Shown: piece after piece, positions 1 to 64,000 of the stretch | Layout: each line of letters opens with the position of its first letter | How positions within the stretch are numbered: position 1 is the first letter of the stretch | Source: Verrucomicrobiia bacterium | GTDB lineage: Bacteria; Verrucomicrobiota; Verrucomicrobiia; Limisphaerales; JAEYXS01 | NCBI GenBank assembly: GCA_036405135.1 | Contig: DASWYF010000047.1 | Span: 1-64,000, forward strand | Length of the DNA stretch: 64,000 nt | Direction: 5' to 3' | Made by a program: the position numbers and the translations under genes | The notes under the pieces: generated by a model | Seen by the model: the letters and a program-made list of their open reading frames with translations, nothing else | Databases searched by the model: none | What the model was told of the DNA's origin: nothing

Positions 1-114
1 AGCAGTGCAAGCCCAACCGTCCGTGCTCTTCAGACCCCAAACCTCCCGCGAGGCCAAAACGCGCTCAACAAACCGGGCGTGTCGTTCTTTGGATGCGATG
101 GCGAGGTCGAGCAT
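1..114 (-). CDS. Integron cassette gene, DUF2750-like (partial)
   Basis: This reading frame starts with ATG at 114-112 and runs off the left edge of the window, so only the first 38 residues are visible. The stretch RFVERVLASREVWGLKS followed by DGWA resembles the N-terminus of DUF2750 proteins, small proteins of unknown function often found as integron cassettes. The start lies 18 bp beyond the attC box at 132-138, the short leader usual for cassette genes. It has the same strand as the two cassette genes to its right, so it would be the third cassette counted from intI. The family assignment rests on a short segment. Confidence 0.6.
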   Translation of the reverse strand, partial: MLDLAIASKERHARFVERVLASREVWGLKSTDGWACTA

Positions 115-128
115 ACCGGTGGTGTGAT

Positions 129-227
129 GTGGCCTAACGACCCAAGCTCAGCGACCCGGCACACGGGACGCAATGATTGCAAACCGTGGCGTCATGCCGG
201 GTTCGCTGCAGCGCCTGGTTAGGCCAC
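129..227 (-). repeat. attC: attC recombination site (second from intI)
   Basis: Read on the minus strand, the site begins with the R'' box GCCTAAC (224-218) and ends with the R' box GTTAGGC (138-132), matching the attC consensus RYYYAAC...GTTRRRY. The outer ends extend to a perfect 10-bp inverted repeat (129-138 with 218-227). Inner arms CAGCGACCCGG and CCGGGTTCGCTG pair except for one unpaired base, like the extrahelical bases of folded attC bottom strands. It is nearly identical to the site at 505-602 except in the central loop. The stop codon of the 219-494 gene lies in its R'' box. Confidence 0.9.
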
Positions 228-494
228 GTTCCAGTGAATCGGTGCATGGCGATACTGCTCAGGAAGCTCGGCCTTGGCGGTCGCAATCGAATCATAAACC
301 TGATCTTGTTGGCACTCCCACTGACTGTCGCAACTGAACCGATAAATCTCCGGTGAACCATCATACCGACAAAAAGCCAAACCGTGGATGACCGCAGCGA
401 TGCTGCCGTCGGTGCATGGAACGCTACCGAATGGTGCATCCGACCATGCCCACTCCAAAACGAGCGCGTTGTCTATGTGGGATGGAGGGTGCAT
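219..494 (-). CDS. Integron cassette gene, 91-aa hypothetical protein
   Basis: A 91-residue acidic, tryptophan- and cysteine-containing soluble protein with no motif I can assign. It opens with MHPPSHIDNALVLEWAWSD and contains CDSQWECQQD in its second half. It fills the cassette between the attC sites at 129-227 and 505-602: ATG at 494 is about 10 bp inside the cassette, and the TAA stop (221-219) is the TAA of the attC R'' box. Such proteins of unknown function are the commonest cargo of chromosomal integrons. It was probably acquired and is presumably read from upstream, because no promoter is evident in the short leader. Confidence 0.75.
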   Translation of the reverse strand: MHPPSHIDNALVLEWAWSDAPFGSVPCTDGSIAAVIHGLAFCRYDGSPEIYRFSCDSQWECQQDQVYDSIATAKAELPEQYRHAPIHWNVA

Positions 495-504
495 GGCGTG
501 TGCA

Positions 505-602
505 GTGGCCTAACGACCCAAGCTCAGCGACCCGGCGCACGGGACGCAATGATTGCAACCGCGACGCCCCCGCCGGGTTCGCTGCAGCGCATGGTTAGGC
601 AT
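505..602 (-). repeat. attC: attC recombination site (first from intI)
   Basis: On the minus strand the R'' box GCCTAAC lies at 600-594 and the R' box GTTAGGC at 514-508. The imperfect inner arms are the same as in the site at 129-227 (CAGCGACCCGG against CCGGGTTCGCTG, one unpaired base). The two sites share most of their length and differ mainly around 560-575, the loop end of the folded single strand. ATGCCTAAC at the intI-proximal end matches the attI core at 1118-1126. The site closes the RDD cassette, whose TAA stop lies in R''. Confidence 0.92.
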
Positions 603-1101
603 TTCGGGTAACAACTGTGCCGGCAATAAAATCATGCAAAGCTCGCCGTTTCTCGTTCGTCGCCATCGTGATGATCTCCAACAAAAACCAACCCATGCTG
701 GCCCACATGAGTATCTGCCCGGGCAACGAACTGATCTCTGCACCGGAGACATACTTACCTGCGAGAACCAAGTAAATGAGATAGGCCAGTGAGAGCGTGT
801 TCAAGATTATGTATCCGATGTCGCGGAGAAAAGCTTGGCGAAATGTCGGTATCCGCTCTTCTGAGACATCCAGCACCTTAATCTTCATTGCCATTTTGCC
901 GAGCGTCTGCCCGTAGCGAGAATGGAGAAGGACGCTGTAAAGCCAGTACGACGAATAGATAATGCCGCTCCAAATAATGATTATGGCCGGGGGGCGCTCC
1001 GGCGCTGACAGAAACGAATCCACGAACGACAGCGGAAGAAACACCAAGCCGTCGATAAATCCGGCGCAGAAGCGAGGCCAAAACGTCTGATACTTTTCCA
1101 T
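595..1101 (-). CDS. Integron cassette gene, RDD family membrane protein
   Basis: A 168-residue RDD-family protein. The N-terminal motif [11 protein letters not shown], the central [15 protein letters not shown] and the C-terminal [13 protein letters not shown] are the conserved blocks of the family, separated by three or four hydrophobic segments typical of an inner-membrane protein. Some RDD proteins act in ion transport or stress tolerance, but no function can be fixed here. It is the first cassette: ATG at 1101 lies 17 bp inside the attI core and the TAA stop (597-595) falls in the attC R'' box. Being next to attI, it is the cassette most likely to be expressed. Confidence 0.88.
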
Positions 1102-1117
1102 ACGATAGTGAGCGAGA

Positions 1118-1126
1118 AATGCCTAA
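1118..1126 (-). other. attI: Putative attI core site
   Basis: On the minus strand this reads GTTAGGCAT, the same core as the R' box of the attC sites, and it lies between intI and the first cassette where attI is expected. Only the simple core (crossover at G/TTAGGC) is recognisable; the flanking integrase-binding sites cannot be delimited by eye. Confidence 0.75.
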
Positions 1127-1128
1127 CA

Positions 1129-1158
1129 TTGTACTATACCGCAAAGTGTCGGTACTAT
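1129..1158 (+). promoter_or_regulatory. Candidate intI promoter
   Basis: TTGTAC (1129-1134) and TACTAT (1153-1158) are separated by 18 bp and would start transcription near 1165, upstream of the preferred intI start at 1227. No LexA-type CTGT-N8-ACAG box was seen. A perfect TTGACA on the opposite strand (1242-1237) might belong to a cassette promoter, but no good -10 follows it. Confidence 0.35.
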
Positions 1159-1226
1159 TGGATATTGGCTTGGTTGACTGGTTGGAGCAGTGTATGCCTT
1201 GGACATGTGGGCAAGTTGAAGTTTGT

Positions 1227-2261
1227 ATGAGTATTTTGTCAAATAAAAACACCGCGCGGCAGGTGGGCGGACAGAGTTTTGTGCCGAATCCGAAGTTGCG
1301 GCTGCGGGAGCAGGTGCGGGAGGTGATGCGGTTCAAGCATTATGCGGTGCGGACAGAGGAGACTTATTGGGGGTGGATGAAGCAGTTCATCGTGTTTCAT
1401 GGGAAGCGGCATCCGCGAGAGATGGGGGCGGGGGAGGTGCATGAGTTTTTGACGTGTCTGGCGGTGGAGCGGCGGGTGGCGGTGGCGACGCAGAACCAAG
1501 CTTTGAACGCGTTGGTGTTTTTATACGGGGAAGTGTTGCATCAGCCGTTGGGGCAGTTGGCGGTGTTCGAGCGGCCGCAGCGGCCGGCGCGGTTGCCGGT
1601 GGTGCTTTCGGCGGGGGAGGTGCAGCGGTTGTTGGCGGGGGTGGGGATGAGGTATGGGTTGGTGGTGCGGTTGTTGTATGGAACGGGGATGCGGGTGATG
1701 GAGGGGTTGCGGTTGCGGGTAAAGGATGTGGATTTTGAGCGGGGGCAGATCGTGGTGCGGGATGGCAAGGGGGCGCGGGACCGGGTGACGGTGTTGCCGG
1801 AGTCGTTGCGGGGTGAGTTGCGGGAGCATTTGGCGCGGGTGCGGGTGGTGCATGGCGGAGATGTGGCGGCGGGTTTTGGCCGGGTGTTTTTGCCGGGGGC
1901 GTTGGCGCGGAAGTATCCGGGGGCGGAGCGGGAGTGGGGTTGGCAGTGGGTGTTTCCGGCAGAGCGGCGGGCGCGTGATCCGGAATCGGGGGTGGAGCGG
2001 CGGCATCATTTGCAGGAGGAGAATGTGCAGCGGGCGGGGTTGGTGAAGCGGGTCTCGCCGCATGTGTTGCGGCATTGCTTTGCCACGCACTTGCTGGAGA
2101 GCGGCTATGACATCCGGACGGTGCAGGAGCTTTTGGGGCACAAGGATGTGAGGACGACGATGATTTATACGCATGTGATGGTGAAGCCGGGTTTGGGGGT
2201 GAGGAGTCCACTGGATGGGGCGGGTCGTACCCTCGAGCCTATCGGGGAAAGTGGCGCGTAG
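1227..2261 (+). CDS. intI: Integron integrase IntI (tyrosine recombinase)
   Basis: A tyrosine recombinase with IntI features. The N-terminal domain (about residues 25-110) has the family sequence [11 protein letters not shown]. The catalytic residues are R in GTGMR, HVLRH, the H of LLGHKD and the nucleophile Y in MIYTHV. The segment [13 protein letters not shown] is the extra IntI-specific region that distinguishes integron integrases from XerC/XerD. I chose ATG 1227 (344 aa) because [10 protein letters not shown] is usual near the N-terminus of related integrases; ATG 1194 has a better Shine-Dalgarno (GGAG), and 1119 lies inside attI. Between VQRA and GLVKR, about ten residues usual in the family appear to be missing, so activity is uncertain. 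Codon use is unusually G-rich. Confidence 0.93.
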
Positions 2262-3893
2262 GGCTACAGTTGGGGAAGTCGCATGTCTCAGGTTTCAGGT
2301 CGGCAACCGTGAACGGCGCATGATGCGCGAAAGGTGAAATTTTCAACCGAATGGGGTCAGGGGAAGGGGGAAAGAAGTTTCAAGTTTTCAGAGAGAAGAA
2401 GGGCCGCAAGAAAGCGCAAAAGACGCAAAAAGAGGAGCAGAATTACGATTTTGGATTTACGATTTACGAGGAAAGGCAGAGGGGAGCGACCGCGAAACAT
2501 GCGAACAGGAAGAGGAGCAGTGGGGGATGAGAAATGCGAGTTACGTGGAATGAGGTTTTTGGATGTTCTTGTTGCGGAAAAGGTTGGGCTTCTTTCACAA
2601 ATTTTAGCGAAAAGTGGTGGTTTTCTTGCGGGTTTTGTGGGATGAATTTAGGTGCTGGCAGCTCGCTGCTGGTAAAGGAAGGGCTGACAAGCCGGTTACG
2701 TGTTTCTGGTTTTGAGTTTCGAGTTAGGGACACGGAAGGCTGAAATCCCCGCTGAATGGTTCGATGGAATCGTTTTGGCAATTCCTTATGGAAGCATCAG
2801 GAGATGGCCGAAGTGAGAAGGGCGAGGTCCGAAAGGAAAAGCGACTTTCTCGTTTGGAGTCTCTGATCTGAAGTTCGGTGGGGCAGTTGTGAAAAAAGTT
2901 TGGGCTCGTCAGGAGCCTCGCCCTACCGAGCTGGGTAGGATCTGTGGGTGTATCGGGCGCTGGATCGGGGCTCGTAAGCTGGAGGGGGAACGGGACGTCG
3001 GTGGGCGTAGGATTATTTATGTCTCACCGGGGAATCCCTAGGCGGGGCAAGGTTCGAGGTGAGAAGGGCGAAGGCCGAAGGTCGGCTTCCTATCAAACTG
3101 CGAATCTAGCCAGCCAAAGTACTCACTGCGGAACCAGCCGGGTCAAGGACGGCATCAGAGTCTGGCCTCCCTGTGAGGAGGAGCCATAGGCCAGATACAT
3201 CAACAGGGGTCGGATGGTTTCATTGCTCTTTGACATAGTTCCGTAGCCATCCAAGGGATGGAGTGGGAAGTTTTCAGTGTTCAGTTTTCAGAGGAACACG
3301 AAAGCCGAAGATTCTGCCTTTGCTCTAGATTCAAAGCGTCGAGGACGAGGACGAAGGACGAAGGACGATTGGGTGGTGTTGGAGTGGCTGGCGAGGGTCG
3401 GATTCGGATTGGTGTGGACTGATAGCTAGAGTGCCGCAGGACAGGATGCTATCGCGGAGTGTCACGCTGAACGGATCGGGCGGAAGGCGGCTCCGGGGGA
3501 ATGAATTAATTTACGATTTGGGAAGGACGATTTACGAGTCGCTCTTGTTTCCAGGTTCCGGCTGTTGGTTGGTGAAAGCCGCGAGGTTTAGTTAGGGACC
3601 GGGGTCGAAGTTCGACTTCCATACCGGTTCTTACCGGATTGGTTAGAGCCGCGGTGGCGGCTGAGGTGGGGACTGCCGGCAGGATTCCGGCAGCACGTTG
3701 GTTCTGCCTCATTATCCCGCAGCCAGGGGACGGCTACAGTTAAGGGTGGTTAGTTCTGCCTCATCACTTCGGCAGCTACGGGGCTGGAAAATGTGGTGTT
3801 TTCTGCCGCTTGCAAAAAGGCGGGGAATCGTTAGTGTTTGCGGCTCATTGCGCTTTCAACGGGCGCGATGTGACCAATAACAACGGGTTAGCG
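2262..3893. other. Gene-free, repeat-rich stretch
   Basis: I see no convincing gene. Short purine-rich segments recur: TTTACGATTTACGAG-like strings near 2455-2470 and 3507-3538, GAAGGGCGAGGTCCGAAAGG near 2817 with a diverged relative near 3062, and ACGAAGGACGAAGGACG near 3353. A GC-rich string GGGCTCGTCAGGAGCCTCG begins near 2903. Near 3705-3785 two copies of a TTCTGCCTCAT...CAGC motif occur. The open frames here lack plausible protein sequence. It separates the integron from the conserved chromosome. Confidence 0.7.
3673..3693. repeat. REP-like palindrome
   Basis: CTGCCGG (3673-3679) and CCGGCAG (3687-3693) form a perfect 7-bp stem with a 7-nt loop. A close relative is at 13901-13921. Both lie in non-coding DNA, as expected for a dispersed REP-type element. 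Confidence 0.6.
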
Positions 3894-5111
3894 ATGGCAC
3901 TTATTGTCCAAAAATATGGCGGCACTTCGGTCGGCAATACCGACCGGATCAAGAACGTCGCCCGGCGCGTGGCGGAATATCGCAAACGCGGTGATCAGAT
4001 CGTCGTCGTCGTCTCCGCGATGAGCGGGGTGACGGATAATCTCATCAAGCTCTCCAAAGAGATCATGCCGCTGCCGAGTGAGCGGGAGATGGATATGCTC
4101 CTGGCGACGGGCGAGCAGACAACCATCGCGCTCGCGGCTATGGCGCTCCACGCGATCGATATCCCGGCCGTGTCCCTCACGGGCGCGCAGGCGGGCATCG
4201 TGACGGACGGCATGCATAGCAAGGCTAAGATCCAGAACATCTCGCCGAAGCAGGTGCATGCGCTGCTCGATGCGGGCAATGTGGTCATCGTGGCCGGTTT
4301 CCAAGGCCAAACCTCGGATGGTCACATCACGACGCTGGGTCGCGGCGGTTCTGATCTTACGGCGATCGCGCTGGCGGGTGCGTTGAAGGCCGACCTTTGC
4401 CAGATTTATACGGATGTGGACGGCGTTTATACGACGGATCCGCGCATCGTTCCGAATGCGAGCAAGCTGCAGGAGATTGCCTACGATGAGATGTTGGAAC
4501 TGGCGGGTGCCGGGGCCAAGGTGATGCAGTTGCGCTCGGTGGAATTTGCCAAGAAATTCGGTGTAGTGTTTGAAGTTCGCTCCAGTCTTAACGACAACCC
4601 AGGTACGATTGTGAAAGAGGAAACAGCAGCCATGGAAGGCGTCGTCGTGCGCGGCGTCGCTCTCGACAAGAATCAAGCCAAGGTCACGCTGGTGGCCGTC
4701 CCGGATAAACCGGGTGTGGCCGCCAAGATCTTCAAGGCGTTGGCCGATGCCGCCGTGAACGTGGACATGATCGTGCAGAACGTCAGCCACGGCGCAGGCA
4801 AGCCCGCCACGGATCTTTCCTTCACCGTGGAGAAGGCGGATCTCTTGAAGGCGCAGAAGGTTATCACGGCGTTGAAGGCCGATGTGGGCTATGGCGACGT
4901 GATCAGCGATGAGAGCGTGGCGAAGGTGTCGATCGTAGGCGTCGGCATGCGCAGCCACTCGGGTATCGCCGCGCGGATGTTTGATACGCTGGCGACCGAA
5001 GGCGTGAACATCCAGATGATCTCCACGAGCGAGATCAAGGTGTCCGTGATCATCAGCCTGGACAAGGGCGAGAGCGCGTTGAAGGCGTTGCACAAGGCAT
5101 TCATCGGCTAA
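3894..5111 (+). CDS. lysC: Aspartate kinase
   Basis: Phosphorylates L-aspartate, the first step toward lysine, threonine, methionine and diaminopimelate. The start at 3894 gives 405 residues, the length of single-function LysC enzymes, and places the conserved KYGGTSVG at residues 7-14; the longer upstream frame has no conserved sequence. The N-terminal kinase domain includes GRGGSDLTA and DVDGVYTTDPR. Two C-terminal ACT domains (about 265-405, including VPDKPGVA and SHSGIAARMF) provide feedback control by end products. Met247 (ATG at 4632) is preceded by AGAGG and is close to the place where the Bacillus beta subunit starts. It stands alone, followed by a strong terminator. Confidence 0.96.
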   Translation: MALIVQKYGGTSVGNTDRIKNVARRVAEYRKRGDQIVVVVSAMSGVTDNLIKLSKEIMPLPSEREMDMLLATGEQTTIALAAMALHAIDIPAVSLTGAQAGIVTDGMHSKAKIQNISPKQVHALLDAGNVVIVAGFQGQTSDGHITTLGRGGSDLTAIALAGALKADLCQIYTDVDGVYTTDPRIVPNASKLQEIAYDEMLELAGAGAKVMQLRSVEFAKKFGVVFEVRSSLNDNPGTIVKEETAAMEGVVVRGVALDKNQAKVTLVAVPDKPGVAAKIFKALADAAVNVDMIVQNVSHGAGKPATDLSFTVEKADLLKAQKVITALKADVGYGDVISDESVAKVSIVGVGMRSHSGIAARMFDTLATEGVNIQMISTSEIKVSVIISLDKGESALKALHKAFIG

Positions 5112-5136
5112 AAGCAGCCAACATACTATTGTGAAA

Positions 5137-5171
5137 GGCCGGTCACAATCGTGTGACCGGCCTTTTGTTTT
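5137..5171 (+). terminator. Rho-independent terminator after lysC
   Basis: A perfect 11-bp stem, GGCCGGTCACA (5137-5147) with TGTGACCGGCC (5152-5162), with loop ATCG and followed by TTTTGTTTT. Confidence 0.9.
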
Positions 5172-5260
5172 CAGAGAGAACGGTGGAGATTTTTGCAATA
5201 AAGTTGAGAATGGAACGGTTTCGGCTATCTTCACTGCGATCAATTGAATCCATTCTACCT

Positions 5261-6040
5261 ATGAAACTTCGTCCCTTACTGGCTTTGACTTCGGCCTTGA
5301 TCTTGAGTGTCGCCACTTCGGCCCATGCGCAGTTCGCGGGAGGCCGTGGTGGTGGTGCTGGCGCAATGCCCGGCAGCAATCCAGCGCTTGCCAAAGTGTT
5401 CGGCAAGAACACCGCATTCTCCGCGAAGGCAGACCTGAAAGTATCGGACGCAGCGGGCAAGGAAACGATGAGCGGCGAGATCAAGTATGCGTTTCTGGAG
5501 GGGAGCACCTATTGGGGAATGGACATGAGCCAGATGAAGAGCGCCCAGATCCCGCCGCAAGCCGCCGCCAGCATGAAGCAGATGGGCATGGCCGAGATGG
5601 TCATGGTCAGCAAGGCAGGGGCCAAGACCGCGTTGCTCGTCTATCCTGGCATGAATGCCTACGCCGAAATGCCGGTGCCTGCCGAGGCTGCTGGTGATTC
5701 CAAGGCCGACATCAAGACCGAGGCCGTGGGCGAAGAAACGGTGAACGGCCATAAGTGCAAGAAGAACAAAGTCACCATCACTGAGAACGGCAAAACGCAG
5801 ACGCTGTTCACATGGAACGCCACGGACCTGAAAGATTTCCCGGTGCGCGTGGAAGTGCCCGATAACGGCAACGGCAAGGTGCAGATGGATTACAAGGACA
5901 TCAAACTGGAAAAGCCCGATGCGAAGCTCTTCGAAGCACCAGCGGGTTACACCCGTTATGATAATGTCCAAGCCTTGCTGCAAGGTGAGATGATGAAACG
6001 CATGGGTGGCGGCGCTGGTGGCTTCCCCAAAGCTCCGTGA
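5261..6040 (+). CDS. Secreted protein, paralog of the next gene
   Basis: A 259-residue protein with a clear Sec signal peptide (MKLRPLLALTSALILSVATS, then AHAQ), followed by a glycine-rich linker. The body has strand-rich sequence ending in a conserved block: TVNGHKCKKNKVTI, TLFTWNATDLKDFPVRV and KPDAKLFEAPAGYTRYD. This pattern resembles DUF4412-like and LolA-like periplasmic proteins, but I cannot assign a function. ATG 5261 was chosen because the signal peptide starts there. The next gene has the same C-terminal layout and begins 5 bp after this stop, so the two form an operon that probably arose by tandem duplication. Confidence 0.8.
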   Translation: MKLRPLLALTSALILSVATSAHAQFAGGRGGGAGAMPGSNPALAKVFGKNTAFSAKADLKVSDAAGKETMSGEIKYAFLEGSTYWGMDMSQMKSAQIPPQAAASMKQMGMAEMVMVSKAGAKTALLVYPGMNAYAEMPVPAEAAGDSKADIKTEAVGEETVNGHKCKKNKVTITENGKTQTLFTWNATDLKDFPVRVEVPDNGNGKVQMDYKDIKLEKPDAKLFEAPAGYTRYDNVQALLQGEMMKRMGGGAGGFPKAP

Positions 6041-6044
6041 GCCG

Positions 6045-6857
6045 ATGACCGCCACACGGTCTAAAAGAATGATGCTCCGTCCGTTTTCATTCTACTTGGT
6101 TTTGTTTTGGGCGCTGCTGGTCACCCGACCGGTCAGCGCCCAAAACATCGATGCCCTCGGGCGGCAGGTGCCTTGGGTAGCCGCAGCGTTGTCGGAGTTC
6201 CTGAGTGATTCGCGTGCCTTCGTTGCCCGGCTGGAAGTGCAAGTCCCCGGTGATGCCGGTGAGAAGCCTGCTAAATTGCCCTTCACCATCGTCATGGATG
6301 AAGGCCAGCTGCGTCTCGATCTGAAGTTGTCTGAGGTCACTTCGGATCTGATGCCCGCCGAATTTCTCACCCCCTTGAAGCAAGCCGGGTGGGAACGCGT
6401 GATGTTGCTCTACCATCCTAAAGCGAGCACCCGGCTCGTCGTGCCCGCTGAGAAAGCCTATGTGGAATTCCCCAAAGATACCAACGGCCCCAGCAAGATG
6501 GAAAATGACGCCGCGCAAAAGCTCGGTGTCATGGAGAAAAAGCTCTTGGGTATCGAATCCGTAGACGGTCACCCCTGCCGTAAATACCGTCTCACCGGCA
6601 AAGCGGGTCAAGAAATCGAAGAAGCTTACGTTTGGGAAGCCACGGATTTGAATACATTACCGATAAAGCTATTTGTGAAGGCTGATGGGCAGGTATATAA
6701 TTTCCAATTGCGACAAGTAAAACTGGGCAAGCCGGACGCCCGCCTCTTCACCGTCCCAAAAGAGTATCGTAAAGCAGGCAGCGCTCAGGAACTTGTTGCG
6801 GGCGTGCTATTTAAGTCAATCGGTTCCGGTAAGTCTCCTTTTACGTTATCGGAATAA
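6045..6857 (+). CDS. Secreted protein, paralog of the preceding gene
   Basis: A 270-residue secreted protein. The signal peptide core is FSFYLVLFWALLVTRPVSAQ. The C-terminal half repeats the layout of the upstream protein: SVDGHPCRKYRLTG, AYVWEATDLNTLPIKL and KPDARLFTVPKEYRKAGSAQ. It has no cofactor or catalytic motif. A role as a periplasmic carrier or sensor of the LolA/DUF4412 type is possible but unproven. Start codons at 6045, 6069 and 6072 are all compatible with the signal peptide and none has a strong Shine-Dalgarno sequence. Confidence 0.78.
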   Translation: MTATRSKRMMLRPFSFYLVLFWALLVTRPVSAQNIDALGRQVPWVAAALSEFLSDSRAFVARLEVQVPGDAGEKPAKLPFTIVMDEGQLRLDLKLSEVTSDLMPAEFLTPLKQAGWERVMLLYHPKASTRLVVPAEKAYVEFPKDTNGPSKMENDAAQKLGVMEKKLLGIESVDGHPCRKYRLTGKAGQEIEEAYVWEATDLNTLPIKLFVKADGQVYNFQLRQVKLGKPDARLFTVPKEYRKAGSAQELVAGVLFKSIGSGKSPFTLSE

Positions 6858-6863
6858 AAAAGA

Positions 6864-6886
6864 ACGGGCACCGCCACCGGTGCCCG
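6864..6886. terminator. GC-rich hairpin, possible terminator
   Basis: CGGGCACCG and CGGTGCCCG pair around a short loop. There is no T-run after it on +; an A-rich run precedes it, so it would terminate better on -. It lies 7 bp after the stop of the secreted-protein pair. Confidence 0.5.
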
Positions 6887-7075
6887 CCCAACCAACCAAC
6901 CTATTTCCAACCAAACCAACTAACGGTAAGGTTGACGCTGCATCCTCGATTTTCATTCAAAAATTGTTCTCAGCGGACAATTTTTCCTAAAACTTTCCCA
7001 TCCAATTTCTGCAATTTACTCATTTGCAGGATTTTCCATTTATCTGGAAGTGGGGTTAGATTAGCGTCATCTGCC

Positions 7076-8452
7076 ATGCGCATTCAGAATCTGAATCCTG
7101 ACCGCAACATTGGGGCCAGTTCGTGGTTCGTCGAGTTTGAGAACCACAACCTGCTGCTCGATGCCGGTACGCACCCTAAACTTGAGGGGCGCGCCTCCCT
7201 CCCGCTCTACAATCTGGTGCAGGACAAGGAGCTGGACGCCATCGTCCTCAGCCATTGCCACCACGACCACGTCGGCTCCCTGCCCGTCGCCTTGCAGCAC
7301 TTCCCGAATGCGCACGTGCTCATGACCGAGCTGAGCTACTTCCTCGTGGAACGCGTCCTCCACAATTCCGTCAACGTGATGATGCGTCAGCGCGAGGAAC
7401 TCGGCATCCGCGAGTATCCGCTCTTCTCGCACGATTACGTGGACGAGATCGCCTCCCTCTTCCAAGGCTTCAAATACAATCGCGAAGTGGAATGGGGCGC
7501 CTTTCAAAAAACGCGCTCGGGCTTCACCTCACCCACATTGGAATTTTACGATGCCGGTCACACCTTGGGCTCCGCTGGTGTGATGGTCCGTGGTGCGAAG
7601 GAAACGCTCTTCTTCACCGGTGACGTCTGCTTCCAAGATCAAACGATTCTGAAAGGCGCGCGCTTCGAAGATGTGAAGGCCGATGTGCTCATCATGGAGA
7701 CGACGCGCGGTAATCGCGAAGTCCCCGCCGGTCTCACACGCGCCTCGGAATTGGCGCGTCTCGCCGAGGCGATCATCCGCGTGCAAGAACGCAAAGGTTC
7801 CGTGCTGCTGCCCACCTTCGCACTCGGCCGCACGCAAGAGATGCTCGCGTTCCTCGCCTTGCTCATGAAGGAAGGCCGCTTGCGCAATCAGCCCATCTAC
7901 ATCGGCGGCTTGGGCCGCGTCTTCACCGAGATCTACGACCTGGAAGCGCACCGCACGCATCGCAGTCATAGCAACCTGCAACTGCGTGAAGCGTTGAATC
8001 TCACCGTGCTCGATCGCAAGCAGATCGATAAAATGAAGAACACCGGTGGGCGCATCTACGTGGTCACGGCGGGCATGATGAGCGAAAACACTGCCGCCCA
8101 TGATCTCGCCGCGCGCATGGCGGGTGATGAGAACCACGCCATCTTCTTCGTTGGTTACACCGATCCCGAAACACCTGGTGGCCGCATGCGTGTGGCGAAG
8201 AAAGGCGAAACGTTTCTGTTCAGCCCCAGCGCCGGTGAAGTGACGCTGAACTGCGAGATGGACGCCTTCGACCTCACCGCCCATGCGAATCGTGATGAAC
8301 TCCTCGACTTCGTAGGCCGCGTAGAACCGCGCACCGTGATCCTGGGTCACGGCGATGACGACGCTCGCGCCTGGTTCGCCCAAGCCATCGCGCAACGTCA
8401 CCCGAAGATCAAAGTGCTCCAGCCCGGTCCCGGTGAAAGCGTGGAAGTGTGA
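7076..8452 (+). CDS. Metallo-beta-lactamase/beta-CASP exonuclease
   Basis: A 458-residue nuclease of the metallo-beta-lactamase superfamily with a beta-CASP domain, the group that includes mRNA 3'-end processing factors and RNase J-like enzymes. Residues about 58-66 carry the zinc-binding SHCHHDHVG, and DAGHTLGSAG and FTGDVCF are later motifs of the fold. The beta-CASP part includes MMETTRGNR-like sequence and GSVLLPTFALGR, and the C-terminal RMMBL part has DLTAHANRDELLDF and VILGHGDDDAR. ATG 7076 is chosen because the conserved fold starts directly after it. Its likely role is RNA processing or decay in the cytoplasm. It has no operon partner. Confidence 0.88.
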   Translation: MRIQNLNPDRNIGASSWFVEFENHNLLLDAGTHPKLEGRASLPLYNLVQDKELDAIVLSHCHHDHVGSLPVALQHFPNAHVLMTELSYFLVERVLHNSVNVMMRQREELGIREYPLFSHDYVDEIASLFQGFKYNREVEWGAFQKTRSGFTSPTLEFYDAGHTLGSAGVMVRGAKETLFFTGDVCFQDQTILKGARFEDVKADVLIMETTRGNREVPAGLTRASELARLAEAIIRVQERKGSVLLPTFALGRTQEMLAFLALLMKEGRLRNQPIYIGGLGRVFTEIYDLEAHRTHRSHSNLQLREALNLTVLDRKQIDKMKNTGGRIYVVTAGMMSENTAAHDLAARMAGDENHAIFFVGYTDPETPGGRMRVAKKGETFLFSPSAGEVTLNCEMDAFDLTAHANRDELLDFVGRVEPRTVILGHGDDDARAWFAQAIAQRHPKIKVLQPGPGESVEV

Positions 8453-8562
8453 TGGGCAAAGCCCACAGGGCTTGCCCATAGTTCACCAAAAATTGTCAAC
8501 TCCTTGGCTGCATGCACTCTGCATGAACGCTGGTGAACGTTCTCTTGTCATAGCCATCACAC

Positions 8563-9096
8563 ATGGTGATGACTGTGAATAGAAAACGCCGCTCAGGCAG
8601 ACCAGCTACTTGGTCTGTAGTCTTGGCGTTTTGGCTGGTCCTCGCCCAATTTCAATGGCTTGCACCACTTTCATTTGCCGGATTCGCTTGGATTGATGGT
8701 GAACATCATGTGGATTTAGGGATGTCGGCGGATGGCTACCAGATGGTTCTCAGCCATGAAGCGCATGTCGCGCGCGGCTCCCAATACTCGTGCTACCATC
8801 AACATTGTCTGATGGACAAATTGCTGGTCGCCTTTGCGAATCCCGCTTCCAGCAAGGAAGCAGATCACAGCTTCTCATTTCACAACCTTGACCAGTCAGA
8901 AGATAGCAAACACCTAAAAGCACCAGCAGAAGCCTCATCACCTGAGATCCCATTATCAGCCTTATTCTTCTTCATGGAGACGCCAGCACCTTTGATGGCG
9001 ATGAATCTCAGGCCCCATCTCCATCCTTTCACTCGGCCTCCTCCTGCCTCGATCGTCGATAGCACCTTCATCCGTCACACTGTTCTGATCATCTGA
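8563..9096 (+). CDS. Hypothetical exported protein, 177 aa
   Basis: A positively charged N-terminus followed by a hydrophobic stretch (about 18-42, including SVVLAFWLVLAQF) suggests a signal peptide or membrane anchor. The middle is histidine-rich (CYHQHCLMDK, ADHSFSFHN), the C-terminal part is proline-rich, and the protein ends with DSTFIRHTVLII. I recall similar short C-terminal motifs in small proteins near metal-efflux or TonB genes of Verrucomicrobiota, so metal binding is possible, but no such genes are adjacent here. Function unknown. Confidence 0.6.
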   Translation: MVMTVNRKRRSGRPATWSVVLAFWLVLAQFQWLAPLSFAGFAWIDGEHHVDLGMSADGYQMVLSHEAHVARGSQYSCYHQHCLMDKLLVAFANPASSKEADHSFSFHNLDQSEDSKHLKAPAEASSPEIPLSALFFFMETPAPLMAMNLRPHLHPFTRPPPASIVDSTFIRHTVLII

Positions 9097-9234
9097 GATA
9101 ACCGTTGTTTCCGCCCCGGTATGGCAATGGCGTTTACGGGCCTCCATGTCGTCCGGATTCCTCACCAGCAAGGCATTCCTTAACCCGGGATGTCAGCCCG
9201 TCGATGATAGAAACAATTCAGATATGTGACGGCT

Positions 9235-11178
9235 ATGAACAAGATAAATGCTTTTATTTCGCGGCATCCGCGGCTGCTTCTCCCTTTGACCAATGCGGGT
9301 CTCTTGATACTTCTTTTCACCTTTTTGCGCGCTTCCCTGGCTCTTTCGTTTCCACCGGCCACCGCCATCTCAAAAGCTGATTGGTTACAGGCCTTTCTGG
9401 TCGGCCTGCATATCGATCTGGCCATAGGGGCCATTGTGACCCTTCCACTGATGTTATGGAGCACTATCGGCACAAAGAAAAACTGGAGTGAAGGCTGGAG
9501 AGGGAAATTTCTGACATGCGCGTTTACCATCGGCTGGAGCCTGTTGACGTTTATGCTCATCACGGAAGGTTTCTTCTTCGAGGAATTTCAGTCCCGCTTC
9601 AACACCGTGGCTGTCGATTACCTTATCTACCCGCACGAAGTTTTTGTGAACATTTGGGAAAGCTACCACGTTGTCTGGATCATAGTATCGTGCCTGCTTT
9701 TGGGAGCAGGCGCAGCCGCTATCACCCTTCGCACCAGCAAAACTAGCTGGTCAGTTTCCAAAGACTATCGCTCCGCAGCCTTGTGGTTCGTCATCACCAT
9801 CCTACTAGGCTTCAGTGTCGGTCGTTCGGAAAGCCACGTCTGCGAGGAACGATCGGTGAATGAACTCGCCAGTAACACCTTCTCCTCTCTTCTCTACGCT
9901 GCCTCCACTCGCAATCTCGATTACGCCGCATTCTATCCGACCATGGATAGATGTGCTGCCTTCCGGCGCACCAAGCGTCTCTTGGTCGAGCCGGGAGAGG
10001 AATACACCGGCAATTCGGACGACCTCTGGCGTCATGTAGCAGGCGATCCCAGCCGCCCCAAGCTCAACGTCTGCCTCTTGCTGGAAGAAAGTCTTGGCTC
10101 CGAATTCTGGGGCGCCCTGGGTCGCAAAGAACCATCTCTCATGCCGCAGATGGATGAAATCGCCACCAAGGAAGGATGGCTGTTCGATAACATCTATGCT
10201 GATGGCAATCGCACCATCCGCGGCTATGAAGGTGTCTTCAGCAGCTTTCCGCCGTTACCCGGTGACTCGATCGTGGCCCGTGACCGCACGAAAGATGTCG
10301 AGACCATCGCTCAAGTTTTGGACCGCGATGGCTACGAGACCATGTTCGTTTACGCCGGACGCGGCGTCTTCGACGGCACTGGGAAATTCGCGCAAGATAA
10401 CGGCTGGAAACATTTTCTCGAACTCAAAGATTTCAAGGACCCAGCCTTCACGACCGTCTGGGGTGTTTGCAATGAAGACCTATATGACCGTCTGCTCATA
10501 GAGATGCGTCAATATCACGACGCCGGAAAACCTTTTCTCATGACGAGCATGTCCGTCTCGAATCACAAACCATATTCTTATCCGGCCGGACGCATTCCCG
10601 AAGCGCCGAACCGGACACGCACCAACGTCGTGAAATACACAGATTATGCGCTGGCGAAATTCTTCGAGAAAGCAAAGCGCGAACCTTTCTGGAAGGATAC
10701 GATCTTCGTCGTTGTGGGAGATCATGGAGCCCGCGTTTACGGCAGCCAAACCATCCCCATTCGTTCCTACGAAATCCCCTTTTTAGTTTTGGGCCCTGCC
10801 GTGGCAGACAGTCCCCAACGCATCTCCACACTCGGTTGCCAGATGGATGTTATGCCTACCGTCCTGGGCATGATCGGTCGCCCCTATGACACCACATTCT
10901 TTGGACACGATTTGTTGAAGACCCTTCCCGGCACCGAAAGGGTTCTGTTAAACCACAATCGTTCCGTCGGCATCTATCAGGACGAACGCCTTGTAGTCTT
11001 CAACCTTAATCGCAAAGTGGAATATTTCGCCGGCAACCCCAAATGCGGGCAGATGAAACCCGTTCCCACTCCCGATGAGAAAATGAAAGAACTCGAGGAC
11101 GATGCCACAGCCATATACCAATCCGCAGATGATCTCTACATGAACCGGCGTTTCACCTGGCATGTCAGGAAGGATTGA
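9235..11178 (+). CDS. LTA synthase-like sulfatase/phosphoglycerol transferase
   Basis: An inner-membrane enzyme of the alkaline phosphatase superfamily. About five transmembrane helices occupy residues 1-195 and the catalytic domain follows from about 280. Visible active-site features are LLLEESLGSEFWG (metal-binding Glu), GNRTIRGYEG (probable nucleophile Thr) and VVVGDHGARVYG. This layout matches LtaS and the phosphoglycerol or phosphoethanolamine transferases, which modify glycans or lipids on the outer face of the inner membrane. In a Gram-negative-type cell the substrate may be periplasmic glucan or LPS. An in-frame GTG at 9226 is an alternative start. Confidence 0.87.
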   Translation: MNKINAFISRHPRLLLPLTNAGLLILLFTFLRASLALSFPPATAISKADWLQAFLVGLHIDLAIGAIVTLPLMLWSTIGTKKNWSEGWRGKFLTCAFTIGWSLLTFMLITEGFFFEEFQSRFNTVAVDYLIYPHEVFVNIWESYHVVWIIVSCLLLGAGAAAITLRTSKTSWSVSKDYRSAALWFVITILLGFSVGRSESHVCEERSVNELASNTFSSLLYAASTRNLDYAAFYPTMDRCAAFRRTKRLLVEPGEEYTGNSDDLWRHVAGDPSRPKLNVCLLLEESLGSEFWGALGRKEPSLMPQMDEIATKEGWLFDNIYADGNRTIRGYEGVFSSFPPLPGDSIVARDRTKDVETIAQVLDRDGYETMFVYAGRGVFDGTGKFAQDNGWKHFLELKDFKDPAFTTVWGVCNEDLYDRLLIEMRQYHDAGKPFLMTSMSVSNHKPYSYPAGRIPEAPNRTRTNVVKYTDYALAKFFEKAKREPFWKDTIFVVVGDHGARVYGSQTIPIRSYEIPFLVLGPAVADSPQRISTLGCQMDVMPTVLGMIGRPYDTTFFGHDLLKTLPGTERVLLNHNRSVGIYQDERLVVFNLNRKVEYFAGNPKCGQMKPVPTPDEKMKELEDDATAIYQSADDLYMNRRFTWHVRKD

Positions 11179-11229
11179 CGCATACAGGGCTTGCCAAGCG
11201 CCCGTTCCTTCCCATTCTCTTCCGCGAAC

Positions 11230-11703
11230 ATGAACACCGGCACAGACAAGCTCTACTACAAGCGCTCACATTTCGTGACGCACATGCCGGTGGACTATCT
11301 CTACAGCCCGTCACATTGCTGGATCGCCAAGACGGATCGCGAGGGCGTCTGGCGCATCGGCCTCACCAAATTCGCCACCCGCATGCTCGGCGAGATGGTC
11401 GATCACGGCTGGGAAATCCAGCCCGGCGGCAGCGTGAAACCCGGTCAGATCGTCGGCTGGGTGGAAGGCTTCAAAGCCATCTCCGACATCTACTGCATCG
11501 CGCAGGGCGAATTCCTCGGCGTGAACCCTGTACTGAAGGAAAAGATCAACCTCATCCACAAAGACTCCTTCGGCACCGGCTGGCTCTACGAAGTGCAAGG
11601 CACCCCCGACACCCGCTGCCTCGACGTAAAGACCTACCGCGACCTGCTCGACAAAACAATCGATAAAATCTTGGAGAAACAAAAAGATTCCGAGATCAAG
11701 TAG
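11230..11703 (+). CDS. GcvH-like lipoyl carrier protein
   Basis: A 157-residue protein of the glycine cleavage H-protein family. The segment VGWVEGFKAISDIYC corresponds to the lipoylation loop, the Lys in GFKAISD being the expected lipoyl site. The sequence around it (GGSVKPGQ, GWLYEVQG) fits a barrel-sandwich hybrid fold. ATG 11230 begins MNTGTDKLYYKRSHF; a TTG upstream would add 13 unconserved residues. No gcvT, gcvP or lipoate ligase gene is near, and the C-terminal tail is longer than usual. It may be the H protein of a glycine cleavage system encoded elsewhere, or a dedicated lipoyl carrier. Confidence 0.82.
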   Translation: MNTGTDKLYYKRSHFVTHMPVDYLYSPSHCWIAKTDREGVWRIGLTKFATRMLGEMVDHGWEIQPGGSVKPGQIVGWVEGFKAISDIYCIAQGEFLGVNPVLKEKINLIHKDSFGTGWLYEVQGTPDTRCLDVKTYRDLLDKTIDKILEKQKDSEIK

Positions 11704-11708
11704 CGAAT

Positions 11709-11735
11709 GGAGCGCCGGTCTCCGACCCGGCTCGA
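11709..11735. repeat. GC-rich dispersed repeat
   Basis: GGAGCGCCGGTCTCCGACCC followed by GGC is related to the element at 13949-13974 (GGAGCGCCGACCTCCGGTCC, then GGCG). It lies between two convergent genes. Confidence 0.5.
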
Positions 11736-11738
11736 GGA

Positions 11739-12122
11739 TTACCAGCAACGAGTTTTCGAAATCAGCAAGTTGATTTCCCCCTCCGTACTCAACCACTGAA
11801 AACCCACTGGTGCGCCAAGGTTACAAAATGGTTCTAAGTAAGCTGCCACATCCGCCCACGATTCTCTACGTAGTCGCCATCTGAATTCATTGGTGATGGG
11901 AGTTCTGGTCACTCCCCTGTCTTGCTTGTTTACACAGAAGTAGAGCTCACATCCGTTTATACTCTCAATTCCGCTTAGCTCATGCACGGCAAAGCCGACT
12001 CTGCGACCAGAAGCCAAATCGTCTACTGCCTTCGACAGCTCGCTCACTGTTTCCGGACTCCCTGCATAAAGCAAAAGCAGTGGGCAATCCGGTGAGCCTT
12101 CATGAAAATACTCAATATTCAC
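11739..12122 (-). CDS. Hypothetical protein, 127 aa
   Basis: A soluble protein beginning MNIEYFHEGSPDCPLLLLY, with RWRLRRESWADVAAYL near residue 80 and a C-terminal GFQWLSTEGEINLLIS. I do not recognise a family. It begins 3 bp after the stop of the cupin gene and is on the same strand, so the two are probably co-transcribed and translationally coupled. The even hydrophobic pattern and the tight spacing support a real gene. Confidence 0.62.
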   Translation of the reverse strand: MNIEYFHEGSPDCPLLLLYAGSPETVSELSKAVDDLASGRRVGFAVHELSGIESINGCELYFCVNKQDRGVTRTPITNEFRWRLRRESWADVAAYLEPFCNLGAPVGFQWLSTEGEINLLISKTRCW

Positions 12123-12125
12123 TGC

Positions 12126-12611
12126 TCACTCCTCTCCATCATAATACTCCGCCTTCTGCACCTGCACGACCTTGCGGTTTGGCGTCCCCGCCGCCACCAG
12201 CCACTTACCGCTATCCGGATAATAACACCCCTCACCCATCGGATTATCCGCCACGATCAGATAGACAAAATCCTCCGTCCCGCGATTGCTGATCTGATGC
12301 GCCTCACCCGGCTTGAACAGAAACGAATCCCCCGCCACCACCTCCGTGAGCCCGCCCTCATCGCGGATCGTCCCCACCCCGGAGATCACCAGATACAACT
12401 CCCACTGCTGCGTGTGAAAATGATACGGACACTGCGATGCCCCCGGCGGTATGCGATTCCACTCCAGATCAAACGGATGCCGCTTCAACATATCCGTGGA
12501 AGCGATCTCCCGCCCCAACGCCTCCGAGATGCCCTTGTAATACGAGCGATACTTCCCCTTCGGTGAACTATCCTCATTCTCGGGGATAGCCGCTAAATTC
12601 ACTTTTTGCAT
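12126..12611 (-). CDS. Cupin-domain protein
   Basis: A 161-residue single-domain cupin. The first motif is YHFHTQQWELYLVISG (HxH and Glu ligands) and the second is GDSFLFKPGEAHQISN (final His ligand), so a complete metal site is present. Such cupins are small isomerases, dioxygenases or sugar-binding proteins; the C-terminal extension (PMGEGCYYPDSGKWLV) is shared with uncharacterised bacterial cupins. It is followed directly by the 127-aa gene and may be preceded by a 61-aa gene on the same strand. Confidence 0.85.
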   Translation of the reverse strand: MQKVNLAAIPENEDSSPKGKYRSYYKGISEALGREIASTDMLKRHPFDLEWNRIPPGASQCPYHFHTQQWELYLVISGVGTIRDEGGLTEVVAGDSFLFKPGEAHQISNRGTEDFVYLIVADNPMGEGCYYPDSGKWLVAAGTPNRKVVQVQKAEYYDGEE

Positions 12612-12630
12612 ACGCTTGGTTTATCCAACG

Positions 12631-12816
12631 CTATTCCAAATCCTCACGCTTAACCGCGAAAACTACCGTCTCCATCGCCTTAGGAGGGAGACTGATTGTT
12701 ATCGGACCATTGTCATCCGCTGGCTCAGCCATTCCAACCACCGGTGGACGAGGAGCCCGTGGCGGCTTCAAACTCCCAGATGATTCCGTTTTTGGCGTTC
12801 GCTCTTCCTCATTCAT
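12631..12816 (-). CDS. Small hypothetical protein, 61 aa
   Basis: A short proline-rich and acidic frame ending ISLPPKAMETVVFAVKREDLE, located 19 bp upstream of the cupin start on the same strand. The spacing suits an operon leader gene, and the C-terminal half looks like protein. I cannot assign a family, and the call could be wrong. Confidence 0.4.
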   Translation of the reverse strand: MNEEERTPKTESSGSLKPPRAPRPPVVGMAEPADDNGPITISLPPKAMETVVFAVKREDLE

Positions 12817-13124
12817 AGCTACACCTCATTCACAGTTTCTCCACTCTGCTCCTATCGTCCCCAATAATCAACTCACGCTTCCAACCGCGCTTCATCTTGG
12901 ACGTATCCGCGCACTACCCTCGAAATGCCAATGGCATTGGAAAACACGGCAACGCTCCACCACCCTCGCCCCTCGGAGGGGAGAGGGCCGGGGTGAGGGG
13001 TGCCGGGCTTTCCCATTATCTTTTCTTCGGCCCCTTCTCCCTTTCAAAGTTGAACGTTGGAAGTTCGATGTTGAACTTTTCCCCTCACTTTCCGCCCTCA
13101 AAGACTTGACGTCCCAATCCCAAG
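12817..13124. other. Intergenic region with dispersed repeats
   Basis: This stretch between the divergent 61-aa and FadR-type genes holds no convincing gene. It contains the repeat at 12971-13002 (a close copy is at 47046-47077) and, near 13050-13075, the GTTGAACGTTGGAAGTTCGA type of short repeat. Promoters for both sides should lie here, but I found none that stands out. Confidence 0.5.
12971..13002. repeat. Dispersed GC-rich repeat, copy A
   Basis: CCTCGGAGGGGAGAGGGCCG followed by GGGTGAGGGGTG. The copy at 47046-47077 differs in only a few bases. In one frame it reads GGERAGVRG, a peptide often mis-annotated as protein in bacterial genomes. Confidence 0.7.
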
Positions 13125-13142
13125 TGGTAAGACCTCTTACCA
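13125..13142. promoter_or_regulatory. Palindromic operator of the FadR-type regulator
   Basis: TGGTAAGACCTCTTACCA is a perfect 18-bp inverted repeat (8-bp arms, CC/CT centre). The TGGT...ACCA ends are typical of FadR/GntR-family operators. Its last base is the A of the start codon at 13142, so a bound repressor would block initiation. Confidence 0.7.
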
Positions 13143-13858
13143 TGTCCCTGCAAACCATCGAGCGCCCCGCGTCTCTTGTAGAAGAGGTGTGTCGCCAAAT
13201 CTCTGGCCAGATCCATGATGACGCCTTTTCCAAGGACGGCTGGCTTCCTGCCGAACGCGAATTAGCCGAACGCCTCGGCGTCAGCCGCCCCGTGGTGCGT
13301 GAGGCCACCAAACGCCTAGAACTCCAAGGCTTGCTTGAGATCCGCCACGGCGTCGGTATCAAAGTCGTCGATAAACTGCACAAACCGCTCAACGGCTCCG
13401 TCGCCCTGCTCATTCCCGATACCGCCGAGCGACTGCGGCAGTTGACCGAAGCGCGACTCCTCCTCGAACCGGGCCTCGCCCGCATCGCCGCCGAAAAAGC
13501 CTCCGCTTCCCTGCTGAAAAGCTTACGCCGCAACCTCGCCCGCCAAGCCGCCGCCGATACGAACAGCGAATCCGTCGAAGCCGACCTCGAGTTTCACCGC
13601 CTCGTGACCATGGCCGCTGGCAACGAGATTTGCACCCTCTTGCTGGATTCCCTCGCAGACTTGGGTCGCGAAAGCCGCAAGACCACGCTCTCCGCCGTCG
13701 GCAATGCCGTCGCCGTCGATCATCACACTCAAATCTTCACCGCCATCGAAACCCGGCAACCGGAAAAAGCGTTCGCTGCGATGAAGATGCATCTCGAAGC
13801 CGCCGCCCAAGACATCACCAAAGGCCTGAAACTGCGCAAAGGAAAGGCCACCGCGTGA
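13142..13858 (+). CDS. FadR-subfamily GntR transcriptional regulator
   Basis: A 238-residue regulator. The N-terminal winged helix includes DGWLPAERELAERLGVSRP, the GntR recognition helix region, followed by VVREATKRLELQGLLEIRHG. The C-terminal FCD domain (about 85-225) includes LTEARLLLEPGLARIAAE and a late HHTQIFTAIETRQPEKAFAA, where FCD metal- or ligand-binding residues lie. ATG 13142 begins the conserved sequence; earlier in-frame starts would add unconserved sequence read from repeats. A perfect palindrome overlaps the start, suggesting autoregulation. The gene heads the PSD1/GH5/DUF1501 series on the same strand and probably controls it; a sugar acid is a typical effector of the family. 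Confidence 0.88.
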   Translation: MSLQTIERPASLVEEVCRQISGQIHDDAFSKDGWLPAERELAERLGVSRPVVREATKRLELQGLLEIRHGVGIKVVDKLHKPLNGSVALLIPDTAERLRQLTEARLLLEPGLARIAAEKASASLLKSLRRNLARQAAADTNSESVEADLEFHRLVTMAAGNEICTLLLDSLADLGRESRKTTLSAVGNAVAVDHHTQIFTAIETRQPEKAFAAMKMHLEAAAQDITKGLKLRKGKATA

Positions 13859-13900
13859 ACATCTTCAAAGCCAGTCTGCGCCAGACTCCGCCGCCCCGTG

Positions 13901-13921
13901 CTGCCGGCATCTTGCCGGCAG
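13901..13921. repeat. REP-like palindrome
   Basis: CTGCCGGC (13901-13908) pairs with GCCGGCAG (13914-13921) around ATCTT. It is related to the copy at 3673-3693 and lies between the regulator stop and the PSD1 start. Confidence 0.65.
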
Positions 13922-13948
13922 TAAAGCAGCGCCCGACATCACCATCTC

Positions 13949-13974
13949 GGAGCGCCGACCTCCGGTCCGGCGCG
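13949..13974. repeat. GC-rich dispersed repeat
   Basis: GGAGCGCCGACCTCCGGTCC followed by GGCGCG folds as GCGCCG-ACC/GGT-CGGCGC with one bulged base. It is related to 11709-11735 and ends at the PSD1 start codon. Confidence 0.55.
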
Positions 13975-16902
13975 ATGATCTTATTGCTCGCCGCAACCAT
14001 ACTCATCCCAAGCGCTTCCCTTTTCGCCGCTCCCATCCCCACCGAACACATCACTTTCTTCGAACAAAAGATCCGCCCCCTCTTGGTCGCCGAATGCTAC
14101 GATTGCCACAGTGCCCAAGCCAAGAAACTCAAAGGTAATCTGCTGCTCGATTCCCAAGCAGGGTTTAAAAAAGGCGGCGATTCCGGGAAACCGCTCCTCG
14201 ATACCAGCGCGCCCGAGGCCAGCTTCTTCCTGAAAGTCATCCGGCACGAAATCGAAGATATGGAGATGCCACCGAAGAAAAAGCTTACTCCTGAGCAGAT
14301 CGCTGATCTGACACGCTGGGTGAAACTCGGCGCTCCCGATCCCCGCACCGGCGTCACCGCCGAAGTGAAGCGCGCCGATAAAACATGGTGGTCCCTCCAA
14401 GCCCTCGCCCAAACACCACCGCCCGAAACCAAAGACCTGAAATCTCAAACCGGCAAAGTCACCAAACCCCAACGCACGAAATTCGATTTCAAAGCCTGGC
14501 AGACCAGCCCCATCGACCGCTACATCCTCGCCAAACTTGCGGACAAAGACCTGCAACCGAATCCTCCCGCCGAACGCCGCGCCCTCATCCGCCGTCTCAC
14601 CTACGATCTCACCGGCCTGCCGCCCTCGCCCGAAGAAGTGGACGCCTTCCTCGCGGACAAATCACCGGATGCTTACGCGAAGCTCGTGGATCGCCTGCTC
14701 GCTTCGCCGCAATACGGCGAGCGCTGGGGCCGTCATTGGCTGGACATCGTGCGCTTCGGCGAGAGCAACGGCTTCGAACGCAATTTCATCATCGATAACG
14801 CCTGGCCCTTCCGCGATTACGTCATCCGTTCTTTCAATGAGGACAAACCCTTCAATCAGTTCATCATCGAACACCTCGCCGGTGATGTCGTGGGTAAAGA
14901 CCAGCCGGACATCGAGATCGGCACCGCCTTCATGACCATCGGGCCATACGACGACGTGGGCAATCAAGACGCTGTCGCCGCTGCGAACATCCGCGCCGCT
15001 ACGCTCGATGACATGGTCACCGCCACCGGCTCCGCGTTCCTCGGTCTCACGATCAATTGCGCCCGTTGCCACAATCACAAGTTCGACCCCATCCCCACGG
15101 AAGATTACTACCGCATCAAAACCGTCTTCGAAGGCGTGAAACACGGCGCGCGCGTGCTGACAACTTCGGCGAAGCTCAAGGAGAACGCCGACGCTACGAA
15201 GCCCTTGAATGAAGAGCGCGAACGTCTGCTATCCGAGAAGGCGAAGATCGAGAAAGAGATCGTCGAACGCGGCAAAACGCTGGTCGTCATCGAGACGCCG
15301 CGTCCCGCCCCCAGTCCGCGCCAGACGGATGAATCCTTTGCGCCGTTGCCCGCGCGTCATGTCCGCTTCAACTTCCTCGCCAGCAGCTCCTCCCCGCTCA
15401 GCGCCGGTGGCGCCAAGCTGGAAGAAGTGCAAGTCTGGTCCGGCGATCGCAACGTCGCCCTCGCCAGCACCGGCGCCAAAGCCGAAGGCGCGAAGGGGCG
15501 TGAAGCAAAAGATTTCGATAACGCCTACGATGTGACCTTGGTGAACGACGGCAAGTTCGGCGCGCGCTGGTTCGTCGGCAATCCTGCGCAACTCACCATC
15601 ACACTCGCGCAAACAGAAACCATCGATCGCGTCACGCTCTTCAATAATTACACCGGACCGGATGACCGCGTCATCGCCGGAGCCGCTCCTGCCGTCATTG
15701 AATACGAAGTGTTCACCTCGCTCGATGGCAAGGAATGGAAACGCGTCGCCGATTCCTTCGACCGCAAAGCCTTCACCCCTGCGCTTGCGAGCGAACGCAT
15801 CCGCCGCCGTGCCACCACCGAAGACGATCATAAACGCCTGCGTGAATTGAACACCGTCATCGCACAAGTGGATGGTAAACTCCGCGCCATCCCCGCGCTG
15901 CCTCAAGTCTGGGTCGGCACCATCACGCAGCCTAAGGATGCCACCGTCGTGCAACGCGGCGGCGATCCCATGAAGCCCGGCGACATCGTAAAACCTTCCA
16001 GTCTCAACGTGCTGGAGCGCGTCACTAAGTCCTATGAGCTGGACGCGAAAGCACCCGAGAACGAACGCCGCCTCGCCCTCGCCAAGTGGATCGCCAGTGA
16101 CGAGAACCCGCTCACTGCCCGCGTGCTGGTGAACCGTCTGTGGCACTATCACTTCGGCACCGGCATTGTGGATACGCCCGGCGATTTCGGTTTCCTCGGC
16201 GGCCAACCGACTCATCCCGAACTGCTCGATCACCTTGCGCAACGCCTCCACTCGAACGGCTGGAAGCTCAAAGCCTTGCACCGCGAAATCCTCCTCTCGC
16301 AGACCTATCAACAATCCGGCGACTTCCGCGAATCCGCCGCCCGTGTGGATAAGGATGCCCGCTTTCTCTGGCGCTTCCCGCCGCGTCGTCTGAACGCTGA
16401 GGAAGTGCGCGATACCGTCCTGCGCGTCGCAGGCAAGCTCGATGCCCGCATGGGCGGTCCCGGTTTCCGCCTCTACGATTACAAGTCGGACAATGTCTCC
16501 ACCTACACGCCGCTCGATAAGGTCGGCCCGGAGACTTATCGCCGCGCCGTCTATCATCAAGGTGCCCGCGCCTCCGTCGTCGATGTCCTCAGTGATTTTG
16601 ATCTGCCGGAAAATGGTTTCAGCGTCCCGCGCCGCGCGAACACCACCACGCCCCTGCAAGCGCTTACGATGCTGAACCACAGCTTCACGCTCGATATGGC
16701 CGCCGCTCTGACCACTCGCCTAGAGCAAGCCGGTGGCAAAGATAACCCGGAGAAGGCCGTGACGAACGCCTACGCCTACGCCTTCCAACGGCAACCCACC
16801 AAGACCGAACTCAAAGCCGCCACGGACTTCATCACCGCAAACGGCCTGCCCGCCTTCTGCCGCGCGCTGCTGAATGCCAATGAACTGATCTATCTCGAAT
16901 AA
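13975..16902 (+). CDS. PSCyt1-DUF1549-DUF1553 (PSD1) secreted cytochrome protein
   Basis: A 975-residue exported protein. The signal peptide is ILLLAATILIPSASLFAA. A planctomycete-type cytochrome c domain with heme motif CYDCH (residues 41-45) and the Met-containing EDMEMPPKKKL follows. DUF1549 (about 180-390) includes GERWGRHWLDIVRFGESNG and a second CxxCH, CARCHNHKFDP, near 362. A discoidin-like beta domain sits near 460-600, and DUF1553 fills the C-terminus (RVLVNRLWHYHFG, RRLNAEEVRDTVLRVAGKL). Function is not established; such proteins occur with DUF1501 partners and are thought to act on polysaccharides or in periplasmic redox. ATG 13975 is chosen for the signal peptide; GTG 13855 would translate two repeats. 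Confidence 0.9.
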   Translation: MILLLAATILIPSASLFAAPIPTEHITFFEQKIRPLLVAECYDCHSAQAKKLKGNLLLDSQAGFKKGGDSGKPLLDTSAPEASFFLKVIRHEIEDMEMPPKKKLTPEQIADLTRWVKLGAPDPRTGVTAEVKRADKTWWSLQALAQTPPPETKDLKSQTGKVTKPQRTKFDFKAWQTSPIDRYILAKLADKDLQPNPPAERRALIRRLTYDLTGLPPSPEEVDAFLADKSPDAYAKLVDRLLASPQYGERWGRHWLDIVRFGESNGFERNFIIDNAWPFRDYVIRSFNEDKPFNQFIIEHLAGDVVGKDQPDIEIGTAFMTIGPYDDVGNQDAVAAANIRAATLDDMVTATGSAFLGLTINCARCHNHKFDPIPTEDYYRIKTVFEGVKHGARVLTTSAKLKENADATKPLNEERERLLSEKAKIEKEIVERGKTLVVIETPRPAPSPRQTDESFAPLPARHVRFNFLASSSSPLSAGGAKLEEVQVWSGDRNVALASTGAKAEGAKGREAKDFDNAYDVTLVNDGKFGARWFVGNPAQLTITLAQTETIDRVTLFNNYTGPDDRVIAGAAPAVIEYEVFTSLDGKEWKRVADSFDRKAFTPALASERIRRRATTEDDHKRLRELNTVIAQVDGKLRAIPALPQVWVGTITQPKDATVVQRGGDPMKPGDIVKPSSLNVLERVTKSYELDAKAPENERRLALAKWIASDENPLTARVLVNRLWHYHFGTGIVDTPGDFGFLGGQPTHPELLDHLAQRLHSNGWKLKALHREILLSQTYQQSGDFRESAARVDKDARFLWRFPPRRLNAEEVRDTVLRVAGKLDARMGGPGFRLYDYKSDNVSTYTPLDKVGPETYRRAVYHQGARASVVDVLSDFDLPENGFSVPRRANTTTPLQALTMLNHSFTLDMAAALTTRLEQAGGKDNPEKAVTNAYAYAFQRQPTKTELKAATDFITANGLPAFCRALLNANELIYLE

Positions 16903-16906
16903 TCGC

Positions 16907-17998
16907 ATGTCATCCACCACCACCCGCCGCTCGTTCATCGCCAAGGCGGGAACTATTGCCTTCGCCTTGAGCCAAGCCGCTCATGCTGCCGATGGTCCCA
17001 AAGAACCCGCCCCGAAAGTGACGTGGGCCAAACCGATACTGCATAATTATTCCGACTACGGCTGGCTGCGCGGCTTCAGCATGGTGCCTTCTTGGGGCGC
17101 ACGGATTGAAGACGCGTGGTGGCTCTATGACGGCGCGCGCATGCGTGAAGAGGTGATGCTCGCGAAGCAAGTCCACGCGAACTGCATCCGCCTCTGGATC
17201 GAGTTCACCGCGTGGATGGCTGATCCCGAAAAAGTCACCGCGCATTTCCTCGATGCCGTGAAAGCAATCGACGAAGCGGGCATGAAAACGATGCCCTGCC
17301 TCTTCAATCGCTGGCACGACAATCATTTCGACTACGGCGGGACGTATGTGGACAACCTCTTTAAAAATTGGGGCCCACAACTCGACTATGTGCGCGCGCT
17401 CGTCACGCCGCTCGCGAAGGACAATCGCATTCTGATCTGGGACTTGTGCAACGAACCACAAACCGGTGCGACTTGGGCGAAAGAGATGCCGTCCGAAGGT
17501 CCGAAGAAGGAACAGGACTGGCTCGCCGCCATCGCTGACACCGTCCGCAAATGCGGTGTGCAACAGCCCATCACTGTCGGCACGATGTTTGGCGCGAACA
17601 TCGAGGCGTTCGCGGATATTTGCGATGTCCTCTGTGGTCATCCGTATGGGCACACCCAGCCTGCCTTGGTAAACCAGATCGCCGACTTGAACCGGCTCAA
17701 ACAAAAATTCACCAAGCCCATGCTGGTGAACGAATGCATCCCCGGCTCACTGAACGATCAAGTTCGTGCGGACACAGCCAAGTATTACGACGAACTGCTC
17801 TCGAAAGCGGGCTTCGGCTGGATGGGTTGGGCCTTACGCGAGGGCAAAGCCATCTCCACGCGCCGCGATCGCTACGATGCTAATGGCATCAACAAAGAAG
17901 GTTTTCATCCTTTCTTCACGAAGGAAGGCAAGCTGCGCGGCGGCTTGGATTTCCTGACGCAGAAACCCGCCTTACGCGCCCCTTGGGAAAAATCATAA
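16907..17998 (+). CDS. GH5-like glycoside hydrolase, Tat-exported
   Basis: A 363-residue enzyme of glycoside hydrolase clan A, closest to cellulase-type GH5. A Tat signal (TTRRSFIAKAG) is followed by a hydrophobic stretch and AHA. The barrel has IRLWIEFTAWM, then LIWDLCNEPQ near residue 185, whose Glu is the expected acid/base, and PMLVNECIPGS near 270, whose Glu is the expected nucleophile. GWMGWALREGK is the late Trp strand. The substrate is unknown, possibly a beta-glycan. It begins 4 bp after the PSD1 stop and ends 4 bp before the DUF1501 gene, so the three are one operon. Confidence 0.85.
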   Translation: MSSTTTRRSFIAKAGTIAFALSQAAHAADGPKEPAPKVTWAKPILHNYSDYGWLRGFSMVPSWGARIEDAWWLYDGARMREEVMLAKQVHANCIRLWIEFTAWMADPEKVTAHFLDAVKAIDEAGMKTMPCLFNRWHDNHFDYGGTYVDNLFKNWGPQLDYVRALVTPLAKDNRILIWDLCNEPQTGATWAKEMPSEGPKKEQDWLAAIADTVRKCGVQQPITVGTMFGANIEAFADICDVLCGHPYGHTQPALVNQIADLNRLKQKFTKPMLVNECIPGSLNDQVRADTAKYYDELLSKAGFGWMGWALREGKAISTRRDRYDANGINKEGFHPFFTKEGKLRGGLDFLTQKPALRAPWEKS

Positions 17999-18002
17999 CC
18001 GT

Positions 18003-19448
18003 ATGAACTCCGATCTCTTCAATCTCACCCGCCGCAATTTCCTCGGCCGCATGACCGGCGGCCTCACCGGTGTCGCGCTCACGAGCCTGCTTGCGGATGA
18101 TTTGCTCGGTGCGACCATCGCGAATGGGACCGATGCGTGGAAGCCCGGCCAGCCGCAGTTCAAGCCCAAGGCCAAGCAAGTCCTGCACATCTTTTGCCCC
18201 GGCGCGGCCTCGCACGTGGACCTCTGGGATCACAAACCATCGCTGGAGAAATACGATGGTAAGCCCTTGCCCGGTGAAGAAAACATGGTGAGCTTCCAAG
18301 GCAAGAATGGCCCGTTGATGAAATCGCCGTGGGCCTTCACGCCCGCTGGCAAGAGCGGCAAGATGATCTCCTCCATGCTCCCGCACATGAGCAAGCATGT
18401 GGACGACATCGCGTTCCTGCACGGCATGGCTTCCCGCACGAACACGCACGGCCCCGGCTGCATCTTCATGAACAGCGGCTTCGTGCGTGAAGGTTTTCCC
18501 AGTGCCGGTGCGTGGACCAGTTACGCCCTCGGCAGCTTGAATCAAAACCTGCCCACGTATGTCGCCATCCAGGACGTGCGCGGTGAACCGCCGAATGGCA
18601 AAGCGAATTGGTCGAACGGTTTTCTGCCCGCCGATTACCAAGCCGTGGCGATGGCTGCCCAGCAACCGCTTCGCAATCTCGCCCGCCCCTCTTCGGTCTC
18701 TGAGAAAGAAGAAAAGGCCACGCGCGATTTCCTGCAAACGATGAATCGCGAGCATTCAATGCGTCATCCCGGCGAGAGCGAATTGAAAGCGCGCATGGCC
18801 TCCTACGAGCTCGCCGCCCGCATGCAACTCACCGCCCCGGAAGTGTCCGACATCTCGAAAGAACCCGCGCATCTCCAGCAGATGTACGGCACAGACAGCA
18901 AGAATCCCTTGCTCGCCGCTTATGCGCGGAATTGCCTGCTCACCCGCCGCTTCCTCGAACAAGGTGTGCGCTACGTGAGCCTCTACTGCGCCTCCCGCGC
19001 CTCCGCCGTCGATGGCCTGCTGAACTGGGACGCGCACAAAACCTTGAAGGCCGATTACGAACGTCACTGCCCGATCTTCGATCAACCTACCGCTGCCCTG
19101 CTCACAGACATGAAACAGCGCGGCATGTTGGAAGACACGCTCGTGCTCTGGACCACTGAGTTCGGTCGCATGCCCACACGCCAGGACGGCACCGATGGTC
19201 GCGATCACAATCCCGACGCCTTCACCACCTGGATGATGGGCGCAGGCATCAAGGGCGGCACCAGCTACGGCGCCACCGATGAGTTTGGTCGTCGCTCCGT
19301 GGAGAACGTCACCTATGTGTATGACTTCTACGCGACCGTGCTGCAATTGCTCGGCCTCAACCACGAGAAATTAACCTACTATCACAACGGTGCCGAACGT
19401 CGTCTCACCGATGTGCATGGGCATGTGATCGAAAAGATTCTAACTTAA
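18003..19448 (+). CDS. DUF1501 protein, Tat-exported
   Basis: A 481-residue protein with the Tat motif TRRNFLGRM, followed by the DUF1501 sequence of the alkaline phosphatase/sulfatase-like superfamily. Visible family blocks are FCPGAASHVDLWDHKP, MASRTNTHGPGC, LWTTEFGRMPTRQDG and GRDHNPDAFTTWMMGAGIKGG, and it ends with HNGAERRLTDVHGHVI. DUF1501 proteins accompany PSD1 proteins across Planctomycetota and Verrucomicrobiota; the activity is unproven, though the conserved Asp/His residues suggest a metal-dependent hydrolase fold. It is the second member of this type of pair here; a paralog is at 23086. Confidence 0.9.
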   Translation: MNSDLFNLTRRNFLGRMTGGLTGVALTSLLADDLLGATIANGTDAWKPGQPQFKPKAKQVLHIFCPGAASHVDLWDHKPSLEKYDGKPLPGEENMVSFQGKNGPLMKSPWAFTPAGKSGKMISSMLPHMSKHVDDIAFLHGMASRTNTHGPGCIFMNSGFVREGFPSAGAWTSYALGSLNQNLPTYVAIQDVRGEPPNGKANWSNGFLPADYQAVAMAAQQPLRNLARPSSVSEKEEKATRDFLQTMNREHSMRHPGESELKARMASYELAARMQLTAPEVSDISKEPAHLQQMYGTDSKNPLLAAYARNCLLTRRFLEQGVRYVSLYCASRASAVDGLLNWDAHKTLKADYERHCPIFDQPTAALLTDMKQRGMLEDTLVLWTTEFGRMPTRQDGTDGRDHNPDAFTTWMMGAGIKGGTSYGATDEFGRRSVENVTYVYDFYATVLQLLGLNHEKLTYYHNGAERRLTDVHGHVIEKILT

Positions 19449-19462
19449 TTCTTCAACATGAC

Positions 19463-22400
19463 GTGAGCACCAGCAGTTCCAATCAACCAAGACGTCGCTC
19501 ATCGCTATTCCTCGCGTTGCTGGGAACTGTACTGGTCAGCTCACCCTTAGTCGCCGCTGAGAAAATTGATTTCGTCCGTGATATCCAACCTATCTTCCAG
19601 CAGAGCTGCCTGAAATGTCACGGGCCCGAAACTCATAAGAGTAATTATCGTCTGGATGCCAAAGCCAGCGCGTTGCACGGCGGTGATTATCACGCACCGA
19701 ACATCATCCCCGGCAAAAGCAGCGAAAGCCCGCTCGTCCGTTTCATCACCGGTCAGGATGAAAAACTCGTCATGCCGCCGAAAGGCGAGCGGCTGAACGA
19801 GAAACAGATCGCGCTCGTGCGTGCGTGGATCGATCAAGGCGCGGAGTGGCCCGAGAGCGCCAGTGTGAAGCTGGAGGATAAACTAGATTGGTGGTCGCTC
19901 AAGCCGCTCACGAAGCCCGCAGTTCCTAAGGTTCAGGGTTCAAAGTTTAAGGTTCAGAATCCGATCGATGCTTTTATCGTCGCGAAGCTACAGAAGAAGG
20001 GTCTGCCGCAATCACCGGAAGCCGATCGACGCACATTGATCCGTCGGCTCTATTTCGATCTCATCGGCTTGCCGCCGAAGCCGGAAGAGATCGAGTCATT
20101 CATCGCAGATAAAGATCCGCAGGCTTACGAGAAGCTGGTGGATCGTTTGCTCGCTTCACCGCGATACGGCGAGCGTTGGGCGCGGCATTGGCTGGACGTG
20201 GTGCACTACGGTGACACGCACGGTTACGATAAGGACAAGCCACGCCCGAACGCGTGGCCGTATAGGGATTACGTCATCCGCGCCTTCAATGAAGACAAGC
20301 CCTACGCGCGCTTCGTGCAGGAACAGATCGCGGGCGATGTCATGTATCCCGGCACCCGCGATGGCATCGAGGCGTTGGGCTTCATCGCGGCCGGGCCGTG
20401 GGATTTCATCGGTCACGCGGAAGTGCCCGAGAGCAAGACCGATGGCAAGATCGCGCGGCACCTGGATCGCGATGATATGGTGGCGAACACGATGCAAACT
20501 TTTAACAGCCTCACCGTGGGCTGCGCGCAGTGTCACAACCACAAGTTCGATCCCATCTCGCAGGAAGATTACTACTCGCTGCAAGCCGTGTTCGCCGCGC
20601 TGGATCGCTCGGATAAAAAATACTTCACCGATGCCGCGCTGACGAAGCGTTTCAATGAGCTGGAGAATCAGCAGCAAGCGCTTTCGGCGAAAAAGAAAGC
20701 CAACGAGGCGAAGATCAAGCAACTGGGCGGGAAAGAACTCGTCGCGCTGGATGAGCAGATCGCGGCGACTTCGAAAAAGAGCTTGGGCAATACGCGTTCT
20801 GAATTTGGTTATCACAGTGCCATCGCCAAAGAGCAGAACACGCAGAAATGGGTGCAGGTGGATCTGGGCAAGAGCGTGGTGATCGACAAGGTGGTACTGC
20901 AACCGTGCTATGATGATTTCAACGGTATCGGTTCAGGTTTCGGTTTCCCTCTACGCTTCAAGATCGAGGCGAGCGATGATGCGGAGTTCAAGACCGGTCG
21001 CGTCATCATCACCTCGCAGGAGAAAGCGGATGTGCGCAATCCCGGCACGAGACCGCAGAACTACACTTCCTCAGGAGCCACGGGCCGCTACGTGCGCATC
21101 ACGGCGACGAAGCTGGCCTTGCGCAAGGATGATTACATTTTCTCGCTCGCGGAGTTGGAGGTCTATGACAGCACGGGCCATAACCTCGCGGCGAGCGCGC
21201 CCGTAAGTGCACTGGATTCCATTGAGGCACCGCCGCGCTGGCGGAAGGCGAACTTGGTCGATTCAGTCGCGCCCTTGCCCGATCCCGACATCTCCGGGCA
21301 AGTCGCCGATCTAGAAAGCAAACGGGCGAAGTTGCTGGAAGGTCTGCTGGATGCGAATGCCAAGACGGAGCAGGCGCAGGTGGAGAAAGACTTGAATCAA
21401 ACGAAGATCGAGCTGGCGGCGTTTCCGAAGCCGGATGTCGTCTATGCAGGCACGGTGCTTCATGGCTCGGGGAACTTCGCCGGCACGGGCGCGAATGGCG
21501 GCAAGCCCCGCCCCATCCATCTGCTGAATCGCGGCAGTGTGCTGGCACCGGGGAAGGAAGTGCTGCCGGGCGCATTGCAAGCCATCACGTGGTTGCCGGG
21601 ACGTTTTGAGCAAGTGGCGCAAAGTGCGGAAGGAGAACGGCGCGTGGAGTTGGCCAAGTGGCTGACAGATGAGAAAAATCCGCTGACGTGGCGCAGCATC
21701 GTTAACCGCGTGTGGCAATATCACTTCGGCAAAGGCTTGGCCGAAACACCGAATGATTTCGGCCGCATGGGCATCCAACCAATGCATCCGGAACTGATCG
21801 ACTGGTTGGCGATGGAGTTCCGCGATGGCGGACAATCGCTCAAGCAGTTGCACAAGCTGATGGTGACGAGCGCGACGTATCGGCAGGCATCGGACGTTCA
21901 ATCGTTAAAAGGTTCAAACGCTAAAAAGGGCAATCGCTTGAACGATTCAACGATTCAACCTTTTAACGAAGCACGGGCGATTGATGCCGATAACCGCTAT
22001 CTCTGGCGGATGAACCGGCGCAAGCTGGACGCGGAAGGTGTGCGGGACAGCGTGCTGTTTGTGAGTGGCAAGTTGAACCTGAAGATGGGCGGCCCGGCGT
22101 TTCAGGATTTCGTCATCGAGAAGCCGGAGCATTCGCCGCATTACCAGTATCATCTGCATAACCCGGATGATCCGCAGACGCATCGGCGTTCCATCTATCG
22201 CTTCATCGTGCGCTCGCAGATGCAGCCCTTCATGACCACGCTGGATTGTGCGGACCCCTCCATGCAAGTGGGCAAACGCAACGAAAGCCTGTCACCCCTG
22301 CAAGCCCTTGCGCTCATGAACAACGGCCTGATGGTGACGATGTCGAAACATTTCGCTGCGAAACTGGAGGCCGGTGGTGGTGACGTGATGGCACAGATTG

Positions 22401-22540
22401 AACGTGGCTTTTATGAAGTGACCGGCCGCAAACCCACCAAAGACGAGGCGCAGAAGCTGGCGGCTTATGCGAAAGAGTTTGGGATGACGAACATGTGTCG
22501 CGTTCTGTTAAACCTCAACGAATTCAGTTTTGTGGATTGA
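19463..22540 (+). CDS. PSCyt1-DUF1549-DUF1553 (PSD1) secreted cytochrome protein
   Basis: A 1025-residue paralog of the 13975 gene. The signal peptide (LFLALLGTVLVSSPLVAA) leads to heme motif CLKCH at residues 49-53 and a Met ligand region DEKLVMPPKG. DUF1549 has GERWARHWLDVVHYGDTHG, and a second CxxCH (CAQCHNHKFDP) lies near 354. A discoidin-like beta domain occupies about 445-580 (QKWVQVDLGKSVVIDKVVL, GRYVRITATKL). DUF1553 includes RSIVNRVWQYHFGKGLAET. Two repeat-derived insertions are translated: KVQGSKFKVQ near 157 and about 25 residues near 813-838. GTG 19463 is the only suitable start. The partner DUF1501 gene is at 23086. Confidence 0.9.
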   Translation: MSTSSSNQPRRRSSLFLALLGTVLVSSPLVAAEKIDFVRDIQPIFQQSCLKCHGPETHKSNYRLDAKASALHGGDYHAPNIIPGKSSESPLVRFITGQDEKLVMPPKGERLNEKQIALVRAWIDQGAEWPESASVKLEDKLDWWSLKPLTKPAVPKVQGSKFKVQNPIDAFIVAKLQKKGLPQSPEADRRTLIRRLYFDLIGLPPKPEEIESFIADKDPQAYEKLVDRLLASPRYGERWARHWLDVVHYGDTHGYDKDKPRPNAWPYRDYVIRAFNEDKPYARFVQEQIAGDVMYPGTRDGIEALGFIAAGPWDFIGHAEVPESKTDGKIARHLDRDDMVANTMQTFNSLTVGCAQCHNHKFDPISQEDYYSLQAVFAALDRSDKKYFTDAALTKRFNELENQQQALSAKKKANEAKIKQLGGKELVALDEQIAATSKKSLGNTRSEFGYHSAIAKEQNTQKWVQVDLGKSVVIDKVVLQPCYDDFNGIGSGFGFPLRFKIEASDDAEFKTGRVIITSQEKADVRNPGTRPQNYTSSGATGRYVRITATKLALRKDDYIFSLAELEVYDSTGHNLAASAPVSALDSIEAPPRWRKANLVDSVAPLPDPDISGQVADLESKRAKLLEGLLDANAKTEQAQVEKDLNQTKIELAAFPKPDVVYAGTVLHGSGNFAGTGANGGKPRPIHLLNRGSVLAPGKEVLPGALQAITWLPGRFEQVAQSAEGERRVELAKWLTDEKNPLTWRSIVNRVWQYHFGKGLAETPNDFGRMGIQPMHPELIDWLAMEFRDGGQSLKQLHKLMVTSATYRQASDVQSLKGSNAKKGNRLNDSTIQPFNEARAIDADNRYLWRMNRRKLDAEGVRDSVLFVSGKLNLKMGGPAFQDFVIEKPEHSPHYQYHLHNPDDPQTHRRSIYRFIVRSQMQPFMTTLDCADPSMQVGKRNESLSPLQALALMNNGLMVTMSKHFAAKLEAGGGDVMAQIERGFYEVTGRKPTKDEAQKLAAYAKEFGMTNMCRVLLNLNEFSFVD
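19926..19957. repeat. Short repeat inserted in frame in PSD1
   Basis: Two AAGGTTCAG-type units (19928-19936 and 19949-19957) flank GGTTCAAAGTTT. The repeat type resembles dispersed non-coding repeats, but here it is translated (KVQGSKFKVQ) between the cytochrome domain and DUF1549. Confidence 0.55.
21899..21968. repeat. Palindromic element inserted in frame in PSD1
   Basis: CGTTAAAAGGTTCAAACG (21903-21920) is complementary at 15 of 18 positions to CGATTCAACCTTTTAACG (21951-21968). The intervening bases complete an element of about 70 bp that keeps the reading frame open. The paralog at 13975 has no equivalent segment at this point. Confidence 0.65.
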
Positions 22541-22565
22541 ACAGGAGCAAACAGAGGGAACAGAG
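22538..22565 (+). repeat. Inverted repeat, left arm of GxxExxY unit
   Basis: The 28-bp arm TGAACAGGAGCAAACAGAGG plus GAACAGAG includes the stop codon of the PSD1 gene. It is complementary to 23037-23064 at 27 of 28 positions. Confidence 0.8.
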
Positions 22566-22585
22566 AGAAAGAAGGAAATAACACT

Positions 22586-22987
22586 ATGCATACACATTAC
22601 GAAAGAGCATGCGGTCTGACGGCTGAGATCATCGGCGGCGCCATAGAGGTGCATCGCGATAAAGGTGCCGGGTTGATTGAAAGCATCTACGAAAAGTGTT
22701 TTCTCCACGAAATGTCTCTTCGCAACTTAAAGACGCTCAGTCAAAAGCTGGTTCTCGTAAAATATAAGGGCTTGGTGTTTGAGGAGCCGCTTCGCTTTGA
22801 CGTCTTGGTCGAAGACTGTGTTTTGGTTGAGCTTAAAGCAGTACAGGAAGTGTTACCCATTCATAAGGCTCAATTGATGAGCTATATGAAACTGCTCGAT
22901 GTACCCTTGGGCCTCGTCATCAATCTCCATGAAACCAAACTGACCGAAGGTGTCCATCGCATGATACTCCCCGGTGCTAACCAATAA
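22586..22987 (+). CDS. GxxExxY family protein (PD-(D/E)XK nuclease-like)
   Basis: A 133-residue protein with the signature GLIESIY (residues 32-38) and the family sequence FEEPLRFDVLVEDCVLVELKA, in which the Asp of RFDVLV and the E-x-K of ELK match a PD-(D/E)XK nuclease core. HKAQLMSYMKLL and LGLVINLHE are further family blocks. The biological role is unknown; the family often occurs in several copies per genome near repeats. Here it sits between a PSD1 gene and its DUF1501 partner, elsewhere adjacent in such sets, and is bounded by 28-bp inverted repeats, as if inserted as a unit of about 527 bp. Confidence 0.88.
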   Translation: MHTHYERACGLTAEIIGGAIEVHRDKGAGLIESIYEKCFLHEMSLRNLKTLSQKLVLVKYKGLVFEEPLRFDVLVEDCVLVELKAVQEVLPIHKAQLMSYMKLLDVPLGLVINLHETKLTEGVHRMILPGANQ

Positions 22988-23036
22988 ATCACGCCCGTGA
23001 AAACAGAAACAGCTTCAACCGGTATGGCTTATCCAT

Positions 23037-23064
23037 CTCTGTTCCCTCTGTTTTCTCCTGTTCA
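23037..23064 (-). repeat. Inverted repeat, right arm of GxxExxY unit
   Basis: CTCTGTTCCCTCTGTTTTCT plus CCTGTTCA is the reverse complement of 22538-22565 except for one base. It ends 21 bp before the DUF1501 start. Confidence 0.8.
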
Positions 23065-23085
23065 GAATCCGGCGTGAAGTAGCCT

Positions 23086-24591
23086 ATGAATAACAACTCT
23101 CCATGGCACCGGATGCAGGCTAAATCGTCGATGAGCCGACGTGAGTTCTTGTGGTCCAGTGGTGGCGGGTTGGGCGGCATTGCATTGGCAGGATTACTCG
23201 GGCAGCAAGGTTTGTTGGCAAAGGAGACGACCAAGAGCACATCCCAGCCGTTGCCACATTTCCCGCCGAAGGCCAAGCGCGTCGTGCAGCTCTTCATGGC
23301 GGGGGCGGCGAGCCATATTGATCTTTGGGATTTCAAGCAGGAGCTCATCAAGCAGAATGGGAAACCTTCCGACTTCGGTGAAAAAGTGGAGGCGTTTCAG
23401 AATGGGTTGGGACCGTGGAAGAAGCCGGTCTGGGATTTCAAGGCGTATGGACGATCCGGCAAGCCGATCAGCGAAGTAGTTTCCGCTTTGGGTCCGTGTG
23501 TGGATGATATCGCGTTCATTCACAATCTCGTCGGCAAATCCGGTGTGCACAGTGCGGCTACGTTGTTACAGGCGACGGGCTTTCAGTTACCCGGTTTTCC
23601 CGGCATGGGCAGTTGGGTGAGTTACGGTTTGGGCAGCGAGAATGAAAATCTGCCGACGTTTGTGGTGCTGCCGGATCATCGCGGCATGGCTTCGAATGGC
23701 GTGAAAAACTGGGATGCGGCATTTCTCCCTTCGCAGCATAGCGGCACGGTGATTTATCCAGGAAACGAAACGCCCATCGCGGACCTGTATCCACATAAGA
23801 ATGGGAACTACATCACCCCCGGCAGTGAAGCGGCGGCGCAACGCTTGATGGCTTCACTCAACCAGCAGCATGCCGATCAACGTGAAGGCGATGGGCGACT
23901 GGAATCACGCATCCGCAGCTATGAACTCGCCGCGCGCATGCAACTCAGTGCGCCGGAGGCCCTCGATGTCTCGAAGGAGCCGGATTACATCCTCGATATG
24001 TATGGCATCGACCGCTCCACGAAAGAGTGGCCGAAGGAGATCAATGCGGCGGAAGAGGCGGATTACTTCGGGCGCAAATGTCTCGTGGCCCGAAGGCTCT
24101 TGGAGCGCGGCGTGCGTTTCGTGCAGATCTGGTCGGGTAATGACAATGGCTTCCCGCGCCGCAATTGGGATTCACATGAGGACGTGGAGCGCGATCACGG
24201 CCCGCTCGCCATGGGTATGGCGAAAGGGACGGCGGCGCTCATCCAAGATCTGAAGCAACGCGGCCTGCTGGAAGACACCATCATTCTGTGGACAACAGAG
24301 TTTGGCCGCATGCCCTCCACGCAGGGCGGCCTGGGGCGCGATCACAATCCCTACTGCTTCACGAACTGGCTGTGCGGTGGTGGCATCAAAGGCGGCGTGA
24401 CGCATGGCGAGAGCGATCAGTGGGGTTACAAGCCCTTGGACCGCGATAATCCCACGCTGGTGTATGACATCCATGCCACCGTGTTGAAGTTGCTGGGCAT
24501 GGATCACACGAAGTTGACGTTCCGCCACAACGGCATTGATCGCCGCCTCACGGATGTGCACGGACATGTGATCCCGCAGATCATGGCGTAG
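23086..24591 (+). CDS. DUF1501 protein, Tat-exported
   Basis: A 501-residue paralog of the 18003 gene. The Tat motif is SRREFLWSSGG, followed by a hydrophobic segment. Shared family blocks are LFMAGAASHIDLWDFK, LVGKSGVHSAATL, LWTTEFGRMPSTQGG and GRDHNPYCFTNWLCGGGIKGG, ending with HNGIDRRLTDVHGHVI. The two paralogs differ enough in the middle (WSGNDNGFPRRNWDSHED here) to suggest different substrates. The natural partner is the PSD1 gene at 19463, now separated from it by the GxxExxY unit. Function of the family is unproven. Confidence 0.9.
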   Translation: MNNNSPWHRMQAKSSMSRREFLWSSGGGLGGIALAGLLGQQGLLAKETTKSTSQPLPHFPPKAKRVVQLFMAGAASHIDLWDFKQELIKQNGKPSDFGEKVEAFQNGLGPWKKPVWDFKAYGRSGKPISEVVSALGPCVDDIAFIHNLVGKSGVHSAATLLQATGFQLPGFPGMGSWVSYGLGSENENLPTFVVLPDHRGMASNGVKNWDAAFLPSQHSGTVIYPGNETPIADLYPHKNGNYITPGSEAAAQRLMASLNQQHADQREGDGRLESRIRSYELAARMQLSAPEALDVSKEPDYILDMYGIDRSTKEWPKEINAAEEADYFGRKCLVARRLLERGVRFVQIWSGNDNGFPRRNWDSHEDVERDHGPLAMGMAKGTAALIQDLKQRGLLEDTIILWTTEFGRMPSTQGGLGRDHNPYCFTNWLCGGGIKGGVTHGESDQWGYKPLDRDNPTLVYDIHATVLKLLGMDHTKLTFRHNGIDRRLTDVHGHVIPQIMA

Positions 24592-24641
24592 GAAACAGTT
24601 GCAGGTTGTGTTTTCTTTTGATGATGCTGAAGCACATCACG

Positions 24642-25709
24642 ATGCGGAGCGATATTTCCATCCGGTCAATCCTCTCTTCGCCGCTACGGGCGTTTGCCTT
24701 CCTTTGGCTGTTCGCTATTTTTATCCCGCGCGCTAGTCAGGCCGCAGAATTACATCTGCTCTGCTGGACGGAATACGTACCGAAAACGGTGATTGAAGGA
24801 TTTGAGCGCAAGACCGGCGCGAAAGTCCTGTTGGAGCACTACAACTCCAACGAGCAGTTGCTCGCTATGTTGAAGGCCAAGCCCGCTTATTACGACTTGG
24901 TCCAACCGAGTGGCTTCTACGTGGAGACTTTAGCCAAGCAAGGCGGTCTTGAAATTCTCGATTACTCAAACATCCCCAATGCCAAACATCTGGACCCGAA
25001 ATATCGCGGGCTGATGCACGACCCGGAGAATCGCTATAGCGTGCCATGGCTGGCGGGCACGGTTGGAATCGTCGTGAACACGGAACGCGTCAAAGAACCC
25101 ATCACCACGTGGGCAGATGTGTTCAGCGGCAAACATTCTGGTCGCATCGCAGTAGTGGATGATCATCGTGAGATGGCCGCATGGGCGCTGGCCTCTCTGG
25201 GAATGCCGATTACCAATGTGAGCAATGAGGCGTTGCAGAAGACCGTGCCGGTTCTGGAGAAATGGCTGCCACAGATCGCCGTGTTCGATTCCGACAGCCC
25301 GAAGGATGCATTACTGAACAGCAAAGCAGACATTGGCATCGTGTGGAGCGGCGAAGCAGCCGCGCTGTGGTTGAAAGATCGGAAGTATCGCTATGTGCTG
25401 CCGAAAGAAGGCGCCCACATGTTCCTCGACAGCCTCGCTATTCCGAAAGGCGCTCCGGCCAAAGCACTGGCTGAAGAGTTCATCAATCATTGTCTGGAGC
25501 CCAAAGCAAGCGTGCTTATCAGCAACGAATATCCTTACACGAACCCGAATCTCGCCGCACGCAAGCTGCTCACTCCACCACAACGCGAGAATCCGGCTAG
25601 CTATCCCCCGGAACATCTAAAGCTCTCTCCATTGCGCAACCACGGAAACACCACGGTAGATGTTCATCGCTTTGTACAAGGCATCCGCGACCGTGTGCGG
25701 AAGAAATAG
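24642..25709 (+). CDS. PotD/PotF-like extracellular solute-binding protein
   Basis: A 355-residue periplasmic binding protein resembling spermidine/putrescine-binding proteins. The signal peptide includes AFAFLWLFAIFIPRASQAAE; the mature part starts with LHLLCWTEYVPKTVIEGFE, a hallmark opening of the PotD group (N-terminal strand, then W-x-Y). AKPAYYDLVQPSGFYVE and SVPWLAGTVGIVVNTE are further blocks. No ABC permease or ATPase gene is adjacent, so it is an orphan or serves a transporter encoded elsewhere. Possible starts are 24621, 24624 and 24642; I prefer 24642 as it gives the best signal peptide. Confidence 0.85.
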   Translation: MRSDISIRSILSSPLRAFAFLWLFAIFIPRASQAAELHLLCWTEYVPKTVIEGFERKTGAKVLLEHYNSNEQLLAMLKAKPAYYDLVQPSGFYVETLAKQGGLEILDYSNIPNAKHLDPKYRGLMHDPENRYSVPWLAGTVGIVVNTERVKEPITTWADVFSGKHSGRIAVVDDHREMAAWALASLGMPITNVSNEALQKTVPVLEKWLPQIAVFDSDSPKDALLNSKADIGIVWSGEAAALWLKDRKYRYVLPKEGAHMFLDSLAIPKGAPAKALAEEFINHCLEPKASVLISNEYPYTNPNLAARKLLTPPQRENPASYPPEHLKLSPLRNHGNTTVDVHRFVQGIRDRVRKK

Positions 25710-25742
25710 TCGCCCCCTCAAAAAAGTTCCCCTCTTCCACAG

Positions 25743-25770
25743 TTGTCATTTTGTGCTGACAGGGTATCCT
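25743..25770 (+). promoter_or_regulatory. Candidate promoter for the 25869 gene
   Basis: TTGTCA (25743-25748) and TATCCT (25765-25770) with a 16-bp spacer lie about 100 bp upstream of the start codon. Confidence 0.35.
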
Positions 25771-25868
25771 TAGGCCGTTTTCCAGAAGTCCTCGGAGACG
25801 AAGGGTGCCGGCCCTTGATGTCGTGACCAGAGAAACTCGGAAAAAGGAGTAATAACCCAACGACAACC

Positions 25869-28046
25869 ATGCGGATCAAACTGCTATGCAACTGCGGGAC
25901 CAAGTTCACATTCGATGTGGAGCCGGTGGACGGTCGGATGCCTACACTCGCACTTTGCCCTAAATGCCAGGTGGATTGCACCGAAGTGGCAGATGCCTAC
26001 ATCGCCCAGGTGCTCGCCGCCCGGGCAGGCAGTGTGCCGCCTGTGGTAGCGGCTGCACCGCCTCCTTCGATCAAACTTTCCGTATCAACACATGCACCGG
26101 CAGCCCCACCGCCGCCATCATCTTCTGCGCCTGCTCCGACACCTGAAGCACCAGTGAAAAGTTCGGGCCTGAAGGTGTCCAAGTCCGCTCATACCCCACC
26201 GCCACCCCCTTCGGCTTCACTGGTCACCAGCCAGTCGGCCGCGCCAAGTGCCCCCACAACCGCCGGCCTGTCTGTCACCCGTAAAGCCAGCGAACCGGCA
26301 AAACCAGAGGCAGGGCCAACCCCCATCTCCCCGGCCAAGCCTGGTGATACCCCGGCTGAGGAAGATTCATTTGAGGCACGACGTGCGAAACGTCTGGCCG
26401 AGGCTCATGGCAAACAGGCAGCCAGCCATGCAGAATGGGGCAAGACTCTGAAAGTCATCCGCATCGCCGCAGTTTTGCTCATTGCGTTCGCCGGTTTTTG
26501 GGGCTGGTATTCATTCGTTGGTTCTGCCCCGGCACTCTACTATGAAGTTCCTTCCCGCGCTGGAAGCTATGGCATGGCAGCAAGGTTGTTCAGCCCAGAA
26601 GAGCTGGTGGTGGCCGATGGCAAAAGTGTGGCTATGCACGATCTGAAGACCGGGCAGATCCGCTGGACTTTGGATGCCAAAAAAGAAACTGGCGAAGATG
26701 AGGACCGTTGGGGCTTTGGCGGTTCCTCCTCCTACCTGCATGTCACTGATAAAGACATCTGGGCGGTGCAAGGCGGAAAGCTCCAGCAGATCGATCCCGT
26801 CTCCGGCAAAGCGAACAAAGAGATCCCAGTCAATGGCAGCATCTCCGAGTTCACAGCAGAGGACAAAAACCTGGTGGTCATCAGCCAGAAGCGGACGCAG
26901 CTCCACATGATGGTCGTCAACCTGGCGACGGGTGAAACTAAGACGGAAACCATCGGTTCACCGCCGAAGGAAAAAGTCGTAGCCCAGGTAAAAGGCAAAA
27001 TGGACCGCCCGCCTACTTCTGGAAATCTGTTGAAGCAGGAACTCGAAGGAGATGATGAGTTCGGCATCTTTTCCAAGAACACCCTTTTCGCCGGCGCGGG
27101 TGATCACGCCGTGCGTGTGGATGTGAAGATCACCAAGACCAATGTGACGCGGGTGCAGGTGATGCGCGACGCTCCCAAGAAATCGAAATTGAACGCGAAC
27201 ACCTCCATCATGAGCAACCCTGGGGCCATCGCGGAGGATGTGTTCAACGACATCAAACGGTCGGAGGGCGGACAGTTCGAGAGTGTTGACCTGAGCACCT
27301 ATCAGGTGACGGTCAATCGCATCTTGAAAAGCGGTGGAGAAGGCACTTGGGAAGGTGAGGTGAGCGGGGAGCCGGCCTTCTACTCAGGAAAGACGGTTGA
27401 TCTCATCGTCGGCCATCAGGAAATCATCATCCTCTCCAAGGCGAACAAGGTGATCGCCAGACGGGGCCTCAATTTTCCCACCGGTGCCATGGGTGGACTC
27501 GCTTTCCGCAGGCGGGAAAACCCGCCTTTTCTGGAGACGGCGGACACTTTGTATTTCTGGGACAAGGGGACGATCACCGCCTTTGACCTGCCCTCGGGGA
27601 ACAAGCGCTGGGATTTCCAGAATGTCGGCATCACGAGTGTGGTCGCCGATGATGACGGCGGTCTCTACGTCTGCGGCACTACGGCGAAGCCTGAAAGCAT
27701 CCAGTTCTCCGAGGACATCAACATAGAAGACCGCCCCCGTGCACAGTTCTTCAAGCTGGACGCACGCACGGGCAAGAAAGACTGGGAAGGCAAGGAAGGT
27801 GCCAAGGATGTTTATCTTACCGGCAAATTCCTCTACACCACACGTCCGGCCGGAAGCACTCTTGGCCTGATGGGCGGGGATGACTCTGCGGGCCGCACAT
27901 ACATCCACCGCGTAAATCCGCGCAACGGAAAGATCGAATGGGAGTTGGAGCACAAAGGCGATGTGGATGAACTCACTGTCTTCCTGAACCGCCTGGCCAT
28001 CACCTCGGGCGACAATGTCCAGGTCTACAAGTTTCTGTCGCTTTGA
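25869..28046 (+). CDS. Zinc-ribbon/PQQ-like beta-propeller membrane protein
   Basis: A 725-residue protein in three parts. Residues 1-50 hold two Cys pairs (CNCGTKF and CPKCQVDC) that look like a zinc ribbon. About 60-165 is a Pro/Ala-rich linker. One transmembrane segment (IRIAAVLLIAFAGFWGWYSF) lies near 200. The rest is a PQQ-like beta-propeller with repeating blades such as VAMHDLKTGQIRWTLDAKKE, ITAFDLPSGNKRWDFQNVG and RVNPRNGKIEWELEHKG. The topology places the ribbon in the cytoplasm and the propeller outside, suggesting a scaffold or sensor. No enzyme activity is evident. Confidence 0.8.
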   Translation: MRIKLLCNCGTKFTFDVEPVDGRMPTLALCPKCQVDCTEVADAYIAQVLAARAGSVPPVVAAAPPPSIKLSVSTHAPAAPPPPSSSAPAPTPEAPVKSSGLKVSKSAHTPPPPPSASLVTSQSAAPSAPTTAGLSVTRKASEPAKPEAGPTPISPAKPGDTPAEEDSFEARRAKRLAEAHGKQAASHAEWGKTLKVIRIAAVLLIAFAGFWGWYSFVGSAPALYYEVPSRAGSYGMAARLFSPEELVVADGKSVAMHDLKTGQIRWTLDAKKETGEDEDRWGFGGSSSYLHVTDKDIWAVQGGKLQQIDPVSGKANKEIPVNGSISEFTAEDKNLVVISQKRTQLHMMVVNLATGETKTETIGSPPKEKVVAQVKGKMDRPPTSGNLLKQELEGDDEFGIFSKNTLFAGAGDHAVRVDVKITKTNVTRVQVMRDAPKKSKLNANTSIMSNPGAIAEDVFNDIKRSEGGQFESVDLSTYQVTVNRILKSGGEGTWEGEVSGEPAFYSGKTVDLIVGHQEIIILSKANKVIARRGLNFPTGAMGGLAFRRRENPPFLETADTLYFWDKGTITAFDLPSGNKRWDFQNVGITSVVADDDGGLYVCGTTAKPESIQFSEDINIEDRPRAQFFKLDARTGKKDWEGKEGAKDVYLTGKFLYTTRPAGSTLGLMGGDDSAGRTYIHRVNPRNGKIEWELEHKGDVDELTVFLNRLAITSGDNVQVYKFLSL

Positions 28047-28118
28047 GACGGTTGATCCAGCGCGCATAATTTTTTGATGCACGCTTGAGAAATCCTTTTT
28101 TCCCGCTTAAATCGCGGG

Positions 28119-30719
28119 ATGAAAACCCCACGGAAAGTCAGCCGCAGGAAATTTATTTCCACGTCCGTCGCCGTCACCGCCGGAACCATCGCGGTGGCGG
28201 GAGTTGCTTCACAGACGGCTGTGGCAGCGGTAAAGGTGGATGGTTTTCGCAGCCAATGGGACCAGTGTTTTGACCGTGTGTGGCTTGGACCGGAATACTG
28301 GGCGAACCCTCTGCAGGACTGGCAGATCAAGGACGGACGTGTAGAATGCGTGAACGCCGCCTTGGGGCGCAATGTTCACCTGCTCACCCGGCAGCTAGGC
28401 AGGCAAACGGGATCATTGCAGATGAGCGTGCGGCTCGGCCGGGTAGGCGGAAATCTCAATCAGGGCCGGGGATCGGCGGGGTTTTCCATCGGTGTGCAAG
28501 GGCCGCTCAAGGAATACCGGAACAGTCTGCTCTACGGCAAAGGGCTGGATGCGGGCATCACCGGTGAAGGCGGTTTGTTCATCGGCGAAGTTCGTTCCGC
28601 TACTGCTGGAGCAATGAAGCTGGACGTGAAAGAGGTGGAATTGCGTTTAATGGCAGAGCCCGCTGGCGACGGTTATCGGGTGACGCTTTCCGTATTTGAT
28701 ACAACTGGAAAGTCACTGGGGGAAACCTTACGCAATGACATCAAACCCGAACAGTTGGCGGGCAATCTGGTGCTGGCTGTCAACTATGGCACCGCACAAG
28801 GTGGCGGCGGTGCCAATGCCAAGGGAAAAGCGAAAGGCAAAGCGGGTGAAGCGAACCCTGCCGGAACTGGAACTTTCTGGTTTGCCGATTGGAAAGTCAG
28901 CGGCACGAAAGTGGTGGCCCATGAAGAACAGGCCTTCGGGCCGGTCCTTTTCACTCAATACACCTTGAGCCGCGGCATCCTGAGGCTGTCGGCACAGATG
29001 CCTCCCGTTGGCGAAAAAGAATCACAAACTGCCCGGCTGGAAGTGCGCTCTGGAAATGCTTGGATGAAACTTTCAGAGGAAAAGATTCATCCCGAAGCGC
29101 GGACAGTCACCTTCACTTCTGAAAAATGGGATGGAAGATCTGCAAAAGACTATCGCGTGGCTTTCACTCAGAAGTTCAAGGACGGAAAATCGCAGGAAGC
29201 ATATTGGAACGGGACCATTCGCCACGATCCGGTGGATCAGGCCACGATCGGTGTGCTGGATGTCTCGTGTAATATCCATGCCGCTTTTCCCAATCACGGC
29301 TATGTGGCCAATGCCGCCAAACTGAACCCCGACTTCATCGCGTTCACTGGAGATCAGTTCTACGAATCCAGCGGCGGTTTCGGTGTTCAAAGAGCGCCGC
29401 TGGACAAGGCGATGATCGATTACTTGCGCAAGTGGTACATCCACGGCTGGACCTGGCGCGAACTGACGAAGGACCGGCCCAGCATCTCTCTCCCGGATGA
29501 TCACGATGTCTATCAAGGCAATCTCTGGGGCGAAGCGGGCGAAGGCAAGAAAACGACTCAGGAAGCCGGCGGTTACGACATGCCGGTGGAATGGGTGAAT
29601 GTGGTGCACCGTACGCAGACTTCGCATCACCCAGATCCGTATGATGCCACGCCGTGCAAGCGCGGCACCACGAATTACTACGGGCCAGTGACCTACGGCG
29701 GCATCAGCTTCGCCTTGCTGGCCGACCGGCAGTACAAGTCCGGCCCGGAAGGTAAAGTACCGAAGACGGACACGCCGCGTGGCGATCATGTGAAGGATCT
29801 GAACTTCGATCCGAAGACGGCGGATGTGCCGGGCTTGCAATTGCTGGGCGAAAAGCAGATGCAGTTCTTGCGCGAGTGGGTGACCGACTGGCGCGGAGCG
29901 GAGATGAAGGCCGTCATCTCGCAAACTGTTTTCACAGCCATGGCCACGACGCATGGTTCACCAGATGGACTGTTGCGCGCGGATTATGATTCCAACGCAT
30001 GGCCGCAGACACCACGCAATGAAGCATTGAAGATTATCCGCAAGGCGTTCGCCTTCCATATCGCCGGAGACCAGCACTTGCCGGCGCTTGTCCATTACGG
30101 TGTGGATACGCATCGCGATGCGGGTGTGGGCTTTGCCGGTCCGGCGGTGAATGTCGGCTACCCACGCTGGTGGAAGCCGGAGACAACCCAACGCGTGCGC
30201 AAAGGCGGCGGCAAGGAATTGACCGGCGATTTCACAGATCATTTCGGCAATCCTATGACCGTGATCGCTTTCAAGAACGGTCTGGAAACACCGCAAGACC
30301 CGGATGTATTGAAATTCATGGAGAACAAAGCTTCTGGCCTGGGCATGATCCGATTTAACAAGGCGAAGGGACAAGTGGTCGTGGAATGCTGGCCATATCT
30401 GGCTGACCCGACTAAACCGGGCACACAGTTTCCTGGCTGGCCGGTGACATTGAGCACACGCGACAACTATGCACGCGAGGCCACCGCTTACCTGCCCGCC
30501 CTGGAGATCAGCAGCTTGAAACAACCTTTGATCGAAGTCATCGAGGAAAAAACAGGGGAACTTGTCTATGCGTTACGCCTGCGTGATAAAAAATTCCAGC
30601 CGCATGTCTTTGTTGCCGGCAAATACACCGTAAAGGTTTCCGAACCCGAAAGCAGCAAGGGTAAAGTCCTGAATGGACTCGTAGCGAAGACGCGGAACAC
30701 GGAAACGCTTAAAGTCTGA
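28119..30719 (+). CDS. PhoD-like phosphatase, Tat-exported
   Basis: An 866-residue secreted metallophosphoesterase of the PhoD/alkaline phosphatase D type. The N-terminus carries the Tat motif SRRKFISTS and a hydrophobic region. About 40-330 is a beta-rich, probably carbohydrate-associated region. The phosphatase core (about 370-720) includes FIAFTGDQFYES, SLPDDHDVYQGNLWGE, VISQTVFTAMATTHG and FHIAGDQHLPALVHYG, covering the expected Asp, Asn and His metal ligands. The size and extra N-terminal domain exceed classical PhoD. Its likely role is release of phosphate from phosphodiesters outside the cytoplasm. It is transcribed alone. Confidence 0.84.
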   Translation: MKTPRKVSRRKFISTSVAVTAGTIAVAGVASQTAVAAVKVDGFRSQWDQCFDRVWLGPEYWANPLQDWQIKDGRVECVNAALGRNVHLLTRQLGRQTGSLQMSVRLGRVGGNLNQGRGSAGFSIGVQGPLKEYRNSLLYGKGLDAGITGEGGLFIGEVRSATAGAMKLDVKEVELRLMAEPAGDGYRVTLSVFDTTGKSLGETLRNDIKPEQLAGNLVLAVNYGTAQGGGGANAKGKAKGKAGEANPAGTGTFWFADWKVSGTKVVAHEEQAFGPVLFTQYTLSRGILRLSAQMPPVGEKESQTARLEVRSGNAWMKLSEEKIHPEARTVTFTSEKWDGRSAKDYRVAFTQKFKDGKSQEAYWNGTIRHDPVDQATIGVLDVSCNIHAAFPNHGYVANAAKLNPDFIAFTGDQFYESSGGFGVQRAPLDKAMIDYLRKWYIHGWTWRELTKDRPSISLPDDHDVYQGNLWGEAGEGKKTTQEAGGYDMPVEWVNVVHRTQTSHHPDPYDATPCKRGTTNYYGPVTYGGISFALLADRQYKSGPEGKVPKTDTPRGDHVKDLNFDPKTADVPGLQLLGEKQMQFLREWVTDWRGAEMKAVISQTVFTAMATTHGSPDGLLRADYDSNAWPQTPRNEALKIIRKAFAFHIAGDQHLPALVHYGVDTHRDAGVGFAGPAVNVGYPRWWKPETTQRVRKGGGKELTGDFTDHFGNPMTVIAFKNGLETPQDPDVLKFMENKASGLGMIRFNKAKGQVVVECWPYLADPTKPGTQFPGWPVTLSTRDNYAREATAYLPALEISSLKQPLIEVIEEKTGELVYALRLRDKKFQPHVFVAGKYTVKVSEPESSKGKVLNGLVAKTRNTETLKV

Positions 30720-30731
30720 CGTAACACACTT

Positions 30732-31181
30732 CTAGGACCGGCGGTAGCGGAAGAAATAATGTGCTTTACCGCCAGGATGGGCAACAGCCAGGACTTCATA
30801 CGGCTGCAACAACGCACCCAGACGTTGCACCATGGTATTGGAACACTCTGCTTGTACATCTTGCTGCAGTGACAGGAGTTGCCTGACATCTGCTTCCGCG
30901 TCTTCGCCCGGCCTCACCTCCACGAGTGCATACGCCCGGTCCTTCGGAGCTTCGGTCACGAACTGCACGGAAACCTCATGATAAGTACCCCGGTCCAGAT
31001 TATCGCCGTAAACAGTGACGGTTTTACCTTCGGTAATTTGCGCCTCGAACAGGTTGCCTCCCAGCGACCGCAGCACCTTCACCATCACGCCCGGCGTTAA
31101 CCCGCCGCGCAATGGATGGTCTTTGGAACCTTCTTTAAGCGTGTAACTCCGACCGGCGATGACAGGGTTCTCCACTTGCAT
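30732..31181 (-). CDS. Hypothetical protein, 149 aa
   Basis: A soluble 149-residue protein with no recognised domain. It begins MQVENPVIAGRSYTLKEGS and contains AYALVEVRPGEDAEADV and EVLAVAHPGGKAHYFFRYR at its end. The sequence has ordinary protein composition and no competing frame, so I consider it real. It is convergent with the PhoD-like gene (stop codons 12 bp apart) and divergent from the 31313 gene. Confidence 0.6.
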   Translation of the reverse strand: MQVENPVIAGRSYTLKEGSKDHPLRGGLTPGVMVKVLRSLGGNLFEAQITEGKTVTVYGDNLDRGTYHEVSVQFVTEAPKDRAYALVEVRPGEDAEADVRQLLSLQQDVQAECSNTMVQRLGALLQPYEVLAVAHPGGKAHYFFRYRRS

Positions 31182-31312
31182 ACGTTATGATTTAGAGCAC
31201 AGCGGCTCACACTTGACAGCCTTTTTCTCCACCACGCCCATGATCGTCCGCCATCCAGGGTGACAATTAGGCAACAGAAGATTTGCCGTACGACGGGGGG
31301 AGGTATTTATTG

Positions 31313-32623
31313 ATGCCTCTGAAACACAGGAATCCATTGCGGGCAAATAACTGGATGCAGGCCTTGATCATGTTCTGCAGCGTCACGTTCATTTCAGCCG
31401 GACTCGTTGCAGCGGAACCAGTGGATTTTCAGGGGGCGGCACAGATGACTCCCTTCGATGAGGAGATAATCAACTATCCACACACGCGAGCGACCGATCC
31501 CGTGGCGATTCTGAAACGCAAATTGGATTACGAAGAGATCAAACTCCAGGCAGATGAAAAATTCGGTCTGCTGCCCGCGTTGTTGAAAGAACTGAAAATC
31601 CCGCAGTCCTCGCAGATGCTGGTCTTCTCCAAAACCTCCTTGCAACGCCATCTCATCGGGCCGAAAAATCCGCGCGCCTTGTTCTTCAATGACGATGTGT
31701 ATGTGGGCTGGATACCGGGTTCACCCGTCATCGAGATCGCATCCTCGGATCCAAAACTCGGCGGAGTCTTCTACACCTTGGATCAGAGCGATCTGAAGAA
31801 CCCGCGTTTGCGTCGTGACAACCAATGCCTCGAATGCCATGCCTCCACGCGCAACATGGGTGTGCCGGGACATCTGGCGCGTTCATTCATCCCCGATGAA
31901 GAAGGCAAGGTGGACATGTTCAACGGTTCGATGATGGTGAACCATAAGACACCCTTCGAGAAACGCTGGGCGGGTTGGTATGTGACCGGTGAAGCCGGTA
32001 AAATGGTGCATAACGGCAACCTGATGGGTGAAGCCGCGTTCAAGAAGCAGGAGAGCGAACCCGGCCATCTTGGCAACCAGAAGGATCTGAGGAACTTCTT
32101 CGACACATCGAAATATCCTGAAGCAGGCAGCGACATTGTGGCGCTCATGACGTTCGAGCATCAGGCGCATCTGCATAACTTCATCACGCGGCTGAATTAC
32201 GAGACACGTATCCACCTCACTATGTACCAGCACACGCGGCATCTGCACCAGATCGTGGATGGCTTTGTACGCTATCTGCTCTTCGCAGACGAGGTGCCGT
32301 TACCAGATGCGGTGAAGGGGATGGGTGCGTTTACAGAAGAATTCCAGAAGCAAGGTCCGCGTGACAGCAAAGGACGCTCGTTCCGCGATCTCGATCTGCA
32401 AACTCGCCTGCTCAAGTATCCTTGCAGCTACCTCATCTATTCGGAGCCGTTCAATCAGTTGCCGAATGAAGCAAAGGAGATGGTCTATCAACGTTTGCAT
32501 GATGTGCTTACCGGCAGGGAAGCAGGAGAAGCCTATGCACGCGTGACCAAAGAGAATCGTCAGACGATCCTCGAAATATTGCGGGAGACGAAAACAGACC
32601 TTCCAGACTACTGGCGCAAGTGA
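31313..32623 (+). CDS. Secreted monoheme cytochrome-like protein
   Basis: A 436-residue exported protein. The signal peptide core (LIMFCSVTFISAGLVAAE) follows ATG 31313, which has the Shine-Dalgarno GGAGG ten bases upstream; a TTG at 31283 is less likely. A single heme-binding motif CLECH occurs at residue 172, in DNQCLECHASTRNMG. The rest is helical with several His and Met residues (MYQHTRHLHQIVDG), any of which could be the distal ligand. It probably carries electrons or senses redox state in the periplasm. Related proteins occur in Planctomycetota, but I know no tested function. Confidence 0.75.
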   Translation: MPLKHRNPLRANNWMQALIMFCSVTFISAGLVAAEPVDFQGAAQMTPFDEEIINYPHTRATDPVAILKRKLDYEEIKLQADEKFGLLPALLKELKIPQSSQMLVFSKTSLQRHLIGPKNPRALFFNDDVYVGWIPGSPVIEIASSDPKLGGVFYTLDQSDLKNPRLRRDNQCLECHASTRNMGVPGHLARSFIPDEEGKVDMFNGSMMVNHKTPFEKRWAGWYVTGEAGKMVHNGNLMGEAAFKKQESEPGHLGNQKDLRNFFDTSKYPEAGSDIVALMTFEHQAHLHNFITRLNYETRIHLTMYQHTRHLHQIVDGFVRYLLFADEVPLPDAVKGMGAFTEEFQKQGPRDSKGRSFRDLDLQTRLLKYPCSYLIYSEPFNQLPNEAKEMVYQRLHDVLTGREAGEAYARVTKENRQTILEILRETKTDLPDYWRK

Positions 32624-32711
32624 TCTGCAACCGGCGAACGCAGATACTCACGCTTCGTGATTTACATCTCGCCCTGAATTTTCAATGGTATGCGCCGTTC
32701 CGTTCACACGC

Positions 32712-33140
32712 ATGAGCTTGCATCCTTATGGACGCCTGACGGCCAGCCGTCTGGAAAAATTTGAAGCGACACTGGGTTTTCCTTTGCCTCCAGATTATCA
32801 TGATTTTTTACTGCAAAGTAATGGCGGCAAATTCCAGGGTGCGACCGTGCTGGTGACCGGCTTGAATGAAAAGGTGGCGCTAGACAGTTTTCTGGGATTA
32901 GACCTGGAACCACGCCTCAACTTGGAGTTCGTGAGCGAAGAGTATCACAAAGACATTCCCCCAGGATGCCTCCTTATCGGCACCGATCCAGGCGGCGGAC
33001 TCGTGCTCCTAAGTACAAACGCCAAATGGAGCGGCATTTACTATTGGGACCACTCGTTCTGGTTTGAAAAATCGACGGCGGAGAACAATATCTACCCGCT
33101 GGCCAGATCGTTGACTGACTTGCTGAGAGCGGTGGGTTAG
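32712..33140 (+). CDS. SUKH (SMI1/KNR4) family protein
   Basis: A 142-residue protein with the SMI1/KNR4 layout: FEATLGFPLPPDYHDFLLQSNGG at the N-terminus (the conserved proline and NGG region), then FVSEEYHKDIPPGCLLIGTD, the usual IGxDxGG/G block, and a Trp-rich C-terminus. SUKH proteins often act as immunity proteins against secreted nuclease toxins, but no toxin gene is near. Starts at 32685 or 32712 are possible; 32712 begins MSLHPYGRLTASRLEKF. It ends 18 bp before the cysteine desulfurase-like gene. Confidence 0.75.
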   Translation: MSLHPYGRLTASRLEKFEATLGFPLPPDYHDFLLQSNGGKFQGATVLVTGLNEKVALDSFLGLDLEPRLNLEFVSEEYHKDIPPGCLLIGTDPGGGLVLLSTNAKWSGIYYWDHSFWFEKSTAENNIYPLARSLTDLLRAVG

Positions 33141-33158
33141 TATCTGGCCGCCGAATTG

Positions 33159-34295
33159 ATGATCTACTTCGACCATAATGCCACGGCCCTGCTAAGCGCT
33201 GCCTCTCGGGAAGCATGGTTGCGTGCGTCAGAAGAGTTCATTGGCAATCCCTCCAGTCCGCATCGCCTGGGCAGCCGCGCAGATCGCGCTCTGAATGAAG
33301 CGCGTGAAGAGCTCGCCGCGTTGCTCGGTTGCGATGCGCTCGACATCGTGTGGACTTCAGGCGCCACGGAATCCAACAACCTCGTCCTCCATCACATTGC
33401 GCAAGATTTGCCGCCGGCTGGTGAGGTGTGGATCTCAGCGATCGAGCACCCTTGTGTGCTGGAGGCAGCGAAGAAGTGGCTGCCGAATCGTCATCGGCTG
33501 TTACCCGTGACACGGGCAGGGTTGATTGATCTGGCGTGGCTGGAGCAGGAGATGAAAAAGAATCGCCCCGCTCTCGTTGTCAGTATGGCAGCGAATAATG
33601 AGACGGGCATTCTCCAGCCTTGGAGCGAAGTGCTGGCGCTCTGTCGCGAAGCAAGCGTGCCGTTCTTTTGTGATGCGGCACAGTGGATCGGCAAGTTGCC
33701 GGGCAAAGGTTTGGGACGTTGCGATTTCGTCAGCGGATCGGCGCACAAGTTTGGTGGTCCCAGGGGAGTTGGTTTCTTGAAATGCCCCAGCAAAGGCAAG
33801 GTGCATCCGTTACTCGTAGGTGGACCACAAGAGGAAGGACGCCGTGCTGGCACTGAGAATGTCGCCGGTGTGCTATCGATGCTTACGGCATTGCGCGAGC
33901 GTGAAGGAGCGTTGGCAAATGGCGCGCATCTTGGCTTGCAAAAGGCCAGGGATGATTTCGAAAAAACTTTGCGTGAGAACTTATCTGGCAGCGATATTGT
34001 GGGTGCTGGCCAGCCACGTTTGTGGAACACCGTTTCCGTGCTGATGCCGGAGGCGGATTGCCAGCAACGCTGGGTGGTGAAACTCGACAAGGCGGGATTC
34101 GCGGTGTCTACCGGTTCGGCCTGTTCCAGCGGAAAAGAAGTGGCATCGCATGTTTTGACGGCCATGGGCTATGGTCCATCTGACTCTAGCCGCGTTTTGC
34201 GCTTTAGTTCCGGTTGGGAGACACCGATAGAAGCTTGGGAAAAGCTGAATGTCGCCCTCAGACAAGTGCAATCCGGAATGAAAAAGACTCTTTAA
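33159..34295 (+). CDS. Cysteine desulfurase family protein (NifS/IscS-like)
   Basis: A 378-residue PLP enzyme of aminotransferase class V. It begins with MIYFDHNATALLS, the standard opening of the NifS/IscS group. TSGATESNN is the cofactor phosphate loop, SAIEHPCVLEA the His that activates PLP, SGSAHKFGGPRGVG contains the PLP Lys, and TGSACSSG contains the active-site Cys. The enzyme releases sulfur from cysteine for Fe-S clusters or thio-modified tRNA. No iscU, sufB or mnmA neighbour is present, so the acceptor is unknown. The TTG just before ATG 33159 is a less likely start. Confidence 0.9.
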   Translation: MIYFDHNATALLSAASREAWLRASEEFIGNPSSPHRLGSRADRALNEAREELAALLGCDALDIVWTSGATESNNLVLHHIAQDLPPAGEVWISAIEHPCVLEAAKKWLPNRHRLLPVTRAGLIDLAWLEQEMKKNRPALVVSMAANNETGILQPWSEVLALCREASVPFFCDAAQWIGKLPGKGLGRCDFVSGSAHKFGGPRGVGFLKCPSKGKVHPLLVGGPQEEGRRAGTENVAGVLSMLTALREREGALANGAHLGLQKARDDFEKTLRENLSGSDIVGAGQPRLWNTVSVLMPEADCQQRWVVKLDKAGFAVSTGSACSSGKEVASHVLTAMGYGPSDSSRVLRFSSGWETPIEAWEKLNVALRQVQSGMKKTL

Positions 34296-34459
34296 GCTGG
34301 CCGACTTGGCCTCTAACCGGTCATTTCTTGCCAAAAACACACCCTTTAACCGAGAATTTTCGTTAAAGTTAGCGAATCCTGTTGACGCTTTTGGGCCTCG
34401 CTGGTCTTCTCAAGTCCTAAGGCGTACCCAATTTGTAGTTAAAGCTTGTTATTACGTCC

Positions 34460-34861
34460 ATGCAGGCAGAGAGCAACAATGCCATACGACCCTTGGTATA
34501 CATCGTGGATGATGAACCCATGATCGGGGAACTCGTCGGGTCGTTTTTGCGGATGGAGGGCATGGACGTTGAGGTGTTTTCCCAGCCCAAAGTGGCCTTG
34601 GCCGCTTTTCAAGCTGCAAACCCCAAGCCTTCGTTACTGCTGACTGATTTCCAGATGCCGGAAATGAGCGGATTGGAACTCATCGCCGCCTGTCGCAACC
34701 TGCATCCAAGTCTTAAGACGATTTCCATCAGCGGCACCATGACCACTGAGGATATGGAATCTTCGGGCATCAAGCCGGATCGTTTCGTTCGCAAGCCATT
34801 CATGCCGTCCGATCTGCGCAAGCCGATGGCCGAATTGCTTGGAATGGAACTCGTCCATTAA
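34460..34861 (+). CDS. Stand-alone response regulator receiver
   Basis: A 133-residue single-domain receiver. IVDDEP is the acidic pair, LLTDFQMPEMSG contains the phosphorylated Asp, the Ser of SISGT corresponds to the conserved Thr/Ser, and RFVRKPF contains the conserved Lys. There is no output domain and no histidine kinase nearby, so it likely acts in a phosphorelay or by protein interaction. A second receiver of similar size is at 42953. A short imperfect stem (TTCCGT/ACGGAA) follows the stop codon. Confidence 0.88.
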   Translation: MQAESNNAIRPLVYIVDDEPMIGELVGSFLRMEGMDVEVFSQPKVALAAFQAANPKPSLLLTDFQMPEMSGLELIAACRNLHPSLKTISISGTMTTEDMESSGIKPDRFVRKPFMPSDLRKPMAELLGMELVH

Positions 34862-34978
34862 GCGCTTCCGTTCTTCACGGAATTTCACTTCACCTCCGGT
34901 TCGGCATCGGTCTCACCGGATACTTGCCCCCGCTCTGACTGAGTGCTAGCGTCTCCGTTCCTTTTTATTAGGGCTGCG

Positions 34979-37810
34979 ATGGACTACAAGAATACGTTGA
35001 ACTTGCCGCAGACGGACTTCTCCATGAAGGCCGATCTGGTGACGCGCGAACCTGAACGCCTGAAAACCTGGCAACAAGCCGGGCTCTACGGCCAGATTCA
35101 GGCCCGCCGCGCTGGTGCGCCGAAATTCGTGCTGCATGATGGACCGCCCTTCGCCAATGGCGATGTGCATATCGGCACCGCGCTCAACAAAATCCTGAAG
35201 GACATCATCATCAAGTATCAGACCTTGCGCGGCAATGACGCCCCGTATGTGCCCGGTTGGGACTGCCATGGCCTGCCCATCGAGGCCAAGGTCTCGCAAG
35301 AACTGCGCAAGGCCGGTAACGAAACCGCCGATGCCGCCACCATCCGCACCGCGTGCGATGCCTACGCGCGCAAATACATTGATCTGCAACGCTCACAGTT
35401 CAAACGCTTGGGCGTGTTCGGTGATTGGGAGAATCCGTATCTCACCTTGAACAAGGAATACGAGGCCGCGGAGCTGTGCCTCTTTGCCGACATCGTCGCG
35501 CAAGGTTTCGTGTATCGCGGCAAGAAGCCGGTGTATTGGAGCATCCCTTACAAGACCGCGCTAGCGGAAGCGGAAGTGGAATATAACGACCACGTGAGCC
35601 AGTCCGTATATGTGAAGTTCCCTGTGGTCGGTCATAAGGGCTTGAATCTGCTGATCTGGACGACGACGCCTTGGACCTTGCCCGCGAACCTCGCGGTGGC
35701 GTTCAATCCGAAGCTGTATTACTCCATCGTGCAAGCGGATGACGCCGCTTACATCGTGTGCGATGCCCTGCTGGGCAAAGTCGCGGAGAAGTGCAACTGG
35801 AGCAATTGGAACATCGTTCGCTCGGTCGGCGCAGATGATTTCGCAGCTCTTGAGTATCAGCATCCGTTCTGCAATCGCACGGGCAAGTTGTATCCGGCGG
35901 ATTTCGTCGAAGACACCGCCGGTACCGGCTTCGTGCACATCGCCCCCGGTCACGGTACTGAAGATTATAACCTCGGCCGCAGCCTCGGTCTGCCGGTGTA
36001 TTCACCAGTGGATGACAACGGCTGCCTTGCACATACGAATGATCTGCCGGTCGAGCAACAGATGCCCGCGGAACTCATCGGCCTCTCCACGCTGGAGAAG
36101 AATGGAGCGAGCGCGGCGAATGAGGGCGTGTTGAATATCCTGAAAGCGGGCAATTACCTCGCGCATCAGGAAGCATATTCGCACAGCTATCCGCATTGCT
36201 GGCGCAGCAAGACGCCCATCATCTTCCGCGCGATGGATCAGTGGTTCATCCGAATCGACCATGTTGCTGGCAAAGATGGCAAGACCTTCCGCCAAAACGC
36301 GCTCGCTGAGATCGATCGCGTGGCGTGGGTGCCGGATTGGGGTGTCAATCGTATCAAGGGCGCGGTGCAATCGCGTCCGGACTGGTGCATCTCGCGTCAA
36401 CGCACGTGGGGCGTACCGATCCCGGCATTCTACGATGCGCAGAAGAATGCGATCCTTGATGCCGCCGTGATCCGCAATGTCGCCGCGCTCGTCGAGAAGC
36501 ATGGTTCCAACGTGTGGTTCGAGAAATCCGCCACGGAACTGTGGGCGCTCGTGAAGCCCGCTGATTGGAAAGGTGCGGATGCCGTGGCCAAATCGAACGA
36601 CACGCTCGATGTGTGGATCGATTCCGGTTCGTCCTCACGCGCCGTTATCGCGCAGCGTAGTGAATTGCGCGGCAAGGGTGACAAGCCGTTCCAGGCGGAT
36701 GTCTATCTGGAAGGCTCCGATCAGCATCGTGGCTGGTTCCAGTCTTCATTACTGCTCTCGCTCGCGGGTAATGGGGCCGCGCCATACAAGACCGTGCTGA
36801 CGCATGGTTTCATGGTGGATGCGGATCGCGAGAAGATCTCGAAGAGCAAGCAAGGCGGCTACGAGAAACCGCAGACTGCTGAAGCTTACGTGAAGCAATG
36901 GGGCGCGGATGTGGTGCGCCTGTGGGTGTCCTCACAAGATTACCGCAGCGATATCGTGGTGAGCGAAGAGCGCATCAAGAAAGTCGCGGAGACCTATCGC
37001 GGCATCCGCAACTGCCTGCGCTACCAGCTCTCGAATCTCTATGACTTCAATCCCGCAACGGACAGTGTGGCGGATGAAAAGCTGACGGGCATTGACCGCT
37101 GGGTGTTGGGCGAGTTCGCGAAATTGGAAGAGGCCGTGCTGGCCGCTTACAACGCGTATGAGTTCCACGTCGTGTATCAGAAGATCAGCCAGTTCGTGGC
37201 GGTGGAGCTTTCCTCCATCTACCACGATGTGCTGAAAGACCGCCTCTATACGGATGCGGCGAATTCAGCGCGTCGCCGCTCCAGCCAGACGGTCATGTAT
37301 CGTTTGGTGAGCAGCCTGTGCCAGATACTTGCCCCGCTCCTCGCTTACACGGCGGATGAAGCGTGGGAATTCATCCCCGGCAAGAAAGGCACTTCGGTGC
37401 ATGCGTCCGATTGGAAGCCGACGAGTTTTGCCCGCACGGAAGCGGAACAAGACGCGTGGAAAACGTTGTTCGCTCTGCGCGAAGCGGCGTTGCCAGAATT
37501 GGAAAAGGCGCGTCAATCCAAGCTCATCGGCAAGGCGCTCGAAGCCAGCCTGGCCATCACCGGCAAAGCGGAAACGCTGAAGGCCGCACAAGCGAACGAA
37601 GCGGATTTGCGCGAGTTGCTGAACGTCTCGCAAGTCACTTTCACCGTTGGCGAGAATGACATCGTGATGTTCACCGTGAACAAAGCCTCCGGCCAAAAGT
37701 GCGAACGCTGCTGGCACTGGGAAAACGACATCGGCCAAAACACCGAGCATCCGACCTTATGCGGACGTTGCGTGGTGGCAGTGAAGGTTTCCTTGTCGGG
37801 TAAGGCGTAG
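34979..37810 (+). CDS. ileS: Isoleucyl-tRNA synthetase
   Basis: Charges tRNA-Ile. The 943-residue class I enzyme has all expected landmarks: PPFANGDVHIGTALNK (HIGH motif, near residue 62), GWDCHGLPIEAKV, the editing domain (about 200-400, with TTPWTLPANLAVAF), KISKSKQGG (KMSKS motif, near 618), and a C-terminal zinc site with CERCWHW and CGRCV. ATG 34979 begins MDYKNTLNLPQTDFSMK, the usual bacterial start; the upstream frame is unconserved. The Zn-binding tail marks the common bacterial type. It is followed by a terminator shared with the convergent gene. Confidence 0.97.
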   Translation: MDYKNTLNLPQTDFSMKADLVTREPERLKTWQQAGLYGQIQARRAGAPKFVLHDGPPFANGDVHIGTALNKILKDIIIKYQTLRGNDAPYVPGWDCHGLPIEAKVSQELRKAGNETADAATIRTACDAYARKYIDLQRSQFKRLGVFGDWENPYLTLNKEYEAAELCLFADIVAQGFVYRGKKPVYWSIPYKTALAEAEVEYNDHVSQSVYVKFPVVGHKGLNLLIWTTTPWTLPANLAVAFNPKLYYSIVQADDAAYIVCDALLGKVAEKCNWSNWNIVRSVGADDFAALEYQHPFCNRTGKLYPADFVEDTAGTGFVHIAPGHGTEDYNLGRSLGLPVYSPVDDNGCLAHTNDLPVEQQMPAELIGLSTLEKNGASAANEGVLNILKAGNYLAHQEAYSHSYPHCWRSKTPIIFRAMDQWFIRIDHVAGKDGKTFRQNALAEIDRVAWVPDWGVNRIKGAVQSRPDWCISRQRTWGVPIPAFYDAQKNAILDAAVIRNVAALVEKHGSNVWFEKSATELWALVKPADWKGADAVAKSNDTLDVWIDSGSSSRAVIAQRSELRGKGDKPFQADVYLEGSDQHRGWFQSSLLLSLAGNGAAPYKTVLTHGFMVDADREKISKSKQGGYEKPQTAEAYVKQWGADVVRLWVSSQDYRSDIVVSEERIKKVAETYRGIRNCLRYQLSNLYDFNPATDSVADEKLTGIDRWVLGEFAKLEEAVLAAYNAYEFHVVYQKISQFVAVELSSIYHDVLKDRLYTDAANSARRRSSQTVMYRLVSSLCQILAPLLAYTADEAWEFIPGKKGTSVHASDWKPTSFARTEAEQDAWKTLFALREAALPELEKARQSKLIGKALEASLAITGKAETLKAAQANEADLRELLNVSQVTFTVGENDIVMFTVNKASGQKCERCWHWENDIGQNTEHPTLCGRCVVAVKVSLSGKA

Positions 37811-37852
37811 TTAGTTACGCCTCCTGTTCCCGCAGCTACATTGGGAAGTTTC

Positions 37853-37890
37853 AAACCGGGCGTGAGAGAAATCTCCGCCCGGTTTTCTTT
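37853..37890. terminator. Bidirectional terminator after ileS
   Basis: AAACCGGGCG (37853-37862) pairs with CGCCCGGTTT (37876-37885) around a 13-nt loop. A T-rich tail follows on + and it also closes the convergent gene on -. Confidence 0.75.
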
Positions 37891-37894
37891 TGCC

Positions 37895-38608
37895 TCAATC
37901 CACACCCAAGTCCTCAATGAACCGGGCATCTACATGATACTGCTCGGCACCGATGCCCAACTGCTCAATGACGATCTCCTTCACTCTCTTGGCCACCCGC
38001 GCACTATCCCACTCATTGATCATCCCTTCGGCTTTCGTCCATTCCTGCGGCACCACTGCATTGATTAGATCGCTGATGGTCACCAGTCTCTCCGGCAAGA
38101 TCACTCGACGATGCTCAAACATACCAGCAACCCAGCTCTCCACGCGTATAGCGATAGGTATTGAGAAAATGAGCATCAAAACGCCGAGGAGAATGTGGAA
38201 ATAGCCTGCGATCACGATACACACAGCCATCGTGGTTAAAAATACAGCAGTGCGAAGCCGGTTAACCGGTTTAGGATATTCCAAATGTGGCCAAAAATCT
38301 GCCTCAAGAGCCATGGCTTCACGCAATCTTATCCAAGCTGGTTGAATTCCGGTAGTCGGCAAGATCTGTGTCAGTTGTGTATCAGGCCGGATCTGATTTC
38401 TGTTCACTCCCAGTGCACTGATGCACGCCCGACGAAATTGATAGAAGCCCGCCCGTGAAGTGCATCGTTTCTGACCGCCATAGACCGTGCGCATGATATG
38501 GTCGATCACATCCCTCGGAGTCCTCATGCCTGCGGCATCCGCATCCGATATCTCAATGCCAAATTCTTCCTCAAAGGCCATGACCAGTTCTACGCTGTCC
38601 AGTCCCAT
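37895..38608 (-). CDS. Membrane protein with two half acyl-carrier domains
   Basis: A 237-residue protein. It starts MGLDSVELVMAFEEEFGIEI, the second half of an acyl carrier protein with the Ser that carries phosphopantetheine (DSVEL). Residues about 120-155 form one or two membrane segments (VFLTTMAVCIVIAGYFHILL). The C-terminus, VKEIVIEQLGIGAEQY to FIEDLGVD, matches the first half of an ACP and stops exactly where the Ser motif would follow. This split order may be a genuine family design in Planctomycetota and Verrucomicrobiota. An in-frame stop lies 7 codons upstream, so no complete N-terminal ACP exists. Function unknown. Confidence 0.75.
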   Translation of the reverse strand: MGLDSVELVMAFEEEFGIEISDADAAGMRTPRDVIDHIMRTVYGGQKRCTSRAGFYQFRRACISALGVNRNQIRPDTQLTQILPTTGIQPAWIRLREAMALEADFWPHLEYPKPVNRLRTAVFLTTMAVCIVIAGYFHILLGVLMLIFSIPIAIRVESWVAGMFEHRRVILPERLVTISDLINAVVPQEWTKAEGMINEWDSARVAKRVKEIVIEQLGIGAEQYHVDARFIEDLGVD

Positions 38609-38724
38609 ATCTCCAGCCAGCCACTCTCAGGCATTTCTGGCAATCGAAATCTCGCCTCAGAAAACCGTGTGAATTTTCCTTCGGCAAGCCTGGGCTTCCT
38701 GTGCTACGCTAGGCGGAACGAACT

Positions 38725-39159
38725 GTGAAAGAGTTTTTCATACGCTGGATCAATACGACGGTGGCCGTGCTCATCGCGGCGCACATCATCCCGGGCATCG
38801 GCTATGATCGCTTTGCCGATCTGATAGTGGCGTCATTGCTGTTGGGCATACTAAACGCCATTGCCCGCCCCATCTTGATGCTGCTTTCCCTGCCGCTTTT
38901 GCTGCTGACGCTGGGATTGTTCCTCTTGGTGATCAATGCCGGCCTGCTCTACCTCGTAGGATGGATGGTGAAAGGCTTTCACGTCGGTGGATTCTGGGCA
39001 GCCTTCTTCGGCGCACTGGTCATCAGCATCGCGAGCATGTTCCTCAATGCCCTGACCGGCACAGGCAAGGGCAATGTGAAGGTGAAGAGCAGTTCCAGCC
39101 GTGAGCAGGAGAAACGCCGCGATGATGACAAGGGCGGCGGGCCGATCATCGATGTGTAA
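38725..39159 (+). CDS. Phage holin family IV-like membrane protein
   Basis: A 144-residue protein with four transmembrane segments in residues 5-110 (for example VAVLIAAHIIPGIGY and LLLLTLGLFLLVINAGLLYL) and a charged, glycine-rich tail. It matches the family annotated as phage holin superfamily IV (PF04020), present in most bacterial genomes without prophages, so a holin role is not implied. The sequence IARPILMLLSLP is the conserved core. The start is GTG at 38725. It diverges from the split-ACP gene and has no phage genes around it. Confidence 0.85.
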   Translation: MKEFFIRWINTTVAVLIAAHIIPGIGYDRFADLIVASLLLGILNAIARPILMLLSLPLLLLTLGLFLLVINAGLLYLVGWMVKGFHVGGFWAAFFGALVISIASMFLNALTGTGKGNVKVKSSSSREQEKRRDDDKGGGPIIDV

Positions 39160-39241
39160 AGAGAGGCGGCTAAGGCCACTTCAAAATTCTTCCGTCTGCA
39201 TCATTCAATCTTAGTCGCTACGACTTACAGAGTCGCGCCCC

Positions 39242-39859
39242 TCAGAGCCTGCGGTAAGCAGCATATCGCGTCGGAATCCCTTCAGCATTGAAGCCGCGCT
39301 CAAAATCCGTTTTCACGGCGCTCAATTCTTCCGGTGTTTCGATGCGTTCGAACTTCGGGTTCGCATCAAACACTGTCACCATCTGCTCGTGATAATCCGC
39401 ATCATCCGTGCGCAGGTAAATGATGCCGCGATCTTTCAGCACGCGATGAACCAGATCGGTGAAGCGTTCGTTCACGAGGCGGTTCTTACGATGCTTCTTC
39501 TTGGGCCACGGATCGGGGAAGTAGATGTGCATGATGTCCGTGGAATCCGCCGGCAAAAGATACTCCACGAAGTAAGCAGCCTCAATGCGCATGCCGCGCA
39601 AGTTCTGCAAACCTTGTCGTTGCCCCTTGCGATCAATCTTGCGCAAACGGCCCAACAATCTTTCCACGCCGAGAAAATTATACTCGGGATGCTGTGACGT
39701 GTATTGGATGAGGAAGGAGCCATCCCCAGCCCCGATCTCCACCTGAAGTGGCTGCGCTTTGGAGAACATCGAGCCAATGTTCAACGGCTCGAAGAACGAT
39801 TGAGGACGATGGACCAGCGTAGGCGCCGGTGCGGCTGTAGATGAAGGAGACTGGCTCAC
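39242..39859 (-). CDS. trmB: tRNA (guanine-N7-)-methyltransferase
   Basis: Makes m7G46 in the tRNA variable loop using S-adenosylmethionine. The 205-residue protein has the SAM site VEIGAGDGSFLIQY, FLGVERLLGR, then the diagnostic HIYFPDPWPKKKHRKNR and RLVNERF, and a C-terminal TDFERGFNAEGIPTRYAAYR that fits the tRNA-contacting end. Its start codon overlaps the stop of the FIST gene by 4 bp (ATGA), so the two are translationally coupled although no link in function is known. Confidence 0.95.
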   Translation of the reverse strand: MSQSPSSTAAPAPTLVHRPQSFFEPLNIGSMFSKAQPLQVEIGAGDGSFLIQYTSQHPEYNFLGVERLLGRLRKIDRKGQRQGLQNLRGMRIEAAYFVEYLLPADSTDIMHIYFPDPWPKKKHRKNRLVNERFTDLVHRVLKDRGIIYLRTDDADYHEQMVTVFDANPKFERIETPEELSAVKTDFERGFNAEGIPTRYAAYRRL

Positions 39860-41064
39860 GATTGCGTTTCTTTCTGGGCGCGGCTGACAAAGAGCGCGAG
39901 GGACGCTGTGTAACCGTGCAGGAAATTTTTATCACCGATGGGACCGATCTCGCCATTGCAGAAGAAACCGGTGAGAGCGGTGGTGCCGAGCTCGCGCTGG
40001 ATCATATCGGCATCATGATTCGGCTCGCCGAAAAGGCCCGTGCCGCGACCATTGCAGCAATGTAATGACCCGCCAAAGATGGTGCGACCAGCAAGAGTTT
40101 TCTTCGCTCGTTCCAGCAAGGCATGCATGTCCTCTGTAGCAGCAGAGGCATCGCGACGTTGAAATTGAATGGTCTGCCCCGCACGCGGAAATGCACCCAC
40201 GACGAGCACGCCTTTCCCCGGATCGCCACCCACGAGATTGCGGATAAGGAAATCGCCGCGATGAAATTCCTCAAGGTATTCATTCACGACCAGACCCACG
40301 AAGAGATTGCCGCGCAACTTCGACTTCTCATTGTCCGGAAGTTTCTCGAAGGTTTCCGTGAGGATGGAATAGGCGGGCTTGTTGCCGATCTCGAAGATCA
40401 GGTTGCCATCCGTGCGCGTGATGGTCCATGTCTCGCCGATGGGCGTGCAGCCTTGGGAAATGACACTGGTGATCTCCACATCTCCGGCGACGGATAACGC
40501 CACGCCACCTTCTTCAAACACATCACCATTCAGATAGATCTGAGTGTTGCGCTCCTGATACACCCCGCTCGCCAGACCGCCTACGATCGGCAGAGGCGCG
40601 TAAGCCGCGTTCCATTGCTTTAGCCAGTTCTCCGCATCCAGATTGAAAGGATCGGCGAAGACGAGCCAGCCGTTCGTGTCTTCACGTTGCACGCCCATCT
40701 CCTCCGGCCAGTAGGAGCGATCCGTGCAGCTATCCACCTGTTCTTGCGTAAAACGCTTAGCCGTGAGTTTGGCTCCCGGAAGATAGTAGAGCCCCAGCAC
40801 GAGGCCGGGCTTTTCCTCGATCTCATGGCGACCGCACACCAGGCTTTCACTGGAACAACCGACGAGCAACGGGATGCGCGCGTGCAGGCGCAAGGTCTCC
40901 AGCACTTGAGCCGCGTGAGGGAAGAAATGCGGCGTCATGAAGACGAGGCCCAAGCTGACTTGGGGCGTCTCCAACTGGTTACGAAGGTTCGCGGCCCAGG
41001 TTTCCAGCCCGGCCTCGTCATACTCCCCCGCCCAATGTCCGCAAACCGCATACGGCGTCCGCAT
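39856..41064 (-). CDS. FIST-domain sensory protein
   Basis: A 402-residue protein made of FIST_N (about 15-215; VFMTPHFFPHAAQVLETLR, LLVGCSSESLVCG and a conserved LPIVGGLASG) and FIST_C (about 220-390; AYSILTETFEKLP, FGGSLHCCNGRGTGLFG and ALTGFFCNGEIGPIG). FIST proteins are thought to bind small ligands such as amino acids in signalling. No kinase or cyclase gene is attached here; the gene overlaps trmB downstream by 4 bp. It has no signal peptide, so it acts in the cytoplasm. Confidence 0.9.
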   Translation of the reverse strand: MRTPYAVCGHWAGEYDEAGLETWAANLRNQLETPQVSLGLVFMTPHFFPHAAQVLETLRLHARIPLLVGCSSESLVCGRHEIEEKPGLVLGLYYLPGAKLTAKRFTQEQVDSCTDRSYWPEEMGVQREDTNGWLVFADPFNLDAENWLKQWNAAYAPLPIVGGLASGVYQERNTQIYLNGDVFEEGGVALSVAGDVEITSVISQGCTPIGETWTITRTDGNLIFEIGNKPAYSILTETFEKLPDNEKSKLRGNLFVGLVVNEYLEEFHRGDFLIRNLVGGDPGKGVLVVGAFPRAGQTIQFQRRDASAATEDMHALLERAKKTLAGRTIFGGSLHCCNGRGTGLFGEPNHDADMIQRELGTTALTGFFCNGEIGPIGDKNFLHGYTASLALFVSRAQKETQS

Positions 41065-41103
41065 GGGAGGATTCTAACTATGGATAGGACAGGAGTAAAA
41101 TGG

Positions 41104-41133
41104 TTTAGCCACGGATGAAACACAGAATCACAC
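41104..41133. repeat. Dispersed repeat, GCCAC-GATG-ACACAG type
   Basis: AGCCACGGATGAAACACAGA then ATCACACAG resembles 53014-53042 (GCCACTGATGGAACACAGAA). The sequence CTGCCTCCTCACGTCAGCAGCTAC at 41151 onward also recalls motifs at 3748-3780 and 37818-37840. Confidence 0.45.
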
Positions 41134-41174
41134 AGTCAGAACTGCAAGCTCTGCCTCCTCACGTCAGCAGCTAC

Positions 41175-42128
41175 TTAGCTGCGCAGGAAGTAACCGCGTT
41201 GCTTCTCGCTGATCGGCAGGCTCACGTGCTCCATCACGGCCAGCATGTCTTCCCACACCTTGCGCTTCTCGCTGGGCGCCTGATTACGCAGAAGATATGC
41301 TGGGTGAAATGTCGGCATCACGGGAATGCCCTGAAAACTCATCCAGTTGCCGCGCTGCTTAGTGATCGGTATCGCCTTGCCGAAAAGGCCTTCCACCGCT
41401 GTGGCTCCCAACGCCACCAACACCTTGGGCCGGATGATGTCGATCTGCTCGAGCAGATACGGGATGCAGGTTTTCATCTCATCCGGCGTGGGCTTGCGAT
41501 TTCCTGGCGCACCCGGCGGCATGTCAGGACGGCATTTCAAAATGTTCCCGATGTAAACGGTGCTGCGAGATTGCCCCATCGCCTGGATGATCTTCGTGAG
41601 CAATTGCCCCGCTGCCCCCACGAACGGTTCGCCTTGCGCATCTTCATCTGCTCCCGGTGCTTCCCCTACGAACATGATGTCCGCATTGATATTGCCCACG
41701 CCGAAGACGACTTGAGTGCGTGCAGCGACGAGGTTCGCGCATTTCACACAAGCCAAAGCGCGTGCACGCAGATCGGCCATCGCCGCTTCCTTCGCCTCGG
41801 GAGACAAGGGCGCTTTGGTCGGAGCAGGCGCAGCAGCACCCACTGGAGTTGCGATTTCTCTAGCCGGAACAGGAGGCCTGGAAACAGCCGGTGCTGCGGG
41901 TGCCTGAGTAACAGCGAAAGCTGAGGACAATCTTTGCGCCGGACGAGCAGCCTCGGAGGCGGGTGATGCCGCTCGAGCTGGCGCAGCAGCAGAGGCCGAT
42001 GCAGTCGCAGGTGCGGTGAGCGCCTTGAGAGCGGCATTATCCACCGTCACAAAACGTGTTCCGCGCGCTTTCAGTTGCTGCAGGTGCTCGATGGTCGCTT
42101 CGAGCAGTTGGTCGTATTCACCCGGCAT
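41175..42128 (-). CDS. Uracil-DNA glycosylase, type 4 (Fe-S)
   Basis: Removes uracil from DNA in base excision repair. The C-terminal 200 residues carry the family 4 motifs [25 protein letters not shown] and [12 protein letters not shown]; the last holds the catalytic loop His. Cysteines in ACVKC, ILKCRP and TCIPYL can supply the 4Fe-4S cluster. An N-terminal extension of about 110 residues (Ala/Pro-rich, including a helical [19 protein letters not shown]) resembles the extensions of bacterial family 4 enzymes that contact the polymerase machinery. The frame is complete at 317 residues. Confidence 0.93.
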
Positions 42129-42207
42129 GTTGGGGACATGGTAAGATACCGGACGCTGAGTTCACGAAAAAATTGAGCCTCCAGCGAACCTTCTTTATAG
42201 TCACCGT

Positions 42208-42504
42208 ATGACACGGCACTGCCATAAATGCGGATGGGAATGGAAGATCTCCGGCCAGCCTGGCCGCAATGATTCCTGCCACCGATGCGGTCTGGACATG
42301 AAAGTGTGCCTGAACTGCGTGCATTACGACGCGCGGGTGGCGCAGCAGTGCAAAGAGCGCCGGGCCGAACCGGTGCAATACAAGGATACGGCGAACTTCT
42401 GCGAATACTTCGAATTCGTCCGCCGCATTTTCGCCGGAGCCAGCGCCGCAGATAAGCGGGAGCAGGAGGCGCGGGAGAAGTTGAAGAAGCTGTTCGGGGA
42501 TTAA
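42208..42504 (+). CDS. Small cysteine-rich zinc-ribbon protein
   Basis: A 98-residue protein with ten cysteines. CHKCGWEW and SCHRCGLDMKVCLNC form two or more CxxC pairs, suggesting at least one zinc ribbon, and CEYFEF is a late Cys. The C-terminal third is charged and helical (KREQEAREKLKKLF). Similar small proteins are conserved in Verrucomicrobiota without known function. It diverges from the uracil-DNA glycosylase gene with about 80 bp between them. Confidence 0.72.
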   Translation: MTRHCHKCGWEWKISGQPGRNDSCHRCGLDMKVCLNCVHYDARVAQQCKERRAEPVQYKDTANFCEYFEFVRRIFAGASAADKREQEAREKLKKLFGD

Positions 42505-42546
42505 ACTGCACCGACACGCTACTTATAGTGGTGACTCAGGGGAAAA

Positions 42547-42593
42547 TTACGGTGAAGTGGCCCATATGGATGGGGCCTCAAAAAATACCGTAA
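42547..42593. other. Two-part hairpin
   Basis: TTACGGT (42547-42553) pairs with ACCGTAA (42587-42593), and inside it GGCCC (42559-42563) pairs with GGGCC (42573-42577). It lies 43 bp after the zinc-ribbon gene and has no T-run, so it may be a 3'-end structure or part of a separate element. Confidence 0.5.
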
Positions 42594-42602
42594 ACCACTG
42601 AC

Positions 42603-42630
42603 TTGACCTTTTTGGAATATCTGGCATGCT
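42603..42630 (+). promoter_or_regulatory. Candidate promoter of the structured RNA
   Basis: TTGACC (42603-42608) and CATGCT (42625-42630), with a 16-bp spacer, would start transcription near 42637. The -10 is weak (about three of six matches). Confidence 0.35.
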
Positions 42631-42636
42631 CTTCCT

Positions 42637-42829
42637 CGGACTAGCACAAATTTAGGGCAAAGATGCTAAGCGGTTAGTTGTTAGATTGTTCTTTGAATGC
42701 CCAACAAGTTTCGACTTGGGTGAGTACACACTCGGGTCGGAAATCTACATAGTCCCACTGTTGTACTAATTCCGAAAACTCCCCGGGCGTGGAGGATCTT
42801 CCCCAGATCCCCACGCCCGGTTTATTTTT
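42637..42829 (+). ncRNA. Candidate structured non-coding RNA
   Basis: A run of about 190 bases with no protein frame contains several consecutive stems. GGGCAAAGA (42655-42663) pairs with TCTTT and GCCC (42690-42694, 42699-42702), enclosing CTAA/TTAG (42666-42677). CAAGT and ACTTG close a TTCG tetraloop (42705-42718). GAGT/ACTC (42722-42733) follows, then TCGGAA/TTCCGA (42737-42742 with 42770-42775) enclosing TAGT/ACTA. The run ends in a strong terminator. I do not recognise it as 6S, tmRNA, RNase P or SRP RNA. It could be a small RNA or the leader of the receiver gene at 42953. Boundaries are approximate. Confidence 0.5.
42783..42829 (+). terminator. Strong intrinsic terminator
   Basis: CCGGGCGTGG (42783-42792) pairs perfectly with CCACGCCCGG (42811-42820), and GGATCT (42794-42799) with AGATCC (42805-42810), one base bulged. 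The loop is TCCCC and TTTATTTTT follows. Confidence 0.9.
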
Positions 42830-42952
42830 ACCCATAACGCCCTTTCCCAATGCGTTATCGTTAGAATTCCCGTATTTCACCCATTTGTAACCTTCCAGCC
42901 ACGGTTTCGATGCATTCCAGAGGCTTCTCTATGGTCTGTTTTATACAGATTT

Positions 42953-43375
42953 ATGGACGAAGCATTGATAGTGACGAAAGAAGCACCCAAAGCCTTGGTG
43001 GTAGAGGATGAGCGTGATCTCACCACGCTCATCGCCTACCACTTGGAACGGCACGGAATCAAGACCACCACGGCAGCGGATGGCGAGATCGGCCTCATGC
43101 TGGCCACCCGGAACCGGTTCGATGTCATCATCCTCGACCTGATGCTCCCTTCGCTGAGCGGGCTGGAGATTTCCCGGCAATTGCAGGCGCGCCAGAATCC
43201 CATGCCTCCAGTGATCATCCTCACAGCCGTTTCACCGGAGATCGTGGCGACCATCCGCGAAAAACTTTGCGCGGAAGCGATCATCTTCAAGCCGTTCCGT
43301 CCGCAAGATCTCGTGGCCTGCGTGACGAATCTCATCCGTCGCGCGCAAGCCTCCACCATGGATTCCTCAATCTGA
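42953..43375 (+). CDS. Stand-alone response regulator receiver
   Basis: A 140-residue receiver domain. VVEDERD is the acidic pocket, IILDLMLPSLSG carries the phosphorylated Asp, the Thr of ILTAVS is the switch residue and FKPFRPQDLVA contains the conserved Lys. It has no output domain and no kinase is nearby. It is followed 4 bp later by a CHAD-like gene, which may be its functional partner. Its leader contains the terminator at 42783-42829, so the gene needs its own promoter or readthrough. Confidence 0.9.
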   Translation: MDEALIVTKEAPKALVVEDERDLTTLIAYHLERHGIKTTTAADGEIGLMLATRNRFDVIILDLMLPSLSGLEISRQLQARQNPMPPVIILTAVSPEIVATIREKLCAEAIIFKPFRPQDLVACVTNLIRRAQASTMDSSI

Positions 43376-43379
43376 TCCG

Positions 43380-44267
43380 ATGTCCGCTAAAAATAAATTC
43401 CATGTGGTGCAGCTCCGGCAATTGCTGGACGGCAAGGCGAACAGCTTGCAGCAATCACTCGAAACTCTGGCCCGAGGACGCTATCGAAGAATCGGCGATT
43501 GCCTGAAACTCATCCGTGCGTATCAGCAATTGCGCGAGTGCGGGGACAAATCATTGCCATCCCGCATCAAAGCAAAGGCACAACCGCTCCTGACGGAACT
43601 GCGCTTCATCCTGGAGCAAGCGCAGCAACCAAAAACGGCGATCAAGCTGTTGCAAAAGCTGGAGACGGAAGAAAACCAACCGGCCATCGCGTGGGCGAAC
43701 GAGCGGTTAACGCAACGCAACCAGAAGCATCTGGAGAACCTCGCCGAACGCGCAGCGAAGGCGCTCAAGGATTTCTCACCCACATCACATCATGAATCGC
43801 TGGAGCTGCTCACAGATGCGCCCTTGCGCAAGCAGCACCAACAGCAACTGAAACGGATGACGCGCGAACTCGCCCGGCAGCTCGATCATGTGGACAAAGA
43901 TGGCGTGACGGCGGAACAACTGGCGGAATTGCGGGAGCTGCTGCGACGTTGCCGTTTCTTGCTGGAACTAAGCGGACAGTTGTTCGAGAACTCACTACCT
44001 TTCGATGCGCGACTGCTCGATGAATGCCGTGAGAAGCTGAAGAAGGCCGATCAATGGCAGACGGCGACGCGTTTGCTGCATGAATTGGAACCGGAATTCA
44101 ATGCGCGCCCGCGGCCTATGGCACGTGAGTGGTTGAAACTGCACGAGGCGGTTCATGAGGGCGCACAGAAACGCTCACGTAAATTGGCGAAGAGCATGCG
44201 GAAGGATGATTCACACTGGGCTGGACTGCGCTTTGCGCTCAACAAGCTCACAGAAGCGAAGAAGTAG
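43380..44267 (+). CDS. CHAD-like helical protein
   Basis: A 295-residue all-helical, very basic protein. ELRELLRRCRFLLELSGQLF near residue 185 and ADQWQTATRLLHELE near 220 resemble CHAD helices, which bind polyphosphate with conserved His and basic residues. Many Lys/Arg and Gln pairs fit this. A role in polyphosphate or phosphate homeostasis is inferred from the family resemblance, which is moderate. It starts 4 bp after the receiver gene, so the two are co-transcribed. Confidence 0.6.
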   Translation: MSAKNKFHVVQLRQLLDGKANSLQQSLETLARGRYRRIGDCLKLIRAYQQLRECGDKSLPSRIKAKAQPLLTELRFILEQAQQPKTAIKLLQKLETEENQPAIAWANERLTQRNQKHLENLAERAAKALKDFSPTSHHESLELLTDAPLRKQHQQQLKRMTRELARQLDHVDKDGVTAEQLAELRELLRRCRFLLELSGQLFENSLPFDARLLDECREKLKKADQWQTATRLLHELEPEFNARPRPMAREWLKLHEAVHEGAQKRSRKLAKSMRKDDSHWAGLRFALNKLTEAKK

Positions 44268-44272
44268 AGACT

Positions 44273-45376
44273 TCAGCGCAGGTGCTGTTCCATCAGACGA
44301 TACGCCTTCTCGCGCATCGCGTCAGGGAAATCGTGGTCACAATCAGGATGTTCGACCAAGAGATTCTGCGGCTTGCCGTAAAGCTGATAGATGGGTTTCG
44401 CGGCAGCCGCCACTTTATCCACACTGTCCCATTTGAAATTCCCATCCTTCAACGGTGCGCTGATGAAGCAAACGCGCGGAGCCAGCGCACCGATGAGTTC
44501 GTGGAAGTCATACGGTATTGTCTCTAACTTGCCTGCATAGTGCGCCAGCTTCGGCATGTAGCGTTCCTGTGTCCATCCTCCTCCCGGTTGCCAAACTTTT
44601 GGGTTGCCGTTGTAGTAATCGAGATACGAATCCAATCCGCAACTGCTCACGATGACCTTGATGCGTTCATCGAAGACAGCGGTGTAAACGGAATTGTGCC
44701 CACCGAGTGAATGACCGATGGCGCCGAATCTCCCTTTCTTCACGTAAGGCAATGACTCCAGCAGATCCAAGCCGCGCATGTTGTCCCACACAGCTTTCAA
44801 CGTGCCGCTCTCCCAGCCAAGCGCTTTCAGGTCAGGCTGATAATTGGCGAGTTGCGGGTACGCAGGTGCAATCGTGATGAAACCGCGTTCCGCAAGCTCG
44901 GCTGCATATTGACGATTCGCTTTCCCACCAAGTGCTGCAACGACTTTGTGGCCGTTCACATTATCCGTGGGATGCAGGCACAGGACGGCAGCAGTTTTCT
45001 TCTTTTCGTAGAGAGCCGTTTTCGGAATGAGCAGATACGCAGGCGCCCGTGAACCGGGCTCCGATGTGTAAGTGATCAATTGCCGCACGTAGCTCCCGCA
45101 ATCAGTTTCTTCCTCCACCTTGGCATCCAGCGGGCAGCGCTTCTCTTTGCCCGGCAGCTTGCCCATCACGGTTTCCATACCACGCACGATCTCAGCGCGA
45201 CGCTTCTGCCAATCGCGTGTGGATTTCACGGGTTTCACTTCACCCTGGGCATCTCGATACTGCAGGAGGTTTTCCCGTGACAACCGTTCGTCCAGATCAG
45301 TGGCGACCACACTTAAATTGATGAGAAAAACAGCGGCAAATGTGAAAACTCGTAGAACAGCGAAAGCCATGGCCAT
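44273..45376 (-). CDS. Secreted alpha/beta-hydrolase esterase
   Basis: A 367-residue exported esterase of the acetyl xylan esterase-like alpha/beta-hydrolase group. A hydrophobic signal sequence (FTFAAVFLINLSVVAT) is near the start. GHSLGGHNS contains the nucleophile Ser, the region around APLKDGNFKWDS could supply the acid, and CDHDFPDAM has the His. VLCLHPTDNVNGHK and AYLLIPKTALYEKKKT are family-typical. Last gene of a minus-strand cluster with a symporter, a sialidase-like protein and a lyase, it may remove acyl groups (for example O-acetyl groups on sialic acids), which is inference. Confidence 0.82.
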   Translation of the reverse strand: MAMAFAVLRVFTFAAVFLINLSVVATDLDERLSRENLLQYRDAQGEVKPVKSTRDWQKRRAEIVRGMETVMGKLPGKEKRCPLDAKVEEETDCGSYVRQLITYTSEPGSRAPAYLLIPKTALYEKKKTAAVLCLHPTDNVNGHKVVAALGGKANRQYAAELAERGFITIAPAYPQLANYQPDLKALGWESGTLKAVWDNMRGLDLLESLPYVKKGRFGAIGHSLGGHNSVYTAVFDERIKVIVSSCGLDSYLDYYNGNPKVWQPGGGWTQERYMPKLAHYAGKLETIPYDFHELIGALAPRVCFISAPLKDGNFKWDSVDKVAAAAKPIYQLYGKPQNLLVEHPDCDHDFPDAMREKAYRLMEQHLR

Positions 45377-45388
45377 GGCACTATGACA

Positions 45389-46873
45389 TCACGGTTTTTG
45401 CTTTTCTTCAAAAGGATTATCTCGAAACGAAGCAGTCAGCAGGCCGACGTACAAAATCGCGAACGTGCCAAACACAATCACAAGATAGTTATGATAAAGG
45501 CTGGTCATCTTGCCGAATCTCTCTGGAAATAAAGGAGTAAATGTCATCCACATGATGACCAATACTCCTACCACCGTACCAGCGAGGGCAGCCACCTTGG
45601 TCGCTTTCTTCGATATGAAACCCAGCAGAAACAATCCCAGCATCCCTCCGCCAAAAACACCCGCTAACTTCCACCATAGGTCCAGCACGCTCGCCGACTG
45701 GATCATGAAGAGCGCCATGGCGGTGCCAATGATGCCCCAACCGAGCGTTGCGAGGCGCAGCACCAGCATGGATTCTTTTTCACCAGCCTTGGGGTTGATG
45801 TAGCGCTTGTAGATATCGCCGTATGTGAGCGTGGCCATGCTACTGAGGTTCGGATCCATCGCTGCCGCCAGCAACGCGGCGATCACGAGACCGCGAATAC
45901 CTGCGGGCAAGGCGTTGTTGATGAACCATGGGAAGACGGCATCTGCTTTCAAGCCTTCGGGAAAGAATGTTGGATCACCGGTTTTCAGCGCGAACAAAGC
46001 GGTGCCAATGAAGAAGAACAGCGCGGCCACGGGCACATACAGCCACGCACCGATCCACACACTGCGGCGCGCATCGGCATCGCTCTTCGCCGTCACGTAA
46101 CGCTGCACATAACTTTGATCGACAGCGAAGTTTTGCAGATTCACCACGAAGCCGTAGAAGAGCACCACCCAGAATGTGGGTTTGCTCCAGCTCAGATCGA
46201 ATCCGCCCAAGCTGAACTTTCCCGCTTCCGCTCCGGTTTTCACGATGCCGGCAAAACCATCTGGCGTTTTATCCGCGATGAGAACCACGCATATGATCGG
46301 GCCCAGCAGAAGCACGAGCGCTTGCAGCACGCCTGTCCAGATCGCCGCTTTGATTCCACCGAACACGGTATAAATCGTCATCACCCCACCAACGATGAGG
46401 ATGATATATTCCACCTTCACACCGGCCACCGGAGATAACGCCAGCGCCAGCAGATACACGATCGTGCCCATGCGCGCCATCTGCGTGAGCAGGAAGCACA
46501 CGACGGCATAAGTGCGGGCCCACGCTCCGAAACGTTCTTCCAGATGCTCATAAGCAGAGACGTGGCCGCTGTTCCGATAGAACGGCACAAACCATTTGAC
46601 CGCGATCCATGCCGCGATGGGTGTGGTCAAAGAAAAGACGAACGGACCCCAATCACTTTTGAAACTGCTGCCGGGATTCGCGAGAAAACTGATGCTGCTG
46701 ATGTAAGAGCCGAAGATGGAGAGACCGACGGCCCAACCGGGCAGCGAGCGCTGCGCGGCCATATAGTCCTCACTCTGCGTCGTATCCCGCGCGAGCCATA
46801 ACCCCATGCCAACGACCAGCGCCAGATAGGCGATGATGACGCCGATGTCGAGGAATGGCAGGGGGGTGTTCAT
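45389..46873 (-). CDS. Sodium:solute symporter (SSS family)
   Basis: A 494-residue membrane transporter with 13-14 helices. It begins PLPFLDIGVIIAYLALVVG; SEDYMAAQRSLPGWAVGLS and SIFGSYISSISFLANPGSS carry the sodium-site serines of the family; GGIKAAIWTGVLQ and AAAMDPNLSSMATLTYGD are further SSS blocks. Members of this group carry sugars, sialic acids and other solutes with Na+. In this cluster it sits between the esterase and the sialidase-like gene, suggesting import of the released sugar acid. The gene starts 12 bp upstream of the esterase start region. Confidence 0.88.
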   Translation of the reverse strand: MNTPLPFLDIGVIIAYLALVVGMGLWLARDTTQSEDYMAAQRSLPGWAVGLSIFGSYISSISFLANPGSSFKSDWGPFVFSLTTPIAAWIAVKWFVPFYRNSGHVSAYEHLEERFGAWARTYAVVCFLLTQMARMGTIVYLLALALSPVAGVKVEYIILIVGGVMTIYTVFGGIKAAIWTGVLQALVLLLGPIICVVLIADKTPDGFAGIVKTGAEAGKFSLGGFDLSWSKPTFWVVLFYGFVVNLQNFAVDQSYVQRYVTAKSDADARRSVWIGAWLYVPVAALFFFIGTALFALKTGDPTFFPEGLKADAVFPWFINNALPAGIRGLVIAALLAAAMDPNLSSMATLTYGDIYKRYINPKAGEKESMLVLRLATLGWGIIGTAMALFMIQSASVLDLWWKLAGVFGGGMLGLFLLGFISKKATKVAALAGTVVGVLVIMWMTFTPLFPERFGKMTSLYHNYLVIVFGTFAILYVGLLTASFRDNPFEEKQKP

Positions 46874-46955
46874 TTCTGCTGATCGCGTTTCGTGAGAGCT
46901 CTGAATACCATGGGCTTCGTCTCACTCCTCACCCGGTTCCGCAGAGACGGAATCG

Positions 46956-46980
46956 ACCTCTCCTCATTGAGAGGAGAGGT
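46956..46980. repeat. Perfect hairpin in the symporter leader
   Basis: ACCTCTCCTC (46956-46965) pairs with GAGGAGAGGT (46971-46980) around ATTGA. It lies between the sialidase-like gene and the symporter start and may affect readthrough. Confidence 0.6.
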
Positions 46981-47045
46981 AGCCTTTGATGGCCATAATA
47001 AAAACAGAGCATCTAAAAGACATTGCGGCTCTCTTCTCCCTCCCC

Positions 47046-47077
47046 CCTCAACGGGGAGAGGGCTGGGGTAAGGGGTG
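47046..47077. repeat. Dispersed GC-rich repeat, copy B
   Basis: CCTCAACGGGGAGAGGGCTG followed by GGGTAAGGGGTG matches the copy at 12971-13002 except for a few bases. It is just past the stop of the sialidase-like gene. Confidence 0.7.
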
Positions 47078-47106
47078 AGTCGAAACATAGCGCTTACGAT
47101 ACTCGA

Positions 47107-48201
47107 CTATTTCGGCCACTCGCCATTTACCATCTCTTGCGCTTCCAGCTTCTTTGGATCAATCACCACGTGCTTTACGCGCAGGCGTTTCCAGGTGTAA
47201 GTGATGTGCACCAGCCCGTCGCTGGTCTGGATGATGGAGGGGTAACTGAACTCCGCTTTCGGTTCGTCTTCCAACGTCAGCGCTGCTTGCCAGGTCTTGC
47301 CATTTTTGGAGACAGCGAGATTCAAAGGAGAGCGACCGCGCTCGGTATGATTGTAAACGAGGAGATGGCGGCCATCTTTCAAAGTCACCGCATCGGTGCC
47401 GGAATTGGGATTGGGCAAAGAGGTCAAAGTCATCTCACCCCATGTCTTGCCGTTATCATCAGAAGAGATTTGAAAAACGTGCTTTTGCTTCGTGCGACCA
47501 ATCGCCATTAGCTTGTCGCCACCAAGGAACAGCAGGCTTGGCTGGATCGCACCAATGGCTTTGCCGTCATTCACAGGCCAAGACTTCGTCCATGTCTTAC
47601 CGAGATCACTGCTGCGCTCGAAGTGGACACGCCAACCATCGTGCTCGCTACTGGTCGGACACAGGATGTCACCATTCGCGAGTTGTTCCGGTTTGTTCTT
47701 GATGGGGCCGAGCAAACCATTCGGGAGATACCACGGCTCAGCCCAAGTCTTTCCGCCATCCTCGCTAGTCGTCAGCATGCCCCACCATGTGCTGGGTGTG
47801 GGACCGACTTTGTAGAAGAGCATGAGCGGGCCGGTCTTCGGCTGGAATAACACCGGATTCCAGCAGGCGTAGCGCTTCGGTTTGCCTTCTTCGGGATTCT
47901 TCTGCACGCCGTTCACCACTTCCACGGGCGTCGTCCATTTGCCGCCTTCTTGACGGGAGAGCCAGATGCCCACATCGGGATCTTTCTCCGCTGTGCCACC
48001 GAACCATGCGGCGACCAAGCCGCCTTTCGATTCCACGATCGTCGAGGCATGGCACGAAGGGAACGGTGCGGTTTCGTAGATAAGTTCGCCTTTCAGATAG
48101 CCGGGTTGTTGCGACAGATCGGCGGCGATAAGCTGGGTGGCCAGGGACAGCATAGCCACCAAGGTAAACGAGGTTTTCATGGGTGCGAATGGATGGATCA
48201 T
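47107..48201 (-). CDS. Secreted sialidase-like (Asp-box) protein
   Basis: A 364-residue secreted beta-propeller protein. The signal peptide is MKTSFTLVAMLSLATQLIAA. Four Asp boxes are visible (SEDGGKTW, SSDLGKTW, SDDNGKTW and SKNGKTW), plus SYPSIIQTSDGLVHITYTWK as the C-terminal blade. The N-terminal APFPSCHASTIVESKGGLVAAWFGG is shared with the sialidase superfamily. It may hydrolyse terminal sialic acids or related sugars. The ATGA overlap with the lyase stop favours the 48201 start; a start at 48180 is also possible. Confidence 0.8.
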   Translation of the reverse strand: MIHPFAPMKTSFTLVAMLSLATQLIAADLSQQPGYLKGELIYETAPFPSCHASTIVESKGGLVAAWFGGTAEKDPDVGIWLSRQEGGKWTTPVEVVNGVQKNPEEGKPKRYACWNPVLFQPKTGPLMLFYKVGPTPSTWWGMLTTSEDGGKTWAEPWYLPNGLLGPIKNKPEQLANGDILCPTSSEHDGWRVHFERSSDLGKTWTKSWPVNDGKAIGAIQPSLLFLGGDKLMAIGRTKQKHVFQISSDDNGKTWGEMTLTSLPNPNSGTDAVTLKDGRHLLVYNHTERGRSPLNLAVSKNGKTWQAALTLEDEPKAEFSYPSIIQTSDGLVHITYTWKRLRVKHVVIDPKKLEAQEMVNGEWPK

Positions 48202-49127
48202 CTCACGGGTTTCAGGCCCAGGGCAATCATGCGTGCACGGATGCGCTCGCGTTCGGGTTCACGAAAGCTTTGAAACGGCTCGGCCACAGCGTCATTGCAG
48301 ATGCCCATAAGCGACAGCGCACATTTCAAACCTTTGATCAGTGCGGAGCGATGTCTGCCCACGGTGTAAATACTTCCAGAGAGCGCCATGACTTCCGCGT
48401 GAAGTTTGCGCACGCAAGGCAGATCTTGTGCGGCAGCGGCTTGATAGAGATCCACGTAGAGACGCGGGTGGAGATTCGCTCCACCATTCACTCCGCCGTG
48501 ACCACCAAGCAAGACGGCTTCAGGCGTGAGTTCTTCAGGGCCGATGAGAACAGTCCAGTCGGAGCGTTGCTTGGAAAGCTCCAGCAAGCGGTGGAAATAA
48601 ATCATGTCACCAGAGCTGTCTTTCATGCCGATGATACGCTGGTGATCCATCGCGCGTTTAACGGTATCCAGTTCGAAGCTCACCTTTGTGAGCGCAGGCA
48701 TGTTGTAGAGAAAGAGTGGCAAGGGGAGTTCCGTGACGAGATGCTCGATGTATTCGGAAAGCTCCGGTTGACCGGCGGCGAAGTAGAACGGCGCGGAGGT
48801 CACGACGGCTTGCGCACCGCAACTGGCGGAGAACTTGGCGAGGGCAAGGGATTCCACGAATGCAGTATCTGTGATACCGACTAGAACCGGCACACGACCA
48901 TTCACGAGCTTGATAGTGCGCTCAACGAGTTCACGGCGTAGACGGTAACTCAGGCTGGGAGCTTCACCCGTGGTGCCGAGGACGAACAAGCCCGCAACAC
49001 CACCGGTGATGAGGTGTTCGACCAAGCGTTCGAGGCCGGGAATGTCCAATGTATCGCGGTCAAGCAATGGCGTGACCATAGGCGGGACGATGCCGCGTAA
49101 GGGAGCTGTCATGAAATTGGGAGGCAT
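48198..49127 (-). CDS. DapA/NanA-family lyase
   Basis: A 309-residue class I aldolase. GTTGEAPSLS is the substrate loop, FLYNMPALT contains the conserved Tyr, and IIGMKDSSGD contains the Schiff-base Lys. The family includes dihydrodipicolinate synthase, N-acetylneuraminate lyase and sugar-acid aldolases. Context with a sialidase-like protein and a symporter suggests N-acetylneuraminate or a related keto acid as substrate. The frame reaches further upstream into the regulator; I prefer 49127 or 49112, where the conserved fold begins. It overlaps the sialidase start by 4 bp. Confidence 0.83.
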   Translation of the reverse strand: MPPNFMTAPLRGIVPPMVTPLLDRDTLDIPGLERLVEHLITGGVAGLFVLGTTGEAPSLSYRLRRELVERTIKLVNGRVPVLVGITDTAFVESLALAKFSASCGAQAVVTSAPFYFAAGQPELSEYIEHLVTELPLPLFLYNMPALTKVSFELDTVKRAMDHQRIIGMKDSSGDMIYFHRLLELSKQRSDWTVLIGPEELTPEAVLLGGHGGVNGGANLHPRLYVDLYQAAAAQDLPCVRKLHAEVMALSGSIYTVGRHRSALIKGLKCALSLMGICNDAVAEPFQSFREPERERIRARMIALGLKPVR

Positions 49128-49173
49128 TAAATTGGTTAGCTTCGTCTGACGACGGCGGCTACGGGTTTGAAGA

Positions 49174-49980
49174 TTAAGCGGCGCGGCGGCGGGGTTTGCG
49201 AGTGGTTGATTTTTCAGGCTCGCCGCTTTCGATGCGGTTGAGTTCATCGAGCAAATCACCGGGCAGGCCGAGTGAAATGGTGCGGGTGTCACTGGCGTTG
49301 TGAAGCTGGTCGTAATGTTCCAGTGTTTGCTGGCGGCTCACGCGGATGTGCTCAGCCATCAGCTTGCGGGCGCGATCTTGGTTACCAGACTCCACGGCTT
49401 TCAAAATCTGTGTGTGGTAATCGAGGGTTTCTTTCAATACGGCGGCCGTGTGTTCCTGACGGGGGGTGCCGAAGACGCCAGTGAGGAGGCGTGAATCGGT
49501 GACAATCTTCATGAGGCGGCGATTGCCTGCTGCGCGCAAGAGAACCAAGTGAAAGCCTAGATCGGCGGAAAGCAGGCGGCGCATCTGAGCGGCGTCTAGC
49601 GCGGGGCGCTTTGTATCTGCCAGCTCTTTGATGAGGACAGCGATTTCATCGCAAAAGCGTTTTAGTTTCGCGAGTTCTTCAACGGGTAACTTGCCAGCAG
49701 CTTGCGCGACAGCGAAGGGCTCAAGGGCTTCGCGCAGTTCGTAGAGTTCGCTGAGGTCGCGGCGTTGCAACTCTTTCACAATGGTGCCGTAACGGGGCAC
49801 CTGTTCCAGCACGCCTTCCTGCTCCAGATCGCGGATGGCTTCGCGCACGGGAGTGCGGCTCATGCCGATCTCGCTGGCGATGGACTGCTCGGAGACAACG
49901 GTGCCGGAGGTCAGTTCACCGGCAAGGATCTTCCGTTGCAGATGGTCGTAGGCCTGTTTGCGAAGAGACGGAGCGCGCAT
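49174..49980 (-). CDS. GntR/FCD transcriptional regulator
   Basis: A 268-residue regulator. The N-terminal winged helix includes LRKQAYDHLQRKILAGEL and IGMSRTPVREAIRDLEQEG; the FCD domain (about 85-225) includes ELYELREALEPFAVAQAA and DLGFHLVLLRAAGN. A lysine- and arginine-rich tail ends the protein. It lies at the promoter-proximal end of the minus-strand cluster with lyase, sialidase-like protein, symporter and esterase, and probably represses it until the sugar acid binds. The operator at 50011-50022 overlaps a likely -10 of this promoter. Confidence 0.88.
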   Translation of the reverse strand: MRAPSLRKQAYDHLQRKILAGELTSGTVVSEQSIASEIGMSRTPVREAIRDLEQEGVLEQVPRYGTIVKELQRRDLSELYELREALEPFAVAQAAGKLPVEELAKLKRFCDEIAVLIKELADTKRPALDAAQMRRLLSADLGFHLVLLRAAGNRRLMKIVTDSRLLTGVFGTPRQEHTAAVLKETLDYHTQILKAVESGNQDRARKLMAEHIRVSRQQTLEHYDQLHNASDTRTISLGLPGDLLDELNRIESGEPEKSTTRKPRRRAA

Positions 49981-50010
49981 GTTCGGTTTCGCTTTACTTG
50001 AGATGTGCTG

Positions 50011-50022
50011 CTGGTATACCAG
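50011..50022. promoter_or_regulatory. Operator CTGGTATACCAG of the GntR regulator
   Basis: A perfect 12-bp palindrome in the gap between the divergent regulator and FG-GAP genes. Its GGTATA core recalls the repeats bound by NanR, a GntR-family sialic acid regulator. Confidence 0.65.
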
Positions 50023-50040
50023 TGGAATATCCAATGTCAA
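50013..50040 (-). promoter_or_regulatory. Candidate promoter of the GntR/sialidase cluster
   Basis: On the minus strand TTGACA (50040-50035) and TATACC (50018-50013) have a 16-bp spacer. The -10 lies within the CTGGTATACCAG palindrome, so a bound regulator would block RNA polymerase. Confidence 0.55.
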
Positions 50041-50078
50041 TTCGCGATGTGTTCAACGCCTTCGCGGAACCAAACTCG

Positions 50079-52070
50079 ATGACCATGAAAGCGTTTTCGT
50101 TACTGGCCGCTGCGACAACTCTGATCGCAGTTGCATCTCCTGCCTTTGGGCAGAATCTGGATCGCATCAAATACAACAATCCCGGGCTGGCGGTAGATTT
50201 GGGTGTCGGCCTCTGGGCATGGCCGGTGCCATGTGATGTAGATGGGGATGGGGATTTCGATCTCGTCGTATCCTGTCCGGACAAGCCGTATAACGGCGTG
50301 TATATCTTCGAGAATGTCACTGGAGATACGGCGAAGAACAAGATGCCGGTGTTCAAAGCACCGCGCCGCATCAGCAAGACGGTGCATTATGTGACACCTT
50401 CATATGTTGATGGTAGATTGCGCGTGCTGACGCCGGAGAAAGAGTATCCGGATTTTCTCAAGACCGGTTTAGATAACGCGGTGAAGCTGCAAGTGACGAC
50501 GAAGGGCGTGCATACGGTCGCAGTGGGCAGCAAGCCGGACTTCTACAAGATCCGCCACAATCAATGGCGTTATGTAGATTATGATGGTGATGGGAAGCTG
50601 GATCTCACGGTGGGTATCGAGGATTGGGCGCATTACGGCTGGGATAACGCATGGGATATGCAGGGTAAGTGGACGAATGGGCCGTTGCACGGGATTGTGT
50701 ATGTGCTGAAGAATGAGGGCAGCACAAAGGAACCGAAGTATGCTAAGCCGTTTCTAATCGAAGCAGGTGGCAAGCGATTGGATACCTTTGGTTGCCCTTC
50801 GCCGAACTTCGTTGATTTCGATAACGACGGTGATCTGGACATCTTGTGCGGTGAGTTTTTGGATGGGTTCACGTATTTCGAGAACATCGGCTCGCGCACG
50901 GCTCCGAAGTATGCGGCGGGCATCAAGCTGAAGGCGGCGGATGGCAAGCCGTTGGTGATGGATCTGGAGATGATTGTTCCGGTGGCGTTTGATTGGGATA
51001 AGGATGGCGACTACGACTTGATCGTGGGTGATGAGGATGGGCGCGTAGCGTTCATCGAGAACACGGGTAAGCTGAGCAAAGATCGCACGCCGCAATTCCT
51101 CCAGCCGAAATATTTTCAGCAGGAGGCGGATGAGGTGAAGTTCGGCGCGCTCGCTACACCCGTCGGCTTTGATTGGGATGGCGATGGCGATACGGACATC
51201 ATATGCGGCGATACGGCGGGATATGTGGCGTTCTTTGAAAACCTCAGCGGGCCGGGTGTGGAGCAACCGAAGTGGGCGGCACCGAAGCGGCTTGAGGCAG
51301 ATGGGAAAACGCTGCGTATCATGGCGGGACCGAACGGTTCCATCCAAGGACCGGCAGAAGCGAAATGGGGTTACACGACGCAATCGGTTTCGGACTGGGA
51401 TGGCGATGGTTTGCCCGATCTCATCGTGAATTCCATTCTCGGTAAAGTGGTGTGGTATAAAAATGTTGGTACGCGCACGAAGCCGAAGCTGGCAGCGGCG
51501 AAACCGATCGAGGTGGAATGGAAAGGCGCGCAACCGACGCTCTCCTACGGCTGGCTCCGCCCGGAAGGCAAAGGCTTGCTCACGCAATGGCGCACGACGC
51601 CGGTGACGGTGGATTTCAACAAGGATGGGCTGGTGGACCTCGTGATGTTGGATCATGAGGGTTACCTCTCATTCTTCGGGCGGAAGAAGGAGGGCAGCAA
51701 ACTGGTGTTGCTGCCGCCGCAACGCATCTTGTGTGATGACAAGGGCGCGCCGTTGCAGTTGAACGCGAAGATTGCGGGCGGAAGTGGACGTCGCAAGCTG
51801 ACGGTTCTCGATTGGGATGGAGATGAGAAATTGGATGTGCTGGTGAACAGCCAGAATGCTCAATGGCTGCGGCAGGTCGCGCAGAAAGACGGCAAGTATC
51901 TTTTCGAGAACAAGGGCAATGTGGATACGCGCAACATCGAAGGGCACGACACGCATCCGACGGCGGTTGATTGGAACAAGGATGGGGTGCCGGATCTATT
52001 GATCGGGGCGGAGGATGGGCGGTTGTATTATCTGAGGAATCCGAGGCCGGTTGCACCGGCGGGCCAATAA
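50079..52070 (+). CDS. Secreted FG-GAP/VCBS-repeat protein
   Basis: A 663-residue secreted beta-propeller protein. The signal peptide is MKAFSLLAAATTLIAVASPA, then FGQ. About nine repeats carry the calcium-binding D-x-D-x-D-G pattern (for example CDVDGDGDFDLVV, VDYDGDGKLDLTVG, VDFDNDGDLDILCG, FDWDGDGDTDIICGD and VDWNKDGVPDLLIG), like the propeller of integrin-type and glycan-binding proteins. It is divergent from the GntR regulator and shares its operator region, so the same regulator may control it, perhaps as a surface glycan-binding partner of the sialidase-like protein. ATG 50079 or 50085 both fit. Confidence 0.8.
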   Translation: MTMKAFSLLAAATTLIAVASPAFGQNLDRIKYNNPGLAVDLGVGLWAWPVPCDVDGDGDFDLVVSCPDKPYNGVYIFENVTGDTAKNKMPVFKAPRRISKTVHYVTPSYVDGRLRVLTPEKEYPDFLKTGLDNAVKLQVTTKGVHTVAVGSKPDFYKIRHNQWRYVDYDGDGKLDLTVGIEDWAHYGWDNAWDMQGKWTNGPLHGIVYVLKNEGSTKEPKYAKPFLIEAGGKRLDTFGCPSPNFVDFDNDGDLDILCGEFLDGFTYFENIGSRTAPKYAAGIKLKAADGKPLVMDLEMIVPVAFDWDKDGDYDLIVGDEDGRVAFIENTGKLSKDRTPQFLQPKYFQQEADEVKFGALATPVGFDWDGDGDTDIICGDTAGYVAFFENLSGPGVEQPKWAAPKRLEADGKTLRIMAGPNGSIQGPAEAKWGYTTQSVSDWDGDGLPDLIVNSILGKVVWYKNVGTRTKPKLAAAKPIEVEWKGAQPTLSYGWLRPEGKGLLTQWRTTPVTVDFNKDGLVDLVMLDHEGYLSFFGRKKEGSKLVLLPPQRILCDDKGAPLQLNAKIAGGSGRRKLTVLDWDGDEKLDVLVNSQNAQWLRQVAQKDGKYLFENKGNVDTRNIEGHDTHPTAVDWNKDGVPDLLIGAEDGRLYYLRNPRPVAPAGQ

Positions 52071-52186
52071 GTCTCTGGCGGCCTTCAGGCCGCGTCATCT
52101 AACCACAAAAATGCCCAAGGCAGCTTAGCTGCCTTGGGCTGAAATCTTTTAGCCCTTTGGGCTAAAGCCGAGGTGATCGATATTCG

Positions 52187-52963
52187 TTACTCCTTCAAGC
52201 GGCCGGCGGACCAGAGGATGCCGCGGGAGACGTAGTTCAGGAAGACTTCGTCGCGGAAGGTGTCGTCGGAGTGGCCGTAGGTGGTGCCGAAGACGCGGGC
52301 TTTGCCGTATTGGTTCGTCCAGATGACGGGGTGGTCTTTGCCGTCTTTCTCGCTCTTGGAGGTGGCAAGGGCTTTGGCGTTCGGCCAGAGTTTTTCGATG
52401 ATGTAGAGTTCGTCTTTCGGAGTGACCCAGTTGGCGGGCATGCCCTTGAGCGCGGGGTGGTTGGCTTCGACGAGCTTCACAGGGTAATTGCTCTGGTGAT
52501 CGTGGCGGCGGCTGGTGACGCCCAGCAATTCGCGCCAGTCATCGACGGTCGCCGCACGATAGGTGTGCATGGCGCAGTGGATGACGACAGCCGGTGTGCC
52601 GGCGTGATGGGCTTTGGTGATCTTATGGATGTAATTGGTATCCGTGGTGTCGGCGAAGCATTCGTTGTGGATGACGACGTCGAATTTCTTGGACCACTTG
52701 GGATCGTCGTAGAGCGGGATCTGGGCTTTGGTGCCGGTGCCGCCTTCCATCACGACGGTCCAATCGACCTTGACCATTTTGTTCAGCGCATTGGTTAGCT
52801 GGGCGCTTTGGAAGGTGTAGTTGTGGCAGCAGCCGCCGGTGACAAGGAGGGCGCGGAGCGGTTTCTTGCCTTTGACATCGGGGGATTGTTGGGCGGAGGA
52901 AAGGTTTGTGGTGGCGAGGGCGAAGACGCCGACGGCAAACAGGGCGATGAGGCGATGGATCAT
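52187..52963 (-). CDS. ThuA-like secreted protein
   Basis: A 258-residue ThuA-domain protein of the class I glutamine amidotransferase-like fold. A signal peptide (IHRLIALFAVGVFALATTN) precedes the mature sequence. LLVTGGCCHNYTFQSAQL, VVIHNECFADTTD, AVVIHCAMHTYR and HPVIWTNQYGKARVFGTTYG are family motifs. ThuA proteins are linked to trehalose use and to secreted sugar-related enzymes in Verrucomicrobiota and Planctomycetota, but the reaction is not known. ATG 52963 begins the signal peptide; the longer frame upstream is unconserved. Stands alone. Confidence 0.82.
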   Translation of the reverse strand: MIHRLIALFAVGVFALATTNLSSAQQSPDVKGKKPLRALLVTGGCCHNYTFQSAQLTNALNKMVKVDWTVVMEGGTGTKAQIPLYDDPKWSKKFDVVIHNECFADTTDTNYIHKITKAHHAGTPAVVIHCAMHTYRAATVDDWRELLGVTSRRHDHQSNYPVKLVEANHPALKGMPANWVTPKDELYIIEKLWPNAKALATSKSEKDGKDHPVIWTNQYGKARVFGTTYGHSDDTFRDEVFLNYVSRGILWSAGRLKE

Positions 52964-53212
52964 GGGTGGGAGTTTAGAAGCGACAACTAAGAATGAACAG
53001 CGGGAAAAGTTTTTAAGCCACTGATGGAACACAGAAGAAACACGGTTGAGGGAAATCTTGGGTGGGGAGATCAACCGCGAACTGTGCGAAATACACGAGC
53101 GGGGAAGGCGGCCGATCACAGATCGCCAAGAGCCGAGAAATACAGATGATGAAATGGTTACTTTTAAGGGATTGGCCTTGCGGCACTGGCGAAGCTGCGC
53201 GAAAATTTTGGG

Positions 53213-55498
53213 ATGCGTTTGCCTGTGATTTTGCGACGAGCGGAAGTGGTCCGAACGGTGGGTGTGCTGGCGTTTTCGTTGGCGGTGGCGCCGGTCGCTG
53301 TCATGGGGGCGACATCGGAGCAGGTAGCAGGTTGGAAGCGGGCGGCGGAGCAAGGGGATCTGCAATCACAGCATTATCTCGGCTACATCTATGCAAATGG
53401 TGAAGGTGTTACGAAGGATCTGACGGAGGCGGCGAAGTGGTATCTGCTGGCGGCGAAGCAAGGGAATGCGGATGCGCAGCAATACACAGCTTATCTTTAT
53501 GCGAGCGGCCAGGGTGTGAAGCGTGATCTGGCGGAGGCGGCTAAGTGGTATCGGGAGGCGGCGAACCAGAATGTGGCTCTGGCACAGTATGCCTTGGGCA
53601 TGGCGTATCAGAATGGGGATGGCGTGAGCGTGGATGCGGGCGAGGGAGCGCGGTGGCTGGAGAAGGCGGCAGTGCAGGGGTATGCACCGGCGCAACATTC
53701 GCTGGCGCTGGCGTATTATTCGGGCAGGGGTGTGACGAAGAATGCGAAGCTGGCGGCGGATTGGTGGCGCAAGGCGGCGGAGCAAGGGCTGGAGGCGGCG
53801 CAGTTCAATTACGCGGTGCTGATCGCAAATGGCGAAGCAGAGGCCAAGGACAAAACAGAAGCGGTTACATGGTATGAACGCGCTGGTGAAAAGGGCGTGG
53901 TGGCGGCCTATTACAATCTCGCGGTATTATATGCGAGTGGCGGCATCGTGGAGAAGGATGTAGCGGAATCGGTGAAGTATTACCGGCTGGCTGCGGAGCT
54001 TGGCCACGCCGGGGCACAATATCAGCTCGGAGCGATTTATGCGATGGGACTCGGGGTTTCCCCGAACATCGAGCGGGCACTTGAGTGGTATCAAAAGGCG
54101 GCGCAACAGAAGCACCCGGAGGCGTTGTATAATCTGGGGATTCTTTACGCGAATGGGGAAGGCGTGAAAGCGGATGCGGCCAAGGCGGCGGAACATTACC
54201 GGCAAGCGGCGGATTTGAACCTGCTCGCGGCACAGCATGCTTTGGGGCATTGCTACCAGCAGGGGGAAGGGGTGAAGAAAAGTCCAGCTGAGGCGCTGAA
54301 GTGGTATCAGAAGGCGGCCGAGCAGAAGTATGCTCCGGCGATGGCAGCGATCGCGTATCTGTATTTTCAGGGTGAAGGCGTAGCCAAGAGTTTGACGGAA
54401 GCGGTGAAGTGGTATCGCCGGGCGGCAGAGGCGGGATTGGCGAGCGCGCAATCGAGCATGGGTTATTTCTATTATTCTGGTGAAGGCGCGACGCGGGATG
54501 CGGTGGAGGCGGCGAAGTGGTGGCGCAAGGCGGCGGAACAGGAGGATGCTTCTGCGCTTTTCAATCTGGGACTGCTCTACACGAATGGTGAGGGCGTGAA
54601 ACGCGACCCAGCGGAAGCGGCGAAATGGATGAAACGCGCGGCAGAGCAAGGTTACGGACCGGCACTTTACAATCTCGGAAGTCTGCATAATGAAGGTGCA
54701 GGTGTGCCAAGGAATCCGCGCGAGGCCGTTCGCTATTGGAAAGAAGCTGCGGAGAAGGGGTATGCGGCGGCACAATACAATCTGGGCGTACGCTATGCGA
54801 CGGGTGAAGGCGTTTTCCAAGATACTAAAGAAGCGGTGAAGTGGTATGAGAAGGCGGCGGCACAAAATCATGCGGCAGCGCAAGCAGCCTTGGGCACGCT
54901 CTACGCCGAAGGAAAAGGTGTGGCGAAGAGTGACGTGAAGGCGAAAGATCTTTGGCTGAAGGCGGCGGACCAGGGGAATCTGGGTGCGCAATATAATCTG
55001 GCGCAGACTTACGCCGGTTCACAGGATTTCAAACTAGCGGCTAAGTATTATCAGCTCGCGGCAGCCCAAGGGCATGCGGGGGCGGCTTATAATTTAGGGC
55101 TTCTCTATACCAAGGGTGATGGGGTGCGGCAGGATGCCGCCGCCGCCTTGAAGCTATATCGCCAAGCGGCGGAGAAAGGGCATGCGCAAGCGCAGTTCAA
55201 TATGGGTGTGCTGCATGCCACAGGCGAGGGTGCAAGCAAAGATATGGCGGCAGCAGCGGGCTGGTACCGCCAGGCAGCAGACCAGCGTTATGGGCCGGCG
55301 CAGTTCAATCTGGGTGTGGCTTATGCAAATGGTGACGGGGTAAGTAAAGACATGGTGGAAGCATTGAAGTGGGTGGAACTGGCGGTGAATAATGGGCAGG
55401 CAGCCGCAGCGACAACGCGTGACCAGATGCGGAGCAGTTTGAGCGCCACTGAGCAAGCGGAGGCGATGCGGCGGGTGGCGGAGTTCAACCGGAAATAA
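53213..55498 (+). CDS. Sel1-repeat protein
   Basis: A 761-residue exported protein consisting mainly of about twenty Sel1-type TPR-like repeats of 36 residues, such as AQHYLGYIYANGEGV-like units with the spacing A-x-x-x-L-G. The N-terminus (VVRTVGVLAFSLAVAPVAVM) looks like a signal peptide. Such alpha-solenoids bind other proteins; here nothing nearby indicates the partner. Adjacent repeats are similar at the DNA level, so unequal recombination could vary the number. A strong terminator follows directly. Confidence 0.88.
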   Translation: MRLPVILRRAEVVRTVGVLAFSLAVAPVAVMGATSEQVAGWKRAAEQGDLQSQHYLGYIYANGEGVTKDLTEAAKWYLLAAKQGNADAQQYTAYLYASGQGVKRDLAEAAKWYREAANQNVALAQYALGMAYQNGDGVSVDAGEGARWLEKAAVQGYAPAQHSLALAYYSGRGVTKNAKLAADWWRKAAEQGLEAAQFNYAVLIANGEAEAKDKTEAVTWYERAGEKGVVAAYYNLAVLYASGGIVEKDVAESVKYYRLAAELGHAGAQYQLGAIYAMGLGVSPNIERALEWYQKAAQQKHPEALYNLGILYANGEGVKADAAKAAEHYRQAADLNLLAAQHALGHCYQQGEGVKKSPAEALKWYQKAAEQKYAPAMAAIAYLYFQGEGVAKSLTEAVKWYRRAAEAGLASAQSSMGYFYYSGEGATRDAVEAAKWWRKAAEQEDASALFNLGLLYTNGEGVKRDPAEAAKWMKRAAEQGYGPALYNLGSLHNEGAGVPRNPREAVRYWKEAAEKGYAAAQYNLGVRYATGEGVFQDTKEAVKWYEKAAAQNHAAAQAALGTLYAEGKGVAKSDVKAKDLWLKAADQGNLGAQYNLAQTYAGSQDFKLAAKYYQLAAAQGHAGAAYNLGLLYTKGDGVRQDAAAALKLYRQAAEKGHAQAQFNMGVLHATGEGASKDMAAAAGWYRQAADQRYGPAQFNLGVAYANGDGVSKDMVEALKWVELAVNNGQAAAATTRDQMRSSLSATEQAEAMRRVAEFNRK

Positions 55499-55499
55499 A

Positions 55500-55533
55500 A
55501 AACCCGGAAACAATGATGTTTCCGGGTTTTTGA
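55500..55533. terminator. Bidirectional intrinsic terminator
   Basis: AAACCCGGAAACA and TGTTTCCGGGTTTTT form a stem around ATGA. The A-run on the left and the T-run on the right serve both the Sel1 gene and the convergent pseudopilin gene. Confidence 0.9.
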
Positions 55534-55548
55534 GAAAGGACGAGTTGA

Positions 55549-56499
55549 TCAGTCGCGAGGAGAGACCGTCCAGACACCACGCGGGTTGGTCATGCTGGTC
55601 GCAGGCGTCAAGGTGGCGCGGCTGACCGTGGCGTTCGGAGCGAGGGTTTCCACGTGACCATCGAGGAAGAGGTAGTTCACGTTACCATTGTGGTATTGAG
55701 GACCCTGGCCAGACGCAGAGCCGGTGAAATGACTGTTGGGGTTGCTGATGTCACCACCGGTGACAGCGCCCAAGATGTTATTGTCATCGATATGCTCGGT
55801 GATATAGAGCGTTTCGACGGGCGCTTGGATCGAGGTGCTGAAAAAAGCCGCCTGACGATATGCCCAACGGGTGCTGACATAGGTGTTCGGATCCTTAGTA
55901 TTCCAAGTCTGGAGCAAATTGGCAGCGCCACCGGCAGGGGAGAACCAATCCCACCAGAGACCAACGCCAGATTCCGCCGTAGGACTCGGAGGCCAGACGG
56001 TATTGGTGGCCACCATGCTGTGACGGGAGATGGCGTAGCTGCGCCGGGAGGTTTTGGCGACATCTGTGTAGGTGGCGTTATACCAGGCGGTATTCGCCCA
56101 AGAGGCGGTGACAACGAGCTTGTCTGCCGGGCATTTGAAAACCTTGGAGGCTTTCTCAGCGGGCAGGGTCAGGCGCCAGTAATCTTGAGAGGCGGCGAAA
56201 TCACCGGACAAGACCAAACTTCCATTGGCGTAGTTGCTGAGCAAATCATCCCACGAGATGTCGTGGCCGGAATCCATGCGGACCAGGCCGTAGGTGATCT
56301 TGTCTTTGTTATCGCCGAGATACATGGAGGCAGCGGTAGCCACCTGCTTGAGATTGTTCATGCAACCAGCGCCTTGGGCACGGGCTTTGGCCTTGGACAA
56401 GGCGGGCAGGAGCATGCCGGCAAGGATGGCGATGATGGCGATGACCACCAACAATTCGATCAAAGTAAACGCACGCAAGCGTGAGATCGGAGTTTTCAT
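55549..56499 (-). CDS. Type II secretion pseudopilin-like protein (H-X9-DG)
   Basis: A 316-residue protein beginning [20 protein letters not shown], a type IV prepilin leader in which cleavage occurs before the Phe. The hydrophobic helix continues as [20 protein letters not shown]. The C-terminal end has [17 protein letters not shown], the H-X9-DG motif of a large family in Planctomycetota, Verrucomicrobiota and Lentisphaerota whose cellular role is unsettled (pseudopilin or surface protein). ATG 56499 is the leader start; the longer frame upstream is unconserved. It precedes nothing obvious on its strand. Confidence 0.9.
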
Positions 56500-56530
56500 A
56501 CGATTGGATTGTGAGTAAGGGGCTGGTGAA

Positions 56531-56983
56531 TCATTCGTTGACGATGATGATGCGCAAGTTCGGCTCATCAATCTTATACTTTTTTCCCGGAGGCGTGGGT
56601 GGAAGCTGATCGAGGCGTTTGGCGGTGACCAGTTCGTTCAAATCTTTGGGGCTGCGCATCTCGATGCTGCGGAAGGACTGGTAGGCGTTATTCAGGTTGA
56701 CCAAGTGGGGCAAAAACTCGGCTTCCACATTGTTCAGCAGGCCGGGGCCGGTAGGAGCCGATGTAGCCGGAGTGCCGGGGGGAGGTGCCACGGGTGCTTC
56801 AGGAGCTGTAGCACCAGCAGGTGGCGGGGTGACGGCCGCAGTGTTTTGCGGTTGATTCACTTGCACATCGGCGGCGGTGGGGGGAGCGGAAGGCGCCGGG
56901 GTACCGGAATCGGAATCTCCACCGCAGCCGACGAGGCCGGATGAAATAGCAATCAAGGTCGCTGCAAACACTGCTTTCTTCAT
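56531..56983 (-). CDS. Putative lipoprotein
   Basis: A 150-residue lipoprotein: [20 protein letters not shown] ends in the lipobox Cys. A long Pro/Ala/Thr-rich linker (about 25-85) leads to a short helical region ([20 protein letters not shown]) and a C-terminal block with [20 protein letters not shown]. The last part resembles the small periplasmic domain found beside pseudopilins of this phylum. It lies directly upstream of the pseudopilin gene on the same strand, 31 bp before its start, so they likely form an operon. Confidence 0.72.
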
Positions 56984-57204
56984 AAGTACGAATAACACAA
57001 CCGCGCCATTGGATAAGTTTTCCTGCTTCAATAGCGGGTTATGTATTATGTAGAGGGTAGCCTTGCTTAAACGAGTGCGTCAAGGGAAGGTGGAATAGGC
57101 AAAAATGGCTAGGGAGCGGCCATCTGGGAAATGGGTTCTGGACAGTCTGTTTCGGCCATCAATTTCCCCTTCTCAGTGTGGGTGGCGGTTGTTAGTTTAG
57201 CATT

Positions 57205-57543
57205 ATGATTCTCAAAAAAGGCGAAAAAATTCACGTCATTCACCGGCGGAATTTTGAGAGCGAAGCGAGGCGTCATTTTGTGGGTATCGTGGAGGCATAC
57301 GAGAATGGCGTGGCGAGGGTGACGGGTAATGTTTTTGCGGTGGACCGGTCCAAGTATGCTTTTGTGCGGCGTCCGGAGACGCGCACCCGGATCATCTCTT
57401 TGATGAGCGGGGATCTGCTGGTGAACGTCATTCCAGCAGAGGTGGACATCGCCAAGGTCCACTATAAGGTGGAGAACAAGGTGACGCGCGTGACGGATGG
57501 CGCGAACTGGCATCTGGATCTGAGCGAGATGGCGTGGCAGTAG
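57205..57543 (+). CDS. Hypothetical protein, 112 aa
   Basis: A basic, strand-rich 112-residue protein starting MILKKGEKIHVIHRRNFESE and ending WHLDLSEMAWQ. The regular alternation of hydrophobic residues (GIVEAYENGVARVTGNVFAV) and the lack of a competing frame support a real gene. I do not recognise a family; the size and pattern fit a small beta-barrel. It stands alone between the lipoprotein and the transporter. Confidence 0.6.
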   Translation: MILKKGEKIHVIHRRNFESEARRHFVGIVEAYENGVARVTGNVFAVDRSKYAFVRRPETRTRIISLMSGDLLVNVIPAEVDIAKVHYKVENKVTRVTDGANWHLDLSEMAWQ

Positions 57544-57593
57544 GAACAGGAACCGCGTTGTCTGCGGTTTGAGCTGCTGCTTTCGGGATGGAC

Positions 57594-58862
57594 TTATGCG
57601 CGCATGTTGTCGTGGTCTGCGGCTGTTTCTCCAGGTGAATTTCCGCGTCCGTGGTAGGTGAACAGAAAATAAGCGAGGACCAGGCCGATCACACCTGCCA
57701 ATGCGCTCCAAAAAAGTGGCCAGTTCGTGCCGCTTTGGCGGTCGCAGACGTTGAACCACCAGCCGGTGCCAAGGTAGCCGATGAGGTTGCCAACCCCGCC
57801 GGTCATGAACGCCATGAGTGCCTGTGCCCGTGCCTTCCATGCCGGATCGATACGTTGATCCAGATATATCTGGGTGGTGATGAAGACGAGGGTGAAGGCA
57901 AAACCGTGCAAGGTCACGCCAGCGAGCAAAGACATCCTGGTATCCAGCGCACAGAGGATGTAGCGCAGCATGCCGATGGACAGACCAGCGGCGAAAAGCC
58001 ACTTCAAACGGAATGCGGTGAGCAAACAGGCCAGCCCCAGCATGGCGATGATCTCTGTCACCTGGCCGAGCGACATCCAGGCACTGGTGTGTTCCAGGCC
58101 CAGATCCCGCATGTGTGTGGGGGAGTAAGGGTAGAAGGCCGCGAGGGGGATGCTGAACAGTGCGGCCATGATGAAGACGACGCGATGATCGTGATTTTTG
58201 AGCAGTGAGAGCGCGTCCAGTCCCAGCCGTTCTTTAAGAGTGAGGTGACGGGCCGTTTTCGGTGGGGGCACTGAGGGGAGTATAAAGGTGAAAGCGGATA
58301 CGAGCAACCATACGATCGCCCCAGCAAAACCTGACATCACAGAGGCATCCGCATTCAGCAGGCTTACCACCCAGCAGCCAGCCATCCAGCCAAGGGTGGC
58401 GACAGCGCGGACGGGACCGAACTGACGTTTGGAGTTTTGCAGGCGTGAGAAGACGATGGTGGTGGAGAGGCTCCAGCCGGGGGAGGAGCAGAGGGCGTGC
58501 AGTTGAATCGTGGCGAGCACGATCCAGCGGTTCCACCCCAAGTGGATCGCACTGCTGGCCAGGGCCATCGCGATGGCGGTGGCCACGGCGAGCCAACGCA
58601 GGACGACGACGGGTGAACCGCGCCGGTCGGCCATGGCACCGAAGATCAGGGGAGAGATGAAGGCGGCTACTGCAGACGTGGCGAAGGCGTAAGCGCGGAT
58701 GCTGTGCAAACCATGAGCGTCCAGCACCATGCCGAGGGGCACGAACCACATGCCCATGGCCATGGCGTTGAGGAAAAACAGGGCGGCGAGTTCGGCATAC
58801 TCGGCCCATCCGGTTGCACGTTGCACGGCGCGGACACTAGAAGCGGTTTTACAGGCAGGCAA
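57594..58862 (-). CDS. MFS transporter, nucleoside:H+ symporter-like
   Basis: A 422-residue membrane protein with about twelve helices. ELAALFFLNAMAMGMWFVPL at the N-terminus and SPLIFGAMADRRGSP between helices 2 and 3 follow the major facilitator pattern; AALFSIPLAAFYPYSPTHM is typical of the NupG-like nucleoside:H+ symporter family. It probably imports nucleosides or a similar solute. The N-terminal extension (MPACKTASSVRAVQRATGW) is unusual and the true start may be a few residues downstream. There is no metabolic gene next to it. Confidence 0.78.
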   Translation of the reverse strand: MPACKTASSVRAVQRATGWAEYAELAALFFLNAMAMGMWFVPLGMVLDAHGLHSIRAYAFATSAVAAFISPLIFGAMADRRGSPVVVLRWLAVATAIAMALASSAIHLGWNRWIVLATIQLHALCSSPGWSLSTTIVFSRLQNSKRQFGPVRAVATLGWMAGCWVVSLLNADASVMSGFAGAIVWLLVSAFTFILPSVPPPKTARHLTLKERLGLDALSLLKNHDHRVVFIMAALFSIPLAAFYPYSPTHMRDLGLEHTSAWMSLGQVTEIIAMLGLACLLTAFRLKWLFAAGLSIGMLRYILCALDTRMSLLAGVTLHGFAFTLVFITTQIYLDQRIDPAWKARAQALMAFMTGGVGNLIGYLGTGWWFNVCDRQSGTNWPLFWSALAGVIGLVLAYFLFTYHGRGNSPGETAADHDNMRA

Positions 58863-59102
58863 GGGTTAGGTTGCCGAGGAGGGGAACAGGTTTTCGCAGC
58901 TTTTGAATGACATCGTGCCGGAGAATGACTGATTAAGGAGGTGCTGAATGCGCCGTAGAAATGGCTGCTAAAAACATCAGATCAGGTCGAGTATGGTCTA
59001 TCGGACCGGCAGACCCGGTATTTGAATCTCGGGTTGGGCATTCTTTGCAAGCCGGGTTTGATTTGTGCTTCGAGCCCTGGCCTGTTACTTTCTTTCCGCA
59101 CG

Positions 59103-60248
59103 TTGAATCCGCCCGTTGCCATCATCTGCCCCGACTATCCACCTCGTCCCGGTGGCGTCTCTGATTATACTGCGCTGCTGGTTGCGAAACTTGTCCGCCA
59201 CACATCCGTTCATCTTATCACCTCCACGGACACACAGGCACCACCATCCTCCGTCACGGTTCAGCATATTGCCGACTGGCGTGACGAAGCAGCGCTTTTC
59301 ACGCAGTTGAATGCATTGCCGCCGGAGACATCGTTGCTCTGGCAATATGTCCCGCACATGTATGGCCGGGGTGGTGTGGCCCCGATGGTTCCACGACTGG
59401 TCAAACAGCTTTCGACTGCCCGGCGAGGGAGGCAAATAGTTGTGGCTCATGAGATCGCGGCCCCCTGGTCTTTGCTGCCGAATCGCGCGTGGTATGCACG
59501 GGCACATCGTCAGCAATGGCAGGAAATCGTCCGCTGGGCAGATGCGGTAGTCACTTCCACGCAAGCGTGGTGTGACGAATGGCAGACCAAATTGCCGCAG
59601 CACAAGCTGAAGTTCAGCTATGCCGCTTCACCCAGCACCATTCCGGTGGCATCTGTTTCTTCGGTGAAAGACTTGCGTCGTGATTGGCGCAAGCGGCGTG
59701 GATGGGAGGAGGACATGCTGGTGCTCGGCTGGTTCGGAACGGCGAGTGCAGCCAAGCAACTGGACTGGGTGCTCGCCGCCCAGAAGTTCGGTCAATCCAC
59801 CGGTCGCCCCGTCGCCCTCATCCTGATCGGTAAGGCCGAGGATGTGGCCCGAACGCAAAACTCGCCTTTGATCCAGAGCACGGGGTATGTGGATGCCGCC
59901 GATGTCTCGCATGTTCTGCAGAGCATCGATCTGCTTTTGCTTCCTTTCATCGACGGAGTTTCGGAGCGGCGTACCTCGTTCATGGCCGGGCTTGCCCATG
60001 GCACGCCAGTCGCGACGACGCGCGGCCACAATACTGGTGACACCCTGCGCCGGGCCGGTATTTGTTCCCTGGCGGACGCCAAAGATCCCACTACGTTTCT
60101 TAAACAAGTGGCGGAGTTGCTGCTCCAATCTGAGACGCGCCGGGACTTGGGTGAACGTGGCCGCGCTCATTATCGGAAGTATTATGACTGGCCTGCTGTG
60201 ACCGCACACTTGTTGCAACAACTCCGCCGGGAGGTTCATCCCAATTGA
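59103..60248 (+). CDS. Glycosyltransferase family 4-like
   Basis: A 381-residue cytoplasmic GT-B enzyme. The N-terminal nucleotide fold starts VAIICPDYPPRPGGVSDYT. The C-terminal half has LVLGWFGTASAAKQLDWVL and the conserved LLLLPFIDGVSERRTSFMAG, the GT4 E-x7-E-like acceptor/donor region. It probably adds a sugar in polysaccharide synthesis. TTG 59103 is preferred as it gives the family's usual N-terminus (MNPPVAIICP); a TTG at 59022 adds unconserved sequence. Its stop overlaps the next gene's start by 4 bp, which also uses TTG. First gene of a glycan operon. Confidence 0.84.
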   Translation: MNPPVAIICPDYPPRPGGVSDYTALLVAKLVRHTSVHLITSTDTQAPPSSVTVQHIADWRDEAALFTQLNALPPETSLLWQYVPHMYGRGGVAPMVPRLVKQLSTARRGRQIVVAHEIAAPWSLLPNRAWYARAHRQQWQEIVRWADAVVTSTQAWCDEWQTKLPQHKLKFSYAASPSTIPVASVSSVKDLRRDWRKRRGWEEDMLVLGWFGTASAAKQLDWVLAAQKFGQSTGRPVALILIGKAEDVARTQNSPLIQSTGYVDAADVSHVLQSIDLLLLPFIDGVSERRTSFMAGLAHGTPVATTRGHNTGDTLRRAGICSLADAKDPTTFLKQVAELLLQSETRRDLGERGRAHYRKYYDWPAVTAHLLQQLRREVHPN

Positions 60249-61219
60249 ATCCGCTAGTCACCATCGGTCTGCCCACTTACAAACGCTTCGCTTACCTGCA
60301 GGAAGCGGTCGCTGCCGCGTTGGCGCAAACGTATGCGCCTATCGAGGTGCTCATCAGTGATGACGGGCCCGGAACGGAGATAGGCCCGTGGTCCCGGTCG
60401 CTGGCGGAGCAAGATCCTCGCGTCCGCTATCAAAAAAATGCGCACAATCTCGGTTTGGCCGGGAACTGGAATGCTGTTGTGGAGGCTGCGCGCGGGGAAT
60501 GGCTGGTGCTGATGGGGGATGATGACCGGCTGTGTCCTGACTTTCTGGAAAAGCTGGTGCCTCTGGGGCAGCCGGATGTTTCCGTAGTTTTTGCCAATCA
60601 TTATCTGATCGATGAAGATGGTCACAGGCTGCTTGAAGCCAGCCGCCAGCATACGATCGACTACTCAAGGGACCAGATCCCGGCTGGCCGGCTGGTCAAT
60701 AAGGAGTGCTGGGTCTGGCGCAATGCCCTGCCCATGTGCAGTGCTATCGTACGAACTGAGGATGCCCGGAAGTTACGTTTCAAGGCGGACTTGAACACGC
60801 CCGAAATCGAGTTTTTCTTGCGTCTGGCCTGTGCCGGAGGTGGTTTTGTGTTCCATCCGGAGTATCTCATGGAGTATCGCACGCATTCCCAATCCGCCAC
60901 GACGGCGGGACTGTGGGGCGAACGGCTGGCGGATTACTTGTTACCCTTGCCGGTGAGTGCGGAAGCTGAGCCGTGGAAACGCCAGTTCATGAATGGTCTC
61001 CTGCCGGGTGCCGTGACCCGCGCCCTGTTGTTGGGGGAAAGTGGACGCGCGCGCAAATATCTCGACAGCCCCTACTATCCCGATAAGGGCGCGGGTGGTG
61101 CCGCCCGGTGCACACAACGCCTTTGCGCGTGGCTTCCGGGTGGTTGTACACTGTATCGTATGCTATTCTCGTTGCGCCACAAGGTGCTGGCGAGGCCCCC
61201 GGTCCCTCGCGTATCCTGA
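60245..61219 (+). CDS. Glycosyltransferase family 2
   Basis: A 324-residue GT-A enzyme beginning MNPLVTIGLPTYKRFAYLQE. IEVLISDDGPG and LVLMGDDDRLCPDFLEKL contain the acidic residues that bind the sugar nucleotide and Mn2+. The region EIEFFLRLACAGGGFVF is acceptor-associated. It starts with TTG overlapping the GT4 stop (TTGA), a strong sign of translational coupling, and runs to 61219, 8 bp before the ABC exporter start. It probably extends a polysaccharide or lipid-linked glycan. Confidence 0.88.
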   Translation: MNPLVTIGLPTYKRFAYLQEAVAAALAQTYAPIEVLISDDGPGTEIGPWSRSLAEQDPRVRYQKNAHNLGLAGNWNAVVEAARGEWLVLMGDDDRLCPDFLEKLVPLGQPDVSVVFANHYLIDEDGHRLLEASRQHTIDYSRDQIPAGRLVNKECWVWRNALPMCSAIVRTEDARKLRFKADLNTPEIEFFLRLACAGGGFVFHPEYLMEYRTHSQSATTAGLWGERLADYLLPLPVSAEAEPWKRQFMNGLLPGAVTRALLLGESGRARKYLDSPYYPDKGAGGAARCTQRLCAWLPGGCTLYRMLFSLRHKVLARPPVPRVS

Positions 61220-61227
61220 ACGAAACG

Positions 61228-63060
61228 ATGCGTACCGCGCTCAAGAGCACAGCCGAAGTCATCCGCATATTGTGGCGTTTGCGCCCTTATTTGAGGGGTG
61301 GACGCCATCTGATCCTTGCGGTGGTCATCGCGGCTTTTCTGGCCACGATGCTGGAGAGCATCGGGGTGGGGCTCTTGGTTCCCTTGCTTTCCTTGTTGCT
61401 GGAGGGTGAAGGGGCCGCGCCCATGCGGCCCATTTTGGTGATGCAGGATTGGATCCCCGGCAAGTCCACCTCCTTTTATGTGGGCGGATTCTGTCTGCTC
61501 GTGCTGACGGCCATCATCGGCAAGAATGTAGTGCTGTATCTAAGCCAAGTGCTGGCTGCCCGGCTGAAGAAACGCACTTCGGTGAATTTGCGTGATGCGC
61601 TTTTCCGCAAGTTGCAAAGCGCACCATTGAGCCTCTTTGAGCAACGGACTTCCGGCGAGCTTACCAACATCTGCTACAACGAGACGGGCCGGGCCAATTG
61701 CGCCATCGATTATCTGTTGCTCGGGGGGCAGCGAGTCAGCATGGCATTGCTCTATATGGCCATGCTGGTTTACATCTCCTGGCCGCTGAGCATTCTCACC
61801 GTCTGCCTCGGCTTCCTTATCGGCCTGTCGGTCAGTTCGATGCAGCGCAAGCTCAGTCAGCGCGGCAAGGAGGTCAGTGACAACAACCAGGAAGTCCTCA
61901 GTTGCCTGCATGATGCATTCAGCGGCATCCGCGTGGTGCGGGCCACGAACTCCCAGCAACGTGAGACCGATCGTTTTCACGAGGTCAACCTTAAGCAGGC
62001 CGCCACGGACGAAAAAGTGAGCCGTTACAACGCCATGATGTCCCCCTTGGGCGAAGTCATCGCAGTGATGGGTGCGATGGCCATCGTGGGGCTGGCTTAC
62101 TGGTTCTTTGTCAGCACCGGCAAGATGCGTGCACCACACTTGATGGCATATGGTTTCATCCTGTTGCGATTGCTGCCGCTGGTGAACCAGATCTATGGCC
62201 TTTTAGGCACGCTTGTATTTCTGGCGCCTGGTGTGCGGGAAGTGGAAACGTGGCTGACAGCACCGGACTTTCCTCAAAAGTCCTTTGGTGACAGCAAGTT
62301 CACCGACGTCAAAAAGGAGATATGCTTTGAGAATCTGGGCTTCACCTACGAGAACGGCACGGAAGCCATCAAGAATGTGAGCTTCGTCGTGCCAGCGGGC
62401 AAAACGGTCGCTCTGGTCGGCCCGTCGGGATCAGGAAAATCCACGCTTGCCTCCCTTTTGCTCCGCCTCCGCCAGCCTACGCAGGGCAGGATCAGTGTGG
62501 ATGGCACGGATTATTGGGAGTTTTCCGCGGCATCATGGCATCAGCGCGTTTCCGTGGTGGAACAAGAGGCATTTCTTTTCCACGACACGCTCCGGGCCAA
62601 CATCACGTACGGGCACGAGAAAAGTACTGAAGCGGATATCAAGCAGGCCATCACTGATGTGGCGCTGGAAGACGTGATCCAAGAGCTGCCGGAAGGTTTG
62701 GACACGATCGTGGGTGAGCGCGGCATGCTCCTCTCCGGCGGCCAACGTCAACGCCTGGCCATAGCAAGAACACTTGTCCGGCATCCTACAGTGATGGTTT
62801 TGGACGAAGCCACCTCGGCCTTGGACAACATCGCCGAACGGCAGGTGCAGGCCGCGCTGGAACGCGCCCGTCAGGGCCGCACAGTGGTCGTCATCGCTCA
62901 CCGCCTCTCCACGATCCGTAATGCTGACCATATCGTGGTGATGCAGAACGGGCAGGTCGCCGAGCAGGGCACGTGGGAACAACTCGTGGCGCGAAAAGGA
63001 CTCTTTGAAAAATTGGTCAGCCACAGCGGCATGACCCATCTCGCCGAAGCGACCGCATAG
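61228..63060 (+). CDS. ABC exporter (MsbA-like, fused TM and ATPase)
   Basis: A 610-residue half-transporter. Six transmembrane helices occupy about residues 30-330; the ATPase carries GPSGSGKST (Walker A, near 400), LSGGQRQRLAIARTLVR (signature) and VMVLDEATSALDN (Walker B), with the His switch in IAHRLSTIR. Such proteins form homodimers that flip lipid-linked glycans or lipids. ATG 61228 is the best start; the frame extends upstream over the GT2 gene. In this operon it likely exports the glycan built by the glycosyltransferases. Confidence 0.92.
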   Translation: MRTALKSTAEVIRILWRLRPYLRGGRHLILAVVIAAFLATMLESIGVGLLVPLLSLLLEGEGAAPMRPILVMQDWIPGKSTSFYVGGFCLLVLTAIIGKNVVLYLSQVLAARLKKRTSVNLRDALFRKLQSAPLSLFEQRTSGELTNICYNETGRANCAIDYLLLGGQRVSMALLYMAMLVYISWPLSILTVCLGFLIGLSVSSMQRKLSQRGKEVSDNNQEVLSCLHDAFSGIRVVRATNSQQRETDRFHEVNLKQAATDEKVSRYNAMMSPLGEVIAVMGAMAIVGLAYWFFVSTGKMRAPHLMAYGFILLRLLPLVNQIYGLLGTLVFLAPGVREVETWLTAPDFPQKSFGDSKFTDVKKEICFENLGFTYENGTEAIKNVSFVVPAGKTVALVGPSGSGKSTLASLLLRLRQPTQGRISVDGTDYWEFSAASWHQRVSVVEQEAFLFHDTLRANITYGHEKSTEADIKQAITDVALEDVIQELPEGLDTIVGERGMLLSGGQRQRLAIARTLVRHPTVMVLDEATSALDNIAERQVQAALERARQGRTVVVIAHRLSTIRNADHIVVMQNGQVAEQGTWEQLVARKGLFEKLVSHSGMTHLAEATA

Positions 63061-63073
63061 CCATACATCATTC

Positions 63074-63775
63074 ATGCGCGGGAAACTTAAAGAACTGTGG
63101 CATCGCCATCTGGACCGGAAACCCTGGGTTTTCCGCGACCGGTTCGGGCTGCGCTATCTGTTCACACCGCAGGATGACATAGCCCATTATTGCGACCGCA
63201 GCGCCGTCATTGATAATCCTTCATTTCTCGCCTATCTGCAGGAGGTGGTGAAGCCCGGCCAAACGTTTGTGGATCTCAGCCCGGTCATCGGTGGTGTCAC
63301 GATGCTGGTGGCGCAAAAGATGAAGGAGTCCGGTGCCGTTTTTGCGTTCGCCTCTGACGCTGATACGTATCGACAACTGGTGAACAACGTGGCGCTGAAC
63401 CGGCTTACTGCTACCGTTCGTGTGATAGGCCGGAACGTGTTGGGCTCGGCAGCCGCCCCGGCCTCAGCGACGCTGGACGAATTTGCCGCTAGTTGGAGCT
63501 GGACGGCGGTGGATCATCTGCGCCTGAAAGAGCCAGCGCTTCTGGCTTGCCTGAAAACGAGCGCCCCGGCCCTGCTCAAAGCTGGCCGCATCCGTGAAAT
63601 TTTGCTGGATGATGTGCCGCCGGCCGCCCTCTCAGACGCGGTTGCTGTGTTGCGGCAATGCGGGTTCACCGTGCAAATGCTTTCTGCCGAAGGGAAGTTT
63701 CAGCCGCTGGGCTCGAACACACCGTCGGCCCGGCTGAACCTTATCGCCACCCGTCTGGAGGCCACCCATGGCTGA
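63074..63775 (+). CDS. Degenerate FkbM-like methyltransferase
   Basis: A 233-residue protein. VKPGQTFVDLSPVIGGVTML corresponds to the SAM-binding strand and loop of FkbM methyltransferases (usual form DVGANIGYYT), with Ser-Pro in place of Gly-Ala. VFAFASDADTYRQLVNNVA matches the second SAM motif (AFEPDPETY). The core of the fold is kept, but the glycine-rich loop is altered, so methyl transfer is uncertain. FkbM proteins often modify sugars in glycan operons, which fits its place after the exporter. The stop overlaps the next gene by 8 bp. Confidence 0.7.
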   Translation: MRGKLKELWHRHLDRKPWVFRDRFGLRYLFTPQDDIAHYCDRSAVIDNPSFLAYLQEVVKPGQTFVDLSPVIGGVTMLVAQKMKESGAVFAFASDADTYRQLVNNVALNRLTATVRVIGRNVLGSAAAPASATLDEFAASWSWTAVDHLRLKEPALLACLKTSAPALLKAGRIREILLDDVPPAALSDAVAVLRQCGFTVQMLSAEGKFQPLGSNTPSARLNLIATRLEATHG

Positions 63776-64000
63776 CCCTCAAGCCTTGGGCAAACATCGC
63801 GCCTTTTGTCTCGCTGAAGACCGGGGCGGAGCGGAGATCGGCATCAAGTTCGCCATCCTCAGCTTGCGCGAGCATTGTCCAGAGGCGCATGTCTTTCTTT
63901 ACCGGCCCAATCCCATTCCGGAATTTCGTGAATGGCTCAGGCCGCATTCGGAGATGGTGACGCTCATCGACCACTGGCCCGCTGGTGCACAAGGATGGAA
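63768..64000 (+). CDS. Hypothetical protein, partial (glycan operon)
   Basis: The frame starts at ATG 63768, overlapping the FkbM-like stop, and runs off the right edge after 77 residues. It begins MADPQALGKHRAFCLAEDRG and includes FAILSLREHCPEAHVFLYR, a Rossmann-like N-terminus that resembles proteins of the glycosyltransferase type, but too little is visible for a firm assignment. Translational overlap places it in the same operon. Confidence 0.65.
   Translation, partial: MADPQALGKHRAFCLAEDRGGAEIGIKFAILSLREHCPEAHVFLYRPNPIPEFREWLRPHSEMVTLIDHWPAGAQGW

Follow-up and report, generated by a model that had tools for sequence, protein, structure and literature searches.

The start of this contig was confirmed to hold a genuine integron in a Verrucomicrobiota bacterium. 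The best explanation of the locus, and one that we hold with good confidence from its sequence anatomy, is a sedentary chromosomal integron that appears to be arranged as a translational relay and whose integrase (IntI) is probably impaired. We further consider it fairly probable, with less assurance, that attC sites are dual-purpose by rule: each would act as a recombination hairpin and also as a translated spacer with a selected length, start, and stop, and the array would constitute a self-maintaining relay in any cassette order. This rule appears to be strongest in Verrucomicrobiota and weaker elsewhere. The window (i.e., the whole stretch of 64,000 nucleotides that was analyzed) belongs to a genome of 5.8 Mb in 52 contigs. 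Leftward from intI on the minus strand, it presents the attI core, a gene of the RDD family, attC1, a 91-aa gene, attC2, and a DUF2750-like gene truncated by the contig end (Table 1).

Table 1. Coordinates of the integron features in the window
Feature	Positions	Strand	Evidence or remark
intI reading frame	1119..2261	+	TIGR02249 425 bits; PDB 2a3v (IntI4) E 1.6e-84
attI core, GTTAGGC on the minus strand, crossover point for the first cassette	1121..1127	-	Sequence; 12-bp match
attI leader ORF, ATG to TAG, 27 aa	1123..1206	-	Stop from the cassette core
Cassette 1 gene, RDD-family membrane protein, 168 aa	595..1101	-	Pfam PF06271 E 3.7e-22
attC1, 93 nt	508..600	-	Covariance model 98.5 bits
attC1 ORF, ATG CCT AAC ..., 30 aa	510..602	-	Start overlaps the cassette 1 stop
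Cassette 2 gene, 91 aa, no family match	219..494	-	Stop TAA inside R'' of attC2
attC2, 93 nt	132..224	-	Covariance model 93.9 bits
attC2 ORF, MHRFTGTWPNQALQRTRHDATVCNHCVPCAGSLSLGR, 37 aa	134..247	-	Overlaps the cassette 2 end; stops at the TAG in R'
Cassette 3 gene, start only, 38 codons, DUF2750-like	1..114	-	PF11042 E 9e-5, below the gathering score

The gene divergent from the minus-strand array encodes, as the sequence-only reading had proposed, a tyrosine recombinase of the IntI type with the IntI-specific region. Its likely start codon is the ATG at 1227, which yields a protein of 344 aa whose score against the NCBIfam integron integrase model TIGR02249 exceeds the cut-off of 265 bits. 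The closest solved relative is IntI4 of V. cholerae (2a3v). The folds of Xer and IntI proteins are related, and the gene could in principle encode a XerC/D-like recombinase lying beside unrelated repeats. However, the XerC, XerD, and XerA models reached only 130–157 bits on this protein, well under their cut-offs of 220–335 bits. A maximum-likelihood tree was inferred from 95 recombinases, including the genome's own XerC/D-like proteins. The protein paired with an IntI from within the order (100/96), and a 100/100 branch split the IntI side from the genome's own Xer proteins; the check for clustering with XerC/XerD that had been suggested at the outset thus places the recombinase among the integron integrases. 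In addition, attC sites were found in this genome solely beside the recombinase and on one other contig end. The chance that the gene is a Xer-like recombinase next to unrelated repeats is, in our judgment, next to nil.

The six catalytic residues of IntI are located in invariant columns (R156, K181, H279, R282, H305, and Y314 in the 344-aa numbering). The protein presents an in-frame gap of 8 residues (exactly 24 bases) between VQR and AGL, at about base 2036, in the helix ahead of the catalytic HxxR. This deletion is unique: it was found in none of the 94 other recombinases (92 integrases and two Xer proteins). In AlphaFold models, the helix spans 6 residues (264–269) versus 14 (277–290) in the closest relative of the tree, which is full-length. 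The sequence and the models suggest that the deletion probably impairs IntI, with a possible loss of activity, and the array may consequently be largely frozen. An active integron is therefore less well supported at this locus.

The two attC sites reported by the sequence-only reading do exist, although their coordinates had to be corrected from 129–227 and 505–602 to 132–224 and 508–600. Two home-made attC finders were inadequate—one based on strict folding missed many sites and the second yielded too small a number from other phyla to be of use—and we therefore used a covariance model. It was built from 23 attC sites of this and other genomes, both window sites being among the 23, and it favors attC sites of the window type. 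In the model, 95% of the cells were paired and 10 pairs had changed on both sides, a level of covariation that none of the slid controls came near. The attC-model check that had been recommended was thus run with a model built for this analysis, which matched both sites in the minus orientation (94–98 bits versus about 21 bits on the plus strand). Across the whole genome, it identified only the window pair and one more site. Fold z-scores of the attC sites were -4.3/-4.8 and -2.9/-2.7 on the two strands. Clustering attC sites at 65% identity merged nearly all of them and gave no independent groups.

At both window sites, R'' pairs with R' and L'' with L', with extrahelical bases, in the cassette orientation. 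The inner arms are formed by GCTGCAGCGAACCCGGC pairing with GCCGGGTCGCTGAGC, and a G and an A of L'' are left unpaired, as in ordinary attC sites; there are hence two extrahelical bases on one side and not the single unpaired base first described. The aligned halves of attC1 and attC2 are 95–97% alike. A core matching those of the attC sites was also expected next to intI, and this core is indeed found there; it and the opposite end of cassette 1 match over 12 bp (GAAATGCCTAAC/GTTAGGCATTTC). Cassette 1 begins with GTTAGGCATTTC and ends with GAAATGCCTAAC, whereas cassette 2 begins with GTTAGGCCAC and ends with GTGGCCTAAC. These ends fit circular intermediates, as judged from sequence, so that the outer stem would reach past the core on circle closure. 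Three cassettes had been announced: two are whole and the third is reduced to the beginning of a gene that runs off the contig end. The stop codon TAA of the RDD gene falls within R'' of attC1. More broadly, a stop TAA is drawn from the R'' box (GCC TAA C) in 24 of the 85 sites of the order, examples being window positions 594–600 and 218–224 and positions 841–847 of locus L004. To the right of intI, window positions 2262–3800 form a long stretch without a clear gene that contains short repeats such as AGTTTTCAG and GTGAGAAGGGCGA. A scan with Rfam returned zero matches.

The array had been predicted to continue beyond the left edge of the window. Base 1 of the window is base 1 of contig C47, so the array runs into the contig end, and the third attC, of the same type as the window pair, is located at the very start of another contig (C6, positions 49–141, in the same genome, G000). 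It precedes a pair of cassette-like genes, a degenerate remnant resembling attC, and then asd. This arrangement suggests that C6 possibly represents the distal end of this array; the prediction stands in this respect, and the join between C6 and C47 is a tentative one. Contig C6 (L004:49-950) opens inside a cassette and its degenerate remnant lies at about 842–914. We considered asd and lysC as fixed flanks of the array and rejected them, as the two genes are found on different contigs in relatives. Synteny of asd and lysC within the genus did not establish the join either, with asd matches that were only weak and a lysC that was cut short. The two genomes of the same genus (G001 and G002) presented 4 and 13 attC matches, respectively, and no intI at the strict E-value used; their lysC is cut short and their asd matches are weak, and it is possible that arrays break these assemblies.

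Like the sedentary chromosomal integrons represented by IntI4 of V. cholerae (2a3v), the locus possesses an IntI with the integron-specific region, an attI, near-identical attC sites of one lineage type, and genes mostly of unknown function. It differs in that very few cassettes were recovered, the array being broken by contig ends, and in that its IntI lacks 8 residues of the helix preceding HxxR. The sequence-only reading had treated an integron in Verrucomicrobiota as unusual. This view does not hold: intI was found over the cut-off in 38 of 116 relatives and attC matches in 89 of 116, and Verrucomicrobiota are already among the phyla listed as integron-bearing (PMC8618304). Integrons are ordinary in this group.

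The anatomy of the junctions suggests how such an array might be expressed. In its folded form, the bottom strand of attC would be recognized by IntI, which would integrate cassettes at attI or excise them, and the array would be read leftward from the intI side. The cassette core provides the TAG that closes the leader ORF of attI, 21 nt upstream of the first cassette gene. Each cassette gene would then end at or just ahead of R'', overlapping an ORF that crosses the whole attC and is closed by the R' TAG; the following cassette gene would begin 15–19 nt past this stop. In this way, ribosomes would open the hairpin of the mRNA and resume translation on the following gene. As every cassette carries all of these signals, the relay would be kept in any cassette order. 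In the window, an ORF through attC does begin at the stop of the cassette gene: the start codon of the attC1 ORF is the ATG at 602, overlapping the RDD stop, and that of the attC2 ORF lies at 247, inside the end of cassette 2. The attC of contig C6 presents an ATGA overlap 14 nt upstream of R'', and the pattern therefore holds at all three junctions of this attC type. A sigma-70-type promoter was looked for upstream of the array and was not found. Shine-Dalgarno motifs are absent from the cassette genes and likewise from the ordinary genes of the genome, which rules out a loss peculiar to cassettes; their absence does not, for this reason, single out coupling.

We then assessed the regularity of the frame across the order using 94 attC sites whose R boxes were clear, taken from a first set of genomes (set 1), and 56 sites from a second set that was left out of the covariance model (set 2). 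Frame +1 was defined as G/CCT AAC ... CGT TAG/GC. The length of attC was divisible by three for 126 of the 150 sites (82/94 in set 1 and 44/56 in set 2; nominal p = 5e-12 for the latter). In set 1, the TAG of R' was the first stop of frame +1 for 75 of 94 sites; the frame was broken before R' in 12/94 sites of set 1 and 19/56 of set 2. ATG codons located at most 26 nt upstream of R'' were predominantly in frame +1 (87 of 101 in set 1, versus 4 and 10 in the other phases, and 39 of 51 in set 2, nominal p = 4e-10), with spacings of 2, 5, 8, 11, 14, and 17 nt to R''. In set 1, an A preceded 64 of the 75 TGA triplets of the matching phase (85%), thereby forming ATGA, compared to 27 of the 136 long genes that terminate with TGA in the same stretches (20%); the count was 24/37 in set 2. 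The next cassette gene starts shortly past R', most often after 10–20 nt. A leader ORF in the frame of the TAG was found in 23 of 45 attI regions, versus 6 and 7 in the control frames. The translation of attC and the restart of ribosomes are thus suggested by anatomy, frame, and the statistics of starts and stops.

It is conceivable that these loci are plain integrons whose regular frame and length were inherited from one ancestral attC of 93 nt, with no bearing on translation. The attC sites of the lineage are copies of one another and 93 nt is their commonest length; because of this shared descent, the p values reported here are nominal. Yet 65 of the 89 sites with another length are still divisible by three. 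The start codons, moreover, lie outside of attC in sequences without mutual relationship (84 distinct contexts out of 85), which indicates that they are not a copied element, and their distance to R'' is variable yet 3-periodic. The rest of the class provides a further argument. In another part of the class (58 sites), only 23 lengths were divisible by three, and the stop is found in the spacer between L' and R' at -11, -12, or -13 for lengths of 0, 1, or 2 modulo 3, respectively (33 sites). Spacer stops were in frame +1 in 36 cases versus 8 out of frame (nominal p = 5e-11), and ATGA was again enriched (22/32). This shift of the stop with length in other orders argues against plain inheritance, which we consider improbable. 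There are two stop arrangements with the same outcome: an ORF that covers the hairpin and terminates directly behind it. The tendency was weaker in other phyla, with 23 of 39 lengths divisible by three (p = 9e-4) and a stop at the end of attC for 21 of 39 sites in frame +1 versus 15 and 4 in the other frames.

Two other explanations would retain the frame without a relay. The frame might merely ensure that a gene running into attC is terminated ahead of the next cassette, since genes end by the TAA in R'' or just upstream and the TAG of R' closes frame +1. Such avoidance of read-through predicts neither the 3-periodic ATG nor the enrichment in ATGA, and stops inside the hairpin, although they would halt read-through sooner, are avoided in frame +1 (set 1); this makes it a decidedly improbable account. 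Alternatively, attC might encode a functional C-terminal tail or micropeptide (PNHALQRTR...SLSLGR) selected for its sequence, as the frame is open and its start and stop are conserved. However, pN/pS in the attC loop was close to 1.0 in frame +1, with comparable values in the other frames, and we therefore rejected selection on the peptide. The peptide had no Pfam match, and other attC types of the order encode unrelated peptides. Just 5 of 85 cassette genes read directly into frame +1, which further disfavors a C-terminal tail, and none of the longest cassette ORFs of these 85 sites entered attC in frame 2. A functional peptide is accordingly very improbable. The reading frame of attC is kept and the peptide itself is unconstrained, as would be expected if translation as such is what is needed.

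Related observations exist for class 1 integrons, in which attC hairpins in mRNA impede ribosomes and the stop TAG of ORF-11 in attI1 comes from the cassette core (PMC8876359). The window is similar in that a short leader ORF across attI ends, just ahead of the first cassette gene, at a TAG that the first cassette provides through its GTTRRRY core. The leader described here is unrelated in sequence to ORF-11, is 27 aa long, and is paired with attC ORFs. According to the same review (PMC8876359), Jacquier and colleagues reported that a short attC ORF can relieve the stem-loop of class 1 integrons by termination-reinitiation. The mechanism that we propose is the same: ribosomes would restart at the attC ORF, melt the hairpin, and reach the next cassette. 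The mechanism is hence known in principle, for class 1 resistance cassettes, whereas we describe a lineage-wide regularity of start, length, and stop with two stop arrangements. The novelty seems to lie, on the strength of these patterns, in a whole lineage keeping the attC ORF as a rule in its start, length, and stop. Among the papers that we searched, there was no survey of the regularity of attC ORFs, which does not prove that none exists.

If this interpretation is correct, attC length modulo 3, frame +1, and ATGA would constitute a new signal for attC finders, and small hypothetical proteins with an ALQRT...SLSLGR ending can be read-outs of attC. The evolution of attC would be under two constraints, folding and reading frame, and distal cassettes, far from the promoter of the array, need not be silent.
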